Below are positions 1 to 64,000 of a DNA stretch of 64,000 nucleotides, in pieces. A program made the translations under genes and the position numbers. Source of the stretch: Aspergillus flavus. Lineage: Eukaryota; Ascomycota; Eurotiomycetes; Eurotiales; Aspergillaceae. The notes below the pieces were generated by a model, which was given only the letters and a program-made list of their open reading frames with translations, ran no database searches and was not told where the DNA came from. The stretch lies in the NCBI RefSeq assembly GCF_009017415.1, contig NC_092409.1, positions 1,550,001-1,614,000 of the forward strand. Reading direction: 5' to 3'. The first letter of the stretch is position 1, and every line of letters starts with the position of its first letter.

Positions 1-2007
1 TCTGTTCTCCTTGACATGGACAGTAAAGGTCTTGGCAGCAGTATCAGGCCGGAGAGCAGTCTTGGTTCCGTAGGCCTCCTTGAAAGCCAGGCCCTTCGCG
101 GCAGTCTGCCAGTCCTTGAGAAGAGAAGCAGGCTCAGAATCCTCCTTATCGAACGAGACAAAGCTGTTGGGAGAGATGTCCTTGGGAAGCTGAGGAGCCT
201 CAAAGCCTTCCTCGGGCGTTTTCCATGCCTCGGGAATCTCAATTTGGCGAAGCAGCTTATCAAGATCCTTGCTGACATTCTCAAGAGATTCAACATTACC
301 GGTGATCGATCCCAGCTTCTTGAGGCCGACCTCTTCCAGCGAAGGAAGTGCTACTCGCAGGAAAGCAGTCTGGAGAACAACGGAGTCGAGCGACTCGTCG
401 CCGGTGACGGAGGGGTCAACAATGTAGAGAGAAATTCCACGTTCCGCAACCTGCTGCCGGAAGGCTACAGGAAGCTTCTTCTCCAGATCCTCATCCTTCA
501 CGCCAGGAGCGTTGATGATAAGGTTGCCGTTGTTCTGGACAGAGGCAGCAATGTCGATGTCTGCAAGAAGCTTGATATCTCCAACGTATGCGGTGTTGGC
601 GGCAGTGATGGCATAGGGAGCTTCCAGAGTCTTGGAGCTCTTGCGGATATCAATACGTACTACACCTCCCTGGACAAGGTTGTCGTGAGTCTTGTTGGTG
701 GTCACGTTGCTTGCTGAATCGGCAGCAAGGGCTTGAGACAGTGCAGCGGCAGCATTATCGCAGGCAGAGGTATCGACATCCCAGAAGATATATTCTTGGA
801 CCGCAGAGGGGTCGAGCAACTGAAGAGGCACAGTCTGGCCATTAGTCTGAACGATAGGCTTTTCAGAGATAAGCTGGAATGCAGCTGCGGTGTTGATCAA
901 GTCCCAGCGCTGGGAGCGGGCATACTTGATATCCACACAGGTAGGGGCATTCTCACGGCCAGTAGCAAAAGTCAAAGCGGCAAGGACATCTTCGTATAGA
1001 GCAGACCGGACGCCCTGTTCTTGAACAGCTTGCTCGTTGGCAACCTGGCCTAGGACACCAACAGTCTTCACAGACTGGGGTAGCACTCGGAGAAACTCCT
1101 CCTCCACAAATGGACGGTAAACACGAACGTTGATAACACCAACACGAACACCATCCTTGGCCAGAGAGCGGGCAATCTGGGCAGTAAGAGATGCCTCGAC
1201 GGTACCAAAAGCAACCAAAACAGAGACCGGCTCCACATGGCCGTGGTACTCGAAGAGACCATAGTCCGTGCCGAGTTCACCGTTAAGAGACTGGAGCAGC
1301 TCCAGTAGCTTTCCCTGGGTGTCAAGGTGACGGCTACGGGAATCTTCCAAGGTCTTACGGACAGCTTCATAGGTGCGAGAAAGACCCGCCTGGCTCAGAA
1401 CGTCGATGACCCTGGTGGTTTCACGTCCAACGCGAACACCATCGTAAATATGAACAGAGGGCAAGACCGACGCGAGTAAAGTCGTGAGCAGCGCCATGTG
1501 CTGCGACTCGTGAACGGAGGCACTAGAAACGAGACCCAGTCCAAGCTCTTCAGCAAGAGAAAGGGCGGACGCATAGTCGGAAACCAAGCCCTCCTCTCCG
1601 GCATAGTCGACAGCAGCAACATGCGCGGCAACAGGGCTGGCAACTGAGTACAGCAGAGAAAGCTGCTCCAAGGCTGTGCGCATATAAGGAAGGGTGGCAG
1701 AAGAGGCGACAATGCCTTGGGGAACATGGCGCTTCTTCAAGTCGAAGTCTTGAGAAAACAGGTAGCCAAGGGCGATGTTACCAGCACCCTGACGGGTTTC
1801 CATTGCTTGGATGGCAGGAGTTTCGCCATTGGCATTGGACTCTTGGCTGGAGGCCCATTGCTTGAGAGCGGCATCGAGGTCGAAGGACTCTGGAGAATAG
1901 GAGAAGATCTTATCACTCAGGACATACGCCACTTGCTGGATAAGCGTCTGCGCAGTCACATAGGTCGGGCCCTCTAGAGCCGACAAGGCTGGGGAGGAAG
2001 AAGCCAT
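1..2007 (-). CDS. MET10: Sulfite reductase (NADPH) flavoprotein alpha subunit, N-terminal part (truncated by window)
   Basis: The minus strand is open without a break from an ATG at 2007 to the window edge, 669 codons with no intron. The protein begins MASSSPALSALEGPTYVTAQ. It reads as the pyruvate:ferredoxin-oxidoreductase-like N-terminal half of fungal sulfite reductase, with GAGNIALGY, HVAAVDYAGEEGLVSDY and ELGTDYGLFEYHGH segments. The visible part ends in a VHVKENR stretch, where the FAD-binding (cytochrome P450 reductase-like) module of Met10 normally starts. The holoenzyme reduces sulfite to sulfide with NADPH in sulfate assimilation. Met5/Ecm17, the beta subunit, has a related N-terminus, but its following domain would be a flavodoxin, so MET10 fits better. 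The gene is divergent from FMP52 across a 482 bp spacer. The C-terminal FAD/NADPH domains lie outside the window. Confidence 0.82.
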   Translation of the reverse strand, partial: MASSSPALSALEGPTYVTAQTLIQQVAYVLSDKIFSYSPESFDLDAALKQWASSQESNANGETPAIQAMETRQGAGNIALGYLFSQDFDLKKRHVPQGIVASSATLPYMRTALEQLSLLYSVASPVAAHVAAVDYAGEEGLVSDYASALSLAEELGLGLVSSASVHESQHMALLTTLLASVLPSVHIYDGVRVGRETTRVIDVLSQAGLSRTYEAVRKTLEDSRSRHLDTQGKLLELLQSLNGELGTDYGLFEYHGHVEPVSVLVAFGTVEASLTAQIARSLAKDGVRVGVINVRVYRPFVEEEFLRVLPQSVKTVGVLGQVANEQAVQEQGVRSALYEDVLAALTFATGRENAPTCVDIKYARSQRWDLINTAAAFQLISEKPIVQTNGQTVPLQLLDPSAVQEYIFWDVDTSACDNAAAALSQALAADSASNVTTNKTHDNLVQGGVVRIDIRKSSKTLEAPYAITAANTAYVGDIKLLADIDIAASVQNNGNLIINAPGVKDEDLEKKLPVAFRQQVAERGISLYIVDPSVTGDESLDSVVLQTAFLRVALPSLEEVGLKKLGSITGNVESLENVSKDLDKLLRQIEIPEAWKTPEEGFEAPQLPKDISPNSFVSFDKEDSEPASLLKDWQTAAKGLAFKEAYGTKTALRPDTAAKTFTVHVKENR

Positions 2008-2489
2008 CCCGACAAAAATTCCTGTCTAGATACAGGTCAAACAAACAAGTATGAAGACAAGAAAAGGAATGAAAGGAATGAATCACAAAGTGGGAGGCAA
2101 TGGGGTAAAAAGAGTCGAACCCCCCATCCGCAGTCTATAGAAATCCCCAGGGAGCCCTTGCCTATTGCGGTTAGCGTGAATTGCGTGATTCTTTCGTTCT
2201 CTCTTATCGATTAGATTTTTTATCGGCATCTACAGCGGTAAACGGCGGCAGAACTCGCCACTTCCGGCACTTCTCCGCATTATTCACCGATCGCGGGAAA
2301 TTCTCCAATTTCTTCATAGCCTGAGGCAGAAACATCCTGTTTGAGTCTAGCCCAATTGATAATCGATAATCGGTAGTTTGTTCACTAATCAACCCGACGT
2401 CATCTTCTACTACTATTAGCACCTGCGGATAATTTCAACCAACTAACCTCATTTTGAACAGCAATCACAGTTGCTACATATTTGTAAAG
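2008..2489. promoter_or_regulatory. Divergent promoter region, MET10 / FMP52
   Basis: This 482 bp non-coding spacer separates the two divergent start codons. No coding potential is visible. A short tRNA-resembling stretch near 2091-2170 was considered and rejected. No specific sulfur-regulator site could be assigned by eye. Confidence 0.6.
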
Positions 2490-3326
2490 ATGGCCAATAC
2501 AGCCTTAATCGGATGTACCGGAATGGTGGTAAGTGCTTCATATGACTATCCTTATCGCAACCAGACACATTATCTCCCCCCTAGATTGTCCATCTACTGT
2601 AAACTAGTAGTGCGTCGTGGCTAACTATTGACTCCTTGTCATGGCCGGGTTTTAAAGGGGAGTTTCATCCTCAACAACCTTCTCGCACATCCCTCTGTTG
2701 CTCGTGTGGATACAATCTCCCGTCGCACTCCACAAGCCGCATCTGCCGCCCAGACCAAACTGACCACAATCGTATCCGACGATACGTCGCGCTGGGCCAG
2801 TGAGCTCTCCTCGCTCACTCCCACGCCATCTATCTTCTTTTCCGCATTTGCCACTACTCGTGCAAGTGCAGGAGGTTTTGAGAACCAGTACAAAATAGAA
2901 CATGGTCTGAACGTTGAGATGGCACGTGCAGCGCGCGATGCTGGTACCAAGGTTTACGTTCTGATCTCATCCGCCGGAGCTGATAAGAATGCATACTTCG
3001 CATATCCCCGTATGAAGGCTGAAATTGAAGAAGACGTGAAGGCGCTAGGGTTTGAGAGGACCGTGATTTTGCGTCCGGGTCTCATTGCTGGGCAGAGAGA
3101 GGAGAGCCGGCCAATGGAAGCTGCGATCCGCTGTATTGCTGGATTTGCCGGAAAGATACACTCTGGACTAAAGGACGGATGGGCTCAGGAGGCGGACGTT
3201 ATCGCAAGAGCCGCCGTCAACGCAGGACTCAAGGCTTTGGAAGGGGATGTTCCTACCGGTATTGAGAAGGTTTGGGTCCTGGGTGGTAGCGACATTATCA
3301 AATATGGGACTGAGTCAAAGAACTGA
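2490..3326 (+). CDS. FMP52: Fmp52-like NAD(P)-binding Rossmann protein, mitochondrial outer membrane
   Basis: Exons 2490-2528 and 2658-3326; the 129 nt intron has a GTAAGT donor and an AAAG acceptor. The spliced protein has 235 residues and starts [19 protein letters not shown], a Rossmann dinucleotide-binding loop (GCTGMVG). Further atypical short-chain dehydrogenase landmarks are VDTISRRTP, the [10 protein letters not shown] strand, a [10 protein letters not shown] segment holding the Tyr-x-x-x-Lys-like pair, and [13 protein letters not shown]. Yeast Fmp52 is a mitochondrial outer-membrane protein of this family, induced by stress. No substrate can be inferred. The ATG is chosen because only splicing from it restores the GMVGSF motif. 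Confidence 0.9.
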
Positions 3327-3525
3327 GTCAATAGAGCGGATGTATAGTTTTCATAGATAATCGTAAGATTATTTTCATACATAATAATGATAGTGCTTAC
3401 TGGTTCTCACAAAAAATGAAATGAAACATGTATTCTTTCATAGAACAAGATTTATGTAAACTCCAGTATGTGCCAAACACGGGGTATTCAGATAATGTGG
3501 CTGAATCTCCATTGTACAACCCTGT

Positions 3526-4011
3526 TTAATTCTTTGGCTTGTTCACCTCTTTATTCTTCCGCGCCGCTCCCCTTCCACTCGTCGCCTCTTTCTCTTCGTT
3601 CCGATCCGGAAGGCCCTCCTGCGTCGGTCGTGTGCCACTCACTTCGGTATTTCCCGGGCTAACGTTCAGCGGGTTGCTAACTTTACCTTGCTGTTGGCTC
3701 TCATTCTCGGACTCTTGGACTTCGGTCTCAGGTCTCGTCGTGTTTGGGTCAAAGGCGGATGGATGGCCAGCGACTTCATTGTCCGTACCCGTTTGGGTGC
3801 CTTCGTTTCGCTGAGGGTCAAGCATGTTCCGATCGTGAAATCTACTTTCCTCCTCCTTCTGCTGATGGGTTGTTTGAGGTCTTGGGGAGGCATGGAAGGC
3901 TCGCCTGTTTTGGTTGATTGGCTGGATGAGTGGCTGGGCTCGGAGGTTGGCGGTTTTGAAGGGCTGGCCCAGCCGGATAGTAATTGAGGTGAGTTGCTTG
4001 AGCATTGACAT
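3526..4011 (-). CDS. Small conserved hypothetical protein with mitochondrial presequence
   Basis: Single-exon gene of 161 residues. The first about 45 residues are basic, hydroxylated and free of acidic residues, and end in NRRAFHASP, an arginine-rich site like those cut by mitochondrial processing peptidase. The mature part is highly polar, rich in Glu, Gln, Asn, Thr and Pro, and has no visible domain or membrane segment, so it is probably disordered. It converges with FMP52, with 199 bp between stop codons. Mitochondrial targeting is inferred from the presequence only. I do not recognise a function. Confidence 0.7.
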   Translation of the reverse strand: MSMLKQLTSITIRLGQPFKTANLRAQPLIQPINQNRRAFHASPRPQTTHQQKEEESRFHDRNMLDPQRNEGTQTGTDNEVAGHPSAFDPNTTRPETEVQESENESQQQGKVSNPLNVSPGNTEVSGTRPTQEGLPDRNEEKEATSGRGAARKNKEVNKPKN

Positions 4012-7000
4012 GTTTGCGATAGCGGATTGGTGAATATTTGTTGCTAACAGCAGGAGAATTGAAGGTATAAGTCTAGTAGAATGGTGGTTGATATAAGACG
4101 AATAAGTAGCTTCCTGGAGTGTTATTAATGACCAGTGTGGTGTACCAAGGTATAGACGAGAATTACCTGTATTAAAGAACGGTAATGGAGCTCTTCGAAA
4201 TGGAGAGGTTGAGTTGAAGAAAAAAACCTGGGATTTGCACTTCGGTGGGCGAGCTTGTACTTTATCCCATTGATCACGTTGACGTCATTCTTCTACAGTG
4301 AGTACATTCAGGGCATTACTTTACCACGTGATCATGACAGCATCACAGGGCAACTACGTAGGCTTAAATGTTGAAGTCTGGGGAGTATGCCACAGGGCAG
4401 GTTAATACATTGAGGACTATATCTAGCTAAGCGGGCAATGTACTGGGGTCGAGCACGTGTTCGCCAAACTCTGGCCTTGTACTCTCGTGCATACACGTAG
4501 GAGCAGCACACGCGTGATTCTTTTATTGTTTATTTTTGTGGAGGGACAGGAAGAGTGCCCGTAAACGGCGATAATACTTTGGTATATTTGAAAAGGTTAG
4601 GTTGGCTGCATAACTGCCTGAGGACTCCCTTAGACCGAAGACTGTGACGCCTTGAGGGAGAAGTAAGGCAACCAAAACTAATTGACATCAGATAGACCTA
4701 CGTCTGCCACGTCAATGACCTCAGTTGAGGCGTAGCTGCCTCATTGTGATGGCACAGTGACTGTGCATATAGAGCCACACTTTGCCAGTGGCCCTAGTGT
4801 AGGTTCCAAGATCGTGTCTGCCGCACTTTGGCGGAAATGTTAAGGCCTGCGCCTGTTGATTCGACTACGTATAAGGATCTAGCGGGGCCCAGTGCAAATT
4901 CGATGGCGATCACACTGGCGTCAGCGGTCGGGCCACTGCCCGCAAGCCCAACTCAAGTGGTATCTCCAAATGCAATCGTACCAAACCCCTGTCGAAGTCC
5001 GATATCTAGTTCAAGCCCCACATATGAAGCAAGGGTGATACGGGCATATGCAAAGCTAAAGTCCTGGAACATGAATTACGCAGAAAGACTGCTGGCAGCT
5101 GTTAGCTTGCAGATGCGAGGAGCCGCCCTGAGTCTCCTATGTGCGAGTCAGTGGAACCCGTATTCAAGATCCCTGGAGCTAGGGATGTACTTGACAGGGT
5201 TGCTTATTAGCTGCATATATTCAGATTCTATTGGATACAATTCGCTGCCGATATTTAGCATGCTTTCAGCCATGGGCCAATCCGAACGCATAAGGGTCAC
5301 ACAGTGATGAAGGCTCTCTCACCTTAAAATTTCGAGAGCAAACCTAAGTCTTTCCATTTGCTGCTCACAAAACACATATGCGTGGATGTGCAGAGGATTC
5401 CGGCGTAACATTACGATCACGGGACTGGAGAACCCAGCACAGTGGACCGTGCATGTGGGGGTTATATATTCAATTTCAACGTCGTTAGAGTTAATGAAAT
5501 ACACCTTTCTAATATAGAAACGCATAAGTCCGCCGGATAGGACAAGGTGACGGTCTCTGAGCCGAAATAAAAATTCTTGTCGATTGGGTAGAACTTGTCA
5601 CCACTGTTTTCCTGATCCTTGTTTCTAAATGCCAATCGCCACGACCAAGGATAGTTTAGTAATTTCCTAAATAGCACGGGGTGGGAGACAAGGTGTGAGG
5701 GTGGCAAATGATGTTGTAGAACCAGAATCAGTCACTTCAGTAGGTGGTGTACAGTCAATCGTCAATGTTGCTTCTTCGTCACGGTAGTAAGCTAGCACCG
5801 GCGCCGCTGAGTTGGCATCAACCCCTTTCCATGGATCCGCTGTTCGACGGCTCATTGTCCTAGCACTCAGTTCGGATGAGCCGGCAATCCTTCGTTGTAA
5901 CGAATAGACAGCTGTGCGAGGGCACCTTTTGGAAATACAACCTAAAAGCTCGGGAAAGCGGAGGCCCAAAGAGTTCTGCTTATTCATTTGTCAATTCCAG
6001 AAGGCACACATCAAAACCGTTTTGCCCGTCACTCAATGAAGGACGGGATGACCAAAATTTCGCCTCGAACTTCCTCCATCAGCCTCAAGAGATGAAAATT
6101 TGAGTGTTTGAACGAGACAAGGGGCGCCACGTCAGTCTCCGAATTCTAGTGCAGCTGCATGGGCTCAACAGGAGGTGTACCGTACCACGGTTTGTGCCTG
6201 CCATGGCAGAGACAATAGTCATATCCTATCCTATCATCTCACCCGAGTAAGGTAGGTAAGTGAAGAACAAACCCTGCACCTGAGCGGGGGGGATGCGGGA
6301 TTATTCGTCTGCAGCTGTGAAAGATCAGCTGAAAAATGATCGTCTCCTAATAATTGACCTCATCACACCACTCTAAGAAAGGGTAGTTGACCAAGACCGA
6401 GTTTCACGGCGCAATGGATGCCAATCGATATCTTTTAGTGACGCGTCTGTTGCCACTAAGTGCAGAAACATTTAGTCAAAACGGGAATATGCGCAGGATG
6501 CGAGACACCAATTGCCACCAAAGATAGATATCCCTGTAAACGGGGTTGGGAGACAAAATAATAGAGTGGAGGAAGTCAGGTAGGGTTGCAACCAGACACG
6601 GACATCGAGTCTAATTGGAAGCATACCAGCAGCCGAACAGGCCAAGAAAAGAAAGAAAATGAAAAAGAAAAATGAAGATCTCACCAGGATCCATTTCATC
6701 AATCAGTAAAAATGGTATATCCAAATTCTGATACTATAACACAAAAAGGAAGTATGTGGTGTCTAAACTAATTGGTCACAAATCGTCAATGAATATTCAC
6801 ATAGACATGTAGGGGATGATCTCTGACGAACCATAGTAATATTGCAAAACAGAAGGGGTTCTATTTTTTTGTCCATTGACTTTCCCCTCTAAGTTCGGTA
6901 GCTAGGTTGCCCCTAGATTTAGAAAAAGAAAAATCAATAAAAAATAACAATCAAAACAGGGCACCTGTGTAAGACGGGATGACAGCTGGCAGCAAAGTGA

Positions 7001-7734
7001 CGGATCATGCAGAAGCTTTGACTCGGTAAGGGTGAAAGCATATGGTTCTCGAACGATGGCTTCATACGAAACACAGATGCATAGATGAAGCGGGGATGGT
7101 CAATTGAGCACCCAAGGCAGCAATGGCAGTCCGAGCCAAGCTAGGACCGCGAAACAATGATTCGCGATGAGGGATTTTCGAATATTCGACTTGAGGCAGC
7201 ATAGATTATTTCGCCACGACAGCAGGGTGCATGCATCCATGAAGCACCGACTGATTACAATCAACCCAAAAAAGGAATGTTGCGGACATCTCGTGTCTCC
7301 ACTGTTGGGCAAACTCGTTGTAGCCAACCGCAAGAAGCATTCAAGGGAGGTGATGCGAATGTGATGGTAGAATGCTGTGGACGATAAGCCATCACACACC
7401 AGAGGCACTGATCGACAATGAATGGGCATAGTAACAAGAACTGGCTGAGCAGTAACATAGAAGCTGCTCACAAAACATAAATAGGACCAACGATCCTTCA
7501 TCTCGATGTTATCTGGATCATTAATCGTTTCAAAGTATATCCCCTCAAGCAAATCCATAAGACATAAAGTCTTGATCTTGATATAACGCGTTTCAACTTA
7601 TAAAATCCCCATCAAAGTTCAATAGGCTTTGTTCAAGCCTAGCCTATCATATATTCGGAGGGCGGTAGGACCACCGGATCGAGCCAATAGAATATAAGGC
7701 AGAAGGTGAAACAGCGAAACTGCACCAAGCACCA
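4012..7734. other. Long gene-poor intergenic stretch
   Basis: About 3.7 kb without a gene I can support. It has CACGTG boxes near 4324 and 4452, short open frames on both strands (for example plus 4828-5307, minus 5319-5987 and 7100-7558) and low-complexity A-rich bits near 6650 and 6920. None of the frames has a recognisable domain or a convincing splice pattern. A minus-strand stretch at 5462-5650 looks protein-like and may be a relic. Confidence 0.5.
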
Positions 7735-7785
7735 GTGAGTTTGATCGTGACCCCGGACAGGAGTTCTCTAACTGATCTGATAGGC

Positions 7786-8121
7786 ATGTGTTTTTACAAC
7801 CAGAAGAGATATGCGTGTGGAGATTGGAGTTGGACCAATTTTGCTCACCGTTGCAATTACGAGTACCGTACTGGCGAGACGTGCGGTATGAGACTTGTTA
7901 ACATGACCGAGTTTGAGACGACACAATGCCGTCTTTGTGAGAAGATTGAGACCAAGTACCGGCGGCGAAGCGCCGAGATGGAACGGTTGAACCGGTGGAA
8001 ACGGGAGGGAAGCACTCTTGTGGCCTCCATGGATCGATCACAGAGGCTCATAATGGAGCTTGACAAGGAGATCCGCCAGCTTCAGAGAGAGCGTGATGAC
8101 CGACGAAAAGCACTGTCTTGA
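7786..8121 (+). CDS. Small conserved Cys-rich, C-terminally coiled-coil hypothetical protein
   Basis: The CDS codes for 111 residues starting MCFYNQKRYACGDWSW. Cysteines and one histidine (C2, C11, the HRC pair, ETCG, then CRLC) resemble a compact zinc-binding module. It is followed by a highly charged helix rich in Arg, Glu and Lys that looks like a coiled coil. A 49 nt intron is proposed just upstream of the ATG, 7735-7783, with donor GTGAGT, branch CTAAC and acceptor ATAG. It lies in the 5' UTR because no upstream ATG is available to join it. Similar short proteins are, from memory, widespread in aspergilli with no assigned role. Metal binding is inferred. Confidence 0.72.
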   Translation: MCFYNQKRYACGDWSWTNFAHRCNYEYRTGETCGMRLVNMTEFETTQCRLCEKIETKYRRRSAEMERLNRWKREGSTLVASMDRSQRLIMELDKEIRQLQRERDDRRKALS

Positions 8122-9511
8122 GTTGCCGTTTCTTAATAATAGGGGACTATGGCGCTGGCGAACTGGAGCTGGATTTTTTTATTCTTTTTTAGATTCCCTC
8201 ATTTGCGATTTCTTTTCAGTTCAGTCTTAATTTCAGTGTAATGGTTTCATGTCTCACAATCATGGGTCATTTTGCTCATGTGGCTAGTTGGCTGTGTCAT
8301 CATGCTGGGTTGTTTCCATCAAAGTGAAAACAGACCCATCCGACGATTGGAGGAAAAGTTTGGATTTTGATGAGAACCTGTTGTTGATTGAATATTGGAC
8401 CCAATGAAGTGTCTCAAGTTCCGCAAATCTTGCGCCTCGTGTGGTATGCTCAACGACCAGTTCCACTCAATAAGCGCCTATGTTCTTGGTGAGCGCTTCG
8501 CCGATAAGGATTGGCAAGTGGCCCCATATATAAGCAATTGCGATAAACGCAAGAGGGACTGAGCAAAGAAATTGAAGGAGAAAGACAGCCCTTATTCCTA
8601 AGCTACCCAGTATAAGCACTACATTCACTAGCGATTAGTATCTGGACATCAATGCCACTGAAACGGGGTGAAGTTGAATTGTTTCTAGTATGAATGTGAA
8701 GCCCCGCGTCCATTGTATGTACTCACGTGAGGCTAACCATATTCAGTTAGCATGGTTTAATCGGGCCCTCCGTCTCGTTTCCAAGTCCGTAATAAGATGA
8801 ACAGCGCTGGTGGAGTTCTTCTATCATCGATCCTTGTTGCCTTTTCCCTTACGGCTTGAAAGGGTCGGTGTTCTCCTGCCGACTTTTGGTGTTGACACGG
8901 AGCGTTCCCGATTCATTTTATGGAATACGTCCTTAAAAAGGAAAAGCGTATACCCTCAAAACCTCATAGCGAACCGAAGCAATAACACTTATTGTAGATG
9001 ATGATACCTTCCTTCAATAATCATGCCGTAAAGATGCAAGTAGGGAATGGATAGTCTCTGGACACTGTTTATATATGAGGACTTCACGCCAACACCCTCC
9101 GTACGGAGTACATTCAACATCATCCAAGCGCCAGATGCAACCGGACCTTCGAAGCTACGTGGACCATTTATCTTGATTCGGATTGCTCTGCAGCAATTTT
9201 GATCGAATTGGCATGAAGAACTCGAGTGCAGACATGAGAGCTCGGGTGTCTGTTGTGCAAATTGACGTCGCCGCCTGCCACGTCACCAGTGAACATCATT
9301 AGTTACGCTTCAGATCCGGTGGTAACTACTGGTACTTCCATGTTCATTTCCTCCGTGTTCAAGGTATGTTTCAGCAACATATGCTTTCACGGACCTATAG
9401 CTTGAAGAAGAATAGTCTCGGGACTGTGGTAGATTACTGATAGGAATTTTCAATGAAACAATATGGGATTATCTTGATCGAGTAACTGAACAAGAAGCAT
9501 TCTTTCATGAT
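8122..9511. other. Intergenic, no gene seen
   Basis: About 1.4 kb between the small Cys-rich gene and the proteasome gene. Only short unconvincing frames are present (for example 8810-9001). The sequence is not strongly AT-biased and no repeat was recognised. Confidence 0.5.
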
Positions 9512-10492
9512 CTATTTAATGTCCCCAGCCTCGGGCTCGTCATCAACTTTAGCCAGCCCATGCTGCTTCAGCAGAGCATTAATTTCGTCAGCATTCCACA
9601 GGTGGTGGTAAACCTTCCCTTCCTGAGTCTTTCCCACCGTTGCAAATTCAACTGTGAAAAGAGGATTTAGTAAATTTCGCTAGATGGAAGTAGTGGGATA
9701 GGGATCGGGTAAATATTCCATGCGCCGCCACTTACTCTTCTCACTGCTTAACTTTGTGGAGTCCATAGTCTTGCTCAGAACCTTGACGGCCATAGCACAC
9801 GCCTCCTTCAAATCACAGTCTTCCTTGTAATCTTGTTTGAGCAAGCTCTGGGCACTTGCGTTGTTTGCTCCCACGCTAGTGGCCTTCCAACCACCGTAGT
9901 TGCCACTGGGATTGCTCTGGTACAACTGGAACTCCCGCAGAGGGTCGTAGCCGGCATAGATGAACGAGACACCGAATGGACGGAGACCACCATGCTGGGT
10001 GTATCCCTGTTTCAGATCACACAGTCGACGGACGAGTTGCTCACATGGGATTTCTTCGTCGTAGGTAAGAAGATAACGCTGGGCGGCTTGTCGGGCGTAG
10101 TTGATTAGGATGTTTGCATCTGCCGTCATACCTGCCACGGCACAGATCATGTTACTACCCGGAAGATTAGCTTTTGAATACAGCCACGATAAAATGTCTG
10201 CAAAGGATATCATCCGTACTCGTTCAGAGTATAAAGTTTCTCCGCAGAAGTGTCCTGCTCTAGCAGCTTGCTAGTCACTTTCTTCTCTGCTGCAAGAACG
10301 ATTCCATCCTTAGCCAAAATTCCTAGAGCCGTGCCGGCGTGCGAAATTGCTTCGAGCGCATATTCAACCTGGTAAAGGCGACCTTCGGGGGAGAAGATGG
10401 TAGTCTATCGAACAGCGTCATCGGTTAGCTAGAGCTTCCGGGCTAAGAGGATTACGGAATGAGTGTACCCTGGAATCGTATCGTCGTGACAT
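9512..10492 (-). CDS. PRE9: 20S proteasome subunit alpha-3 (PSMA4/Pre9 type)
   Basis: Exons, in coding order: 10469-10492, 10220-10404, 9736-10154 and 9512-9651, giving 255 residues. The N-terminus [20 protein letters not shown] followed by VEYA is the proteasome alpha-subunit signature. Later landmarks are [47 protein letters not shown] and LLKQDYKED, which match alpha-3. Alpha subunits form the outer rings of the 20S particle and gate substrate entry; they have no catalytic threonine. The first donor (GTACAC) is slightly atypical; the others are standard. The acidic tail ends in DEPEAGDIK. Its start codon is 373 bp from the divergent WW/FF gene. Confidence 0.95.
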
Positions 10493-10865
10493 ATCGAATG
10501 TGACGTAAAAGCGGGACAACTAGAAAGAAAGGAGTCTTTGTAGATGGGCGAAGGTGGAGGGAAAAGAAAGGGAGGTTGTGAGGAGGAATGGGCTATGGTC
10601 AAGCTGTGTAGGGTGGGTTGGGGTGAGCTCCAAGTGACAGTCAGTGACCAGGCAACTCGCCCTGCGCGTCCAGCGGCTTGCTATTTGCCAAGCTCGGGCC
10701 CACGCCTTTACCTCTAGTTTCTATGCGAAGCTCTCGACTGCCGCAAAATTGCACGCGCTCTCCGCTACAAAGGTATTTTTCCAAATTCGTCTATGGATAC
10801 AAACATCTGGAAATTCTTGAGCCGATAACTCATCGAACCCATATTTTCTGTGCATCGCGATTACA
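10493..10865. promoter_or_regulatory. Divergent promoter region, PRE9 / WW-FF gene
   Basis: This 373 bp spacer between two divergent ATGs has G-rich sequence on the plus strand near 10540-10640. No conserved yeast proteasome control element was seen by eye. Confidence 0.5.
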
Positions 10866-12659
10866 ATGCTCAAGTCCACCTATACCCCTCCCCCTCCACT
10901 ACCACCAGGTTGGACCGAGCATAGAGCTCCTTCGGGTGCGTCACATCGCCATTGTCATGGAATCTCTCTTGTCTGACCGGTTGTAGGCCACTTGTATTAT
11001 TATAACTCGCAAACAAAACAATCCACCTATACTAGACCTCAGGCATCTGCCGCTCCACCCCAACCTCAATCGGCCCCGTCTGCACCCGATACCACTCACA
11101 ACAATCCTTATCTCACTCCGGATACTTTACCTCCATTTTCCTCGACGCCTTATGCACCTCAGGGTTTGGGGTTCGGCACGTCTATTCAAGCAACATCTCA
11201 ACACGGTCAAAATCGGGGCGGCTTTCGTGGAGGAAGAGGCTATCACGATCGCAGGAATAGAGGACCGGAAGATAGGCCGAAATCGAAACATGCCCTACCC
11301 AGCTGTGCACCCTGGGTACTTGTTGAAACCAAATTGGGAAGGAGATTTGTCCACAACCCTGAAACAAAGGAAAGTTTTTGGAAAATTCCACCGGAGGTAT
11401 TGAAAGGAGTCGTGGAGTACGACCGTATACAGAGAGAGAGAAAAGAAAAGGCGGAGCGCAGTGAAGACATCGATGACGAGAGTTCCGTACTTGAAAGGGA
11501 AACTGAAACATCTGGTAAACAGCATCATGAGCAGAAAGGAATCACCCCGGCTGCATATGCAGGTGAAGAAAGCGATGAATATGAGGAAGTCGAAGTTACA
11601 GATAGCGAAGGTGAAGATGCGGAGGATCATCCTTCCAAACGACCGAAAACAGAGGGCGAAGATGGCCAACAACAACCCTTGGAGTTCACGGAAGAAGATA
11701 TCGAGTATCAACTGGCCGCTATGGGTGAAGAATATGGCCTTGATCCCGGCGAATATGGTGAACCAGGCGAAGATGGCTGGGAAGAAGGTGCTGAGGGACT
11801 ACCACTCACAGAAGAAGACGCAACTGCTCTGTTCCGTGACCTTCTTGATGATTACCACATTAACCCGTATGCAACCTGGGAGAAGATTATTGAAGAGGGC
11901 CGGATTATAGAGGACTCTCGTTACACCGCGCTTCCGAATATGAGGTCACGTAGGGAAGTTTGGTCTCATTGGAGCCGTGACCGGATCCAAGTGCTTAAGG
12001 AACAGAAAGAGAGACAAGAGAAAAAGGACCCGCGCATCAAATATCTAGCTTTCCTTGAAGCGCACGCTACCCCCAAGCTATATTGGCCGGAATTCAAACG
12101 CAAGTATCGCAAGGAGGCCGAAATGAAAGACTCTCAGCTGTCCGATAAGGACCGAGAGAAATTCTATCGCGACTTAATGTCGCGGTTAAAACAGCCGGAA
12201 AGCACTCGCAAGTCCGAACTCTCCGCCTTGCTGAAGTCCGTCCCCCTGCATGATTTAAATCGCTCGTCGAGCCTGGAAGCTCTCCCTCCAACTATCATTA
12301 CCGATATCAGATATATCTCTCTGCCTGCGAAGGTTCGCGACCCCCTTATTGAGACCTACATATCTACTTTGCCTCCAGCGCCTGAGCAGGGTGAGCATAT
12401 GACTGCAGAGCAACGAGAAGAGGCAGAGCGTAAGAGATTGGAGCGCGAAAAGCGTGAGAAGGCTTTGGCAGAACGGGAGAAACAAGTGCAAGAGGACAAG
12501 CGGAAGCAGTGGGGTGACCTCGCCCGTGGGAGGAATCTTCTACGAGAAGGACAGGCAGAGATTGAAGAAGCCCTGAGGATAGGTAAGGCAGGGCTACGGA
12601 GCCATATAGAGGGCGAGCAAGACTCTTCAAAGGAAGGGGAAGCCCAGGAAGGGAAGTGA
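10866..12659 (+). CDS. WW and FF domain pre-mRNA splicing factor (Urn1/Dre4/TCERG1-like)
   Basis: Exons 10866-10935 and 10987-12659 with a 51 nt intron (GTGCGT donor, TGTAG acceptor); 580 residues. A first WW domain lies at about residues 12-40 (PPGWTEHRAPSG, then YYYNSQTKQSTYTRP), and a second, degenerate WW-like segment (WVLVETKLGRRFVHNPETKE) at about 120-150. A strongly acidic region rich in Glu and Asp follows. FF-type modules start near LTEEDATALFRDLLDDY and continue through ATPKLYWPEFKRKYRKEAEM. The C-terminus is a long charged helix. Family members associate with U2 or tri-snRNP splicing complexes and with phosphorylated RNA polymerase II tails. A nuclear splicing role is by family. 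Confidence 0.85.
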
Positions 12660-13014
12660 TGCATATGTAGTAATGATCTTGTAATAGTACAAATCCATTC
12701 AATTGTTATTGTCTGGCCAAGAACAGCCCGCCGAACCGTCACGGCTATGTGACCATTCATATCCTTCTATATCTCCAGACAAATTATTGGTTCGACGTAG
12801 GTCACAGGACAACAAATACTCATACCTAATAGATACAGAATAGCCAGGGCGCCAGGCTTGGAATCCAGTGATGTATGTTGACACATTAGAGAACACTTTT
12901 GTGCGACTTCGTATAGCTCATGGGGTATCAATGTAATTATGAAAAGTTCGAGACCTCCCTTTGTAAAAAAATGACACCTTTTCCGTTTTCCCAGTTTGAT
13001 TCTTTTCAGGTCTG
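12660..13014. other. Convergent 3' region, no gene seen
   Basis: About 355 bp between two convergent stop codons. It holds only the expected 3' UTRs; no terminator-like signal can be named with confidence. Confidence 0.5.
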
Positions 13015-13842
13015 TTACCTGAATCTCCAATTATCCCAGTCGTCATCGTCGTCGTCATCATCATCGTCGTCATCATCATTTTCCTCGTCTTCCTGGCCCT
13101 TTTCATGGTCTTTTGACACCGTGGCGGCCGAAGCTGGACCATCCATCAAATCATCTTCATTTACCCCTGTGGCCCTCATATTTCTTAGTTCTTCACGTTT
13201 GTGTTTCAATCGTCTAACCCGCTCCTCTAGTTGTTCCATCTCGTCGAACTCGTCTTCTAAGAAGCGGGCTGCGTCCTCACGTTCACCTTCGGCCTCAGCC
13301 TCACGGCCACGGGTTATTGTGTCATTTTCTTTCTCTTGTTGTGCTGCCAGTTGCTCAGCAGAAATAGGTGCCGCTGATATCGTCGCCTGCGCGGCAACTG
13401 CAGCAGGCGCTTGTGGTGCCCGGGTTGGGGCCGCCACTTCACGCTCAAAAGCAGCCCATTCGTCTTCATCGATATTCTGTGGTTGCTCAGTCGTATTATT
13501 CGATGCCGCTGCTGCCTCAGATGGTTGTGCACTAGGTTGAGCGAAAAGCTGTTCAGCTTCTTGGTCTGATGGGGGTTCCGGGCCAGTAATATCTTGCTCT
13601 GGGAGTTCAATGTCTTCGTCAAGGGACTGGGCACTCGGTGGCTGTACGGTACGAATATTCGCTGACTGCGGATCCGCGTTTGCGATCGCGTGTCTCATTT
13701 TCTTGCGCGTCAAGTCATCTTCGGGATCTACCTTGCGCTTCTTGGTGACGCGGTTTGTTGTTGACGTTGCTGCTCTTCCAGTCTGATTTGAGCCCTTGCG
13801 AGAAGCCAGTTCATTTCGAAGTAACGACCGAACATCCGCCAT
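13015..13842 (-). CDS. ZNF830/CCDC16-like nuclear coiled-coil protein without its zinc finger
   Basis: Single exon, 275 residues. It starts MADVRSLLRNELASRKG, has a basic KKRKV nuclear-localisation-like motif, a low-complexity middle, a DEDEWAAFEREVAAP motif, and a charged coiled coil with FDEMEQLEERVRRLKHKREE. It ends in a run of 13 aspartates followed by WDNWRFR. The start, the EWAAFERE motif and the coiled coil resemble the fungal ZNF830 (CCDC16) group, a spliceosome-associated family. The C2H2 finger usual after the first helix in that family is absent, and no intron could hide it. Assignment is therefore tentative; the nuclear location is inferred. Confidence 0.62.
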   Translation of the reverse strand: MADVRSLLRNELASRKGSNQTGRAATSTTNRVTKKRKVDPEDDLTRKKMRHAIANADPQSANIRTVQPPSAQSLDEDIELPEQDITGPEPPSDQEAEQLFAQPSAQPSEAAAASNNTTEQPQNIDEDEWAAFEREVAAPTRAPQAPAAVAAQATISAAPISAEQLAAQQEKENDTITRGREAEAEGEREDAARFLEDEFDEMEQLEERVRRLKHKREELRNMRATGVNEDDLMDGPASAATVSKDHEKGQEDEENDDDDDDDDDDDDDWDNWRFR

Positions 13843-14619
13843 CGTAATGAAGATAACTCCTTTTTCTAATTAATGTATGATTTCTTTCTGTTTCTTAATA
13901 AAAGAGCCTTTGATGGTTGTAATGCAGTATTCAAGGATATCGTAGCTTTGTTAGACTAGTGTTAGATGCAGGACGATCAGGAAAATGCGCAATCTATGTG
14001 GGGATACGGCGAAGCTTTCAATGAATAAACGCGACGAAGAGGAACCCTGTTGGCGTCGTGCCAAGCGCTCCCCGCCGAGCCGCATCCATCCATTCACGTG
14101 CTCGCTGACTCAGCCGGCGACCGCGACTCCGTCTTCATTCATTCCTCTTCTTCCAACTTCATCTCCTCATCTCCCCATCGCCTCCCTGTCAACTGAACTG
14201 TCGCCAAACTCATCAGAAGTCGCTACGCAGTCGCTCGGTTGCCAATTTGGTATCGCCGGATTGCAGGACATATCTATAAATCTCAGCCAGCATCAAGACA
14301 GCGCTCACGCGACCCCGCTCACGCCAAGCATTCACGCTGCGCGCGAAAGAGGAATTCGTCAGAGTCAGAACACCGAAACCCGGTGTTGGAAATACTGTCG
14401 CTACGCGTTGTGTCTTAAATAAATCTTTGTGGAAACAAATTTGAGAAGATAAAGTAATACCCGTGTGGACCGAGCAGCAGTGCCACTGTCCAGCGTCTTC
14501 TCTTGTGTATTACTTGAACCCTCTGATGCCGTAGAACGAGATTTGGGTGGCGCTTGTCCCAGGTTACTCTACATCGCACCGTAGAAAGCTTTTGCATCTT
14601 ATCATTATATACCCCCACC
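13843..14619. promoter_or_regulatory. Divergent promoter / 5' UTR region, ZNF830-like gene / BYE1
   Basis: 777 bp. The part near 14090-14180 is CT-rich on the plus strand, as in fungal core promoters. A 145-codon open frame (13985-14422) has biased Ser/Pro/Thr composition and no domain, and is taken as 5' leader sequence rather than a gene. Confidence 0.5.
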
Positions 14620-17509
14620 ATGGCCGGTAAGCTCCTAGTAACCACAATCTCGCGGACGGTATGTCAGTCCACATAGGAGTGGAGTGACGGTTGAACGCAG
14701 ATCCCCGATCAGTCTGAATAGCCAGCTAACAGCGACGTCAGAAGAGCCGCGACGATCAGGTCGCTCGACCAAGGGTCAGCACAAGAACCTCGATCTTATC
14801 CCTGAGACACCTGCGAAGAAACCCAAGTCGAAAGCGCAGCCGAAGGAAAAACCACCGAAGCCTTCCGTCGAACCAACACCTGCCCCCAGTGAAGAAGAAG
14901 AGATTATCCGATGTATATGCGGAGAATATGAAGAGGAGGAAGACATTGAACGTGATATGATCTGCTGCGATCGCTGTTCAGCATGGCAACATAATGACTG
15001 CATGGGTCTCACATTCGCGAAGGGCGAGGAGCCAGACGAGTACTTTTGTGAGATATGCAAGCCTGAAAATCATAAAGTTCTCCTGGATAAGATTGCGCGT
15101 GGTGAAAAGCCTTGGGAGGAGGCAGCTGAAAAAAGGCGCAAAGAAGCCGAGGAAAAGAAAGCATCACGCCGCAGAAAGGGTAAAAAGGGAGGCAGAAGAG
15201 GCAGACCCAGTGAGCCCAAACCTGAGCCCAAACCTGAGCCCAAAACCGAGGCGAGCACACCAGCACGTACAGCTGCTTCGTCAACCCCAGCCCCTGCTCC
15301 TGCTCCTACTCCCGCTCCCGCTCCCGCTCCTGTTTCTATTCCTGCTCCTGTTCCTGCTCCTCCAGCGCCTGAGGCTGCTCCGACTTCCCCAGCACCATCA
15401 TCTGTCACACCGGTCACCGAGAAGAATGGTGCCGTCCCCGATGCTCAATCGGCAAGTGCTCAAAAACGCAAGTTTGATGAACATCAGGATGTGTCTACGC
15501 CTGAACCTGTGAGTGCTCTAGATGACTCCTTCGAGCAAGCTACTCTGATAACTAATCACCTCATGTTTCAGACACCGAAATCGAAACAGCAGAAGGTCTC
15601 TCCCCCAGCAGACACTGATACTGTGATGACTACCGTGGAACCAACCCAAGTAAAGGATGAGGCTAAGGAGCAGCCTTCACGCCAGAACTCTACCGCAGAA
15701 ACGGCAGTGGTTGAGGGCGTAAAGACTGTGGAAGAACTCTCTAATCCTGCTCGGAAAAGTGCGGCCAGTGCTCTGGTCAGGTTATTTGTAGATCAGGTTT
15801 CTGAGGCCCGAAGGCGAGGTTCCTTCAGCTTGTCGGATGGGAAGTCAGCGGAGGAGGTCGCGCGGCAACTCGCTCTCTCAATTGAGAATGCAATGTATGA
15901 GAATTTCTGCGGAGGATCTGGAGAGACCACAGAGCAGTATAAAGCACAATTGCGGACGATCTTGTTCAACGTAAAGAAGAATCCTTCTCTACGGGATCGT
16001 CTGCTCGTAGGTAGTTTACTCCCAGATACCCTCTCTAAGATGAGCTCCCAAGACATGGCAAGTGAAGAACTGCAACAGAAGGACGCCGAAATCAAGCGCG
16101 AAGCCGAAAGGCAGCATATTATCGTGCAAGAACAAGGGCCAAGGATCAGGCGGACCCATAAAGGCGAGGAACTGGTTGAAGACGATAATCAGAATGTGCC
16201 CAGTGAGCCCGTGTTCTCTGCTGCTCCCCGTCGAAGCTTAGTCGATGCAGATGGCAGCCAAAGCCCAGGTCCTCAGCAGTCCGGCGATGGCGATAACGTT
16301 CGGAAACCTGGTAACCAGCAAGCGTCTGACAGCAAACCCACCGACGGTATTTCTCACGACCAGCACTTCCCGCCTAGGGCTCACTCCCCTGGCGGCACTG
16401 AGCACGAGCAAGTGTTTCCAGAGGTGGCAACCCACATTCGACAACCACTCCCGACTGGAACGGCTCAGGCCGATGCAGAGATCGATCAGCTTCTAAAGGA
16501 CGATGAACCGGAGTCACCGCCCTACTCACCTAAGGATTATCATGACGAAGGAGCTGTTTGGCGTGGCAAGGTCATCATGAACCCCATTGCCGAGTTTTCC
16601 TCCTCAGCTAAACATGTTGGAGGTGCCGACCTCAGTGGGCGAATCCCCTGGAGTCAGCTTGCGCCTTCGACATTGCTAGTGGATGGCAGAATTGACATCC
16701 AACTGGCCAGCGAGTATCTCTGCAACTTGCGTTTCAGTACTTCCACAGACGTGTCAGTCATTTGTATCAAGAAGCCCGAGTTGCCAAAAGAGCAGGCCGG
16801 CTTCGACAAGCTCTTTAACTATTTCTCGGATCGCAAGAGATACGGTGTGGTGGGCAAGCATCCTCTAGCAGCCGTCAAAGATACTTATCTTATTCCCATC
16901 GAGGCTGGGTCAGTTAAGAAACCCGAGTTCATTGAACTCTTAGAGAACAATACCTTGGAGGATCCAACTCCAGAACGGGTTCTTCTCGTCGTTTTTGCCG
17001 TGAAGACCTCTGAATCGAATCCCCCCTCGGTACAGCCCTCATCGCACCATCCGAGCCAGGAGCCAGTGGCTTCTGCGAGTCCGGCGACACCTCAGCAACA
17101 ACAATTCATGACTCCTGGGCCACGGCCCGTGTCTCAAATCACCCCAGCCCCTTCGAACTTTGACGGAACGCCACTGGCACATTCCCCATATGGTCAGCAG
17201 CAACACCAATTTCAACACCAACATCCTCCACATGCTCCCCAATTTGCACCATATCAGAGCCCGGCGCCACAAAACCAGGCCCCAGTCACGGGTCTTGCAG
17301 CTGCCGTTCAGGTGCTGGGTAATCAGGCTAGCTCCCCAGCTATTCAACAGCTCTTGCAACAGGCGCCGAACGCGGATATTACCCAACTGAGTGTCGTCCG
17401 TGATATCTTGTTGCGACGGCCGGAGACAGCGCTCAACTACGAAATATTGATGCAGGAATTGGTCCAGGCTACGACGAATGGGCATACTCTACAGCAGAAC
17501 GCAAAGTAG
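14620..17509 (+). CDS. BYE1: PHD, TFIIS-central and SPOC domain transcription factor (Bye1-like)
   Basis: Exons 14620-14626, 14742-15508 and 15572-17509 give 903 residues. The 7 nt first exon (ATGGCCG) joins after a 115 nt intron (GTAAGC donor, CTAAC branch) to give MAEEPRRSGRSTKGQHKNLD. A PHD finger at about residues 65-120 has CICGE, MICCDRCSAWQHNDC and FCEICKPENH. A TFIIS central-like domain starts at NPARKSAASALVRLF, and a SPOC domain starts at VWRGKVIMNPIAEF. The tail is Gln/Pro-rich. A Pro-Ala repeat lies at 15285-15400. Bye1 binds RNA polymerase II and trimethylated H3K4 chromatin. The second intron, 15509-15571, is 63 nt with no stop, so retention would add 21 residues. Confidence 0.88.
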
Positions 17510-18037
17510 ATGGCTATAGTACGACTGTATAATAATCATCGGTTATTTTTCTTAGGTTCATTTTGGACATGGTGTCTGTGTTGTACTGCTGTTACTCTTA
17601 CTGGGAAGGGGCAAAATGGGATATTGGGTGAACATGGGATATCTACATTTATTTTCGCAACGGACTTCCAGCACAGCGATGAATATTTCTTTTACTCAAT
17701 TCATATCTGAACTTTTTCAGACCAACTTGCCTTTGTAACTTTCTTTGCCTGTCAATGCGATGCTATATACTCCATTCATTTTCCAGATAATTTCCAATTA
17801 TGAAACCCAGTTTGTGAATCGCACTTCCATGCCGTCATTACGTAGAACTAGCAACTTGCGGCTCGGGCAAGCAGACCAACTGTATTGCAGAATTTGGCCC
17901 AGGTTTGGATTTTCAAGACTAGTACTTTATCCTATTAACACATATGACAATTCATAACGTCCTGATAGAAAGAATAACGCCTGCGCTATGCGAATCCAGC
18001 AGCAAAAGAAAAGAAGAGTAGTGAATAGCCATCATCA
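17510..18037. other. Convergent 3' region, no gene seen
   Basis: 528 bp between the BYE1 and LUC7 stop codons. Moderately AT-rich, with only short frames lacking any domain. Confidence 0.5.
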
Positions 18038-18990
18038 TCACCACCGTCCACCACGCTTCTTGTAGCCGCCGCCACCACCATACCGAGGTCCTCTACCACC
18101 ACCTGAGCGGCCACCCCAGCCACCTTCCTCGTCATCGTGATGACGAACTGGCGGTGGTCTGCCCTTGAGCTCCTCGCTGAGTTTCTTAAACGTCTTGCGC
18201 ATGTCCGAGTACCCCATGTGCATTTTACCGAAGAAATGATCCGCCAATCGACGGTCGTTATCGAGACGACTCAGATATGCGCCGCAAACATCGCATACCT
18301 GCAGCTTCTGGTGGCCTGACGGGCCAGAGGTATCCTGCAGATTCTTCAATTCGCGTTCGCACGTTTCCTTTTGGTGTTTGGCTGTACGGATCTTGTGCAA
18401 TTCATTGTATGCCTGCGCAACGGAGCCGGTTTCGCCTAGGACGGAAATCTCAAGCAGGCCGCCGTTGATCGTTTTGGTATAATCAGAGATTTGTTTGAGC
18501 TGATGATTGTTAGCAACTAGCTTTAGTTCGCTTGGTGAAGAAGCTATCCTTACAAGGTTATTTGTTTGTCGAATTTCGTCCGGGGTCTTTTCCAACCGCC
18601 GCTGTGCGGAGTCAATTCTCCGGTCACAATCATCAATGTATTTCTGCATGTCTCTCATGTAGTCAAAGTCAAAGCCCCATTTAGCCTTCTCCGCAGCCGA
18701 AGCTGTCTCATACTCCGTCTTCAGACCTTCACTATGCACCTTAGGGCAAGGGCCAAGATCTTGCTTGGTATTGGTGAAGAGATCATGCGGGCATGTGCCG
18801 ACGAGATATGAACGACAGACTTTGGGATCGGTAATAGAAAGCTGGGCGTTGCGAGAGGGAGCACCAGTACCCATGAGCTGGTCCGCTACGAGAAGATTTC
18901 TATTAGCTAGGGTTCGAGCTGTGTTTCTTATGTTAGAGCTAGCTTACCTCCCATGAGCTGCTCGAGCAGCTTTCTCTGTTCCGCCGCCAT
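18038..18990 (-). CDS. LUC7: Luc7-like U1 snRNP splicing factor
   Basis: Coding order exons 18948-18990, 18554-18885 and 18038-18499 give 278 residues. The protein starts MAAEQRKLLEQLMGADQLMG. A CCCH-type finger has CRSYLVGTCPHDLF and CPKVHS, then a long helix (about residues 60-150), then a C2H2-like finger with VCDVCGAYLSR and HFFGKMHMGY. A Gly/Arg-rich tail ends YKKRGGRW. Luc7 is a U1 snRNP component that helps choose 5' splice sites. The second intron, 18500-18553, is 54 nt (GTAAGG donor, CTAAC branch, CAG acceptor) and free of stops. Family alignment requires its removal, giving QTNNLLKQISD. Divergent from GPI16. Confidence 0.93.
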
Positions 18991-19452
18991 GATGCAATGA
19001 CTCCGAGAAGGGACGTTCGTGCGAGAAGAGTGGGGATCGTACGTATATGAGAGCTGTTGCGATGCACGAAAGACGATTATTCTGCGGAGTGGCGCTAAAC
19101 GCGGTCGCGGCTGCGCTTACTCTAAAGGTCATCGACCCCTTTCGGTAAGTGTCCGAGCATTAGTCCAGATGTTCTACCCCATAAGAACGTCAGAGCTATG
19201 GCCGAATGACCTGAATGAGGATTCCAATTTAATCCGATTACCAACAGCTTCTAGCAATTGCGAAACCCGGCGCCCATTATCCTCCCCCCCTAAAGCGCTG
19301 CCCAATACCACGTTACGGGATCTAGATGCTAAATTATTCTGTCTCCTTCGGTCCGGAGATCTAACACTTTACAACCCGTGCATGGCTTGATATTGGGTTG
19401 GGAGATATTCTTAAAACAGTGCTTGAAACTTCTCTTTGGCAAGCATGACGGA
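18991..19452. promoter_or_regulatory. Divergent promoter region, LUC7 / GPI16
   Basis: 462 bp between divergent start codons. Nothing specific beyond promoter-like non-coding sequence was recognised. Confidence 0.5.
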
Positions 19453-21340
19453 ATGATTGTCCTCTCTCTTTTTCCTCTCTTTCTCCTTGTCGCGTTGTCC
19501 TCGCTCACCTACGCGACATCGGACTACCATGAGAGCCTCACCCTGCAGCCATTGCCGCAGTCATCTTTATTAGCGTCCTTTAATTTCCGGAGCAATGCTT
19601 CTCAGGAGTCCTTTGACGAGCGGAATTTTCGCCACTTTCCCCGTGCGCTAGGTCAGATATTGCAACATGCTCACACCAAGGAGTTACATCTGCGATTCAC
19701 TACGGGAAGATGGGATGCTGAAAGCTGGGGATCGCGCCCCTGGTATGGGGTTAAAGAAGGAAACACGGGTGTGGAATTATGGGCATGGATTGATGGGGCA
19801 GATGATCAAGAGTGCGTGCAATCTAGTTCGGACCCCTGCTCCTTGGATGCATATGCTGACGAAGATAAAAGAGCGTTTGCGAAATGGATTACACTGACAC
19901 AGTCTCTGTCTGGTTTATTCTGCGCATCGCTCAACTTCATTGACTCAACTCGGACTACCCGACCAGTTGCGTCTTTCTCTCTCGCCGGAGACCATCCGGC
20001 TTCGAGTAATCTACATCTTTTGCATGGCACACTTCCGGGCGAAGTTGTCTGCACAGAGAACCTTACACCCTTTCTGAAACTCCTACCGTGCAAAGGCAAA
20101 GCCGGTGTTGCCAGTCTGCTTGATGGACATAAGTTGTTTGATGCGTCTTGGCAGAGTATGTCGGTTGATGTACGTCCTGTCTGTTCTGGTCCCGATGATT
20201 GTCTTGTGCAAATCGAACAAACTGTGGATATTGTGCTTGACCTTGACAGGTCGAAAAGGCCTCGAGGTGAGTCAAACGAATTTCCTCATCATTCATTAAA
20301 GCTCCTAACAAGTCTTAGACAATCCAATTCCCCGACCAGTCCCTAATGATCAGCTTGCCTGCGATACATCGAAGCCATATCACTCTGATGATACCTGTTA
20401 TCCTTTGGAGAAGACCTCCGAAGGCGGCTGGTCTCTAAGCGAAATCTTTGGGCGCACTGTTAGCGGCGTTTGCCCGTTAGGCGATAGCCAAAGCTCTGAG
20501 GAAACTATCTGCTTGCGCGTACCCCATGAGCGAGGGGTCGCTGTCTTTGAAGGTGCGGTCGAGACTCGTAAGCCGGATGGCTTCACTCGGTGTTACACGC
20601 TCCAACCCTCCGGCGCATTTGATTTGGTCATGCCGGAGCAGGAAGCCACAACCCATGTTCCTCTAGATGAGCCTGTCTTGCGTGCGGAACGGACGATCGT
20701 TGGCCACGGCGTGGAACGGGGTGGCATGCGTATCATCTTTGATAATCCCTCTGATACGGACGCGGTTGATTTCATGTATTTTGAGACCCTCCCGTGGTTC
20801 TTACGTCCGTATGTGCACACACTACAAGCGACGATCACTGGGCGTGATGGGATCCGTCGACAAGTTCCCACCTCACAGCTCATCAAGGAAACCTTCTACC
20901 GCCCAGCGATTGACAGAGAACGCGGCACACAGCTAGAACTAGCTTTATCCGTCCCGGCTGCCTCTACTGTGACACTTACATATGACTTCGAGAAGGCCAT
21001 TTTACGATACACCGAGTACCCCCCGGACGCCAACCGTGGTTTCAACGTTGCCCCGGCGGTGATTAAGATCGGTGGACATGAAAACCCGATCTACATGCGC
21101 ACAACCAGCCTTCTTTTGCCGCTACCCACGCCGGATTTTAGTATGCCGTACAATGTGATTATCCTTACCAGCACGGTTATCGCTCTAGCGTTCGGAAGCA
21201 TCTTCAACCTCTTAGTCCGTCGCTTCGTCTCCGCCGAAGAGGCAGCCGCACTCACATCACAGACATTAAAGGGCCGCCTGGCAGGCAAGGTCGTAGCAAT
21301 ACGGGATCGGATAAAAGGGAAGAGCGCAAAGGTTGAATAG
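19453..21340 (+). CDS. GPI16: GPI transamidase component Gpi16 (PIG-T)
   Basis: Exons 19453-20266 and 20319-21340 (52 nt intron, GTGAGT donor, CTAAC branch, TTAG acceptor) give 611 residues. An N-terminal signal peptide (MIVLSLFPLFLLVALSSLTY) is followed by a lumenal domain with ESLTLQPLPQSSLLASFNF, FPRALGQIL and WGSRPWYGVKEGNTGVELWA, typical of Gpi16/PIG-T. A single membrane span near the C-terminus (VIILTSTVIALAFGSIFNLL) is followed by a short basic cytosolic tail. Gpi16 is a subunit of the ER complex that swaps the C-terminal signal of precursor proteins for a GPI anchor. The ATG at 19453 is chosen because it directly precedes the signal peptide. Confidence 0.93.
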
Positions 21341-21593
21341 CCTTGTCAGATATAGAATCAAATAATGCACATACGTTATATTATTCACTCTTATGACATC
21401 TAACCCTTGTGTGAATGCATTATAATACAATATCTCATAATACCACGAAAACTCCAATAAACAATATAATACCCTCATACAATTTCCTGCATCACACCGC
21501 ATCATAGCACATTCAACCAAACCTACCAATCAATCAGCAATCCAACCCAACACAACAACCAAAATCCAAAGAAGAAAAAAGGGGGGAAAAAAC

Positions 21594-22054
21594 TCACATA
21601 TTACCCAAAACACCCTTCGCCTTCTCCCACCCAGGCAAAGTATCCGAACCCCCAGGCTTCTGCGTCATGAAACTATGATCCTCAGTCGCGCACGTCCCCT
21701 CATGCTCACCCATTTCTCTATTCCTCCGATCCATAAAGTTACTCTCCGCCATACCCTTCTGGTCTCTTAAACTCGAGAACTCGTCTGCAGATGACAGTGA
21801 TGTCTTGATTTTGTCCTGATCAAACCGTTAGCTACACCAACGTATAATCACATGGGAGTAGGTAAGGAGTAATAGTATATGAGACATACAGAGATATGAC
21901 CCGTTCCTTCTCCGCCAGTTCCACCTTTGAAGAATCCAGAATCGCCCCAGCCTCGGCCGCCGCCGACGTTGTTGGCTGGTGTTGGCTCGACGCTGGCGCC
22001 GCCTCTGGTGCCGCCGGAGGGGTGCTCGTTCATGTGGGTGTTAGCTCCGGACAT
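21594..22054 (-). CDS. Small glycine-rich conserved hypothetical protein
   Basis: Coding order exons 21890-22054 and 21594-21815, joined across a 74 nt intron (GTATGT donor, CTAAC branch, TCAG acceptor), phase 0; 128 residues. The N-terminal half is Gly/Thr-rich (EHPSGGTRGGASVEP, GGGRGWGDSGFFKGG). The second half is charged and ends MTQKPGGSDTLPGWEKAKG followed by VLGNM. No signal peptide or membrane span is visible. The intron's excellent signals and frame continuity support a real gene. Function is unknown. It converges on GPI16 with 253 bp between stops. Confidence 0.72.
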
Positions 22055-22708
22055 TGTGTTGGTTTTGGTTTGGTTTGGTGTATCTGGGATTGAGATTAGT
22101 TGTGTTTAGATGTGATTTTTGTATGTATGTGTGTATATAGTCTGGAGGGTCGATGTATATAGTTCCCGCTTCGGGGTTTGAGGGTATAGACTTAGTGTTT
22201 TGGATCACTTACTTGTTTGTCAAAATAAGTTACTGTTTGTGTAAAAAGATAAGGAGAATTGAGTATCGAGAATGGCCATCTTTTATATCCGGTATCACAC
22301 ATGGCGTACAGTGACGAGGCCCTTGTACAGAGCAATAGAACATAATGATCTCAGTGATATCATCATGACCGCACGCTGTGTTTCTTATTGGCCGCCACTG
22401 GGCTGAGTCAGCCATATCACCAAGCTTTACCGAATTAGGTAGTTAAGGTATAAGTGCATCACTTGCAGAGATCTGCAAAAAAGATGGAGACATCATGATG
22501 CATATGTATTACATGGCTTGGGGAGATCATAGGATAGAAAGGGCATCTTTCATTATCCAATGTTGCCAGGAAATCTCTTTAGCAGAGTGTAGACATAGTT
22601 TAGAAGCATAGCAAATAACAATAGTTCGGGGAATATTCCGTGCATGCAAATAACAATAGTCCTCCAAAACATGATTAAAGAACAATATAAACTCGTGACT
22701 GTGAACAT
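22055..22708. other. Intergenic, promoter of the small Gly-rich gene
   Basis: 654 bp between two minus-strand genes. It contains the upstream region of the 128-residue gene and the 3' end of the RGG gene. No further gene seen. Confidence 0.5.
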
Positions 22709-23921
22709 CTAGTTATTCTCGACTTGTTCTGCCCATGTAGCACCGCTTGCAGATATCGGCGATAGAACATCGGCGAGCTTAGCCGCAGTAGAATCAGTGT
22801 CGACCGTGCTCTCCTTTTTACTACCGCCAGGAAGGGAGGGGAACTCGGCTTCATTATCGATGACTGGAGCTGGCGCGGGCTTTTGCTCGGTAGAGCTTGG
22901 CTCGTTCGTTGCACCTTCGGATGGTGGAATGTCTGGCCGTGGTCCACGGCCGCGTCCACGACCACCTCTACCGCCACGACCCCGGCCTCGAAAGCCATTA
23001 TGGTGGTGATTGTTCGTCTCTTCGTCCGGTTGTGAATCTCCAAAGTCTCGTCTAACGTATCCAGAGACACCGCCGTGCATTCCTCGTCGGAATCCGCCTC
23101 TACCTCCGCGAGGGTTATAATCCTCCTCCTGCTTCTGCGAATCCCACTCTCTCCCGCCCAGAGCTTGAAGTTTCCGCTGCCGATTACGCTCTCGTTCGTT
23201 ATCCATCACACGGCGATTCTGGCGTTCCTGGCGTCGCTTTTCTTCGGCAACCTTCTCTCGTTCAAGGAAGGAGGCTTGGTCGGCTTCAGCACGGGCGTGG
23301 GCGGCAGCCTTGCGAGCAGCGTTCTCCTTCGCGGCGGCGATGCGTTGAGAGAGTTCCTCCTCTGTGAGTTTTGGCTGGAAAACGATCAGTGAACAAACCT
23401 CACTCAGTAAAAGAGATCTGGCATACCTTCTTGATCCCACCTGTAGCACTCCGATCCCCGCGCACAGCTGGCACGCGTTGACCGTTAGCCTCGGCGGAGG
23501 GTTTGGAGTCTGAAGTTGCATCTTCCTTCTTTGCTTGTTCTGTCGTTTCAGCAGACACATCCTTGCTGGGTTCCTCACTGCTCTTCTCGGTCTGGGCGGC
23601 CTCGTCAGCGGACTTTGCCCTTGAGCCTCCATCACCCCGCCTTGAAGCTGGATTTTGCGATCCTTGTCTGCCACCGCGTCCTTTTCCTCTGCCACGTCCT
23701 CGCCTTTCGCCTCCACGCGACCGTGGAGGAGTTTCGGTACGGGGCGGCGGGGTTTGGGTTTCTAACGATAGCGATGCGACGTTCTCTTCCAATGCTTGGA
23801 CTTCCGGCGGGACCTCTGACTCCGCGGCCACAGGCACAATCTCATCGTCGAATAGGTCATCCCCGCCACGAGTCTGCGCGAATTCATCCATAGCGGGGGT
23901 ATCGGCAACGGGGTCGGTCAT
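22709..23921 (-). CDS. HABP4/SERBP1 (Stm1-type) RGG-box RNA-binding protein
   Basis: Coding order exons 23427-23921 and 22709-23374, 52 nt intron (GTATGC donor, TTCCAG acceptor), phase 0; 386 residues. The acidic N-terminus is followed by an RGG-like basic patch (RGGERRGRGRGKGRGGR), a lysine/glutamate-rich coiled part (PKLTEEELSQRIAAAKENAA), then a second Arg/Gly box (RGRGRGGRGGRGRGRGPRPD) and a short conserved EFPSLPGG motif. The arrangement fits hyaluronan/mRNA-binding proteins of the SERBP1/Stm1/Oga1 group, which bind ribosomes or mRNA and favour ribosome preservation in starvation. The exact orthologue name is uncertain. Confidence 0.8.
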
Positions 23922-24792
23922 TTTTGAGATTCAATCGTGAAACGTGGGTGTTATAAATCGTAATATATCTTGCCGATAATCTAGCGGATCTGAAGGAATG
24001 CTGCACGCGCACCCCGCGGCGCAAACAATCAGGCCAATGAGAGCGATCCGTGTGAGCTCGGGGAGGTAAGAGAGGGATGGATCAGCGATCACTATTGTTA
24101 GCGGGGAGTTTAGTCGGCTTGGTGTCGGTGAGTACGGGAAATACTGCGTCCACCTAAATGTCCGGTCTTGCGCAAAATTTGTCCAGTGTGTGCTTTGTAT
24201 GAGTGGGCTATGAAGCCATCAAGGACCGGAGTTTAGCTGCCAGGCACTCCTTTGGGTGGAACCTATGATGCGATGGCTCCCCAGTTCCCAAGGCGGTCTG
24301 TCTGGTGGACCGCCTTGGGTTTGCCTGCCCGGGGCGGCTTTTACTACCATGCTTTCCAATGATAAAAACAATGTTTCTATACTACTTATTGGTTGAACGT
24401 TTATATACGTATATTTTCATAGTCAATCTCTCTCCTCGTAGACACATGGTATATCCCATTATGTCCCGTCTCTGGATCACCTTGTACCACAAGTAGTTCT
24501 AGTATTCTATTACAAGGAGATATATTTTAGACTTGCCTGCCAACATACATTTAAACTGACAACCTGCCTTTCATACTTCGCCGTCTTCCTGTTGGCTTAT
24601 CCTAAATTACCATACTCCTTTAATGGAAGCACCTACACATAGACGGTTTGATTTTCTAATTATACAAGTGCACTGCGAGTTTCGTAGGACGTGGTCTTAT
24701 ATTCTATCTGCTATGATGGGCGAATAAATAATTATCATGACATGCAAACGTCTTGCCTCTATGAGCAAATATATGTACAATACTTCAACAAT
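23922..24792. other. Intergenic, no gene seen
   Basis: About 870 bp: the promoter of the RGG protein gene and the 3' flank of faeB, which is AT-rich between 24350 and 24780. A perfect local repeat of AAGGCGGTC/GACCGCCTT character occurs at about 24290-24320 (inverted). Confidence 0.5.
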
Positions 24793-26432
24793 TTAAACAC
24801 ATTGCCAGGCATTCTCATCAGTGTAGTTCCCTGGCCCCTTGTATACATTCCTGCGAGGGTAGCGGCAGTGCTTGCGAGTATACTCCACGGCCGAGCCCGT
24901 GCCATTGGTAAACTTAGCACCACGAATGGTCTCCGGGGCGATGCCCTTCTCCACCCACTGAACCATAGCCATGAGGACGTTGTTTTCAGGATTGGCATCG
25001 TTATAGGTCACGAGCTGGTTTCCAATGCCGTACGCTCCGTCACCTCCACTGCAATGGGCCATTCCACTGATCTGAAAGAAGCGGTAGAACTCGTCCAGCT
25101 CTTCCGGAGGGACGTTCATGGTTTCCGCAACGCGCGCATAGTAAAGCTTGGAGTTCTCCGAGCTGATAAGTTGATCCATGAGACCGTGGTAGGTGAGGAC
25201 TTTACCGCCTGCCTTGCGGAAAGAGGAGATATCTGCGTCCCAGGTCTGGAGATTGAATGGGTTCTGCTTCAAAGCGACGGCTGCGTCACGGACGGAGAAC
25301 TTGGTTGCATCCCAGTTGGGGTTCTCGTAGACAACATAGCGGTACCAGTCTGCGCTATACTGGAAAGGCTGGCCGTTGTACATTATGGAAGAAGCCATCA
25401 CCTCAGAGCCAGGCTGCATGCGGGGATAAAGCAAGGTGCCGTTCACTCCGTACAGCGGGGAGAAAATTTCGCGAACGGTATGGGCTTGCTTGCCAGTTAA
25501 ACACTCGGTAGTGTTTTGACCAGGCTTGCAGATGATCGCTTCAAGAACCGGGCTGCAAAGACTTGGGTCTTCAATAATGCCGTCCTCTGCTCCATCGATA
25601 CCGTCGCATTGACGCAGGATCTCCTTATGGGTGATATTCCACAGGTCAGGGGATAGGTATGTGTCGGACCCAACTGGCCCCGTGATTGAATAGAAGTGGG
25701 CACTCCATGACATGAGGTTGATCATATTGAATGCCGGTGCACCGGCTACAACACCATCAAAGTCATTGGGATATTTCTGGACGGATTTAAAGCCCTGCCG
25801 ACCACCAGTGGAGCAACCAAGGTAGTACGACTTCTTGAACCCTTCCTCGTAGAAAAGCTTTGTCAATTGCTTTCCAACCACGACACCAGTGTGGACTGAA
25901 CGATGTACAAAGTCTTCGAGGACCTCTGGGTGGTGGTAGAAAGGCTCCCCGGATGTTCCGTTATGGCCGCTGTTGGCGCCAACCGTGGCAAACCCGAGGC
26001 CGGAGGTGTACGCTAGATCATAGTACTGAATACCTGTAAGACGTTAGTTTGAAGTTGTGCCATGTCGCATCGCGGTGCCGGGTAGAACATACAGCCTGAG
26101 AGACCACCGTTGCCCGTACTCAGGAAACGACCAGTGTAGTTTTGTGGGAGCCATGCTTCAAGGGTGATTTCGCTACTGTTTGAGGTTGCAACAGCCATGG
26201 CAATACGGCAGACATCCTCGGACACTACTTGAGAGGTTGTGCCGCAGCTGGTGGGATTATCTGGCAAAGAAAGATTGGTGCCTCCAGGCACGTAATTGAC
26301 AAAATTTACCCGCACATCAGGCAGGTTTATCTTGTCTGCAAAACCAGTACACTTGCCTTGAAACGTATCTTGGCTTGCCAGAGCGGCGGAGCCTGCAGCA
26401 AGAAAAGGCAGAAGCCGGCGAAGCGAAGGCAT
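24793..26432 (-). CDS. faeB: Secreted feruloyl esterase B, tannase family
   Basis: Coding order exons 26093-26432 and 24793-26033, intron 59 nt (GTATGT donor, TTACAG acceptor); 526 residues. A signal peptide covers about residues 1-19 (MPSLRRLLPFLAAGSAALAS). The nucleophile elbow GCSTGG gives Ser188, with Cys187 next to it; the acid is likely Asp400 in HGLMDQ; the base is His440 followed by Cys441 in MAHCSGG. The Cys next to Ser and the Cys next to His match the CS-D-HC disulfide arrangement known for tannase-family esterases. Several N-glycosylation sequons are present. The enzyme releases ferulic or p-coumaric acid from plant cell wall esters outside the cell. No other wall-degrading gene is nearby. 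Confidence 0.92.
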
Positions 26433-26490
26433 ACTGGCTTGGTGTGGTTGTTGTTCACGGAGACATTTTCCTCTGCCGTGAGCTTGGTGA

Positions 26491-26500
26491 CTTTATATAT
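26491..26500 (-). promoter_or_regulatory. TATA box of faeB
   Basis: On the minus strand this reads ATATATAAAG, about 60 bp upstream of the faeB ATG, a reasonable distance for a fungal TATA element. Confidence 0.55.
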
Positions 26501-26510
26501 GTAGCTGCCT

Positions 26511-26522
26511 CGGAGATACCGG
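26511..26522. promoter_or_regulatory. CGG-N6-CGG direct repeat upstream of faeB
   Basis: Two CGG triplets separated by six bases, overlapping a CCTCGG motif, about 80 bp upstream of the faeB ATG. Zn2Cys6 regulators bind CGG triplets and CCTCGG is the core seen by Far-type regulators. Function is inferred only from motif and position. Confidence 0.35.
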
Positions 26523-26660
26523 AGACTGCTGACAGTACTAAGGAACATGTCATTTAGCGTTTCAAACTTTCAATCCGTCGGTACATGAAGATCGGACTAT
26601 ATCCCGTACCCTTATCTAGGGCTTCTCCGAAGTTTGACCGGAGGAAGGTACCATGTATTA

Positions 26661-26679
26661 GCTTAGGAAATTCCTAAGC
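26661..26679. promoter_or_regulatory. 19 bp near-perfect palindrome upstream of faeB
   Basis: GCTTAGGAAATTCCTAAGC: two 9 bp arms around a single central base, 229 bp upstream of the faeB ATG. The symmetry suggests a binding site for a dimeric regulator. No known factor is assigned. Confidence 0.4.
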
Positions 26680-27555
26680 AGGAAAGCTTGGCCGTGACGT
26701 GACGCACTCCCCAATCATTTTCGACAAGGAAAAGCCGGGATTAGGGAGACAATTTTCAGCAGCGCTGACTGGACAAGTCACTGTCATTTTCAAATGAGTG
26801 TCTCCACATCCTAAAGATCGTCCCATGGGGTTCCCCACAAAATGCGGAGTATTCTCCTGGTTACCCTTGTCACACGCTCTGCAATTTACTCACCTGAAAG
26901 GCTTGGATATCGGCAATTAAACTGTCCTGGGGCCACATAAATACATTGCTCGGGCATTCTTTTCGGCACCGAGGGAACTCGACCCTAAATCCTGGTGAAG
27001 TAAACTCGACACATCTCATGTACTATAGGGCGTGTTCCTGTTAGTGTTACAAAAAGAGAGCGAAAGAGAAAGAAAGGAACATGCTCTTGCTCCTTTTAAA
27101 CCATAATTTGCCTTAAAATAATTGCCTTGTGGAGGGTTCCAGTTTAGAGAAGATAATTGCATCAATGTAAAAGGCCGGGTTAAACCTGCATCGATCGCTG
27201 CCGAAAACCGTCTGGTTGCCGAATACCTTTACCGTAGTCCACCGTAGTATTGATTGAGTTTAGCTTTTATTGACGGTTCACCTACCTAGTATAATAGAGT
27301 GTACTAGAATGTATGGTGAAAGTTTAATCGACACGGCGAGTGCTTAACATATCATAGAGCTTCCATGAATTAGCCATTGGAGATTGGACGTGCTTAGGTT
27401 CTCTTTCAAGAGATCGCTTCGATTAGATGATAACAATAACAGCAAGGATATTCATTAAGTAATTCAAAGGTCAAGACCGTGCCACCATGATTGACGCTTG
27501 CAGCTGGTTGCGGGCGCGCATGGTGCAAACGTTCCTGGAAACTGGCCCAATCTTT

Positions 27556-27602
27556 AAAAAAAAAAAAAAAAAAAAAAAAAGAAAAAAGAAAAAAAAGAAA
27601 AA
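27556..27602 (+). repeat. Poly-A tract (25 consecutive A, then A-rich with single G)
   Basis: A homopolymer of about 25 A is followed by three further A-blocks interrupted by G. The apparent open frame through it is a low-complexity artefact. Length is prone to sequencing error. Confidence 0.9.
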
Positions 27603-27693
27603 GAGAATCTTGATTACTGATATGATCCATGATCCATGTGATCGATATAGTGGGTTTCTCATTGACTTTGCCAGCATAACGGTCATAGACGCA

Positions 27694-29519
27694 TTATAAT
27701 ATCCTTACGGCCATGAATTGAACTAAAAACGACACAATTAGTTGCAGGACATAAGCTGTGGATACTGGTACTTACGAGCACCGATAATAAGCATTGCTAA
27801 AGCAAATTTTACGTTGTGAGATGCTATAAGACTCAGAAGAAGACCAAAAAAGGTCCACGAGAAGGATGTGCTAAAAAGCGGCCTCAAAGCAGGGGTGTCT
27901 TTATAACGCGCGGATGTTTCATCGATCATCGCCTGTAAATTGGCTGCAGTTGCAGCTGCCTTGTCAAGTAAAGCTTGCGAAATTTGTACGCTGGTTTGTA
28001 GTTTCTCCTGTAACCTTGATTGGAACTCGACAGCTTCAGATTGCTGCAACTGCGACTTGTGTAGACTCTCAGCTCTCAACTGAAATTCCTTCAATGAAGT
28101 ATCTAAAGCTTGCAGACGCTTCTGAGAGTTAGGCCATTCCATTCAGCTTAAAGGCACCACTAACCTCGGATATGCTCATTTCTCGCTCGGACAGGAGCCC
28201 GAATCTTCCAGAGAGCCATTCCTAAGATAGTCAACACTTATTGTTCATTTGGGGCAGGCTAACCTACTAATGAGGAATCGAATGCTTCAATATTATGAAG
28301 TAATCTAGCCATATCATCTTGCAATACGGACTCCAACTTTGACCGAAGGGATAAGGCGAGTTCATTGTGTGATATAGCATTCTGTTGATGTGCAATTGTA
28401 ATTTGTTCATTTGCGGACAGCACTTCGTCCACAAGGTCTTGAAAAGTGTATTGCAGTTTGCTGACCTCGGCGGATGCATTCTGAATATTCTATTACTCGT
28501 TAGCTGTGTTGTGGAGGAGGGCACTCGTACTAGCACCTTATCTAGATTTGTTACCCCAGCCTGTACCCTTCCGAGCACTGAGGTAACGGTATTGACAATC
28601 GAAACGGCCCTGGATTCAATCTCGTAGAAAGCTTTTTCAATCATAGCCTTGAAGTGCGAGCGAGTTTCTTCCATGTCGTGAACCAGCCTGGCATTCATAT
28701 TTGAAATTTCACTGACAAAGGCTCTGTGATGTAAAGACTCTGCAGCAGCAGTCCGCAAGGCTTCTTGAAGGCCCTGATTGAGTTTGTTAGAGCCCTCGAC
28801 TACTGACCTATGGAGGTTCAAAAGTTCTTCTTTCTCGTTCTCAGTCCTCGCAGCTTGACATATTACGAAAGCGTTCTGCCTACTGTTGCTATAAGAAGTC
28901 CACCACTGAGGTCGTGACTCTAGCGACTTGAGACAGGATTCCAACAACTGGACTGGGACCGGGTCCACACCATTGACCGGAGTTTCACTTTTTAAGGAGA
29001 ACCCAAAGATCCCTTTCTTCTGTGGGGGTGGAAAGGTCACTGGAAGACAGGCATTGGGGATATGGGTCCCGGCACCGTTGAGCTCGCAGATAGCGAGTCT
29101 TGCTGCATATAATGCTCGAGTATGTTCCAATATTCTATAGGTCTCAGGATCGATATTGTTTATCTTCACTCTAACCGACTGGCAGGATTTGACAAGTCTA
29201 GAGGCTGCAATCCGGTTGCAGGAAGGAGACGACCTCATTGACTCTAACAACTGTACTGCTTCCTTGAATACGACGTCATGCTGTGTATTTTTCGAGCTTA
29301 TGAAGGAAACTAGGTCCACTTCCTCAAATGAACTGTTACTGCGTATTAAGAGGTCTATGCTTGGTGACTTGATTAGTATTATCGATTTTGTCCTTTCGCA
29401 GATAACGTACCACTCGCTGAACTTTCCGCGCTACAGAGGACCAAAAAAATCAGAGAGAATAGAAGTAGCATCCACATAGGAAATGCTATAGTTGGGTGTG
29501 GGCCAGCCATCCTTTTCAT
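27694..29519 (-). CDS. Karyogamy protein, KAR5/Tht1 (nuclear membrane fusion)
   Basis: Proposed coding order exons: 29411-29519, 28531-29354, 28268-28489, 28165-28221, 27776-28121 and 27694-27722; 528 residues. An N-terminal signal sequence (MWMLLLFSLIFLVLCSAESS) is followed by a lumenal domain with FKEAVQLLESMRSSPSCNRI, conserved cysteines (SCQSVR, ICELNG, ESCLKSLESRPQWW), long coiled coils, and C-terminal membrane spans (FSWTFFGLLLSLIA, FALAMLIIGA). This fits Kar5/Tht1/Brambleberry, which promotes fusion of nuclear envelopes at karyogamy. The last exon is short; if the last 53 nt intron (GTAAGT donor at 27775) is retained the stop is at 27738. The donor of the exon ending at 28531 has an alternative six bases earlier. 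Confidence 0.78.
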
Positions 29520-30022
29520 TGATATCAATACGTTTTTCTGGGGTATCGATGTACTGGAGATGACCGGTTGGTTAAAACAGTTCTTTGCTTAACTGTAACG
29601 AGCAAGACGACATATATGTAAAGACGATAGATTGATGAATGGCGTCCTATATCAATTGATGATGTCGTGGATCAATCGTCGAATAGACAGTGTCTGGGGT
29701 TTTGCAGTATAGATGGGTTGGGATATAGAAAGAGATATAGGTAAAGGAAATGTATAATATGGAGCAAAGTGAGGAATCATACATCTCAAAACAATGACAC
29801 AGGCACCGCAGCGACTCGTATCTGAAGACTTATCACATTTTGGGTCCAGATATCTCTGAAAATAACAGTGAGCTGAGTCGAAATCCTGATCTATACAAAA
29901 GCCATGATCACGTGCATAACACGCGCTAACCAGATCGGGAGTGCAGGGTCTCCGGCCAAAATCAAAGTCGGCATCGGAGATCCAAAGTAGTTGTCTTCTA
30001 GCAACAGACCGCAATTGTCATC
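29520..30022. promoter_or_regulatory. Divergent promoter region, KAR5-like gene / MRPL6
   Basis: 503 bp between divergent start codons, with a CACGTG box near 29910. The 120-codon frame on the minus strand here has no domain and is taken as chance. Confidence 0.5.
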
Positions 30023-30907
30023 ATGTCGCGTTCCTTAACGCAGAACTGCTTTAAGCAGCTTTCCAGGGGTCCTTTGAGGCAGGGTTCACTGCCAATTTAT
30101 CTCGCACCTGCGTTCTCGCAGCCTCAGCGGACACAACCATTCTCTACCACCTCATCAACGCAATCTCGAGTCGGCGGCGCCCCGATCTCCGTACCTCCCG
30201 AAGTCTCCCTCAAATTTATCGACTTACCTCAGACACAAGTGAGAGGAGTAGCGAAGGACATTCCGAAGACGGCAATTGAAGTTAAAGGGCCTTTGGGTAT
30301 GGCACGCTCACATATCACCTAAAGCTGAGGTAAACAGGTTGACTTATAAATCCATCATAGGTGAATTGACACTGAGCATTCCTCCATTCTTGGAAGTTGC
30401 ACATGATGAAGGTCTTCGCAAAGCGACTCTCTCCGTTCAGGATTCCTCAGTCGCGCATCAGCGTGCTATGTGGGGTACGTATATCACTTTATTTGTCAAT
30501 CACTTGTGCACTTCTGACAGTTTTATGCCATAGGAACCACTCGGGCACATTTACAAAACTACATCCTAGGAGTGTCGGAAGGCCACGTTTGCATTCTCAG
30601 TCTGGTCGGTGTCGGTTACAGAGCTACTGTCGAATCAACGGCAACCACCGTCGAACCTGAATACCCCGGCCAGCAGTTTGTCTCCCTCAAGGTTGGATAC
30701 TCCCACCCGATTGAGTTGGGTGTTCCACAGGGTGTCAAAGCAAGCACTCCGCAGCCGACGCGTATTTTGCTGGAGGGTGTCAACAAGAACGTCGTGACGA
30801 AATTTGCGGCCGAAATCAGAGAATGGCGCAAGCCTGAACCATACAAGGGCAAGGGTATTTTCATCAACGGGGAGACAATCAAATTGAAGGCCAAGAAAAT
30901 CCGGTAG
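30023..30907 (+). CDS. MRPL6: Mitochondrial large ribosomal subunit protein uL6m
   Basis: Exons 30023-30296, 30361-30474 and 30534-30907 give 253 residues. The N-terminal presequence is basic and Ser/Gln-rich (MSRSLTQNCFKQLSRGPLRQ). The core has IEVKGPLGELTLSIPPFLEV, RAMWGTTRAHLQNYILGVSE, and YRATVES, the usual uL6 architecture, and ends in the conserved KPEPYKGKGIF signature, with KLKAKKIR at the C-terminus. Introns of 64 and 59 nt have GTATGG and GTACGT donors and ATAG acceptors. uL6 binds 23S-type rRNA near the factor-binding site. Convergent with HAL2 (179 bp). Confidence 0.94.
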
Positions 30908-31086
30908 ATTTGGTGTCTCTGGTTCTGGGAAGAGGAACAGTGGTTATGTTTTACTGTACATGTATATCCAAGCATATTTGGTTTCTGTTCGCGATTGGTA
31001 TCTATCTTATGTACTTCTAGACGCATCTAGCGTGAGCAATTTGACAAAGTTCGTTGCATATTGTTTTAATCATAACACAAGCTCAT

Positions 31087-32334
31087 TCACAGCTTCAGGA
31101 CAATCTTCACAGCATCAATCACCTGGTCCTGAAGGGCCTTGGGTGCAGCGACAACTCCCTTGTTGGCAGCCAAGGTCCGGCCCTTGCTGAAATCCAATTG
31201 CTGACCGTAGATGTCCGTTACTTGGCCGCCAGCTTCACGCACGATGAGATCTCCAGCAGCATGATCCCAGATCTTCTCTTGGTAGTCCTTCTTCACAGGC
31301 AGACGTAGATAGATGTCACCGGCACCTCTGGCAATAGAGCAGTACTTGGCCTGAGAATCCAGTCGCACGCTGGGGGCGGTAATACCAAGGCGCTGGGCAA
31401 CAGCAGCATTATCACCCTGAGCCGAGTGGGCAGCCTCCACTCCTTCGCAGAAGACAGCCTGCGCAATGTTTGGTACCGGACGCATGGAGATAGACTTGCT
31501 CTCGGCAAGAGCGCCGTTCTTCAGAGGCCGGCTGATGGATCCGGCGCCCTTGATAGCTGAGAAAAGGACTCCGTTACCAGCACCGCTGTGCTGGTCAACA
31601 CCGATCGATGCAGACATCGTATCGGAGTCATTAACAGGCAGGTTGGGGCAGCCAATCGCTCCCACCTTGACGTCACCATCCTCAATCAAGCCGAGACAGA
31701 CGGCATACTGGCCACCACGCAGGAATCCCTTCGTACCGTCGATAGGGTCCAAAGCCCAGATGCGACCCTTCGCGCCTCCCGCGCTCTTGCCCTGATCGAT
31801 AATGTCCAACATTGCTTCTTCACTTGGCAAGGGTCCTCCAAGGATCTCATCGCTCTCACTGTCATCCAGCTTGATATCCTTAACCAGTCTCCAGATTTCG
31901 GCACTCAGTGTTTTATCCTCACGGAGGGAACTAGCCTCTTCTTCGGCGACAATCTCATCATTTGGGAAGTTCTTGCGGATAGCCTGAATGATCAAAGCCT
32001 GGGCACCAAAGTCACCGATGGTCACGGGCGACTTGTCATCTTTCGATACGGTACCCTTGGCCTTTTCGTTAAAGACCTTCTGGGTGAGGAGAGTAGCTCG
32101 TTGGACCGCGAGTTCGGCGATGTAGCGTTCCTGTTGGTAAGACATAGTTGTGACTTGAGTGTATGAGTATGTAGGAGTAAGGAAGTGAGTGAAGAAGGAG
32201 CTGAGACGGTGGCGGCTTTTTAGGACAATGCTGACTCCCAGTAGGAGAGTGGAGCAGAGGACTAGACGGGAGAATAACCGTCGCGGTTGGCGAATTGAGA
32301 GACGGCCTGCCGATTTCGCAGACCGGTGACCCAT
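31087..32334 (-). CDS. MET22: 3'(2'),5'-bisphosphate nucleotidase
   Basis: Single open frame. The conventional start is the ATG at 32145 (MSYQQERYIAELAVQRATLL, 352 residues); the frame extends upstream in frame to an ATG at 32334 (415 residues), adding a basic, hydrophobic leader. Inositol-monophosphatase-fold metal motifs are IVAEEEAS, WALDPIDGTKGFLRGGQYAV and EKIWDHAAGDLIVREAGG. The enzyme hydrolyses PAP and PAPS by-products of sulfate assimilation, is lithium- and sodium-sensitive in yeast (Hal2/Met22), and protects RNA-processing exonucleases from PAP. It serves the same pathway as MET10 about 29 kb away. Confidence 0.93.
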   Translation of the reverse strand: MGHRSAKSAGRLSIRQPRRLFSRLVLCSTLLLGVSIVLKSRHRLSSFFTHFLTPTYSYTQVTTMSYQQERYIAELAVQRATLLTQKVFNEKAKGTVSKDDKSPVTIGDFGAQALIIQAIRKNFPNDEIVAEEEASSLREDKTLSAEIWRLVKDIKLDDSESDEILGGPLPSEEAMLDIIDQGKSAGGAKGRIWALDPIDGTKGFLRGGQYAVCLGLIEDGDVKVGAIGCPNLPVNDSDTMSASIGVDQHSGAGNGVLFSAIKGAGSISRPLKNGALAESKSISMRPVPNIAQAVFCEGVEAAHSAQGDNAAVAQRLGITAPSVRLDSQAKYCSIARGAGDIYLRLPVKKDYQEKIWDHAAGDLIVREAGGQVTDIYGQQLDFSKGRTLAANKGVVAAPKALQDQVIDAVKIVLKL

Positions 32335-33086
32335 TGATTAGGGGGAGAAGTACGTAAGATGCTGCCCAGCAGCAATTGAAGGGGATCTGGCCCTGTACTA
32401 CTCCGTATAGTAGACTTGAATCCCAATAGCTGGTGTGTATTGGACCGAGTGGAATGTATCATGTGTACAAGCCAATTCGGCAATTACCCCAACTTGTTTC
32501 ACATTCCGTTGATACTTCCTCCAGCGCCCCAGGCAACTAGGCATCCCGAGGTTCCCCCGCCCTAGACCACTTTAGGCTATGGGCGAGGGGCAGTCACGAG
32601 ATTGGCCATTATCGCACGTCCCATGACGTCGGAGGCAGGAACAAACAATCCTCCTCCTTTTTGTGTGTTTCTGTAGGGCTACAAGGCTATAACTGGCCTC
32701 AACTACCGTCGCTCTGAACCCGAGCTGATCGTCAAGCCACCGTGCGTCGGGCTGAATCAGTCGCGCCAAGACGACGCGATAGCCTCCTCACTGGGTCTAT
32801 TAACACGTCACTGTTCAGCTACTATTATTACCTACTCGTCTAGCCGCTCCAAAGTATCGCTAGGAAACTTTCCGCTTCGGGCATTGAGCTTATCGCGGGG
32901 TTATAATTGTGGGATTGTTCAAGGCGAAAGGCGTTTTGCTTTATTAGGCTGCACGTTGATGTATAGGGGTCAGGTGGTGATTGACTATTTGAGTCTTCGT
33001 CCCTCGTGTGGCTGCTATCGGTCTTGAGTATTTGTTTCTGAGAAAAATAAAGCAAATCCTGGGGGCTGCTGCGACTTGAATTCATC
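32335..33086. promoter_or_regulatory. Divergent promoter region, HAL2/MET22 / LSB5
   Basis: About 750 bp between divergent genes. Small frames at 32262-32769 have no domain. No named element recognised. Confidence 0.5.
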
Positions 33087-34485
33087 ATGTTCCATTCGTC
33101 GGTAAGTTCGGCCTGTTGGCATGTCTATCTCGGCTCTAGTTGGACTATGTCTATTAGACACATGATGTTAACCTTGCGGAACTAACACTGCATTATAGAA
33201 GCCTTATTCGGCTGTATCGGTGCAGATTGAGGTCCTAACTAGTGAACAATATGATGTTGAAGACTCCAGTGGCATCGTTGATCTCATTGAAGCTGTAATG
33301 ATACAGGGCAGTGGCCCGACCGAAGCAAGTCGCGCCCTGCGTAAGAAGCTGTCAGTTATGTGCCCAACCAGTTTCGCATAGGCCCCAGTCCTAACTGGCT
33401 TCTAGTAAATATGGAAACTTGCATCGCCAACTAAGAGCTCTCACTATCCTCGATTTCCTGATTCAAAATGCCGGAGACCGCTTTTTACGGGAATTTGCAG
33501 ACGAGCCTCTACTGGAACGTCTGCGGATCGCTGCTACGGACCCCATTTCTGATCCTCTAGTCAAAGAAAAATGCAAGCAGATCTTCGGACAGTGGGCAGT
33601 ATCCTACAAGAACACACCCGGCATGGAACGTGTGACAGGCCTCTACAGGCAATTACCGAAACGCAAACAGCCGGCCAATCAGGCTAAAGCGAAGGTTCTC
33701 CGGGAGTCTGGCACTTCGGACGAACCTCAAATGGGCCACACCGTGTCCATCTCTGCGGGCAATGGCCCGGCTACAGTCCTAAGTGGCCCTAAGCACAAGC
33801 ATACTTCCAGCAAATCACTCAAGAAGGAAAAGAAAGAGAAGAAAGTTCGCGACAAGACCTTTAACCTCGAAAAGGAGAAGCCAGAAATCTTACAGACACT
33901 CGCCTCTGCATCCGTCGCTAGCACGAATCTCCTAAACGCACTTAAACTGGTCAACCGAGAAACACAACGGGTGAGCGAAGATGCTGAGGTCCTCAACCGG
34001 TTCGAAACGTGCAAGCAGCTCAGGCGTCAGATTCTTCGCTACATCCAACACGTAGAGAGTGAGGAATTTCTAGGCAGTCTCATACATGCTAATGAGGAAC
34101 TCGTTACCGCCCTTATGGCGTTTGAAGTCTTAGACAAAAGCGTGGATTACGATAGTGATAGCGACCAGGATGTACTTGAGTCTGGCTGGAGTCCTGACCG
34201 CGACGACCATGATCTTCAAGAGTCATTCGCGGGGCTTGTTATCAACCCCCCAAGGCCACCACGGCCTTCTCGACCGATGAGCATATCAATCCCCTCGTCG
34301 TCCAAGCACCGCGTGTATAACAGTGATAGCGAGTCCGAAACTGAAGAAGACGATGATGAGGACAATCCATTCGGTGATCGCAATGCCATTCGTACCCCAA
34401 ACAAGGAGATATCCCAACCTACCTGGTGAGCAAATTCGTTCCCTTTTTACCCTCCTCACTAATGTCTTCTAGGAAAGAGGTTTAG
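33087..34485 (+). CDS. LSB5: VHS and GAT domain protein, Lsb5-like
   Basis: Exons 33087-33101, 33199-33350, 33406-34425 and 34473-34485 give 399 residues. A VHS domain spans about residues 15-150 (SSGIVDLIEAVMIQGSGPTE, RQLRALTILDFLIQNAGDRF, DPLVKEKCKQIFGQWA). A Lys-rich linker leads to a GAT-type helical bundle (LLNALKLVNRETQRVSEDA, RQILRYIQHVESEEFLG). The tail is acidic with a DNPFGD motif and ends TWKEV. The last 13 nt exon is needed for this ending; without splicing the frame stops after TW. Yeast Lsb5 binds Las17 and links ubiquitinated cargo, endocytosis and the actin cytoskeleton. Confidence 0.88.
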
Positions 34486-35003
34486 ATCAGACACTGCATG
34501 ACTAAATACCTTTCGTCTTCTTCGTCTTTATTCTTTTCTTCTCTCAAATTCTGCTTGCAGACGTTTGCATTACATTTAACGGAGTTACGTGCCCGATGAT
34601 AATGCTCTATAGGTTGATCACGATCAATGCTGTCTACTAGCCCGGAGTATCATTTATGACAGCTTGTGGTGATGGTTATTATTTTTCTCTTCTCTCTTTC
34701 TTTCTTTTGTATGCTTTGGCATGTACGACTAAGCATTAGGAATTCTATTATACCAATATATACTATTTTCTCAAAACAAAACCCTTCATGGCCATAAATG
34801 TAGAATCGCTACTATAAGGAGGCAATATATCCGAACGGAAATGCTACTAATTAGCCCGCACTCTGACTTCAACATACTAGGCACTATGACTAACCGCCAG
34901 CCCCCTCACTGAGGTGGTTACCGCCTCAAGGGGCCTATTAACGTTCCCGAACACCCATGTGGAATTGACTACAAGGCCAGGTGAATCCCGACCGAGCACT
35001 AGA
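34486..35003. other. Intergenic, upstream of the MFS gene
   Basis: 518 bp, AT-rich in 34640-34800 and with an inverted repeat at 34902-34933, described separately. No gene seen. Confidence 0.5.
34902..34933. repeat. Imperfect inverted repeat upstream of the MFS transporter
   Basis: Two GC-rich arms (CCCCTCACTGAGGTGG and CCGCCTCAAGGGG) pair imperfectly around TTA, about 70-100 bp upstream of the transporter ATG. Could form a hairpin in the 5' leader or be a paired binding site. Confidence 0.4.
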
Positions 35004-36755
35004 ATGTCTTCAACTCAATCTACTTCAAATCTCAGAGCAAATCCTCGAGATGCTCGGGGAACATCAGTGTCGGAGCAAACACCGCTCCTTGCGGAACAAG
35101 GCCTCAATGCGACCCCAGAATTCCAGGAGCGCCAAGACCATCTAGTACAGGAACCCACTACAAAAGAAGTGATCCTAATCTTGGGAAGTGTATGGGTTGG
35201 GGTCTTCCTGGCTGCTTTAGGTATGCTTTGCAGGTCGTACGTGGTCGAGGACGCAGAATAGCTGATTCTACTAGACACGACTGTTGTTGCCACACTAACT
35301 GGTCCTATTTCATCCTCATTCCATTCATTTTCGCTCCTCTCATGGTTGGCAACCGGGTATCTTATTGCTAATGCCGCCTCTCAACCGCTGAGCGGACGGT
35401 TAACTGATATTTTCTCTCGACGTACCGGCCTGATATTCTCCAATGTCTTCTTCGCGGTTGGCAACTTAATATGCGGTTTGGCCAAAAGCGAGGGCGTCAT
35501 TGTGTTAGGCCGTGTTATTGCAGGGATTGGTGGAGGTGGCATCCTTACGATTTCGGTGTTTGTCACCTCCGACTTGGTGCCTCTCAGGAAACGAGGGGTT
35601 TGGCAAGGGTTTGGCAACATCTGCTATGGAGCCGGAGGCGGACTGGGCGGCGTGTTCGGGGGCTGGATCAATGACACGCTGGGATGGCGATGGGCTTTCC
35701 TCATTCAGGTCCCGTTTGTTGTAGTGTCAGGCATCCTCGTTGCGGTCAAGTTGGATCTGCCAGTCAAGGAATCTGGAAAGGCCAAATTAAAGCGAGTTGA
35801 TTTCCTTGGAGCGATCACACTGGTCATCACACTCGTTCTCTTTCTTCTCGGGCTCAATACAGGTGGAAATCAGCTTCCATGGACGCATCCACTGGTTCTC
35901 ACAGCGTTTCCTCTCTCCGCCGTGTTTCTAATGATTTTCATTTACATCGAAGCGAATATCGCGTCGGAGCCTGTCATTCCTGTTCGATTGCTTCTCAACC
36001 GGACTGTCTTTTCTGCTTGCCTTACGAACTGGTTAGTTGTCATGGCAGTGTATGGGCTCATTTTCTACTTGCCACTCTTGTTCCAGGTTCAGGGCTCTTC
36101 AGCGACCGGTGCTGGCATAAAACTGATCCCCCAGGCAGTTGGAACGTCGCTAGGCTCGTTGGGGGCTGGGATACTCATGCGTGCAAGCGGGAGATATAGT
36201 CTGTACAGCATGATATCTGTGTCCCTTCTCATTGTTTCCAACACCCTCATCTGTACTTTGACCCTCAGTTCTCCTTCTTGGCAGCCTTTCATCTACTTCC
36301 TACTCATGGGAATTGCCTATGGCGCCATTCTCACCATCACGCTCGTGGCACTAGTGTCCGCCGTGGATCATGAACACCATGCTGTGGTCACATCGGCGTC
36401 CTATGCTTTTCGCAGTACAGGAAGCACAATAGGTATCACCGTCGCTTCTGCGGTATTCCAGAACATCCTGAAGTCCGGACTTTGGTCACGATTTGGTGAC
36501 CGGGAGGAAGCGAAGAGATTGATTCCACGGATCAGGGACAGTCTTGATGAACTTCGGAAACTCCCAGCAGACTGGAAACCCGGGGTGTTGGCGACTTATA
36601 TGGAGTCCTTACGGGCTGTGTTCCTTACTCTACTTGGACTCACTATCTTAGGGGCTGTGGTCAGTTTGGGTATGCGCGAACACAAATTGCATACGAACCT
36701 GGCACGTGCCGAATCACCGGACGCAGACGCAGACGCAGATACAGACGCAGAATAA
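35004..36755 (+). CDS. MFS transporter of the vacuolar basic amino acid / Fnx1 group
   Basis: Exons 35004-35220 and 35275-36755 (54 nt intron, GTATGC donor, CTAG acceptor) give 565 residues. The cytosolic N-terminus has an acidic di-leucine motif (SEQTPLLAEQ), a vacuolar sorting type signal. The first membrane segment carries the motif DTTVVATLTGPI typical of DHA2/Vba drug:H+ antiporters, followed by LATGYLIANAASQPLSGRLT, GRVIAGIGGGGILTISVF and GWRWAFLIQVPF. About 14 hydrophobic spans are visible. The C-terminus ends in an Asp-Ala repeat (DADADADTDAE). Vba/Fnx1 proteins import basic amino acids into the vacuole; drug export is the main alternative. The precise substrate is not determined. Confidence 0.86.
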
Positions 36756-37841
36756 GGAGGGGTAGTATATATCTGTATAGAGTGGGTCAATTGGGTATCA
36801 CTCTATAGCCTGAGTACGGATAGAGTAACTGCATACTATTTAGAACGGAAGAGAGCTGCTTTATACGTGACTTCTTTTGAGTTATTATTGAAAGGCTAAG
36901 CCTAATTTAAACTATGACCAACTACTTACCACTACTACAATACCCTACCTACTACAAGTATCCCCAGAAAGTCACTTGGTGGTGTCAGACAGACATCATC
37001 CCATCCCATTGAATCTCGGGAACCAATTAGAATCTACCGAGTCAATGGAGAACCTCAGGCCGGCAACATACCGCCTTTCTCCGCCAATCAACTTCGCTGC
37101 CTTGCAAACGCGGCCGCCGTCGGTAGCCGTACTTCGAGTTCGTCAAATGATCGGATTTCATGACACTGTCAGCTCGCTTCCTGGTTCAACCAACTCTCGG
37201 TTTCCGATTTCTAAGGGAAAGGGACGGATTAGGTAGTGGTCTTTATCTCGCGGAATCTAATCCCCCCACTGACATTAACCCTAGTCCTGCCGAGCGGAAG
37301 CCAAATCACATCCTAACTGGTGGCGTTGAGGTCCCATCCGTGCAGAAGGACGTGGCGGCGCCCACTCGAAGAAGCGGAGCATCAAAAGAACAAACTTGAC
37401 GTTCGAGGTTCACGCCCAAGTTCCGTCTTTCAAGCCTTGACCAACTACATAACCACACCGCTTTTCGACTTTTCCTTTGATCAGACCACCATTCCTGTAA
37501 CACGTATCGCACCAAAACCGGACACTTGCATGGATCTTGCGCTACTTTTCGTCGTTGGAGGAGTGGTTGGGCGCAAGTAAAGTGATCCATTCGTATATTA
37601 CACGACGGGTCGACTGGGCGAAACTCTGGTCAACTTTAATGCTCCTTTACCCTTCCAATTTCCTATCGCATTGACCAAGACATTGGTTTTTTCCCCTAAG
37701 CATCACCAATCAAGCCTATATTTTCGGCATACTCCTGCTCTTGACGATACGCACCTCTATCCTCACAACTATCGACTCGACTGATTGAAAAGATCGATAC
37801 AGATACTCCTGAAACCAGTTTACTTGAATTTTATTTCTGCT
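36756..37841. other. Intergenic, upstream of the flavoprotein-ankyrin fusion
   Basis: About 1.1 kb. Open frames at 36976-37236, 37160-37399 and 37320-37580 are overlapping, without domains or codon structure. The last about 200 bp have the CT-rich look of a fungal 5' leader. Confidence 0.5.
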
Positions 37842-39725
37842 ATGACAGTTGACCTCCGAGCAGATCACTCATTCAGTGCTGTCTCAAGTACTGTCGCAAA
37901 CGCTCCGTGGCCAACTGAAATGGAGGTTGATGGAGGCGGGGAAAAAGTAGTTGAGAATAAAGAGCGTTCCGCCATCACATCGCACGAACTGCCGAACAAT
38001 GATGTTGCCTCGCCGGCGCGCCGCCGGAAACGCTTGCTGCTATCTACAGAAAGCGCCTTTGTCGACAATGTGCTCTCGTCCCTCGTTCAACATCCTGACA
38101 TCGAGTTACGACTGATTACGGACGAACCGTCCGCGCTTCTCTCCGGTGCGAACAAGGTTCCCCACTACATGGACACAGTAGATAGTCAGACTTTTGAGAA
38201 GAAAACAGGTGCTCGGAGGTGGCTGAAGGCCAAGGCTGCAGAACTTTGCGAATGGGCGGATATGCTCCTTGTTGCTCCCATAGACGCTGGAACGTTGGGA
38301 TCGATGCTATATGGCCTGACCAACACGTTGACACTTGCGCTTCTCCGCGGTTGGATATCCTCAAAACCTGTCGTCCTAATACCGGGCATGACTGTATCAG
38401 AATGGCACCACCCATTAAATGCTAGACAGCTTCAGGAGGTAGACCAACATTGGCCGTGGGTTAGTGTGATAACACCTGTGTTGATGAAATCCAATAATCC
38501 CGAGGAACTCGTCCAGCTTCCTTGGGGTGGCTTAGTGGAGCTTCATGAAACCATCGAATCAACCCTAGGCTTGTCTTTTTCTCATTCTTCAACGGAATCC
38601 ATTCAGTCATCCGAAGCTTCGAAAGTTTCTTCGGGAGAGCAAGCATCCCTTAGCACGACTGCTACGACTTCACGACACCCCCCTCATCGGTCCGATAAGG
38701 GCGCACGGTCGTTACCAATGGAACTATGGTTGAATATATTCGAGGACCACTTGCGAGATTGGGAGATCGCAAAAGCAGTCGGTATCCCAACGAATCTTTC
38801 TGTTCCTAAGGAATGGCAAAGTCACCTTCTTAAGATGTCGGCCCCTGCCTCCCTCGAATATACAATTCTCCGGGGCTCCTTCGCTGCAATCAAGAAACGT
38901 ATTGATAGCTTGCCACGCTGGAAACCCATCTCCGATCTTGCCTGCCACCTGATCTTCAAATTCTCACGAACCGACATTCTTTCATACCTGACGGAGAACC
39001 ACCTTGATCTTTTATGGACAACTTCTCGCCTCACTAACGTACCATACCGTGCGTCTGCTATTTATGGAAACCCTAACATTCTAACATGGTGGCGTGATGC
39101 CCCCGCACTTCCTACCAAGGAGTACATCGCCGATGCAATGGATGGTGCCTCTCGCGCCGGCTTCGTCAATGTCCTCGAATGGTGGCGTACTTCCGGTCTC
39201 GAACTCCGGTACACTGAGCGAGCCCTCGAGTCAGCCAGCGCGGAAGGCCGTGTGTCCGTTCTAGACTGGTGGAAGAAAGCCTCCGCGAACGCACCCCCAT
39301 CGGACCCCATCCCCCTCAAAGTCGGAAAATCCGTCCTCCTAGCAGCACAATCAGGCCGCACAGCATCCCTCGCCTGGTGGGACGCCTCAGGCATCCCCTA
39401 CAGCCACGCCGAATCAGTTGCCCGCATCGCCAGCACGCACGGCCACGTCCACGTGCTCGACTTCTGGTACCGACTCAAAGGCGCCAAGATGATCTTCGAC
39501 TCGCAGGTCCTTGTCGGGCCGACAAAGAACGGACACGACAACGTTCTCGAATGGTGGCGACAGAGCGGTCTCCGCGTCGAGTTTAAGACGTGCGATATCG
39601 AAGAGGCCCTCGAAGATGCAGACCCCGTGTCCGGTGCTGAAGAAAGAGTTCGGCGGTGGTGGGCTCGCAATGGACTCAACCTTGGCGTGGGGACGAGCGA
39701 ATGGATGAAAACGAAAGTGTTGTGA
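37842..39725 (+). CDS. HFCD flavoprotein-like / F-box-like / ankyrin-like repeat fusion protein
   Basis: Single exon from the first ATG (MTVDLRADHS), 627 residues. Residues about 64-240 match the flavoprotein (PPC decarboxylase/Hal3) fold: RLLLSTESAFVDNVLSS, ELCEWADMLLVAPIDAGTLG, ALLRGWISSKPVVLIPGM, HHPLNARQLQEV. The usual catalytic His, the Asn of the PxSANT motif and the Asn of the PxMN motif are not present. After a Ser/Thr linker comes an F-box-like helix (LPMELWLNIFEDHLRDWEIA). The C-terminal about 250 residues contain six ankyrin-like units with a VLEWWRxSGL pattern. Substrate-adapter or binding role is inferred; no enzyme activity is claimed. Confidence 0.8.
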   Translation: MTVDLRADHSFSAVSSTVANAPWPTEMEVDGGGEKVVENKERSAITSHELPNNDVASPARRRKRLLLSTESAFVDNVLSSLVQHPDIELRLITDEPSALLSGANKVPHYMDTVDSQTFEKKTGARRWLKAKAAELCEWADMLLVAPIDAGTLGSMLYGLTNTLTLALLRGWISSKPVVLIPGMTVSEWHHPLNARQLQEVDQHWPWVSVITPVLMKSNNPEELVQLPWGGLVELHETIESTLGLSFSHSSTESIQSSEASKVSSGEQASLSTTATTSRHPPHRSDKGARSLPMELWLNIFEDHLRDWEIAKAVGIPTNLSVPKEWQSHLLKMSAPASLEYTILRGSFAAIKKRIDSLPRWKPISDLACHLIFKFSRTDILSYLTENHLDLLWTTSRLTNVPYRASAIYGNPNILTWWRDAPALPTKEYIADAMDGASRAGFVNVLEWWRTSGLELRYTERALESASAEGRVSVLDWWKKASANAPPSDPIPLKVGKSVLLAAQSGRTASLAWWDASGIPYSHAESVARIASTHGHVHVLDFWYRLKGAKMIFDSQVLVGPTKNGHDNVLEWWRQSGLRVEFKTCDIEEALEDADPVSGAEERVRRWWARNGLNLGVGTSEWMKTKVL

Positions 39726-40406
39726 TTGTACTTCTTGGGCTTCGCTTCTTCTCCTTCCGTTTGTATAATGACTTGATCGGATTCTTATTGTTAGAAATAC
39801 CCCTTATTTGGCTTTACGGGCTACGGAGCACAACTGGTTACGCACTTGATTATATAGGTATAGCCTACACTTAAAATTGAACCTGTCTATAATGACTGGA
39901 GTTCTCATACTCCGGCCTTATTACCTGCAGAACATACATTGAGTAACCATACATTAAGTACATGCGTAATGCTCTTGTTATCATTGTGTTTAGAGATAAC
40001 AAAGACATGCAGACAACTTTAGAGGTAGGTTCTTTAGGAGATTAACGTCTTTTATGCATGCTATCAGAGTTCAATGTTACGGCCAAATAATGGTACATTA
40101 CATGAACAGACATTCTCTTGCACATTTAGATATGTTACATGTATAGGAAGTGACATATGTTAACACGTCTACATATTTGATTACCGTGAAAAGGCATGTG
40201 AACAGAAGGTAGAAGAGAAAACCTTGCTCTCAATTAATTTGTGAGTGCATGTACTTGTTACGTCCCCGAGACATCTTAGAAATGAAGTCATTGAATTCAA
40301 TGTGAAAATGCTGTAGGAAAGCCCCCGTTATGCTTACTGCCATACACAAGATAGGATCAATAAGACCAAGCAAGGCAATGTATGTTCTTCATGTTCACCA
40401 ATAGGA
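39726..40406. other. Convergent 3' region, no gene seen
   Basis: About 680 bp, AT-rich (many ACATG/ATGTAC repeats between 39930 and 40270), with no supportable gene. Confidence 0.5.
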
Positions 40407-41380
40407 TCAACCTTTAACAATGAAGTCATCCCAGTTACTTCGTTCTGACGAACAGTTTGGACATCCGTAGCTAATGTTCCTGGCAGAGTGTCCCAGCATC
40501 CAGTTAAAGTTACAGTTTGGACACCGGTATTTTTTGACACCGGTATTTCCTGGTGAATGCCGAACCAGGTCGGCTGCAAAGCCCAGAACCTCCTCGAGTA
40601 CCGTCCGAAAATCTTCATTCTCCAGCAACTTCTCAAGATGTTCATGGGAAATGCTCACAAGGATATCGCGAAGACCTCTGTCTCCCTTGTGGGTACGCTG
40701 GTATGCCTCCGAGATGGCTATAGGGTAGTCGTCCATTTCCCAGCATGTCCTGGCAATTGTTTCGAACTTGTCTTTGGCCTTTTGCTTGAGCTGTGGAACC
40801 TCAAATTTGTCGGCAACTTGATATACATTGATATTGAATAGCATGGGTGAAACGCGACCAAGGTCACTACCGCTGCTGTCGTACTCGAATCCGTACATAA
40901 AATGGATCATGGCTTCTACAGCGCGCGGATCATCGCTCTTGAGTTGGATCTTGTTATCAACGGATTCCTATGTCTAGTATTATTCCCCGCTTGCTGAGCG
41001 ATGTGCCCGTAGCTCTTACCGTCCAATTTGCCTTGAACACTCGGGAGAAATACGCAGACTGCCCACAGACAATCAGTCGATGGACTTTGAATTCTTGGTC
41101 CGCTGTGCATATGGTCAGGTCGGAAAAGTCGGACGAGATAAAGAACCTATGCACTCGTTAGCTTGTGGTCACCAAGAGCAAAGGAAAAGACTGACTTCTT
41201 GATACTAGCAGATAAATCACCGACCTCTTGACTAGAACTTTCTTCCTGACAAAGGCTGACCTCCTTCTGTTCACTACTTGCCGACCCTGAAGCCATTTCT
41301 GCTTGTGGATCGGCCGCTTGAGAATCAGCTGGTTGTTGGGCTAACCGAAGCCGTTTCTTTTTGAACCCTTTCTTTGGCAT
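40407..41380 (-). CDS. BTB/POZ domain protein with C-terminal Cys-pair module
   Basis: Coding order exons 41196-41380, 41020-41146 and 40407-40967 give 290 residues. The N-terminus is basic then acidic (MPKKGFKKKRLRLAQQ). The BTB fold is clear: FFISSDFSDLTICTADQEFK, VHRLIVCGQSAYFSRVFKAN, DDPRAVEAMIHFMYGFEYD, VYQVADKFEVPQLKQKAKDK. The C-terminus has two CxxC pairs (YRCPNCNFNW and YGCPNCSSERSNW), a zinc-ribbon-like module. Introns use GTCAGT and GTAAGA donors with CATAG acceptors. Fungal BTB proteins of this kind are numerous; partners are unknown. Zinc binding is inferred. Confidence 0.83.
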
Positions 41381-43382
41381 GGAACCTGAGAAAGAGAAGA
41401 ACAAAACGAGGGGAAATTCTCCGTCTAAGTGAGTATAAGTGGGCGGCGCAGTCAACATGCATTCCAGATTGGATCAAATCATGCTTTATGCAACGAGCCC
41501 GTTCGCTGTAACCACGTCAGCCTTGTGTCTAGGTCCAGCTGGCGAATCGCTGCCTTTCTTACCCCGCCATGCTTGCAGCTATTTGGGTCTACTATGCCCT
41601 TATGTTCTGGACAGAGGAGCCTTTTGGAGCGATACTCATTTTCATTGGAGTGGCGTAGCGCCTGGATGTAGTAGCCATGGGGGAACGTGGAGATTCTGTA
41701 GGTGGAGGGTATGGGGAATGTCGTCTTTCCGCGACGTGTAGGGATAGAAGGATATGATAGGCTCTCGAGGTGCTTTGAGAGTGGTAAGATTCTATTTGGA
41801 TGAATATGAATTGTGAGTTGAAGTGCACTATAGTGATGGTTGTAGTTGGATGGCTGTGCTGTTTAGAAATGAGGATTACGGAGTCGGGTCGAGAGTGAGC
41901 TATTCACCTGCCTTTTTGGGAAGACTCAAGAAAGAACAGGGACTTTTCATATGGCTTACAGGTTACAATCTAGGTGCAAGAATAGGAGCATTAGAGTGGT
42001 GGACAATTGTGAAATATACAATTTGGAATATAGTAAGTAGCAAATCCCTAGTCAATAGTAGTAGACAATAGCTTTCATGAGAGGCTCCACTTCGGAGGTA
42101 CTGTACTAGAAGCAATCTTAGATCCCTCGAAGTTATTTCATCCTCTATGCAACGGCCCCTGGGAATCTACGTGATACTCCTAGGAAAGGAGAGGGATCTA
42201 GTTATGTAAGTTAATGAGCCAATTGAGGAAAAGGAGTAATCTATATCTTAAGTGTTGTGGAGTATCTGGGAGTATTTTAATTGCAGTCTCTATATGGCAA
42301 AACCTCAGGCCATAGGGGTTAATGAATTGGTATTATCCCGTACGGTATACGCACCTCATACAAAGATCGGTAATAAAATGACACCACAATTGTCACAGTA
42401 GGAATGGAATCGAAAACGATCGTGAGCAACCCCTGATATGCAGGATGGAGTGCAGAAAAATCATAGGAAAGTCCCCGACTTCAAGGCAGTACCTTTAGAT
42501 ACCGATCCCCTTAACGGAATTAGTAGCTAAGCTCCTCTCGGGATCCCCACAATTATATAATAAGGACAATGGGCCAACTAAATAAGCGCCGAGACTAGCT
42601 ATACTATTGATCCATATCAACCCAAGGACCAAGGGGGAGTTGTTGTCGCCAATAAATTGGGTATTCTGACATCTCATTTCACAGAGATCCGGTGCTTCAT
42701 TCGACTAAGTGATACAAGGATTCAAGGGACCCCCATCGGACAGGAAATTAATCATTTGAAACAACATGTCTTTGACGAACGTCTGACTCGTAATTTGGCC
42801 GTGTCTCTTTCGGGAGAACGTTGGGCTTGATTAGCTCCAACACAGCCACTCTAAAATAGATGATCGACGGCAGAGAACTGCAGGACTAGAACAATGACCG
42901 TAATTGAAACGGAGGGGTTAAATCGCGAACCGAGTGGGTCGGTCGTGGTCCTCTATCGTGGAGATGATGGAGTCGGCAAATGAAGCAACAGAAAGGAGAA
43001 GCGAACGTCTCCCCCAGTTTTAATCACAGCTGGACCAGACCGAAAGGGAAAAGGGGAGGGAAAAATGAGAGAAAAGGAAAAAGGATCCATTATCACGGAC
43101 TCCCGTGCAGCGTCACGTGGAGGGAGTCCATCACAGTTGCTTTATTAGTTGATTTCCTGACGCTTATTACCACCTCTTATTTCAAAGCTACTTCCCTTCT
43201 CCTCTTCTCTTTTTTTTTTAAAAATCCTTCTCATCATCTTCATCTCCCTCATAATCCTACACCCCTTCCCCTTCCACTGATCCTCTGACTGCCTCGCCAT
43301 TACCGTGCGTACAGTTATACCGTTGTCCGTCTTACTCTATATAACTTTACTATCACCCTATCAACTCATTTGAATCGTCACA
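41381..43382. other. Long intergenic stretch between the BTB gene and the Ala/Pro-rich gene
   Basis: About 2 kb with no supportable gene. A CACGTG box lies at about 43112, and the 43190-43310 segment is CT-rich, a common core-promoter feature of strongly expressed aspergillus genes, just upstream of the next ATG. Frames at 41429-41828 and 42980-43288 have no domain. Confidence 0.5.
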
Positions 43383-43990
43383 ATGGGTGGAGTTCGTAAG
43401 TTTCAAGGAGTACATGCTTTTTAAACATGACATTGTTATTCTAACTGGATCGCAAAGCACCGAACACCTTCAAAAAGATTAAGGAGAGCCTTAAATCTAT
43501 CTTCAAGAGAAAGAAGGGCGATAAGAACAACGCCCAGGCCGCGGAGCAAAAACCAGAAGATGCCGCCGCCGCAGGCGCTGGTGCAGCTACCACCGAAGCA
43601 ACCGCCACCCATGAGGCCCCGGCTGCGGAAACCCAGGGTATGTCATATCGTATAGCCCCTATCACACCGTTTCGTAATAGAAGGCTAATGATACAGATGC
43701 AGCTCCTACAGCAACTGGTCCGGCACAATCGACGCCTGCCATCTCCCCGGGTACCTCGATACCAGAGCAAGGGCAGCACAATGATCATGAAGCACCTGCT
43801 CCGACACCCTTGCCCCAAATCCCGCCCATAGAGACAACGGAATCTGCCGCTCCTGCTGAGACCCCCGCTGCCCAGCCAACTGCCGGCTTGGTTGGTGGAA
43901 CAGCTCCTGCTGAGCCCGCCAAACGTGAGTTTATATGATGTGACACTAGCCAGACCATGCTGACCATCATATACAGCTGAAGCTAAATAA
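43383..43990 (+). CDS. Small basic/Ala-Pro-rich conserved hypothetical protein
   Basis: Not visible as one frame; it emerges by splicing exons 43383-43395, 43458-43637, 43697-43924 and 43977-43990 (donors GTAAGT, GTATGT, GTGAGT; acceptors AAAG, ACAG, ACAG), 144 residues. The protein starts MGGVPNTFKKIKESLKSIFK, an amphipathic basic helix, continues with RKKGDKNNAQ, then is almost entirely Ala, Pro, Thr, Gln and Glu, and ends AEPAKPEAK. A Gly at position 2 could be myristoylated. The basic helix may bind membranes. Every junction is canonical and keeps frame. Function unknown. Confidence 0.75.
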
Positions 43991-44336
43991 GCCCCTCGTT
44001 CTTCAATTCTGTTTCAGTCTTGTTCCGTTTCGCCTCTCATACCCCAGCATTATTTGTGTTTTTGGTCCTGTACCCATGCTTGTCGGCCGTGCCACTCGTA
44101 TAATACCCCCGGTTTCTTCCTCAGATCATGGTTTCACTGAAGAATGTTTGTAATACAGGCCATGCGCCAATCATTATTATCCTTCGTGTTAATTTTTGAA
44201 CCGAACTGCGGCTTCATGGTGACTTAGTGTTAAATGGAACAAATAAAACCATTCGTCTCATGTTCAACGCTGGACTCAGAAAAGGGTATTTTGAGCTAGA
44301 GCAAAGGCCACTAGGAAGCACATCGCTGGGAATACA
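43991..44336. other. Convergent 3' region, no gene seen
   Basis: About 350 bp of 3' UTR-type sequence between convergent genes. Confidence 0.5.
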
Positions 44337-45443
44337 TCAATCACTGTCCTGCGATGAAGCATCGTCCCCTTCGATAGCAGGTGTGCCCTGGCTTTGTCCC
44401 GAGGCTGCCGAGGCTGCCGTCGCCGCTTTCATTTCTCTTGCCTTCTGTCTCCGCTTAATCTTCCTCTCCCGGTTCTTGCGATTCCGTTTCTCAGCGTCCG
44501 TTTCCTTGGCCCGCTCCGCCACTGCCAGACGCTTGCGAAGCTGGAGCCGTCGCTTTTTGCCCGGCTTCTTCCGAGACTTGGGATCTCTGATCTGAGGCTC
44601 GGCGATGAACACAGCGGTAGTAGTATCCTCTCGGGGCAATTTCGTCTGATGCCTTTTCCAATGAATCACACGCCACGGCAAGTGACATCCAGGCTGAGAT
44701 ATCCATGATTAGCCCAAGCGTCTATCATTTGCCAATTATAGCGCGTCGCGCTAAAGGTGAAAGAGAAACAACATACCCAAGGAACCTTTGCCCACTCCCC
44801 CATTTGCTCTCCACTAACAGCGACATCCTCAAATTGTTTCCTCCTGAGTGCAAGCTTCGGATCATCCTCCTTCGACCCAGAAAGCAACCCCGGCGCAGAA
44901 AAGTAATACTCCCATCCGCGGAACGGCTTCACGAACCCCCCATCATCAGGACCCCTAGCTCCAGGCGTCGGAGACCGTAATCGAATCCGCAACTTCTGTG
45001 TCCCTACCGCCCCAACGTCATTCTTCTCTCCCTCTGTGGCAGCAGAACCCGCATCTCGTGTAGCAGTCGCAGTAGAGTCCCGAACTGGCGCGCTGAAAAG
45101 TCGGAACTCGAATTCTTGCTCCTCTTCTTCTTCCTCCTCGTTTACTTTGGTAGCTTGGGTATCTGTTTGTTCCGGTTGTTGTTCGGGCTGAATCAAGGAA
45201 TCAAGGTTAAGCAATGCACCTAGTCGCTCGTACCCACTGGCAAGTGTATCTTCAGGCTGAGGCGAGGGAGACCGTGACGACGACGGAGAAAGAATTTCAT
45301 TGCGACGAACGCTGGTTAGATACGCTATGTTAGCCGGCAATTCATTTAAATGATTCTGCGGGGGTAGGTTTCAGCTCCTGGGGATGGAAGACAGAAATCT
45401 GGACGTACCGTTTCGCGTTCGGAAGTTCGAACGCCTCGGACAT
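44337..45443 (-). CDS. Conserved fungal protein with lysine/arginine-rich C-terminus (DUF2011-like)
   Basis: Coding order exons 45409-45443, 44777-45311 and 44337-44693 give 308 residues. The N-terminus MSEAFELPNAKRVRRNEILS is obtained only if the first intron ends at 45312 (CTAACCAG acceptor); nearer acceptors give stops. The middle contains a Glu-rich run, FEFRLFSAPV and KPFRGWEYYFSAPGLLSG. The C-terminus begins PGCHLPWRVIHWKRH and ends in an extended Arg/Lys helix. This matches, from memory, an uncharacterised fungal family annotated as DUF2011. The basic tail suggests nucleolar or RNA association, which is inference. Confidence 0.78.
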
Positions 45444-45985
45444 GTATATGTATCGATTAATCGCAGTCGTTAAATTGAGGATTTTGGTTCGGGATATTTG
45501 GTGGTGGGCGGGATTGGGTCTTTAGGGAGCAAGGAATGGTCTAGTGTAGTCGAGGTGCTTTTGAGAAAAATGGATGAGATTGGAAAATGGCGGATGCGTT
45601 ATTTCCACGGAGTCTGTGGTGGTGCGGCCAACGGCCCGGAGGTTCCACTTCTCAACGAAGGGAACTATATCGATCTACCTATAGGAAAGTGATACTTTCT
45701 TTATTTAAAAATGATGAGTAGGATGTTGCACTATTGTATGGGCGGTGTGTGTTAGTAGGAGTGTTTGTGCTATGATGCTACTAGTTCTTTGGTCCAACCA
45801 AGTACTAATGTAAAGACATGTTTGTGCTATGTACATAGTTGGTTTAACTACGATCAGGGCACTAATGCGAGGTACTATGTTCTTGTAGTTTCATTAACGT
45901 ACTTGAGGAGGAGCCGGATTCCTCAGAAACGTTTTATCGTGGCTTATGTACATATTAATCCTACCACCTTCTTAGCAGATGATCA
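45444..45985. other. Intergenic, no gene seen
   Basis: About 540 bp: upstream region of the lysine-rich protein and 3' flank of the SDR. The frames at 45498 and 45765 have no features of a gene. Confidence 0.5.
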
Positions 45986-46863
45986 CTAGACACAGCGACC
46001 GCCGTCGACCTATGTGAAATGATTAGTACTACTGAAGAAACGAGATGTTGAGCACACAGTCCACTTACCTCTAGGTCCACGCCGGTGATAAACTGCGCCT
46101 CATCACTAGCAAGGAAACTGCAGGCATTGGCAACATCCGCCGGGGTACTAGGACGCCCTAACGGGACCGTAGATACAAATGCTGCCCGGTTTTCCTCCGT
46201 ATCTGGTTTTCCAAGAAACAGATGTGTCCTGTATGAACAACCCTATGAGCAACTGGCCCAGGAAAACACTGTAGAAGAAATAGATAATGCTCACATTCCG
46301 GTACTCCCAACAACAGGACAAACGCAATTGAATCGGATCTTCTTTGGCCCATACTCAACAGCCATCGTCTTGGTAGCAATACTAACCGCCGCCTTGGAAG
46401 CATTATACCAGGTCAAGCCGGGGCGCGGCCGAAGCGCAGCGGTAGAAGAAACCTGGACAAAACATCCGGGACGGTTATTCTGTTCGAAATACGGTACAAT
46501 GACGTTCGCCGAGAGGTAGATCGACTTCACATTGACGTTCATGCATAGGTCAAAGTCGGCGTCTGTGACCTGGCCTGTGGGCTTATTGGAATAGGTTGCC
46601 CCCGCATTGTTGACTACAATGTCCAGCTGGCCGTACGTGTCCAGAGCTGTCTGGAGTAATGTTTGCCAGGATTCTCGGCTTGTTACGTCTGCAAAGACGA
46701 ATTTGCTGTTGAGCTCTGCTGCGACCTTTTCGCCGTTCTCTTTGGATATCTCTGCGACTATGACTTTCGCGCCCTCTTCGACGAATTTCTTTGCAATGCC
46801 GTGGCCGAAGCCTGAGCCGGAGCCTGTTATGATGGCGACTTTACCTTCTAGACGTCCGGGCAT
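45986..46863 (-). CDS. Classical short-chain dehydrogenase/reductase
   Basis: Coding order exons 46295-46863, 46069-46228 and 45986-46009 give 250 residues, the standard SDR size. The cofactor loop TGSGSGFG is at residues 13-20, NNAG at 85-88, the catalytic Ser near 140 (QVSSTAAL), and Tyr153/Lys157 in WYNASKAA. The last exon encodes VDGGRCV. Introns have GTGAGC and GTAAGT donors and ACAG/ATAG acceptors. Closest general types are FabG-like 3-oxoacyl reductases and glucose or other alcohol dehydrogenases; NAD(P) choice and substrate cannot be told from sequence. There is no biosynthetic cluster around it. Confidence 0.9.
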
Positions 46864-47768
46864 GGTTGTCAGAAGAGATTAGAAAAATACTGTGGTATTG
46901 AGTAAGTGGTAAGAATGGTATTAATTGCTTGGTGATATCAGAAGATGGGAAGATGATGCTGAGGTTAATCATTGATCATGAATGAGGGGAGTCGTGTCTA
47001 TACTGCGGGGTTTGAGTAGCATCCATTGAATTCCATTGCCCAGGGATCGCCGATTTGTCCTGTGACAGGCCCTTGAATGAAGATCCCTTCCTGTGTCTGC
47101 CAATAATACTCCACACAGTTCATATCGGACTAAGAGTTAGTACTAACAGTAGTTATTGCTTTCTTATCAGGTACTAGAAGAGTATATCTGTTGAACTAGT
47201 ACGTATTATCCAGTGGACCATAGCAGAGGAAATCACATCACTTGATGAAGCCAAGAATGTCAACCACTTGCTGTCAATGAGATAACATCTTCTTTGGAAA
47301 AAGGTTAGGCCCACATGGTTGACAATGCCCGATGCCTAAAGAGTATATTACTCAAGGTTACAGTGGAATGGAGAAGCAGCAGAAATGAACGCAAAAGGCA
47401 AGGCAAATGACATCGGGAACGCACGGACCAACCGTAATCGAATCCACCCGACCGGCCAAGGGAACTTCCCGCATTAAATCCCATTGATTCAGCCATTCGC
47501 AGTTTCTCCAACAAAGACAAAAAAAATAATAAATCAAGGAAATTTCTCCGATTACCATTAACCACTTCAGCATCACCGGCTGGTGCCGTCGCTGCACTTC
47601 TAACTTCAGCATTCCACTCTTTTATTAACCCTGTTCATCTTCCTCGTGCTTTACCCGCCAGTCTCAATTGAAAGCCATCGTCCTCCGTGACCCCCTCAGA
47701 CGCTTCCCGGTCTTGGATGTCTCGTGCCCCCTTCGTTTCTTAACCGAGCCCCGTCGATATTGGTATAA
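46864..47768. promoter_or_regulatory. Divergent intergenic region, SDR / MEH1
   Basis: About 900 bp without a supportable gene. Frames at 47305-47612 have no domain. Confidence 0.5.
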
Positions 47769-48464
47769 ATGGGTGTCTGTGCTTCGTGTCTGGGGGTTGG
47801 TCGCCGGGACAGTCAGGATGTACGTCTGAGAAAATGTCAAAAGATATGAAGGATAGATCATGCGATATGGTGGTGGCTGGGCTGGTCGCAACTTCTCTTC
47901 ATCGCTAACTAATGCGCTCATAGTCTGAGTCCTCCCAACGTCTCCTCGACGACGATATCTACCAGCCTGGTTATGGATATGGCGCGCTAAACAATTCCAC
48001 CCAAGGCAATCACCCCGATACCGGATACTTGAAGCGTGAACGAGAAGCGCTCGAAGCTATCTGCCAACGGACGTCAGAGTAAGCCGGCTTCTTCCTGGCT
48101 AGATACAATACCCGCAAACCGACGGTAGCTTGCGCACTATAATACTAACTATACGACACAATGCAGTTCCGTTATCGATATCTGGTCCCTCCAGCCCCAA
48201 CCTCATCTACAACCCCGAGCGACTCTCCGCGGTCCCGTGTCCCCAGCTTCCTCTCGAGCCGGCACAAAAGATGATGTTCCCGTAAGGATAACCACCACTC
48301 CCCCAGCATCAGAGGCTGGATCCTCCGCCCAGAAGCCTGGCTCTCCGAAACCAGGCGCCGTTCCGAAACACTGGGGTGAGGTGGTCATAAATCCGCGCAA
48401 GGGGAAATCGCAGCAGCCCGACGATAATGCCCGCGATGTGTTTGGCGTTTTGAAGGTTACCTAG
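47769..48464 (+). CDS. MEH1: Lipid-anchored EGO/Ragulator subunit (Meh1/LAMTOR1-like)
   Basis: Exons 47769-47819, 47924-48078 and 48167-48464 give 167 residues. The first exon encodes MGVCASCLGVGRRDSQD: Gly2 for myristoylation and Cys4/Cys7 for palmitoylation, the anchor of LAMTOR1-type proteins on the vacuole or late endosome. The second exon gives SESSQRLLDDDIYQPGYGYG and a helix (LKREREALEAICQRTSD), the third SVIDIWSLQPQ and a Pro/Ser tail. The complex recruits Rag GTPases (Gtr1/Gtr2) and TORC1 in amino acid sensing. Introns (GTACGT, GTAAGC donors; CATAG, GCAG acceptors) have CTAAC branch motifs. Assignment rests on the lipidation pattern and LLDDD motif. Confidence 0.8.
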
Positions 48465-49350
48465 TTCGTGGTGGACAAGGGACGATATCACGGTTGATTA
48501 CTGGGAGTTTTTGTTCGTTATTTTCTTTCTTCTCCTCTCGCATAGGTCGCCGGTCGACGGTCGATGTCTTCCCCTCTTTCTTCTTGTCATGCACGCCCGT
48601 CGTGTCTTTGTTTCTTCCCTTTCTTCTCCCTTCCTTTCTTTTCCATTTCTTCAATGCCACCCTTCGCCCTAGAGATTCTGTTCTAATACCCTGGCTGTAT
48701 TTCCTGTTCTTTTGTATGGCCGGTTTCTTTGCTTTGGTTTAAGTTTGCTTGTCACTTGCTCTTTATGTTTCGTTCAAATACAACAACATATACACGATCT
48801 TTCATTGGTGTCTATATCTGTTTTCCTTCTTTTGTTCATGCTTTTGGCTATGAAAACTCCGTGTCACATTACAACAAAGGTGATAAATAAAGCTTCCTAT
48901 GACAAATTCAAGTTGTATTATTTGCTAAGAACCTGAGGAAGCATATAGACAGCATAAACAGACATTTCTGAAATGATATGCACAATCCGGGCGCGCGAAC
49001 GTCTGCAGAAAACAACTGGGATAGCACAATCGTTGTACTTAAATAGATTGGGGAAAAGGGAAGATTGCCGGACTGCAGATGGTTCATCGACACCCCAAGC
49101 TCAGCGATGCGTTGTTCATCGGTCCGATCCTCAACTCAGTCTTCGCAGTCGCCGTAATCAGTTGCGCCATGAATGTCAGACCCCGACCCTGGAAACGCCA
49201 CAAACCTAGCCCCATGAAACATTGAACAGACGAAAAAGAAATGACGCTGCTGATGCGAGGCAGTCACGCTCACAATGTCGAATAGCCGATTCAGGAATGA
49301 TCGCACGCAAACCTAAACGTGGAAAAGGAAACTAGAAAGAACAAATTCAT
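48465..49350. other. Convergent 3' region, no gene seen
   Basis: About 890 bp between the MEH1 and UBC8 stop codons. A long T/C-rich stretch at 48510-48660 is probably MEH1 3' UTR. The open frames there are low complexity. Confidence 0.5.
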
Positions 49351-50446
49351 TTACACATCGTCCATCGTACCGGCTGGTTCTTCCCCGCCGGATTCGTAGC
49401 TGCCCGCGGAACTGAGTTCATCTTCAGACTCTGTGTCTTCTCCGGCATCGTCGACGGCCTCTTTGCTAGCGTACTTTGCCACGTATTCTGTGATTATGAG
49501 TATATAGTGCATGTCCAATGTTTTTGTGGATAACCTACCCTTCACCTTGGCCTCGTAACTCTTAGGTTCCCTCATCAGCATTGCGGCAGCTTCACCGTTT
49601 AGTGGGTCCGATGGGTTCGGATAGCGCAGGAGTTGTGGAAGGAAGACCTCAAAGATGTTGATCATGTCGTACATCGGTGACCATGTTTGGTTGATGACAT
49701 CCAGGCAAACCGATCCGGAACTAAGAGACAAAGATTAGTGTCCGCCTTTCAGGAAGGTGAAAAGAAGCGTCTTACAGCTCGTCGATGTTGGGGTGGAATA
49801 TCCGATTTACGAACCCGATACTAGGGCTCTTGTAGGGGTATTGGTCGGGTAACTCGACGTGGATCTTCCAGTGACCACCGGAGAAAGGTGCTGTGTCGCT
49901 GTAAGTAAAAGACATAGGCGCCTGGGTATCCAAATACCTACTTTCCTCAGGGCCTTTGAAGCGGACATAAAATTCTTGCCTATCAAAACCCTATTGTAAA
50001 TAACTATGCCCTAGAGCTCGATTTCAGGGAAAAGACGGAACATACACTAAATGCAATAGTTAGCCTAGGGAAATCCGGTGGCAAAACACAAGAGACACTT
50101 ACTATTATCATTGACTAGGGTCACCTCATAGTCACTCATCAACCTAAGCAACTATCAGCACACCAAAATCTATAATCTTTGTCTTTGTCTTCTTTGTGAC
50201 GTATGTAGTTTCGACAGGACTGAGCAAAGGACATGCGATAAGAAATAAGATCGGAAGGAGCGCGTACATCCTGCCCAAGAGTTAGTTATAGACCAACAGA
50301 GATCATTTGAAGGCATAGCAGCATACTTCATGACCTATATTGAGGAAGGAAATCCATGTTAGCCATCCTTCCTTGTTTGAACTGTAACACCTTATGCGCG
50401 CTAATCGACTCACATCGGTCTCAATTCTCCGCTTTGGGCTACTCAT
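49351..50446 (-). CDS. UBC8: Ubiquitin-conjugating enzyme E2, Ubc8/UBE2H type, with microexons
   Basis: Coding order exons: 50414-50446 (33 nt), 50327-50334 (8), 50268-50270 (3), 50103-50143 (41), 50046 (1), 49942-49979 (38), 49776-49890 (115), 49539-49720 (182) and 49351-49487 (137); 185 residues. The product starts [20 protein letters not shown], has HPN at 74-76, active-site Cys85 in [15 protein letters not shown], and an acidic tail. It aligns with yeast Ubc8, as I recall it, without gaps through Cys85, which is the main support for the tiny exons. Ubc8 with the GID/CTLH ligase directs degradation of gluconeogenic enzymes. Skipping the 3 nt exon keeps frame but drops one residue; skipping the 1 nt exon breaks the frame. 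Confidence 0.88.
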
Positions 50447-51566
50447 TTTGAAAAGATAATTGGTTGTTTTGACGCAACCTGAAAGTTGGCAGCCCTGTAG
50501 CGTGTAGCTTAAGTTTCAATATCGAATTGTTCGGTACTGTCGTGGTCGAAATAGTCCGCAGGGTTGAAGCGGGGAAGTAAATGAACGAGCGGGGCAGATG
50601 GAATGGGAGATGTAGGACTTGGTCGACAATATAAGTCGAAGCTAGCAAGAAAAGGGGAGTGATGAAGTGGTGATTGAAGAGAAATATATCAGCACGCGAT
50701 CAGAGAGAGCACAGAAAGAGGGTGTATTTAAGAAGGGGAGACTGAAAGAGCAGAGTGGCAGCGGTACTTGTTAAGTAGTATGAGTGGTTGACCGATGATG
50801 GCACCATGAATGCCTGGACCCGCAGGCCGAAAATTGGTCAGTCACTCGCCGCCGGTCATGTGCCACGCCGCCGACCGCCCATGACTCAGCACGTCTTCTC
50901 TTGTAATTCTACTCAATATTGTATGTAGTGTACCTAAGGCACTAAGTATATGCCTGTATCATGTCGCCTGCAGACGATCAGGTAGCAAAGTCATCTGGCG
51001 ACTAAATCAGGTAGATTTCGCTATGCATATAGCCCAGACCGGGTCAATCAAGGCCAAAAATTAGTCACCCGTAGAAGCCTTATTAGGTTTGGGTAGAAGT
51101 CCAATTACTATCCAACTCGGGGCACTGTCATGATACTACAGTACCTGTTTGGACTGTAGACTGTATTGGTTGGAAAGCCAATCCAAATCAGACTTATCCA
51201 TGGTAGAAATGAATAGCGTATACCAAAAAGCACTAGTAGCACTGAGTTACAGTATTATTGAAGGGAATCCAGCTAGTGATCTGCAGACGGCGAAACAGCC
51301 GATGGATCTCCTTTAGGGTTGACTCCGCAGGACATCACCGCCGTCGTGCTTTAATTGGACCGATCCGAGTGATAATTGCCTGAGGCGTCCGACGTCATTT
51401 GGGTCCCCATTGGAGACAACACCAACATTTATCGCCGTCACCGCTACTACTACTGTATCGCCTTCTATCTCACTCTCCCCTTCCGTATCCTACCCGTTTT
51501 AACACCGGAAGACTCCACTAATCAATACGATCTGTGGTCCGTCCTTGTCATTAGCCTTTCATCAAA
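50447..51566. promoter_or_regulatory. Divergent intergenic region, UBC8 / ATG12
   Basis: About 1.1 kb with no gene I can support. The segment 50930-51250 is AT-rich. Confidence 0.5.
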
Positions 51567-52326
<760 letters not shown>

Positions 52327-52613
52327 CGACTTATGATGGCCCTTACCAATATATTGGATTACAGATATATCCAATCCAACGAACAAAATGATGCAAAGGA
52401 AAGCTGGCTGGTATTGAGGCTCTTCAAAGATTGAGCGAGAACATAGAGAACAGCCAGCTGGGTTCTCCCACAACCAAACAATCATGACAATATTGATGAG
52501 GTATCACTAAAACCATGCCGGACATGAGAAATGCAAGCTAGCATGCTTCAACATGAGGAACAAATGCGAGAACATAATCCAAAAGTAGACGAGAAGGAAG
52601 ATAGGATCATGGT
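52327..52613. other. Convergent 3' region
   Basis: 287 bp between the ATG12 and panB stop codons; no gene seen. Confidence 0.5.
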
Positions 52614-53742
52614 TTACTGATCCAGCTTGTCAACCACTTTTTCAAACTCCGCCAGCTCCTCCTTGGGGATGGGATAAGTGTACTCTTCCGAAGGGTACAC
52701 CCGGGATTTCACTTCCTCACGATATTGCTGGATACCTTTAAATGCTTCACCCCAGACGTCGGCGTACCTTTTAACGAACTTGGGAAGGAATCGGCCAGGA
52801 GGGAAATTGCCGGTCATGTCAATCTGAACAAGAACCTGTCCGGAGCAGCCATTGCCGGCACCAATGCCAATTGTTGGGACGCGAAGCTTCTTTGTAATAA
52901 TTGCAGCAATTTCAGCAGGCACAGCCTCTAGAACCATCATGAAAGCGCCTGCTTCCTGCACAGCCATGGCATCTTTCAGCAGTTTGAGAGCCCCGGCGGT
53001 AGATTTTCCTTGAACTCTGAAACCTCCAAGTGCATTCTGGCGTTGAGGAGTGAGACCAATGTGACCGACAACAGGGATTCCAGCCTGCGTGATGCGTTTG
53101 ATCGTCGGCGCCATCTCCGCACCCCCTTCAAGTTTGATACCCTGCATACGCCCCTCCTTAATAATCCGAATAGCCGATTGAAGACCCTGCTCTGGCGACA
53201 CCTCATAAGAGCCCATGGGAAGATCAGCAATCTGTAGAGTCACACAACCGTCAGTCGATAGCCAAGCCTTAGTGGGAATATCCCAAACCACGAACCGTAA
53301 AAGCACTCTTAGAAGCCCGCGCCACGCTCCTGCAATGCAGCAGCATCTCTTCCATAACCACCTCACTAGTATCCTCCATACCCAGTGCTACCATAGCCAA
53401 GCTATCCCCAACCAAAATCATCTCCATTCCAGCAGCCTCCGCAATATGCCCACTCGGAAAATCATGGGCAGTAAGCATGGTGATCGGCTCTCCTTTCTTG
53501 TGTAGATTCCGTAATGTCTGCAAAGTCACCTTCTTCCTGGGATTCGTCGTCGTAGCCCCCATCGGCGAATGAGAACTGTGTCGAACTGAATGTGCACATT
53601 GCGCCGGCCCACGACTTATCGAACTGTTCACAACGGCTAAAAAAGGCTTAATCATAGAAATATGCGTTGAGCGAGATACAATACTCCTAGAGACAGACCG
53701 CAACGGCAGCATCAATTGAGCTGCAGCTCTAGAAGACGCCAT
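52614..53742 (-). CDS. panB: Ketopantoate (3-methyl-2-oxobutanoate) hydroxymethyltransferase
   Basis: Coding order exons 53296-53742 and 52614-53231 (64 nt intron with a GTTCGT donor and CTACAG acceptor) give 354 residues. The first about 45 residues are basic and Ser-rich and likely target mitochondria. PanB landmarks: KKGEPITMLTAHDFPSG, MEMILVGDSLAMVALGMEDT, ADLPMGSYE, VVGHIGLTPQ, FMMVLEAVPAEIA and IGIGAGNGCSGQVLV. It makes ketopantoate from 2-oxoisovalerate and methylene-THF, first committed step to pantothenate and CoA (ECM31 in yeast, pantoB in A. nidulans). The start is set at the ATG before MASSRAAAQ. Confidence 0.94.
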
Positions 53743-55316
53743 GGTAGCAAGTAATATTTGTACAAGCAAAAACCGATGTGTCAATTGAAGACGGAAGACA
53801 GACACAGGGGCGGAGGTCCAAGATCGAGGTTGTTTCACAAGAGGCAAAAAACCCAAGGATCCAAAAGCGGCAAAGTCAAAGCCAATTGAGTGTATGAGAG
53901 GACTGAACGGAAGAAGAGTGGCGTCACTACCCGTTAGAAGGGTTACTATAAAAAAACAATGAAATTTGCCTCCACTCTATGTATGGCGTATCATGTATGT
54001 ACTACTGTACTGGAAAGTAGCAGATCAATGATCAATTAGAGTCATGAAAAGGCTTCAATGTGAATGTTTACATCCCTCTACAGCGGTCCCTTTCACCGAG
54101 GTTCGCAGTTTATATAAAGACAGACGTGCTGGTTTATGCAGCGTAGTCCGCAGAATCCCCAGATTTGTTCCTTTCTGCCGGATGTTAGGGCTACGGTTAA
54201 GTTTTCGTTGGGTCTTTATCAAGCTCGGTGACGTATTCTCAGTGCCGATTGGTTGGTGACGTGCAGACTCCGTTTGTTCTTCCGCCGGACAATCAACTTC
54301 TTCCGGGCCGAGCTTCACGGGAGGCCGAGGCTGTTCGGATAGGGTTTTGATGTTATGTGATCTTCGAACTACAAAATGTACGCAAGTCTTAAGATATCAA
54401 CTTGAATAGAATGTAATTTTATTCATGGACCTGAGGACCACATAAGTCCAACATTATTGGTCCGGTCTAGCTTGGTCGAGCGCTAAATAGAAGTATTAGG
54501 CTATGCCAGCTAACAATACTCACGAGAAAGGAAAACTCCACCCCAACCCAGGGCATTCGAGCCTTAAGTCATGCAACCCTATGAACACATCCACCCATGA
54601 GTTTAATCAACAAACGAACAAAGGAAAAGGGTGTATAGAGAAGAGGGTTCGAAAAATTAATGAACCAAATGAATACCAATGCAATATTTCCTTTCGAGAC
54701 AGCATAAGGTCTCTCAATGCGATACATGTACTGAATGGTGAATGCTTTCAAAAAGAAACTCCGTGTCACCTATCACCACGCCAGTCACTCCCGTAGAAAA
54801 GAAATTTTGTTTTCTTTTTTTTTGTTTTTCCTTTGTTTACCCCTTGTTGTCATGGTTTCCAGAAGGGTAGCTGGCAAGGCCGTTAGCTGTCGTTCGTCAT
54901 CAAGTCCATAGGACGACAAGGATAATGCAGGCGACAATCAAGGACGCCGGCCAAGTGAATAATGCAATCGACAATAAGGTACAGTAGGCAGAAAGTTGAA
55001 GAAAAATGCTGATAGAGAAAGAAACCCAGTATAGGTGTAAAAATGGAGAATGAGTGACGTGGAGCCAAGGGCAGCCAAAGGCAATCGCTACCCCCAAGAG
55101 CAAGGATACGAGGGCAAATTGCATATACGCCACTACTACCGAGACTCGACCTTCCAAGCCCGCACGGGGATTTCCGCATAATCATCATTATTGAGTGTCA
55201 CAGAACCAAGATAAGAATGCAAGAAGCGGATTGAACGTGGCCGAGTACCCAGCAGGGTTGCTTTGTACGCATACTTCGTTTCGGTCTGAAGAAGCCTGAG
55301 CACAGTGAATATTATG
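53743..55316. other. Intergenic, no gene seen
   Basis: About 1.57 kb. Frames at 54044-54318, 54503-54796 and 54883-55188 show no domain, splice logic or conserved motif. A long 3' UTR of DBF4 may occupy the right end. Confidence 0.5.
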
Positions 55317-57518
55317 CTAAACGTACTCATATTCATCCTTGACTGGGCGTTGTAGCTGGAAGAGTAGCGAGTCTAGTTCTGCCCAGTTTGCGCTGTTGGT
55401 CGCGAACTTGCGGTGTTTTCTTGTCATAACATGCTGCAACAGAAGTTAATACCTTGCTTCCATTCACCCTCTATATTAGCGGCTCACCTCTTCGAAATCG
55501 TCAAACTTATCCCTGCAATTTTCACAATAGCCTGGTTTCGGGTCTCTCCTTCTCTCCTTCTTCTTTTGACAGGTACCTTTTCGTATGCTGTTTCGCCGTT
55601 TTCCAGCATCATTGCTCTCCGATTGGGTGGTTTCCTCTTCAATGACGTTCCCGAGCTTCTCAGGCGGGTCTAACCTGCTCTGCCGATTGCCTTGACTCTT
55701 CGTCATCTTCAGCGCCGCTGTAGCATCTGTAGCCCGGTACGATGAAGGGCCCGTGCCAGTAGAGTATCCCCCATTGCTCTTTTCGAGGACTTTTCTCTTT
55801 AGCTCATGGACCTCTTTGCTTATGCCAGCTTTTGCACCAGGCGCCGCGGCAGTAGAGGACACCATCTGGGAACGGATAGCAGAAGTGATGTTCGATGGTT
55901 GCATACCTGACGCCGCGGGTTCGCGACCACCAGTATAGAATCGCTCGCCACAATTGAGTTGCGGAGGAACAAAGCTTTCAGAGCTTTTCTTCGGGGATAA
56001 CGGTCGGGTTGGCTGCATCTCCTGTAATTCTGGCTGTCTACGCTGAGATACAGCCTCCTCATCAACATCTTGAGGGCTATACTCTTTTTTAGGTGCGCGA
56101 TCAGCTGCTTTCTCAATGGCATATTCGGGAACATTTGTTCTTGGAACCTGAGCCTCTTGGGTAGGGGCAGCCTTTGAAGCAGCCTTTTTCTTCTCTTGTT
56201 GACGCGCCCGCTGCCTTTCCAACTCCTTCTTTGTAGGAGGTTCATCGATAAAGGGACATTTCCCCAGCGGTGCACTTCTGAATTGTGGCCAAATACCGTC
56301 TTGTCGTCTTACAACTTTCGGGTACTCGCGAACCATAACAGGCCTGGTCTTCTCATCCATGTCATGAACATAGACAAATGGGCCTTTGAACATGACCAAA
56401 TCCTTCAATACAGAGAGGGGGTTACGGTCAGAAGAGCCGTTAAGCTCATTCTGAAGAACTTGTGAAAGGTCTGCCTCGCCTCTACCCCTAGAATGCCCAC
56501 CGCCGACATGGCTGTTTCGGGTCGAATGGCCACTATGGCCACCAATGTCACCATCATTGATCGTGGCGATCATCCGTTGAAGTTTCTCAATAGCCCATAT
56601 TTTCATTCCCATCTGACGAGCCCTATATAAGACATCCATATTGCTCTGCTCACGCCGCACGTCATTCTTGAGTGACATATGTAGGTGCCCATCAGGATTT
56701 TTCTCAAGTAATGACGGGTTAACCGTCTGCAGAGTGCCATCTGCAGCAGCTTGGTCGACCGATTCCGTATTGACCTCCGCCGGGCTCGCCACGTCGGTTT
56801 CCGGAGGGATAGGGCGCGACGTGACAACATGTGTTACTAAACGCGAGAAGAATTTCTCCTCATGCTACGTACTCTTGTTAGCATTATGAAAACAACCGTA
56901 GACAAGGTGATTGGGTCCAGTGACGGCCTTAGGACATTCCCTCTCGTGAGTGTAGTCCAATGCCTAGCCACTATGCCCGGGGAACATCCTAAATCGACTT
57001 ACAGCTCCCAATGCAAGAACTTGTCGCGAGCATTTGCTGCGCAGATCCTCTGGAATACTGTCGAAATAGAAGACGAACTGGGGGAAAGCCTTCCGATAAT
57101 GCCTCTGCCATTGCCGTATAGAATCGATGGTTTCCGCCGATGGTCTTTCATGTCTAGTCCCTCTAAGCTGGGATTGTCTTTCTTTATCCCTCACAGCGAC
57201 CAGTTTCTTCTCAAAAGCACTTGGCTGGGCATTATTCGTACGACGTGTGAAGAGCTTGGAGTCTGCGTTCTGGAAAGTAGCAGGTCTGGTACGGGTTGGT
57301 GACCGACTGTCGCCTTCTGCCCCGTCAATCACTTGCTTTTTGGGCGGTGGCTGGCCGTAAGGGATATCGACGGGTGCATTTGTGGTTCGAGGGCGTTTGG
57401 CAGGCACGAGGCCTGCCCTATGGGGGGAGTTAGTAGCATTCGGCACGTTTGCGAGTGGTCGGCGAGTCGACATGTTCAGGGAGGTCCGAGGTGAAGGGGG
57501 TATGAATACTGCTGCCAT
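55317..57518 (-). CDS. nimO: Dbf4/NimO-type regulatory subunit of the Cdc7 kinase
   Basis: Coding order exons 57003-57518, 55488-56864 and 55317-55433 give 669 residues. Motif N (BRCT-like) has FPQFVFYFDSIPEDLRSKC and EKFFSRLVTHVVTSRPIPPE; motif M has NPLSVLKDLVMFKGPFVYVH and PVMVREYPKV; motif C, a CCHH zinc finger, spans the last intron: KPGYCENCRDKFDDFEE joined to HVMTRKHRKFA. Dbf4 activates Cdc7 to phosphorylate MCM at replication origins; A. nidulans nimO is required for S phase. A start at 57473 (MSTRRPLANVPNATN) is also possible. Introns have GTAAGT/GTGAGC donors. Confidence 0.92.
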
Positions 57519-58239
57519 ATGGTAACAATACACAAAGCAGAGTAATAGTTGGTTAGCTGTTGGTGAAGACGCCTGCAAAAGAGGGGTACTCCAGGCCGAG
57601 CACGCGATGTACTACACGTCTCGAAGGTTAAATCACAAAGACGCCATTGTTCACACGCGATAAGTTGGCAATGAGGTAGGGAGCGTGGTAGTTAAAGGTC
57701 AAGACAAGACGCAGACCTGTTTCCTCTGAGAGGAGGTGACTGACAGGTATAGTCAGGTCAAAGGGACATGGGAGAGTGGAGTGGAGGTTCGAGGTGAAAA
57801 GAGGCTGTAAGTGATGGAAGTGGAAGAAGACTAAGCGTGTCAGGGAGAGTTAGTGGAGCCCGTACGGTACGGGCAGTTTGTTTTGGCTTTGCGGGAAGTG
57901 CGCCGGACAACAACCAACACTGGCGTCGCGCGAGGCATCACCCAAGTACTAGTACGACCCAGTATTCGCATCTATTCAATTTTCATTTATACAAAACAGA
58001 ACATTCTCCAGTCCTCTTCTTAACGCGCTCTTTCTCAAAGATTATATTCTTCTGCCTCTCTCAAACCCGAAACAAATACATACCATTGTCTCTGATTTTG
58101 TCTCAACGAACTTACGATCTGAAGTGGTGATCTCATTCCTTTGTGTTGTTCGACGTATCACATCGTAATCTTTCGGAGGGGTTTCGAACCTTACCTCTAG
58201 AACCATTTTGACGATCCCCGCCCAGTTCTTCTGCTCAAA
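57519..58239. other. DBF4/nimO upstream region, no gene seen
   Basis: About 720 bp of promoter-type sequence; the plus-strand frame at 57837-58130 has no domain. Confidence 0.5.
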
Positions 58240-59350
58240 TATATGCATGTAATCTACTCCGCACCATCACTTCAACGGAGACATCGCCTGTAGATACCAT
58301 TTTCTTCTCGGTAGGGCGAGGCAACTGCAGGAGTGCTGTCAGCCATGTCCGCACATTATCATCCCATGACGATAGAAACCTGTTCCTGAACAACGGGGTC
58401 TCGCTAAAGGGGCTCCGTTGAAATATATTGGCACACCTTGATCATGAGCTTTTGGATGTGGTCTTCGAGGGAGGTGGTCACAGTTCTATTGTCCTCAGGA
58501 CCAGTGACTTCAGAGGCTAAACACCGTGGCCGCTTGTCATAAAGAAGGTCATCTCTGAATATATATCTTTCCAACTCAGGTTTTCAGTCCCACGTTTTCA
58601 GTAGAAGAGAGGACGGTTTCGGATAAGAAACCAATTGATCTGTCCAGTAGCTCATATGTTGCAAAACCGGCTTTATGGGCTGCGCAACCAACGATTCATC
58701 TGGACAAAATCTCTCCAGCGTTCTTCATTAGCTGCGGCTATATACTCAGTCAAGGGAGACACATACCAGGACGGGCAGATCATCCCGGCATTGACTTTAG
58801 CATTTATGTAATTCTCGGCATATTTCTGTGGCGATAGATGAACTAAGATTTGGGGTCGTCTTGTGTGAACTGTCTCATCCCCTATAGGATATCCTTTGTC
58901 AAGGGTGGGAAGAGCCGACTCAGTAAACCACATTTCATTGAGGTGCAGGACACCATTCTAAACGCAGTCCTCGTGACCCTGCTTCGAGGGGGGTTGAGAA
59001 AGAGTCTGAGAAGATCTGGCTTACTTCTCCTTCTAGTAACTAGCATTAATATCTCCCAATCGACTGACGTTGTGCGTGCATTGCCAAACATAAGGTATGC
59101 CCAGTTAATGACGCAGTCAATTTCTTGTTCTCAGAACTATAAAATTGGTACATTAGCCTGGTATCAAGTAACATTAGAAGAAATATTGGTCGATTCATAC
59201 AAAACTCGAGTTTTGTATTGGAGATCTCTTCTGCTATGGTGAAGTTGAAGACCTTCTGCCCATATGCGGACTGGACATACATAGTTTATAACCTGGATCA
59301 AAACGAGGTTCTCAAAATTGAAAGAACCCTGGCCGCCTGGGTCTCATATA
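58240..59350 (-). pseudogene. Decayed protein-coding region, family not recognised
   Basis: Protein-like stretches follow one another on the minus strand in changing frames: near 59280 (MYVQSAYGQKVFNF), 59090-58890 (MFGNARTTSVDWEILM), 58980-58673 (GYPIGDETVHTRRP, RWRDFVQMNRWLRS), 58675-58585 (AHKAGFATYELLDRS), 58560-58450 (RDDLLYDKRPRCLASEV) and 58400-58240 (LFRNRFLSSWDDNVRTWL). Stops and frame changes separate them and no single spliced model restores them, so the gene looks broken. Adjacent 59350-59560 is AT-rich. I cannot name the ancestral family. Confidence 0.5.
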
Positions 59351-59630
59351 TTCCGCGATACAGCTGAATCCGGAATCCATAATAGATTAGTCCTATTTTT
59401 TAGAGATTGTTTTGGCCGCTCTATTATGATATATTCAATAGCGCTTCAGGGGTTACGTCGGAGAAAGTCTAGATAATTTTTAGGATAATTATTGAGGGCT
59501 ACAAGCTGAGCCAGATGATATCATGGCATTCAAGTGAATACAAATTTTAGCTAGCGGCCGCGCGGGGAGCTGATATTTAGATAATAGTACATTCATATAC
59601 AGTGGGTATCTATCTCGTGCACTCCTTGCT
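59351..59630. other. AT-rich non-coding stretch
   Basis: Contains runs such as GATAATTTTTAGGATAATTA; compatible with, but not proof of, repeat-induced mutation of an old element. Confidence 0.4.
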
Positions 59631-61743
59631 TTATCCTCGAAGAGCCTCGATATCGTCGACCTACAGCATGCAATGTTAGCTCGTTGTGCATAGGATTCGC
59701 ATTTGTCCAGCAATTCAATCCATAAGGAGGCACAAACACAGAATTCTTGATAGAGACAAGGGATCTTACCTCTTTAACTGCCTCGGTAGTTAACACAATA
59801 GGACTGTCGTCCCCAACGCACACGCTATCTTCAATACGGATTCCAATGCCCCGGAACTTTTCCGGCCATCGGTCACTGTCCGGGACGTAGATACCGCTTG
59901 GTTGTATTAGCTTAAAGACTAAAGAGGACAGTTGCTTGGGTCATGACTTACGGCTCCACAGTAATGCATTGTCCCGCCTTCAAATTATACCCTCGAGAAT
60001 AACCGGGGCAATCATGGACGTCCAGTCCTACGTAGTGACCCAAATGATGAGGGAACAAGACGCCCATCGCCTATGGACGTCAATATCGATGTTAGGTGAA
60101 ACAAAAGCAAAGGGTGATCTTACATTCCCTGAAACATCAAAACCGAGCTGTTGGAGTTGATCTCGAAGGCCATTTTCTGCGATTGTGTGCAATTTGTCCA
60201 AGGAAACGTTTGCACTCTCCCTGCAAAGGGACACGCAGGTGCGTTGCACATTTAAAACTGCATTGTATAAGTCCCGCTGAGGGTCGGAGAATTTGCCATT
60301 AACGGGCCAAGTCCTCGTGATGTCAGAGACGTAAGTGCCCGTTTCCTATCAAGTGGTAAGTAGGGGTAGCAGTCCACAGGAACTTTCATGCACGTACTCC
60401 ACCCCCATCGACCAATACCATATCTCCATCCCTGAATGATCATATATTAGCCTAAATTTTGATTGCCGAAAGATGAAGATTCAGTACCTCAAGACGTCAT
60501 CATTCCTCGTGTAATGGATGCTCAAAGCATTCTGTGACGTGTTAGCCTCTGTTCGGTTTAGTTGTAATACAACACATACAGAACCGCCCGCAACAACAGG
60601 CACAAAGGCACTTGTGTCGCAGCCCTTCACTTTGAAATTATATTCCAGAAAGGACATCAAATCCTTCTCTTTAGTGAATGTCTGTCGCATGGATTCAGTG
60701 AAAGCTCTTCCCGAAGCTTGCCCTACTCGACGCATTTGCACGACCTCGTCCTCGCTCTTGAACACCCTCATGTCATTCAAGATGTGTCGTAAAGGCCTGA
60801 CCTTACTATGGTCCACGACCTTCTTCAGCTGTTCAGATGTGCCGGTGGGTCCGTAAAGATACCGATGCAAGGACGATCTGCCTGGGTTAAAGGCTGGGAT
60901 GTCTGTATAGATCTCCGTAGCATCAGACAGAATGCGAGGGAGTATATCTCCAATGCGTTCTATATCACCTGTCTAAAGTCGCAAGATTAGTCCTGTCCTT
61001 AAAGAGAGTGGGAAGTATGATATGTTTTACCTCATCGGCATTAAAGACATCAATCGCAGCCCGCGTGCCTGACCGGGCTCCGTCCCAAAGCTCAGCTTTC
61101 GGATCCTTTTCTCGTACATAGAGGTGGAAAATGTGGTTATCTCCGGAGCCATCATTTGCTACATTCATGAGCTCACGGATCTTATCGTATTCGCGGATGG
61201 GTACTCACCGATTATAGCCAGTGCATTGGGCTCATTAAACCCTGTTCAGCGTGAAAGCAGTAAGTGCCCGTTCTCCCAATGAAAACATACGACAACCACG
61301 GACCTGTAAGGTAGAAGAAGTTGGAGTCTTGCCGGTACTCATTGAAGATCCCGGAGGCGCGATATGTAACCTCCGCAGCGCTCAACACAGCGATAGCATG
61401 TTTCGGGAGTCGGTTTGCGAGTCGTGAACGACGATGGGCATACTCGAGCGCAGTAATTCCGGGCGTCACTTATTCTGAGTCAATATATCTCACTTATTTC
61501 CTCGCATATGTCCTAGCATGACGATAACATATACACACGTTCACCTGGATTGAGTATATGGGGGTGTGTCTCGTGTAATGGTTGACCGAATTTAAGCTCC
61601 GCGGCGGAGATAGAACCGTATGCGCGACGAAGGGCTGGTCGTGTCTGGAACGCCGTACGATTGAAGCTTGTGACAGATATACGCGACGTGGGACAACGTA
61701 GATAACGAGGCCATTGGCGGGTGAGCAATTTGCATGTCGACAT
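59631..61743 (-). CDS. ICP55: Mitochondrial intermediate-cleaving aminopeptidase Icp55 (M24 family)
   Basis: Eleven exons in coding order: 61539-61743, 61304-61468, 61209-61241, 61031-61158, 60580-60972, 60488-60531, 60398-60431, 60124-60345, 59952-60070, 59770-59896 and 59631-59660; 499 residues. A basic N-terminal presequence is followed by an aminopeptidase P N-domain (YRQDSNFFYLTGFNEPNALA, HIFHLYVREKDPKAELWDG) and the metallopeptidase domain. Metal ligands: Asp331 (LVDGGG), Asp342 (TYVSDITR), His420 (HHLGHYVG), Glu447 (TVEPGIY) and Glu470 (GIRIEDS). Icp55 trims one residue from matrix proteins after presequence cleavage, adjusting N-end stability. Two introns end in AAG. Confidence 0.92.
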
Positions 61744-62194
61744 GCTTACGGAGGCGCCTTGAGAGTAATTGTTTCCCTGATAGCCTGGAATTCAGGTTTA
61801 TCTGGTTCAGGTAAAGTTATTGCCCACCCGCGATCGGTCAGAAGCTCCGACGCCCTTCCAGTGGGTCTCCCCTGCTGCCTTAGGCCGCGATATACTATAT
61901 TGTCGGCGTCCTCAGCCAATCATTCACGATTAATTTGACATCCTTCCGCATGGACCTCCCCAGTATGGAGACAGTTTGCGATGTTCAATAATATGCAACA
62001 GCTTATCTCGGACCAGTGCAACAATAAGAACATGGCTTGTGTGGTTATAAGAGTATGCCATATCTGGGCGCATGGCCCAAGTTCTTTCCAAACGCTAGAT
62101 GGAAGGCAACTTAGAAGCACATCTGATATCATTCACGAAGTAGAATTGTATTCCTCTAGTTCAGACAAACAGGACGCATATTCTATTCTACGAT
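61744..62194. promoter_or_regulatory. Divergent promoter region, ICP55 / FMN split-barrel gene
   Basis: 451 bp between divergent ATGs; no specific motif assigned. Confidence 0.5.
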
Positions 62195-63050
62195 ATGGGG
62201 CGAACACTGACATATCCCAAGCGGTCTTCCAACACTGTCAACCGCTACAAACACCGAGGTAAGGTTTGGATGACTGAAGATCACAGCTAGGGGCCACTCT
62301 AAGACTCTTCTAGCCACTTATGACTTGCAAGCAATCCATACCATCATCAATTCGAGCCAGGTACTCCATGTGTCTTTTTCACCGGGGCCCTCCGATCCTT
62401 TCCCCGCAATTCTGCCTATGATCGGACAGATGGGTTCGTTCGACTACCCGTCGGCAAGCATTGACGAACCCTTGGACTGCTATCTTCATGGATACGTCAG
62501 CTCACGGATTATGAATTTGGCTCGGGACTCTGACGGTGATGGATTGCCCATTTGTATCGCTTCCAGCAGGGTGGATGGGTTGATCCTTTCCTTAACTCCA
62601 AATTCACACAGTTATAACTACCGGTCCGCCATATTGCACGGATACGCCAAATTGGTGACTGACGAAGCCGAAAAGCTCTATGCGATGGAATTAATTACCA
62701 ACTCAGTACTCTGCGACCGCTGGGAGCATTCTCGGGTGCCACCAGACCGTGCAGAAATGTCATCAACTGTCATTCTCAAGGTCAAAGTCGTCGATGGTAG
62801 TGGCAAGATCCGAGACGGTGGTGTCTCGGATGAAAAGAAGGATACAACGAACGATGAGGTCACCAGCCGTGTCTGGACTGGTGTTGTGCCCGTTTGGGAG
62901 ACATTTGGAGATCCCGTTCCAAGCCCTGCGAACAAAGTAAAAGAAGTTCCTGACTACATCACTCGGTTTGTCGCAGATAAGAATGATCAAAATCGGCGAT
63001 ATGCACGGGAGGCAGTTCATATTGCACTTCCTGCTGAGGAACAGCATTAG
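62195..63050 (+). CDS. FMN-binding split-barrel protein, pyridoxamine-phosphate-oxidase-like
   Basis: Exons 62195-62258 and 62314-63050 (55 nt intron, GTAAGG donor, CTAG acceptor) give 266 residues. The product starts MGRTLTYPKRSSNTVNRYKH and continues RATYDLQAIHTIINSSQVLH after the junction, followed by VSFSPGPSDPFPAILPMIGQ, the LDCYLHGYVSSRIM segment and SRVDGLILS, typical of the flavin-nucleotide-binding group (NimA/Pyridox_ox_2-like). Such proteins bind FMN and may reduce nitro or quinone compounds. They are not the vitamin B6 enzyme proper. The C-terminal third is charged. Function in fungi is not defined. Confidence 0.85.
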
Positions 63051-63796
63051 TTTTGTTGGTTTTATGGCTTTCCTCTCTTGCTTTTATAATCATAGTTATG
63101 CTATAATGAGGTTTCATGGTAGCTAGAAGCTCCGAATCTACTAAAGTACAAACACTTCCTGTTCAAGTGGCATCTGGAAGCTTATCCCGACCAGGCAGGG
63201 CGAGTAGTTTCCAATAAGAATAAGAAGAGGTTTGAAAAAGGTAATATTGATTTAATTCGTTATACGGAGTAGCCCGAAACATAATTGCAGCTGAGGACGA
63301 GTTACAGTAACTTTCATATCCTGTTTAGAGTGTTTATGCTAAGACAAACACAAGTCGAACTATAGTTGCACTACCGCTCTGCAGGATATACAAAGTATTT
63401 CAGACCGCTTTAAAATCCTTAACAAATATCAAGGTCACTTCAAGAATGGAGAACTATTTAATATGCACCTACATACGAATTCCATGAGAACCTATTGGAA
63501 AGGAGGTATAGCCTGCATAAATACAATTTCAAGAAGTCTGGGCTCAAAACGAGCTTACTGTTCAAATGCCACGCACTACCGACAGGGCCAACGTCATAAT
63601 TTAAACATCAACATTGCAATACTGGACTTTCTTTGCCCATCAAACCTGAGTGTCCGTGTACATGTTTCTACCCTTTTTTTAAATAAGAAAAAAATACACC
63701 CCTGAATATATACTAATAACTATATCGACCTACCGTTTCTATTATCTTTCCCATCCATCTTTTGCGGGGTACAACAGTCATTATCAAGACCCCGCT
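63051..63796. other. Intergenic, upstream of the sirtuin gene
   Basis: About 750 bp without a supportable gene; the frame at 63463-63705 has no domain. Confidence 0.5.
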
Positions 63797-64000
63797 ATGG
63801 CTCCGTCAGCCATTCCCGCAGCTGATCTTAGGACATTCTCGGAGTACCTAAAAGGACGTAAACGTATACTCGCACTTCTAGGAGCTGGCATCTCAGCCTC
63901 ATCGGGGCTTCCTACCTTTCGAGGAGCGGGGGGTTTATGGCGAACCTACGATGCGACTGATCTGGCGACGCCCGAAGCATTCGAAGCCAACCCAGACCTT
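63797..64000 (+). CDS. NAD-dependent protein deacylase, SIRT5-like sirtuin (5' part, cut by window)
   Basis: The frame is open from the ATG at 63797 to the edge (68 codons). It starts [20 protein letters not shown], then has the NAD-binding motif [17 protein letters not shown] (residues about 28-43), followed by [19 protein letters not shown]. The phrase after the GAGIS motif ([16 protein letters not shown]) is typical of class III (SIRT5) sirtuins, which remove succinyl, malonyl or glutaryl groups from lysine. The catalytic His and zinc-binding part lie outside the window. Confidence 0.9.

Follow-up and report, generated by a model that had tools for sequence, protein, structure and literature searches.

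Results

The window, a 64,000-nt stretch of Aspergillus flavus DNA, carries a minus-strand gene at positions 50446-49351 that we rebuilt as nine exons of 33, 8, 3, 41, 1, 38, 115, 182 and 137 nt, separated by eight introns of 51-124 nt, all of them GT-AG. The spliced frame is 558 nt long and specifies 185 amino acids followed by a stop. The product matches Pfam UQ_con, which marks it as a ubiquitin-conjugating enzyme; it aligns over residues 1-172 with PDB 8pmq_E ("E2-24 kDa", which we take to be yeast Ubc8; E 9.9e-71) and also matches human UBE2H (2z5d, "E2 H"; E 3.1e-66). Since the UBC fold is homologous over its full length to both yeast Ubc8 and human UBE2H, the gene is assigned to the Ubc8/UBE2H E2 enzymes. 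The features of the rebuilt gene model, all on the minus strand, are as follows.

50414..50446, minus: exon 1, 33 nt; start ATG at 50446-50444
50335..50413, minus: intron 1, 79 nt, GTGAGT...ATAG
50327..50334, minus: exon 2, 8 nt (GTCATGAA), required for V-M-K of VMKMLMSDY
50271..50326, minus: intron 2, 56 nt, GTATGC...CTAAC...GCAG
50268..50270, minus: exon 3, 3 nt (GAT), from the gene model and the D-x-M-K-x-x-MSDY block of relatives
50144..50267, minus: intron 3, 124 nt, GTACGC...TTAG
50103..50143, minus: exon 4, 41 nt, ending ...AATGATAATA, its last base the A of the Met-29 codon
50047..50102, minus: intron 4, 56 nt, donor GTAAGT, branch GCTAAC, acceptor TTTAG, from sequence, gene model and splice enumeration
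50046..50046, minus: exon 5, a single T, second base of the Met-29 ATG, from gene model, enumeration and relatives
49980..50045, minus: intron 5, 66 nt, donor GTATGT, probable branch TTTAC (by inspection), acceptor GATAG
49942..49979, minus: exon 6, 38 nt, opening with the G of the Met-29 codon (G CAA GAA TTT)
49891..49941, minus: intron 6, 51 nt, kept in the deposited A. flavus protein P0025
49776..49890, minus: exon 7, 115 nt
49721..49775, minus: intron 7, 55 nt
49539..49720, minus: exon 8, 182 nt
49488..49538, minus: intron 8, 51 nt
49351..49487, minus: exon 9, 137 nt, with the stop TAA at its end

An earlier note on this DNA had proposed the single-nucleotide exon T at 50046 between introns at 50102-50047 and 50045-49980, and the gene model places it exactly there. 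The model also holds an 8-nt exon (50334-50327) and a 3-nt exon (50270-50268), both absent from that note. The T lies between the complete AG acceptor of intron 4 and the complete GT donor of intron 5, each intron bearing a branch sequence (that of intron 5 assigned by inspection), and the predicted spliced cDNA over exons 4-5-6 reads ...GATAATATGCAAGAA.... The resulting NDNMQEF aligns with NDSMQEF in 8pmq; human UBE2H (2z5d) has L at the place of Met-29, so the M is not universal. Within intron 5, a competing AG (ACAATAG) occurs at 49991, 11 nt before the acceptor, between the latter and the probable branch TTTAC and near this branch.

To define the splice choices at this joint, we enumerated the ways of placing one intron or two, each 40-140 nt long, that keep both flanking protein blocks open. 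Nineteen solutions are in frame, 16 of them with GT donors only, and NDNMQEF results from one of these 16 GT-AG solutions: the single-nucleotide exon, with donors GTAAGT and GTATGT. This is the solution put forward in the earlier note. Its further claim, that any other choice of splice sites would break the frame, is wrong: the frame survives in 16 GT-AG solutions, and P0025 uses one of them. Because several solutions stay in frame, frame alone is no proof of the exon; what argues for it is the conserved M together with the relatives. By eye, each of the eight gene-model donors fits GTRNG, and among the 16 solutions GTRNG donors are used throughout only by the single-nucleotide-exon solution and by a single-intron rival with a GCAAG acceptor, which yields NDN-KFYV.

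The arrangement itself is rare in the window. The motif GTRNGT-YTRAY-YAG-one base-GTRNGT occurs once in the 64 kb, both strands included, and the same donor-branch-YAG-N-donor motif appeared in none of 60 first-order Markov simulations. For control, the distance from YAG to donor was set to 13 other values; a gap of 4 matched once, and the remaining 12 gave no match. The RNA structure of the exon 4-6 region gave no signal (z -0.05), and Rfam had no matches over the whole window.

Related proteins provide a view of the same joint in other species. Three protein searches, from which the best 120 matches each were taken (of 5,623, 5,057 and 5,384), gave 227 distinct proteins, split by hand into 47 transcript-like proteins, 171 genome-predicted Pezizomycotina proteins and 9 others; eight organism names were looked up, and the other Pezizomycotina assignments come from general knowledge. 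Proteins were classed as transcript-like if they had an unbroken frame and came from jgi, lgn, ena or merc sources, with contigs of about 0.9-7.3 kb where given, a class that rests on short contigs and source label, not on records stating cDNA. P0094 (contig 7,280) and P0052 (3,272) are long for transcripts and were still placed in this class; P0091 and P0199, of mixed source and both with M, were counted as genome-predicted.

At the single-nucleotide-exon joint, all 47 transcript-like proteins among the best matches listed read M-[QS]EF, a set that is not independent (P0054-P0056 are near copies) and that may contain some proteins from outside Pezizomycotina, where M needs no single-nucleotide exon. 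One of them, P0002, is 99% identical to the product, belongs by its residues to another Aspergillus and carries M. NDN-M-[QS]EF or a variant was found in 16 of the 171 genome-predicted Pezizomycotina proteins among the best matches listed (19 pass the regex, from which P0067, P0099 and P0166, reading S-M-QEF, were removed), leaving 155 without the M form. A similar split appears where the 8-nt and 3-nt exons meet, with the full D-x-M-K-x-x-MSDY block in 47 of 47 transcript-like versus 44 of 171 genome-predicted proteins. At three ordinary joints, by comparison, 162, 170 and 168 of the 171 genome-predicted proteins are right (95-99%), and 45, 43 and 47 of the 47 transcript-like ones pass the regexes; at joint 7/8 the transcript-like pass rate is below the genome-predicted one (Fisher p 0.008). 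With ordinary joints right and tiny-exon joints mostly wrong, gene prediction fails specifically at the tiny exons.

At the exon 7/8 joint, the transcript-like proteins P0033, P0060 and P0217 read NIDE-SGS in place of NIDELSGS and are one residue shorter, perhaps through a 3-nt acceptor shift; transcript-like P0064 reads NIGR-SGS there. P0065 and P0086 miss ordinary-joint regexes by single residues.

Several transcript-like proteins have close genome-predicted partners. When 46 of them were compared over the C-terminal part, 15 differed at no more than 8 positions from one of the genome-predicted proteins listed. Three pairs are identical over the C-terminal 148-149 residues and differ at the joint: P0006 and Penicillium chrysogenum P0017 (NDNMQEF versus NDN-K-FYV), P0002 and A. 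carbonarius P0019 (NDNMQEF versus NDN-MYVQK-QEF), and P0027 and Lepidopterella P0153 (NDNMQEF versus NDN-SMRSPQM-QEF). Given this C-terminal identity with genome-predicted partners, the transcript-like sequences are most simply taken as cDNA of the same or sister species.

The first of these pairs bears directly on the single-intron reading NDN-KFYV, in which one 128-nt intron (50102-49975, ending GGCAAG) yields a protein two residues shorter. This intron is in frame and opens with a good GTAAGT donor, and its product has the form seen in 19 genome-predicted proteins. It is nonetheless absent from all 47 transcript-like relatives, and the P. chrysogenum protein that shows it agrees at every one of 148 residues with a transcript-like protein that has M. 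The intron would also remove the M-Q-E that is present in 8pmq, and it needs an AAG acceptor. AAG is a poor acceptor. We regard this reading as highly improbable.

The wrong predictions carry traces of the exon that they miss. A gene finder that enters at the intron 4 acceptor and reads the T on into intron 5 will produce M, then a residue from a TNN codon, then a residue from a GNN codon, which is V if the donor is GTNNGT. Twenty-two genome-predicted proteins have an M after NDN that is followed by neither of the forms MQE or MSE, and 20 of them read M-[F/S/Y]-[V/A/G/D], the translation of A/T/GTNNG (slashes mark the splice boundaries); 14 of these 20 have the V demanded by GTNNGT. P0109 takes its third residue from the downstream GPEET block and so supports T/GTAY only. 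The two exceptions are from Emmonsia (MPN) and Mollisiaceae (MHP). Because ATG is the only Met codon, the exon base must be T wherever both intron positions hold.

The A/T/GTNNG readers span four classes: Eurotiomycetes, Dothideomycetes, Leotiomycetes and Sordariomycetes. In Aspergillus and Penicillium they include A. tamarii, A. carbonarius and Penicillium lividum, all Eurotiomycetes; Hortaea, Aureobasidium and Plenodomus represent Dothideomycetes, Diplocarpon Leotiomycetes and Beauveria Sordariomycetes. A second trace comes from proteins of the form S-x-QEF, in which x stems from an NNG codon in 21 of 21 cases, as a 4-nt donor shift in A/GTNNGT would give; this form includes Tuber, a pezizomycete.

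Seven genome-predicted proteins (P0051, P0063, P0073, P0078, P0130, P0132 and P0172) read NDN-R-[QS]EF, with the length of the M form. This class may reflect either a single-nucleotide exon G predicted at the wrong place or a real change. Of two DNA searches with P0003, the one in viral contigs returned 25 pattern matches, none of them a relative, and the one in genome contigs returned three loci, one archaeal and two bacterial (L009-L011), with no fungal DNA among them; these three were left aside.

One protein among the A/T/GTNNG readers, P0004 from A. tamarii, reads NDNMYVPQEF and corresponds to a larger micro-exon at our locus: exon 5 would be the 10-nt TGTATGTTCC, with donor GTCTTT at 50036, giving NDN-MYVP-QEF. 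This exon keeps the frame, yet its donor is weak, and YVP would be inserted into a block that has no insert in any of the 47 transcript-like relatives or in 8pmq. We consider the larger exon extremely unlikely.

The S-x-QEF form corresponds to the model behind P0025. Deposited as A. flavus, it can be read from the window DNA without a single mismatch when the rival donor is used, a match that points to A. flavus or to something identical over this gene, such as A. oryzae. In this model the donor of one 119-nt intron is shifted by 4 nt (GTGTCT at 50098), and the joining to 49979 yields NDN-SK-QEF, a reading that is in frame and open and whose S-x-QEF form recurs in 21 genome-predicted proteins. 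None of the 47 transcript-like relatives shows a form of this type, however, and GTGTCT lacks the G at +5, unlike all eight gene-model donors. P0025 includes the 3-nt exon, omits the 8-nt and single-nucleotide exons, and splices at other sites (50390, 50135 and 50098). With the 8-nt exon left out, MKMLMS missing and intron 6 kept, P0025 is a poor guide to true splicing, and we give its account of this joint very little weight.

An error in the reference is a further alternative. A base missing from or added to the assembly could hide a true gene with one intron here; correcting one base might be enough to give such a gene an open frame, and the reading comes from one assembly. Against this, the joint is also broken in proteins of many other assemblies, 20 of 22 of one kind spelling A/T/GTNNG, both short introns have normal lengths and signals, and P0025 is exact on this DNA, though its DNA source is possibly not independent of that of the window. 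We judge an assembly error to have scarcely any likelihood.

Taking the sequence, its frame, the uniqueness of the M-restoring solution and the protein pattern of the relatives together, we infer that the T at 50046 is very probably a genuine, constitutively spliced single-nucleotide exon of UBC8/UBE2H in A. flavus, with a structure seemingly kept across Pezizomycotina. The base is needed for the conserved protein: NDNMQEF arises in one of 16 solutions, and M is found in 8pmq and in 47 of 47 transcript-like relatives, human UBE2H having L. The pattern suggests that the exon is ancient and present in many related fungi. It is probable that the single-nucleotide exon and the upstream 3-nt exon have been kept since the common ancestor of most Pezizomycotina and are the cause of the 155 non-M predictions among the 171.

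How might an exon of one base be recognized? In the proposed mechanism, the T stands between two ordinary short introns that would interrupt a single Met codon in phases 1 and 2 (A/T/G), each with its own donor, branch and acceptor and each recognized across the intron (intron definition), so that no exon body would be necessary. Fungal introns of such size are thought to be recognized across the intron. The authors of a stwintron study state that they know of no description of exon definition in any ascomycete (PMC6616335), and those of the Arabidopsis APC11 study favour intron definition, the two introns leaving in turn (PMC4674806). The intron 4 acceptor and the intron 5 donor are one base apart and probably could not be occupied simultaneously, so the introns would be removed one after the other. 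Either order would be possible: each intron is complete by itself, and the signals of the other would stay whole whichever left first. Intron definition with sequential removal, as the earlier note had suggested, is thus supported as the likely route.

The likeness to a stwintron that the same note had drawn does not hold in the strict sense. A stwintron has no exon between its two introns; the inner intron sits within a splice signal of the outer one. The present pair does consist of two adjoining introns of similar size that are likely to be removed consecutively, and stwintrons are known in Aspergillus (PMC6616335, in the text available). In introns 4 and 5, however, every signal is contiguous: the intron 5 donor is whole before intron 4 leaves, no signal is interrupted, and the T would stay in the mRNA for the Met codon. 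We therefore rejected the stwintron reading, the chance of which is next to nil.

Modelled retention of intron 4 places a stop at codon 41, of intron 5 at codon 36 and of both at codon 41, and loss of the T places it at codon 69. Over the gene, eight of nine modelled splicing errors lead to an early stop; skipping of the 3-nt exon alone stays in frame, with one residue lost. Since eight of the nine give early stops, the chain of tiny exons could, in the boldest extension of our reading, act as a fidelity gate that tunes Ubc8 dose to splicing capacity; regulation through decay of mis-spliced RNAs is possible.

Discussion

A single-nucleotide fungal exon is already known from published work, and the UBC8 exon is not the first. 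The earlier note knew of no fungal case, and two reports precede ours: Fusarium CYP621A (PMC12940212, February 2026) and snoRNA introns of Candida (PMC5033589, 2016). In the open-access literature, searched by title or the start of the abstract, we found no UBC8 micro-exon. What is new is the exon's apparent subphylum-wide occurrence and the presence of 3- and 8-nt exons beside it. If our reading is right, UBC8 follows Fusarium CYP621A as the second case found of a spliceosomal single-nucleotide exon in a protein-coding gene of a fungus, and its exon has, on protein evidence, been kept across a subphylum. That would supply many natural replicates, in genetically tractable moulds, for studying how an acceptor and a donor one base apart are handled and in what order. 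It also reveals a systematic error in public fungal proteomes, with 155 of 171 examined proteins lacking the M form at a site where ordinary joints are 95-99% right. Transcript-like proteins exposed this error without read mapping, an approach that could serve other genes.

The closest parallel is CYP621A, whose authors call its exon the first for a fungal gene (PMC12940212). According to the available text of that report, CYP621A, like UBC8, has a single-nucleotide nuclear exon in a filamentous ascomycete; the base is the second of a codon within a conserved motif, and most annotations leave it out. Its exon is G (AGGGT) and is backed by SRA reads, whereas the UBC8 exon is T (AG/T/GT) and is backed by sequence and the proteins of relatives. 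CYP621A is described as a P450 rarely seen expressed, with orthologues within Fusarium (24 genes; PMC12940212), while UBC8 encodes a conserved E2, appears by protein evidence to hold the exon in most of Pezizomycotina, and has 3-nt and 8-nt exons in the same gene.

The Candida report predates that on CYP621A (PMC5033589, PMC12940212). In Candida and relatives, as in UBC8, a single base stands between two spliceosomal introns, a configuration its authors read as nested or recursive or as classic splicing (PMC5033589). It differs in lying in intronic snoRNA clusters of Saccharomycotina, with, in the text available, no coding frame apparently dependent on the base (PMC5033589).

Plants offer the single-nucleotide microexons of APC11 and VPS55, reported as conserved over land plants and missing from reference annotations (PMC4674806; PMC8831610). 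Intron definition with stepwise removal has been proposed for APC11 (PMC4674806), as we propose for UBC8. The plant cases, in different genes, are proven by RNA in these reports, whereas the UBC8 exon is predicted from the DNA and the proteins of relatives. APC11 also acts in the ubiquitin pathway, which we take as coincidence.

Two further fungal systems invite comparison. Stwintrons of Aspergillus and Hypoxylaceae resemble the UBC8 pair as two adjoining U2 introns removed consecutively by intron definition; as described there, the internal intron splits an external signal and leaves nothing, whereas the UBC8 signals are whole and one base is kept (PMC6616335, PMC5639578). In the mitochondrial rnl gene of an Ophiostoma strain (rnl-576/577), one base likewise stands between two introns, but these are given as group II introns of an rRNA gene, not spliceosomal ones (PMC12308204). 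Exons of 3 nt, like exon 3 of UBC8, have already been published for a fungus, in lipS of Dactylellina (PMC5639578).
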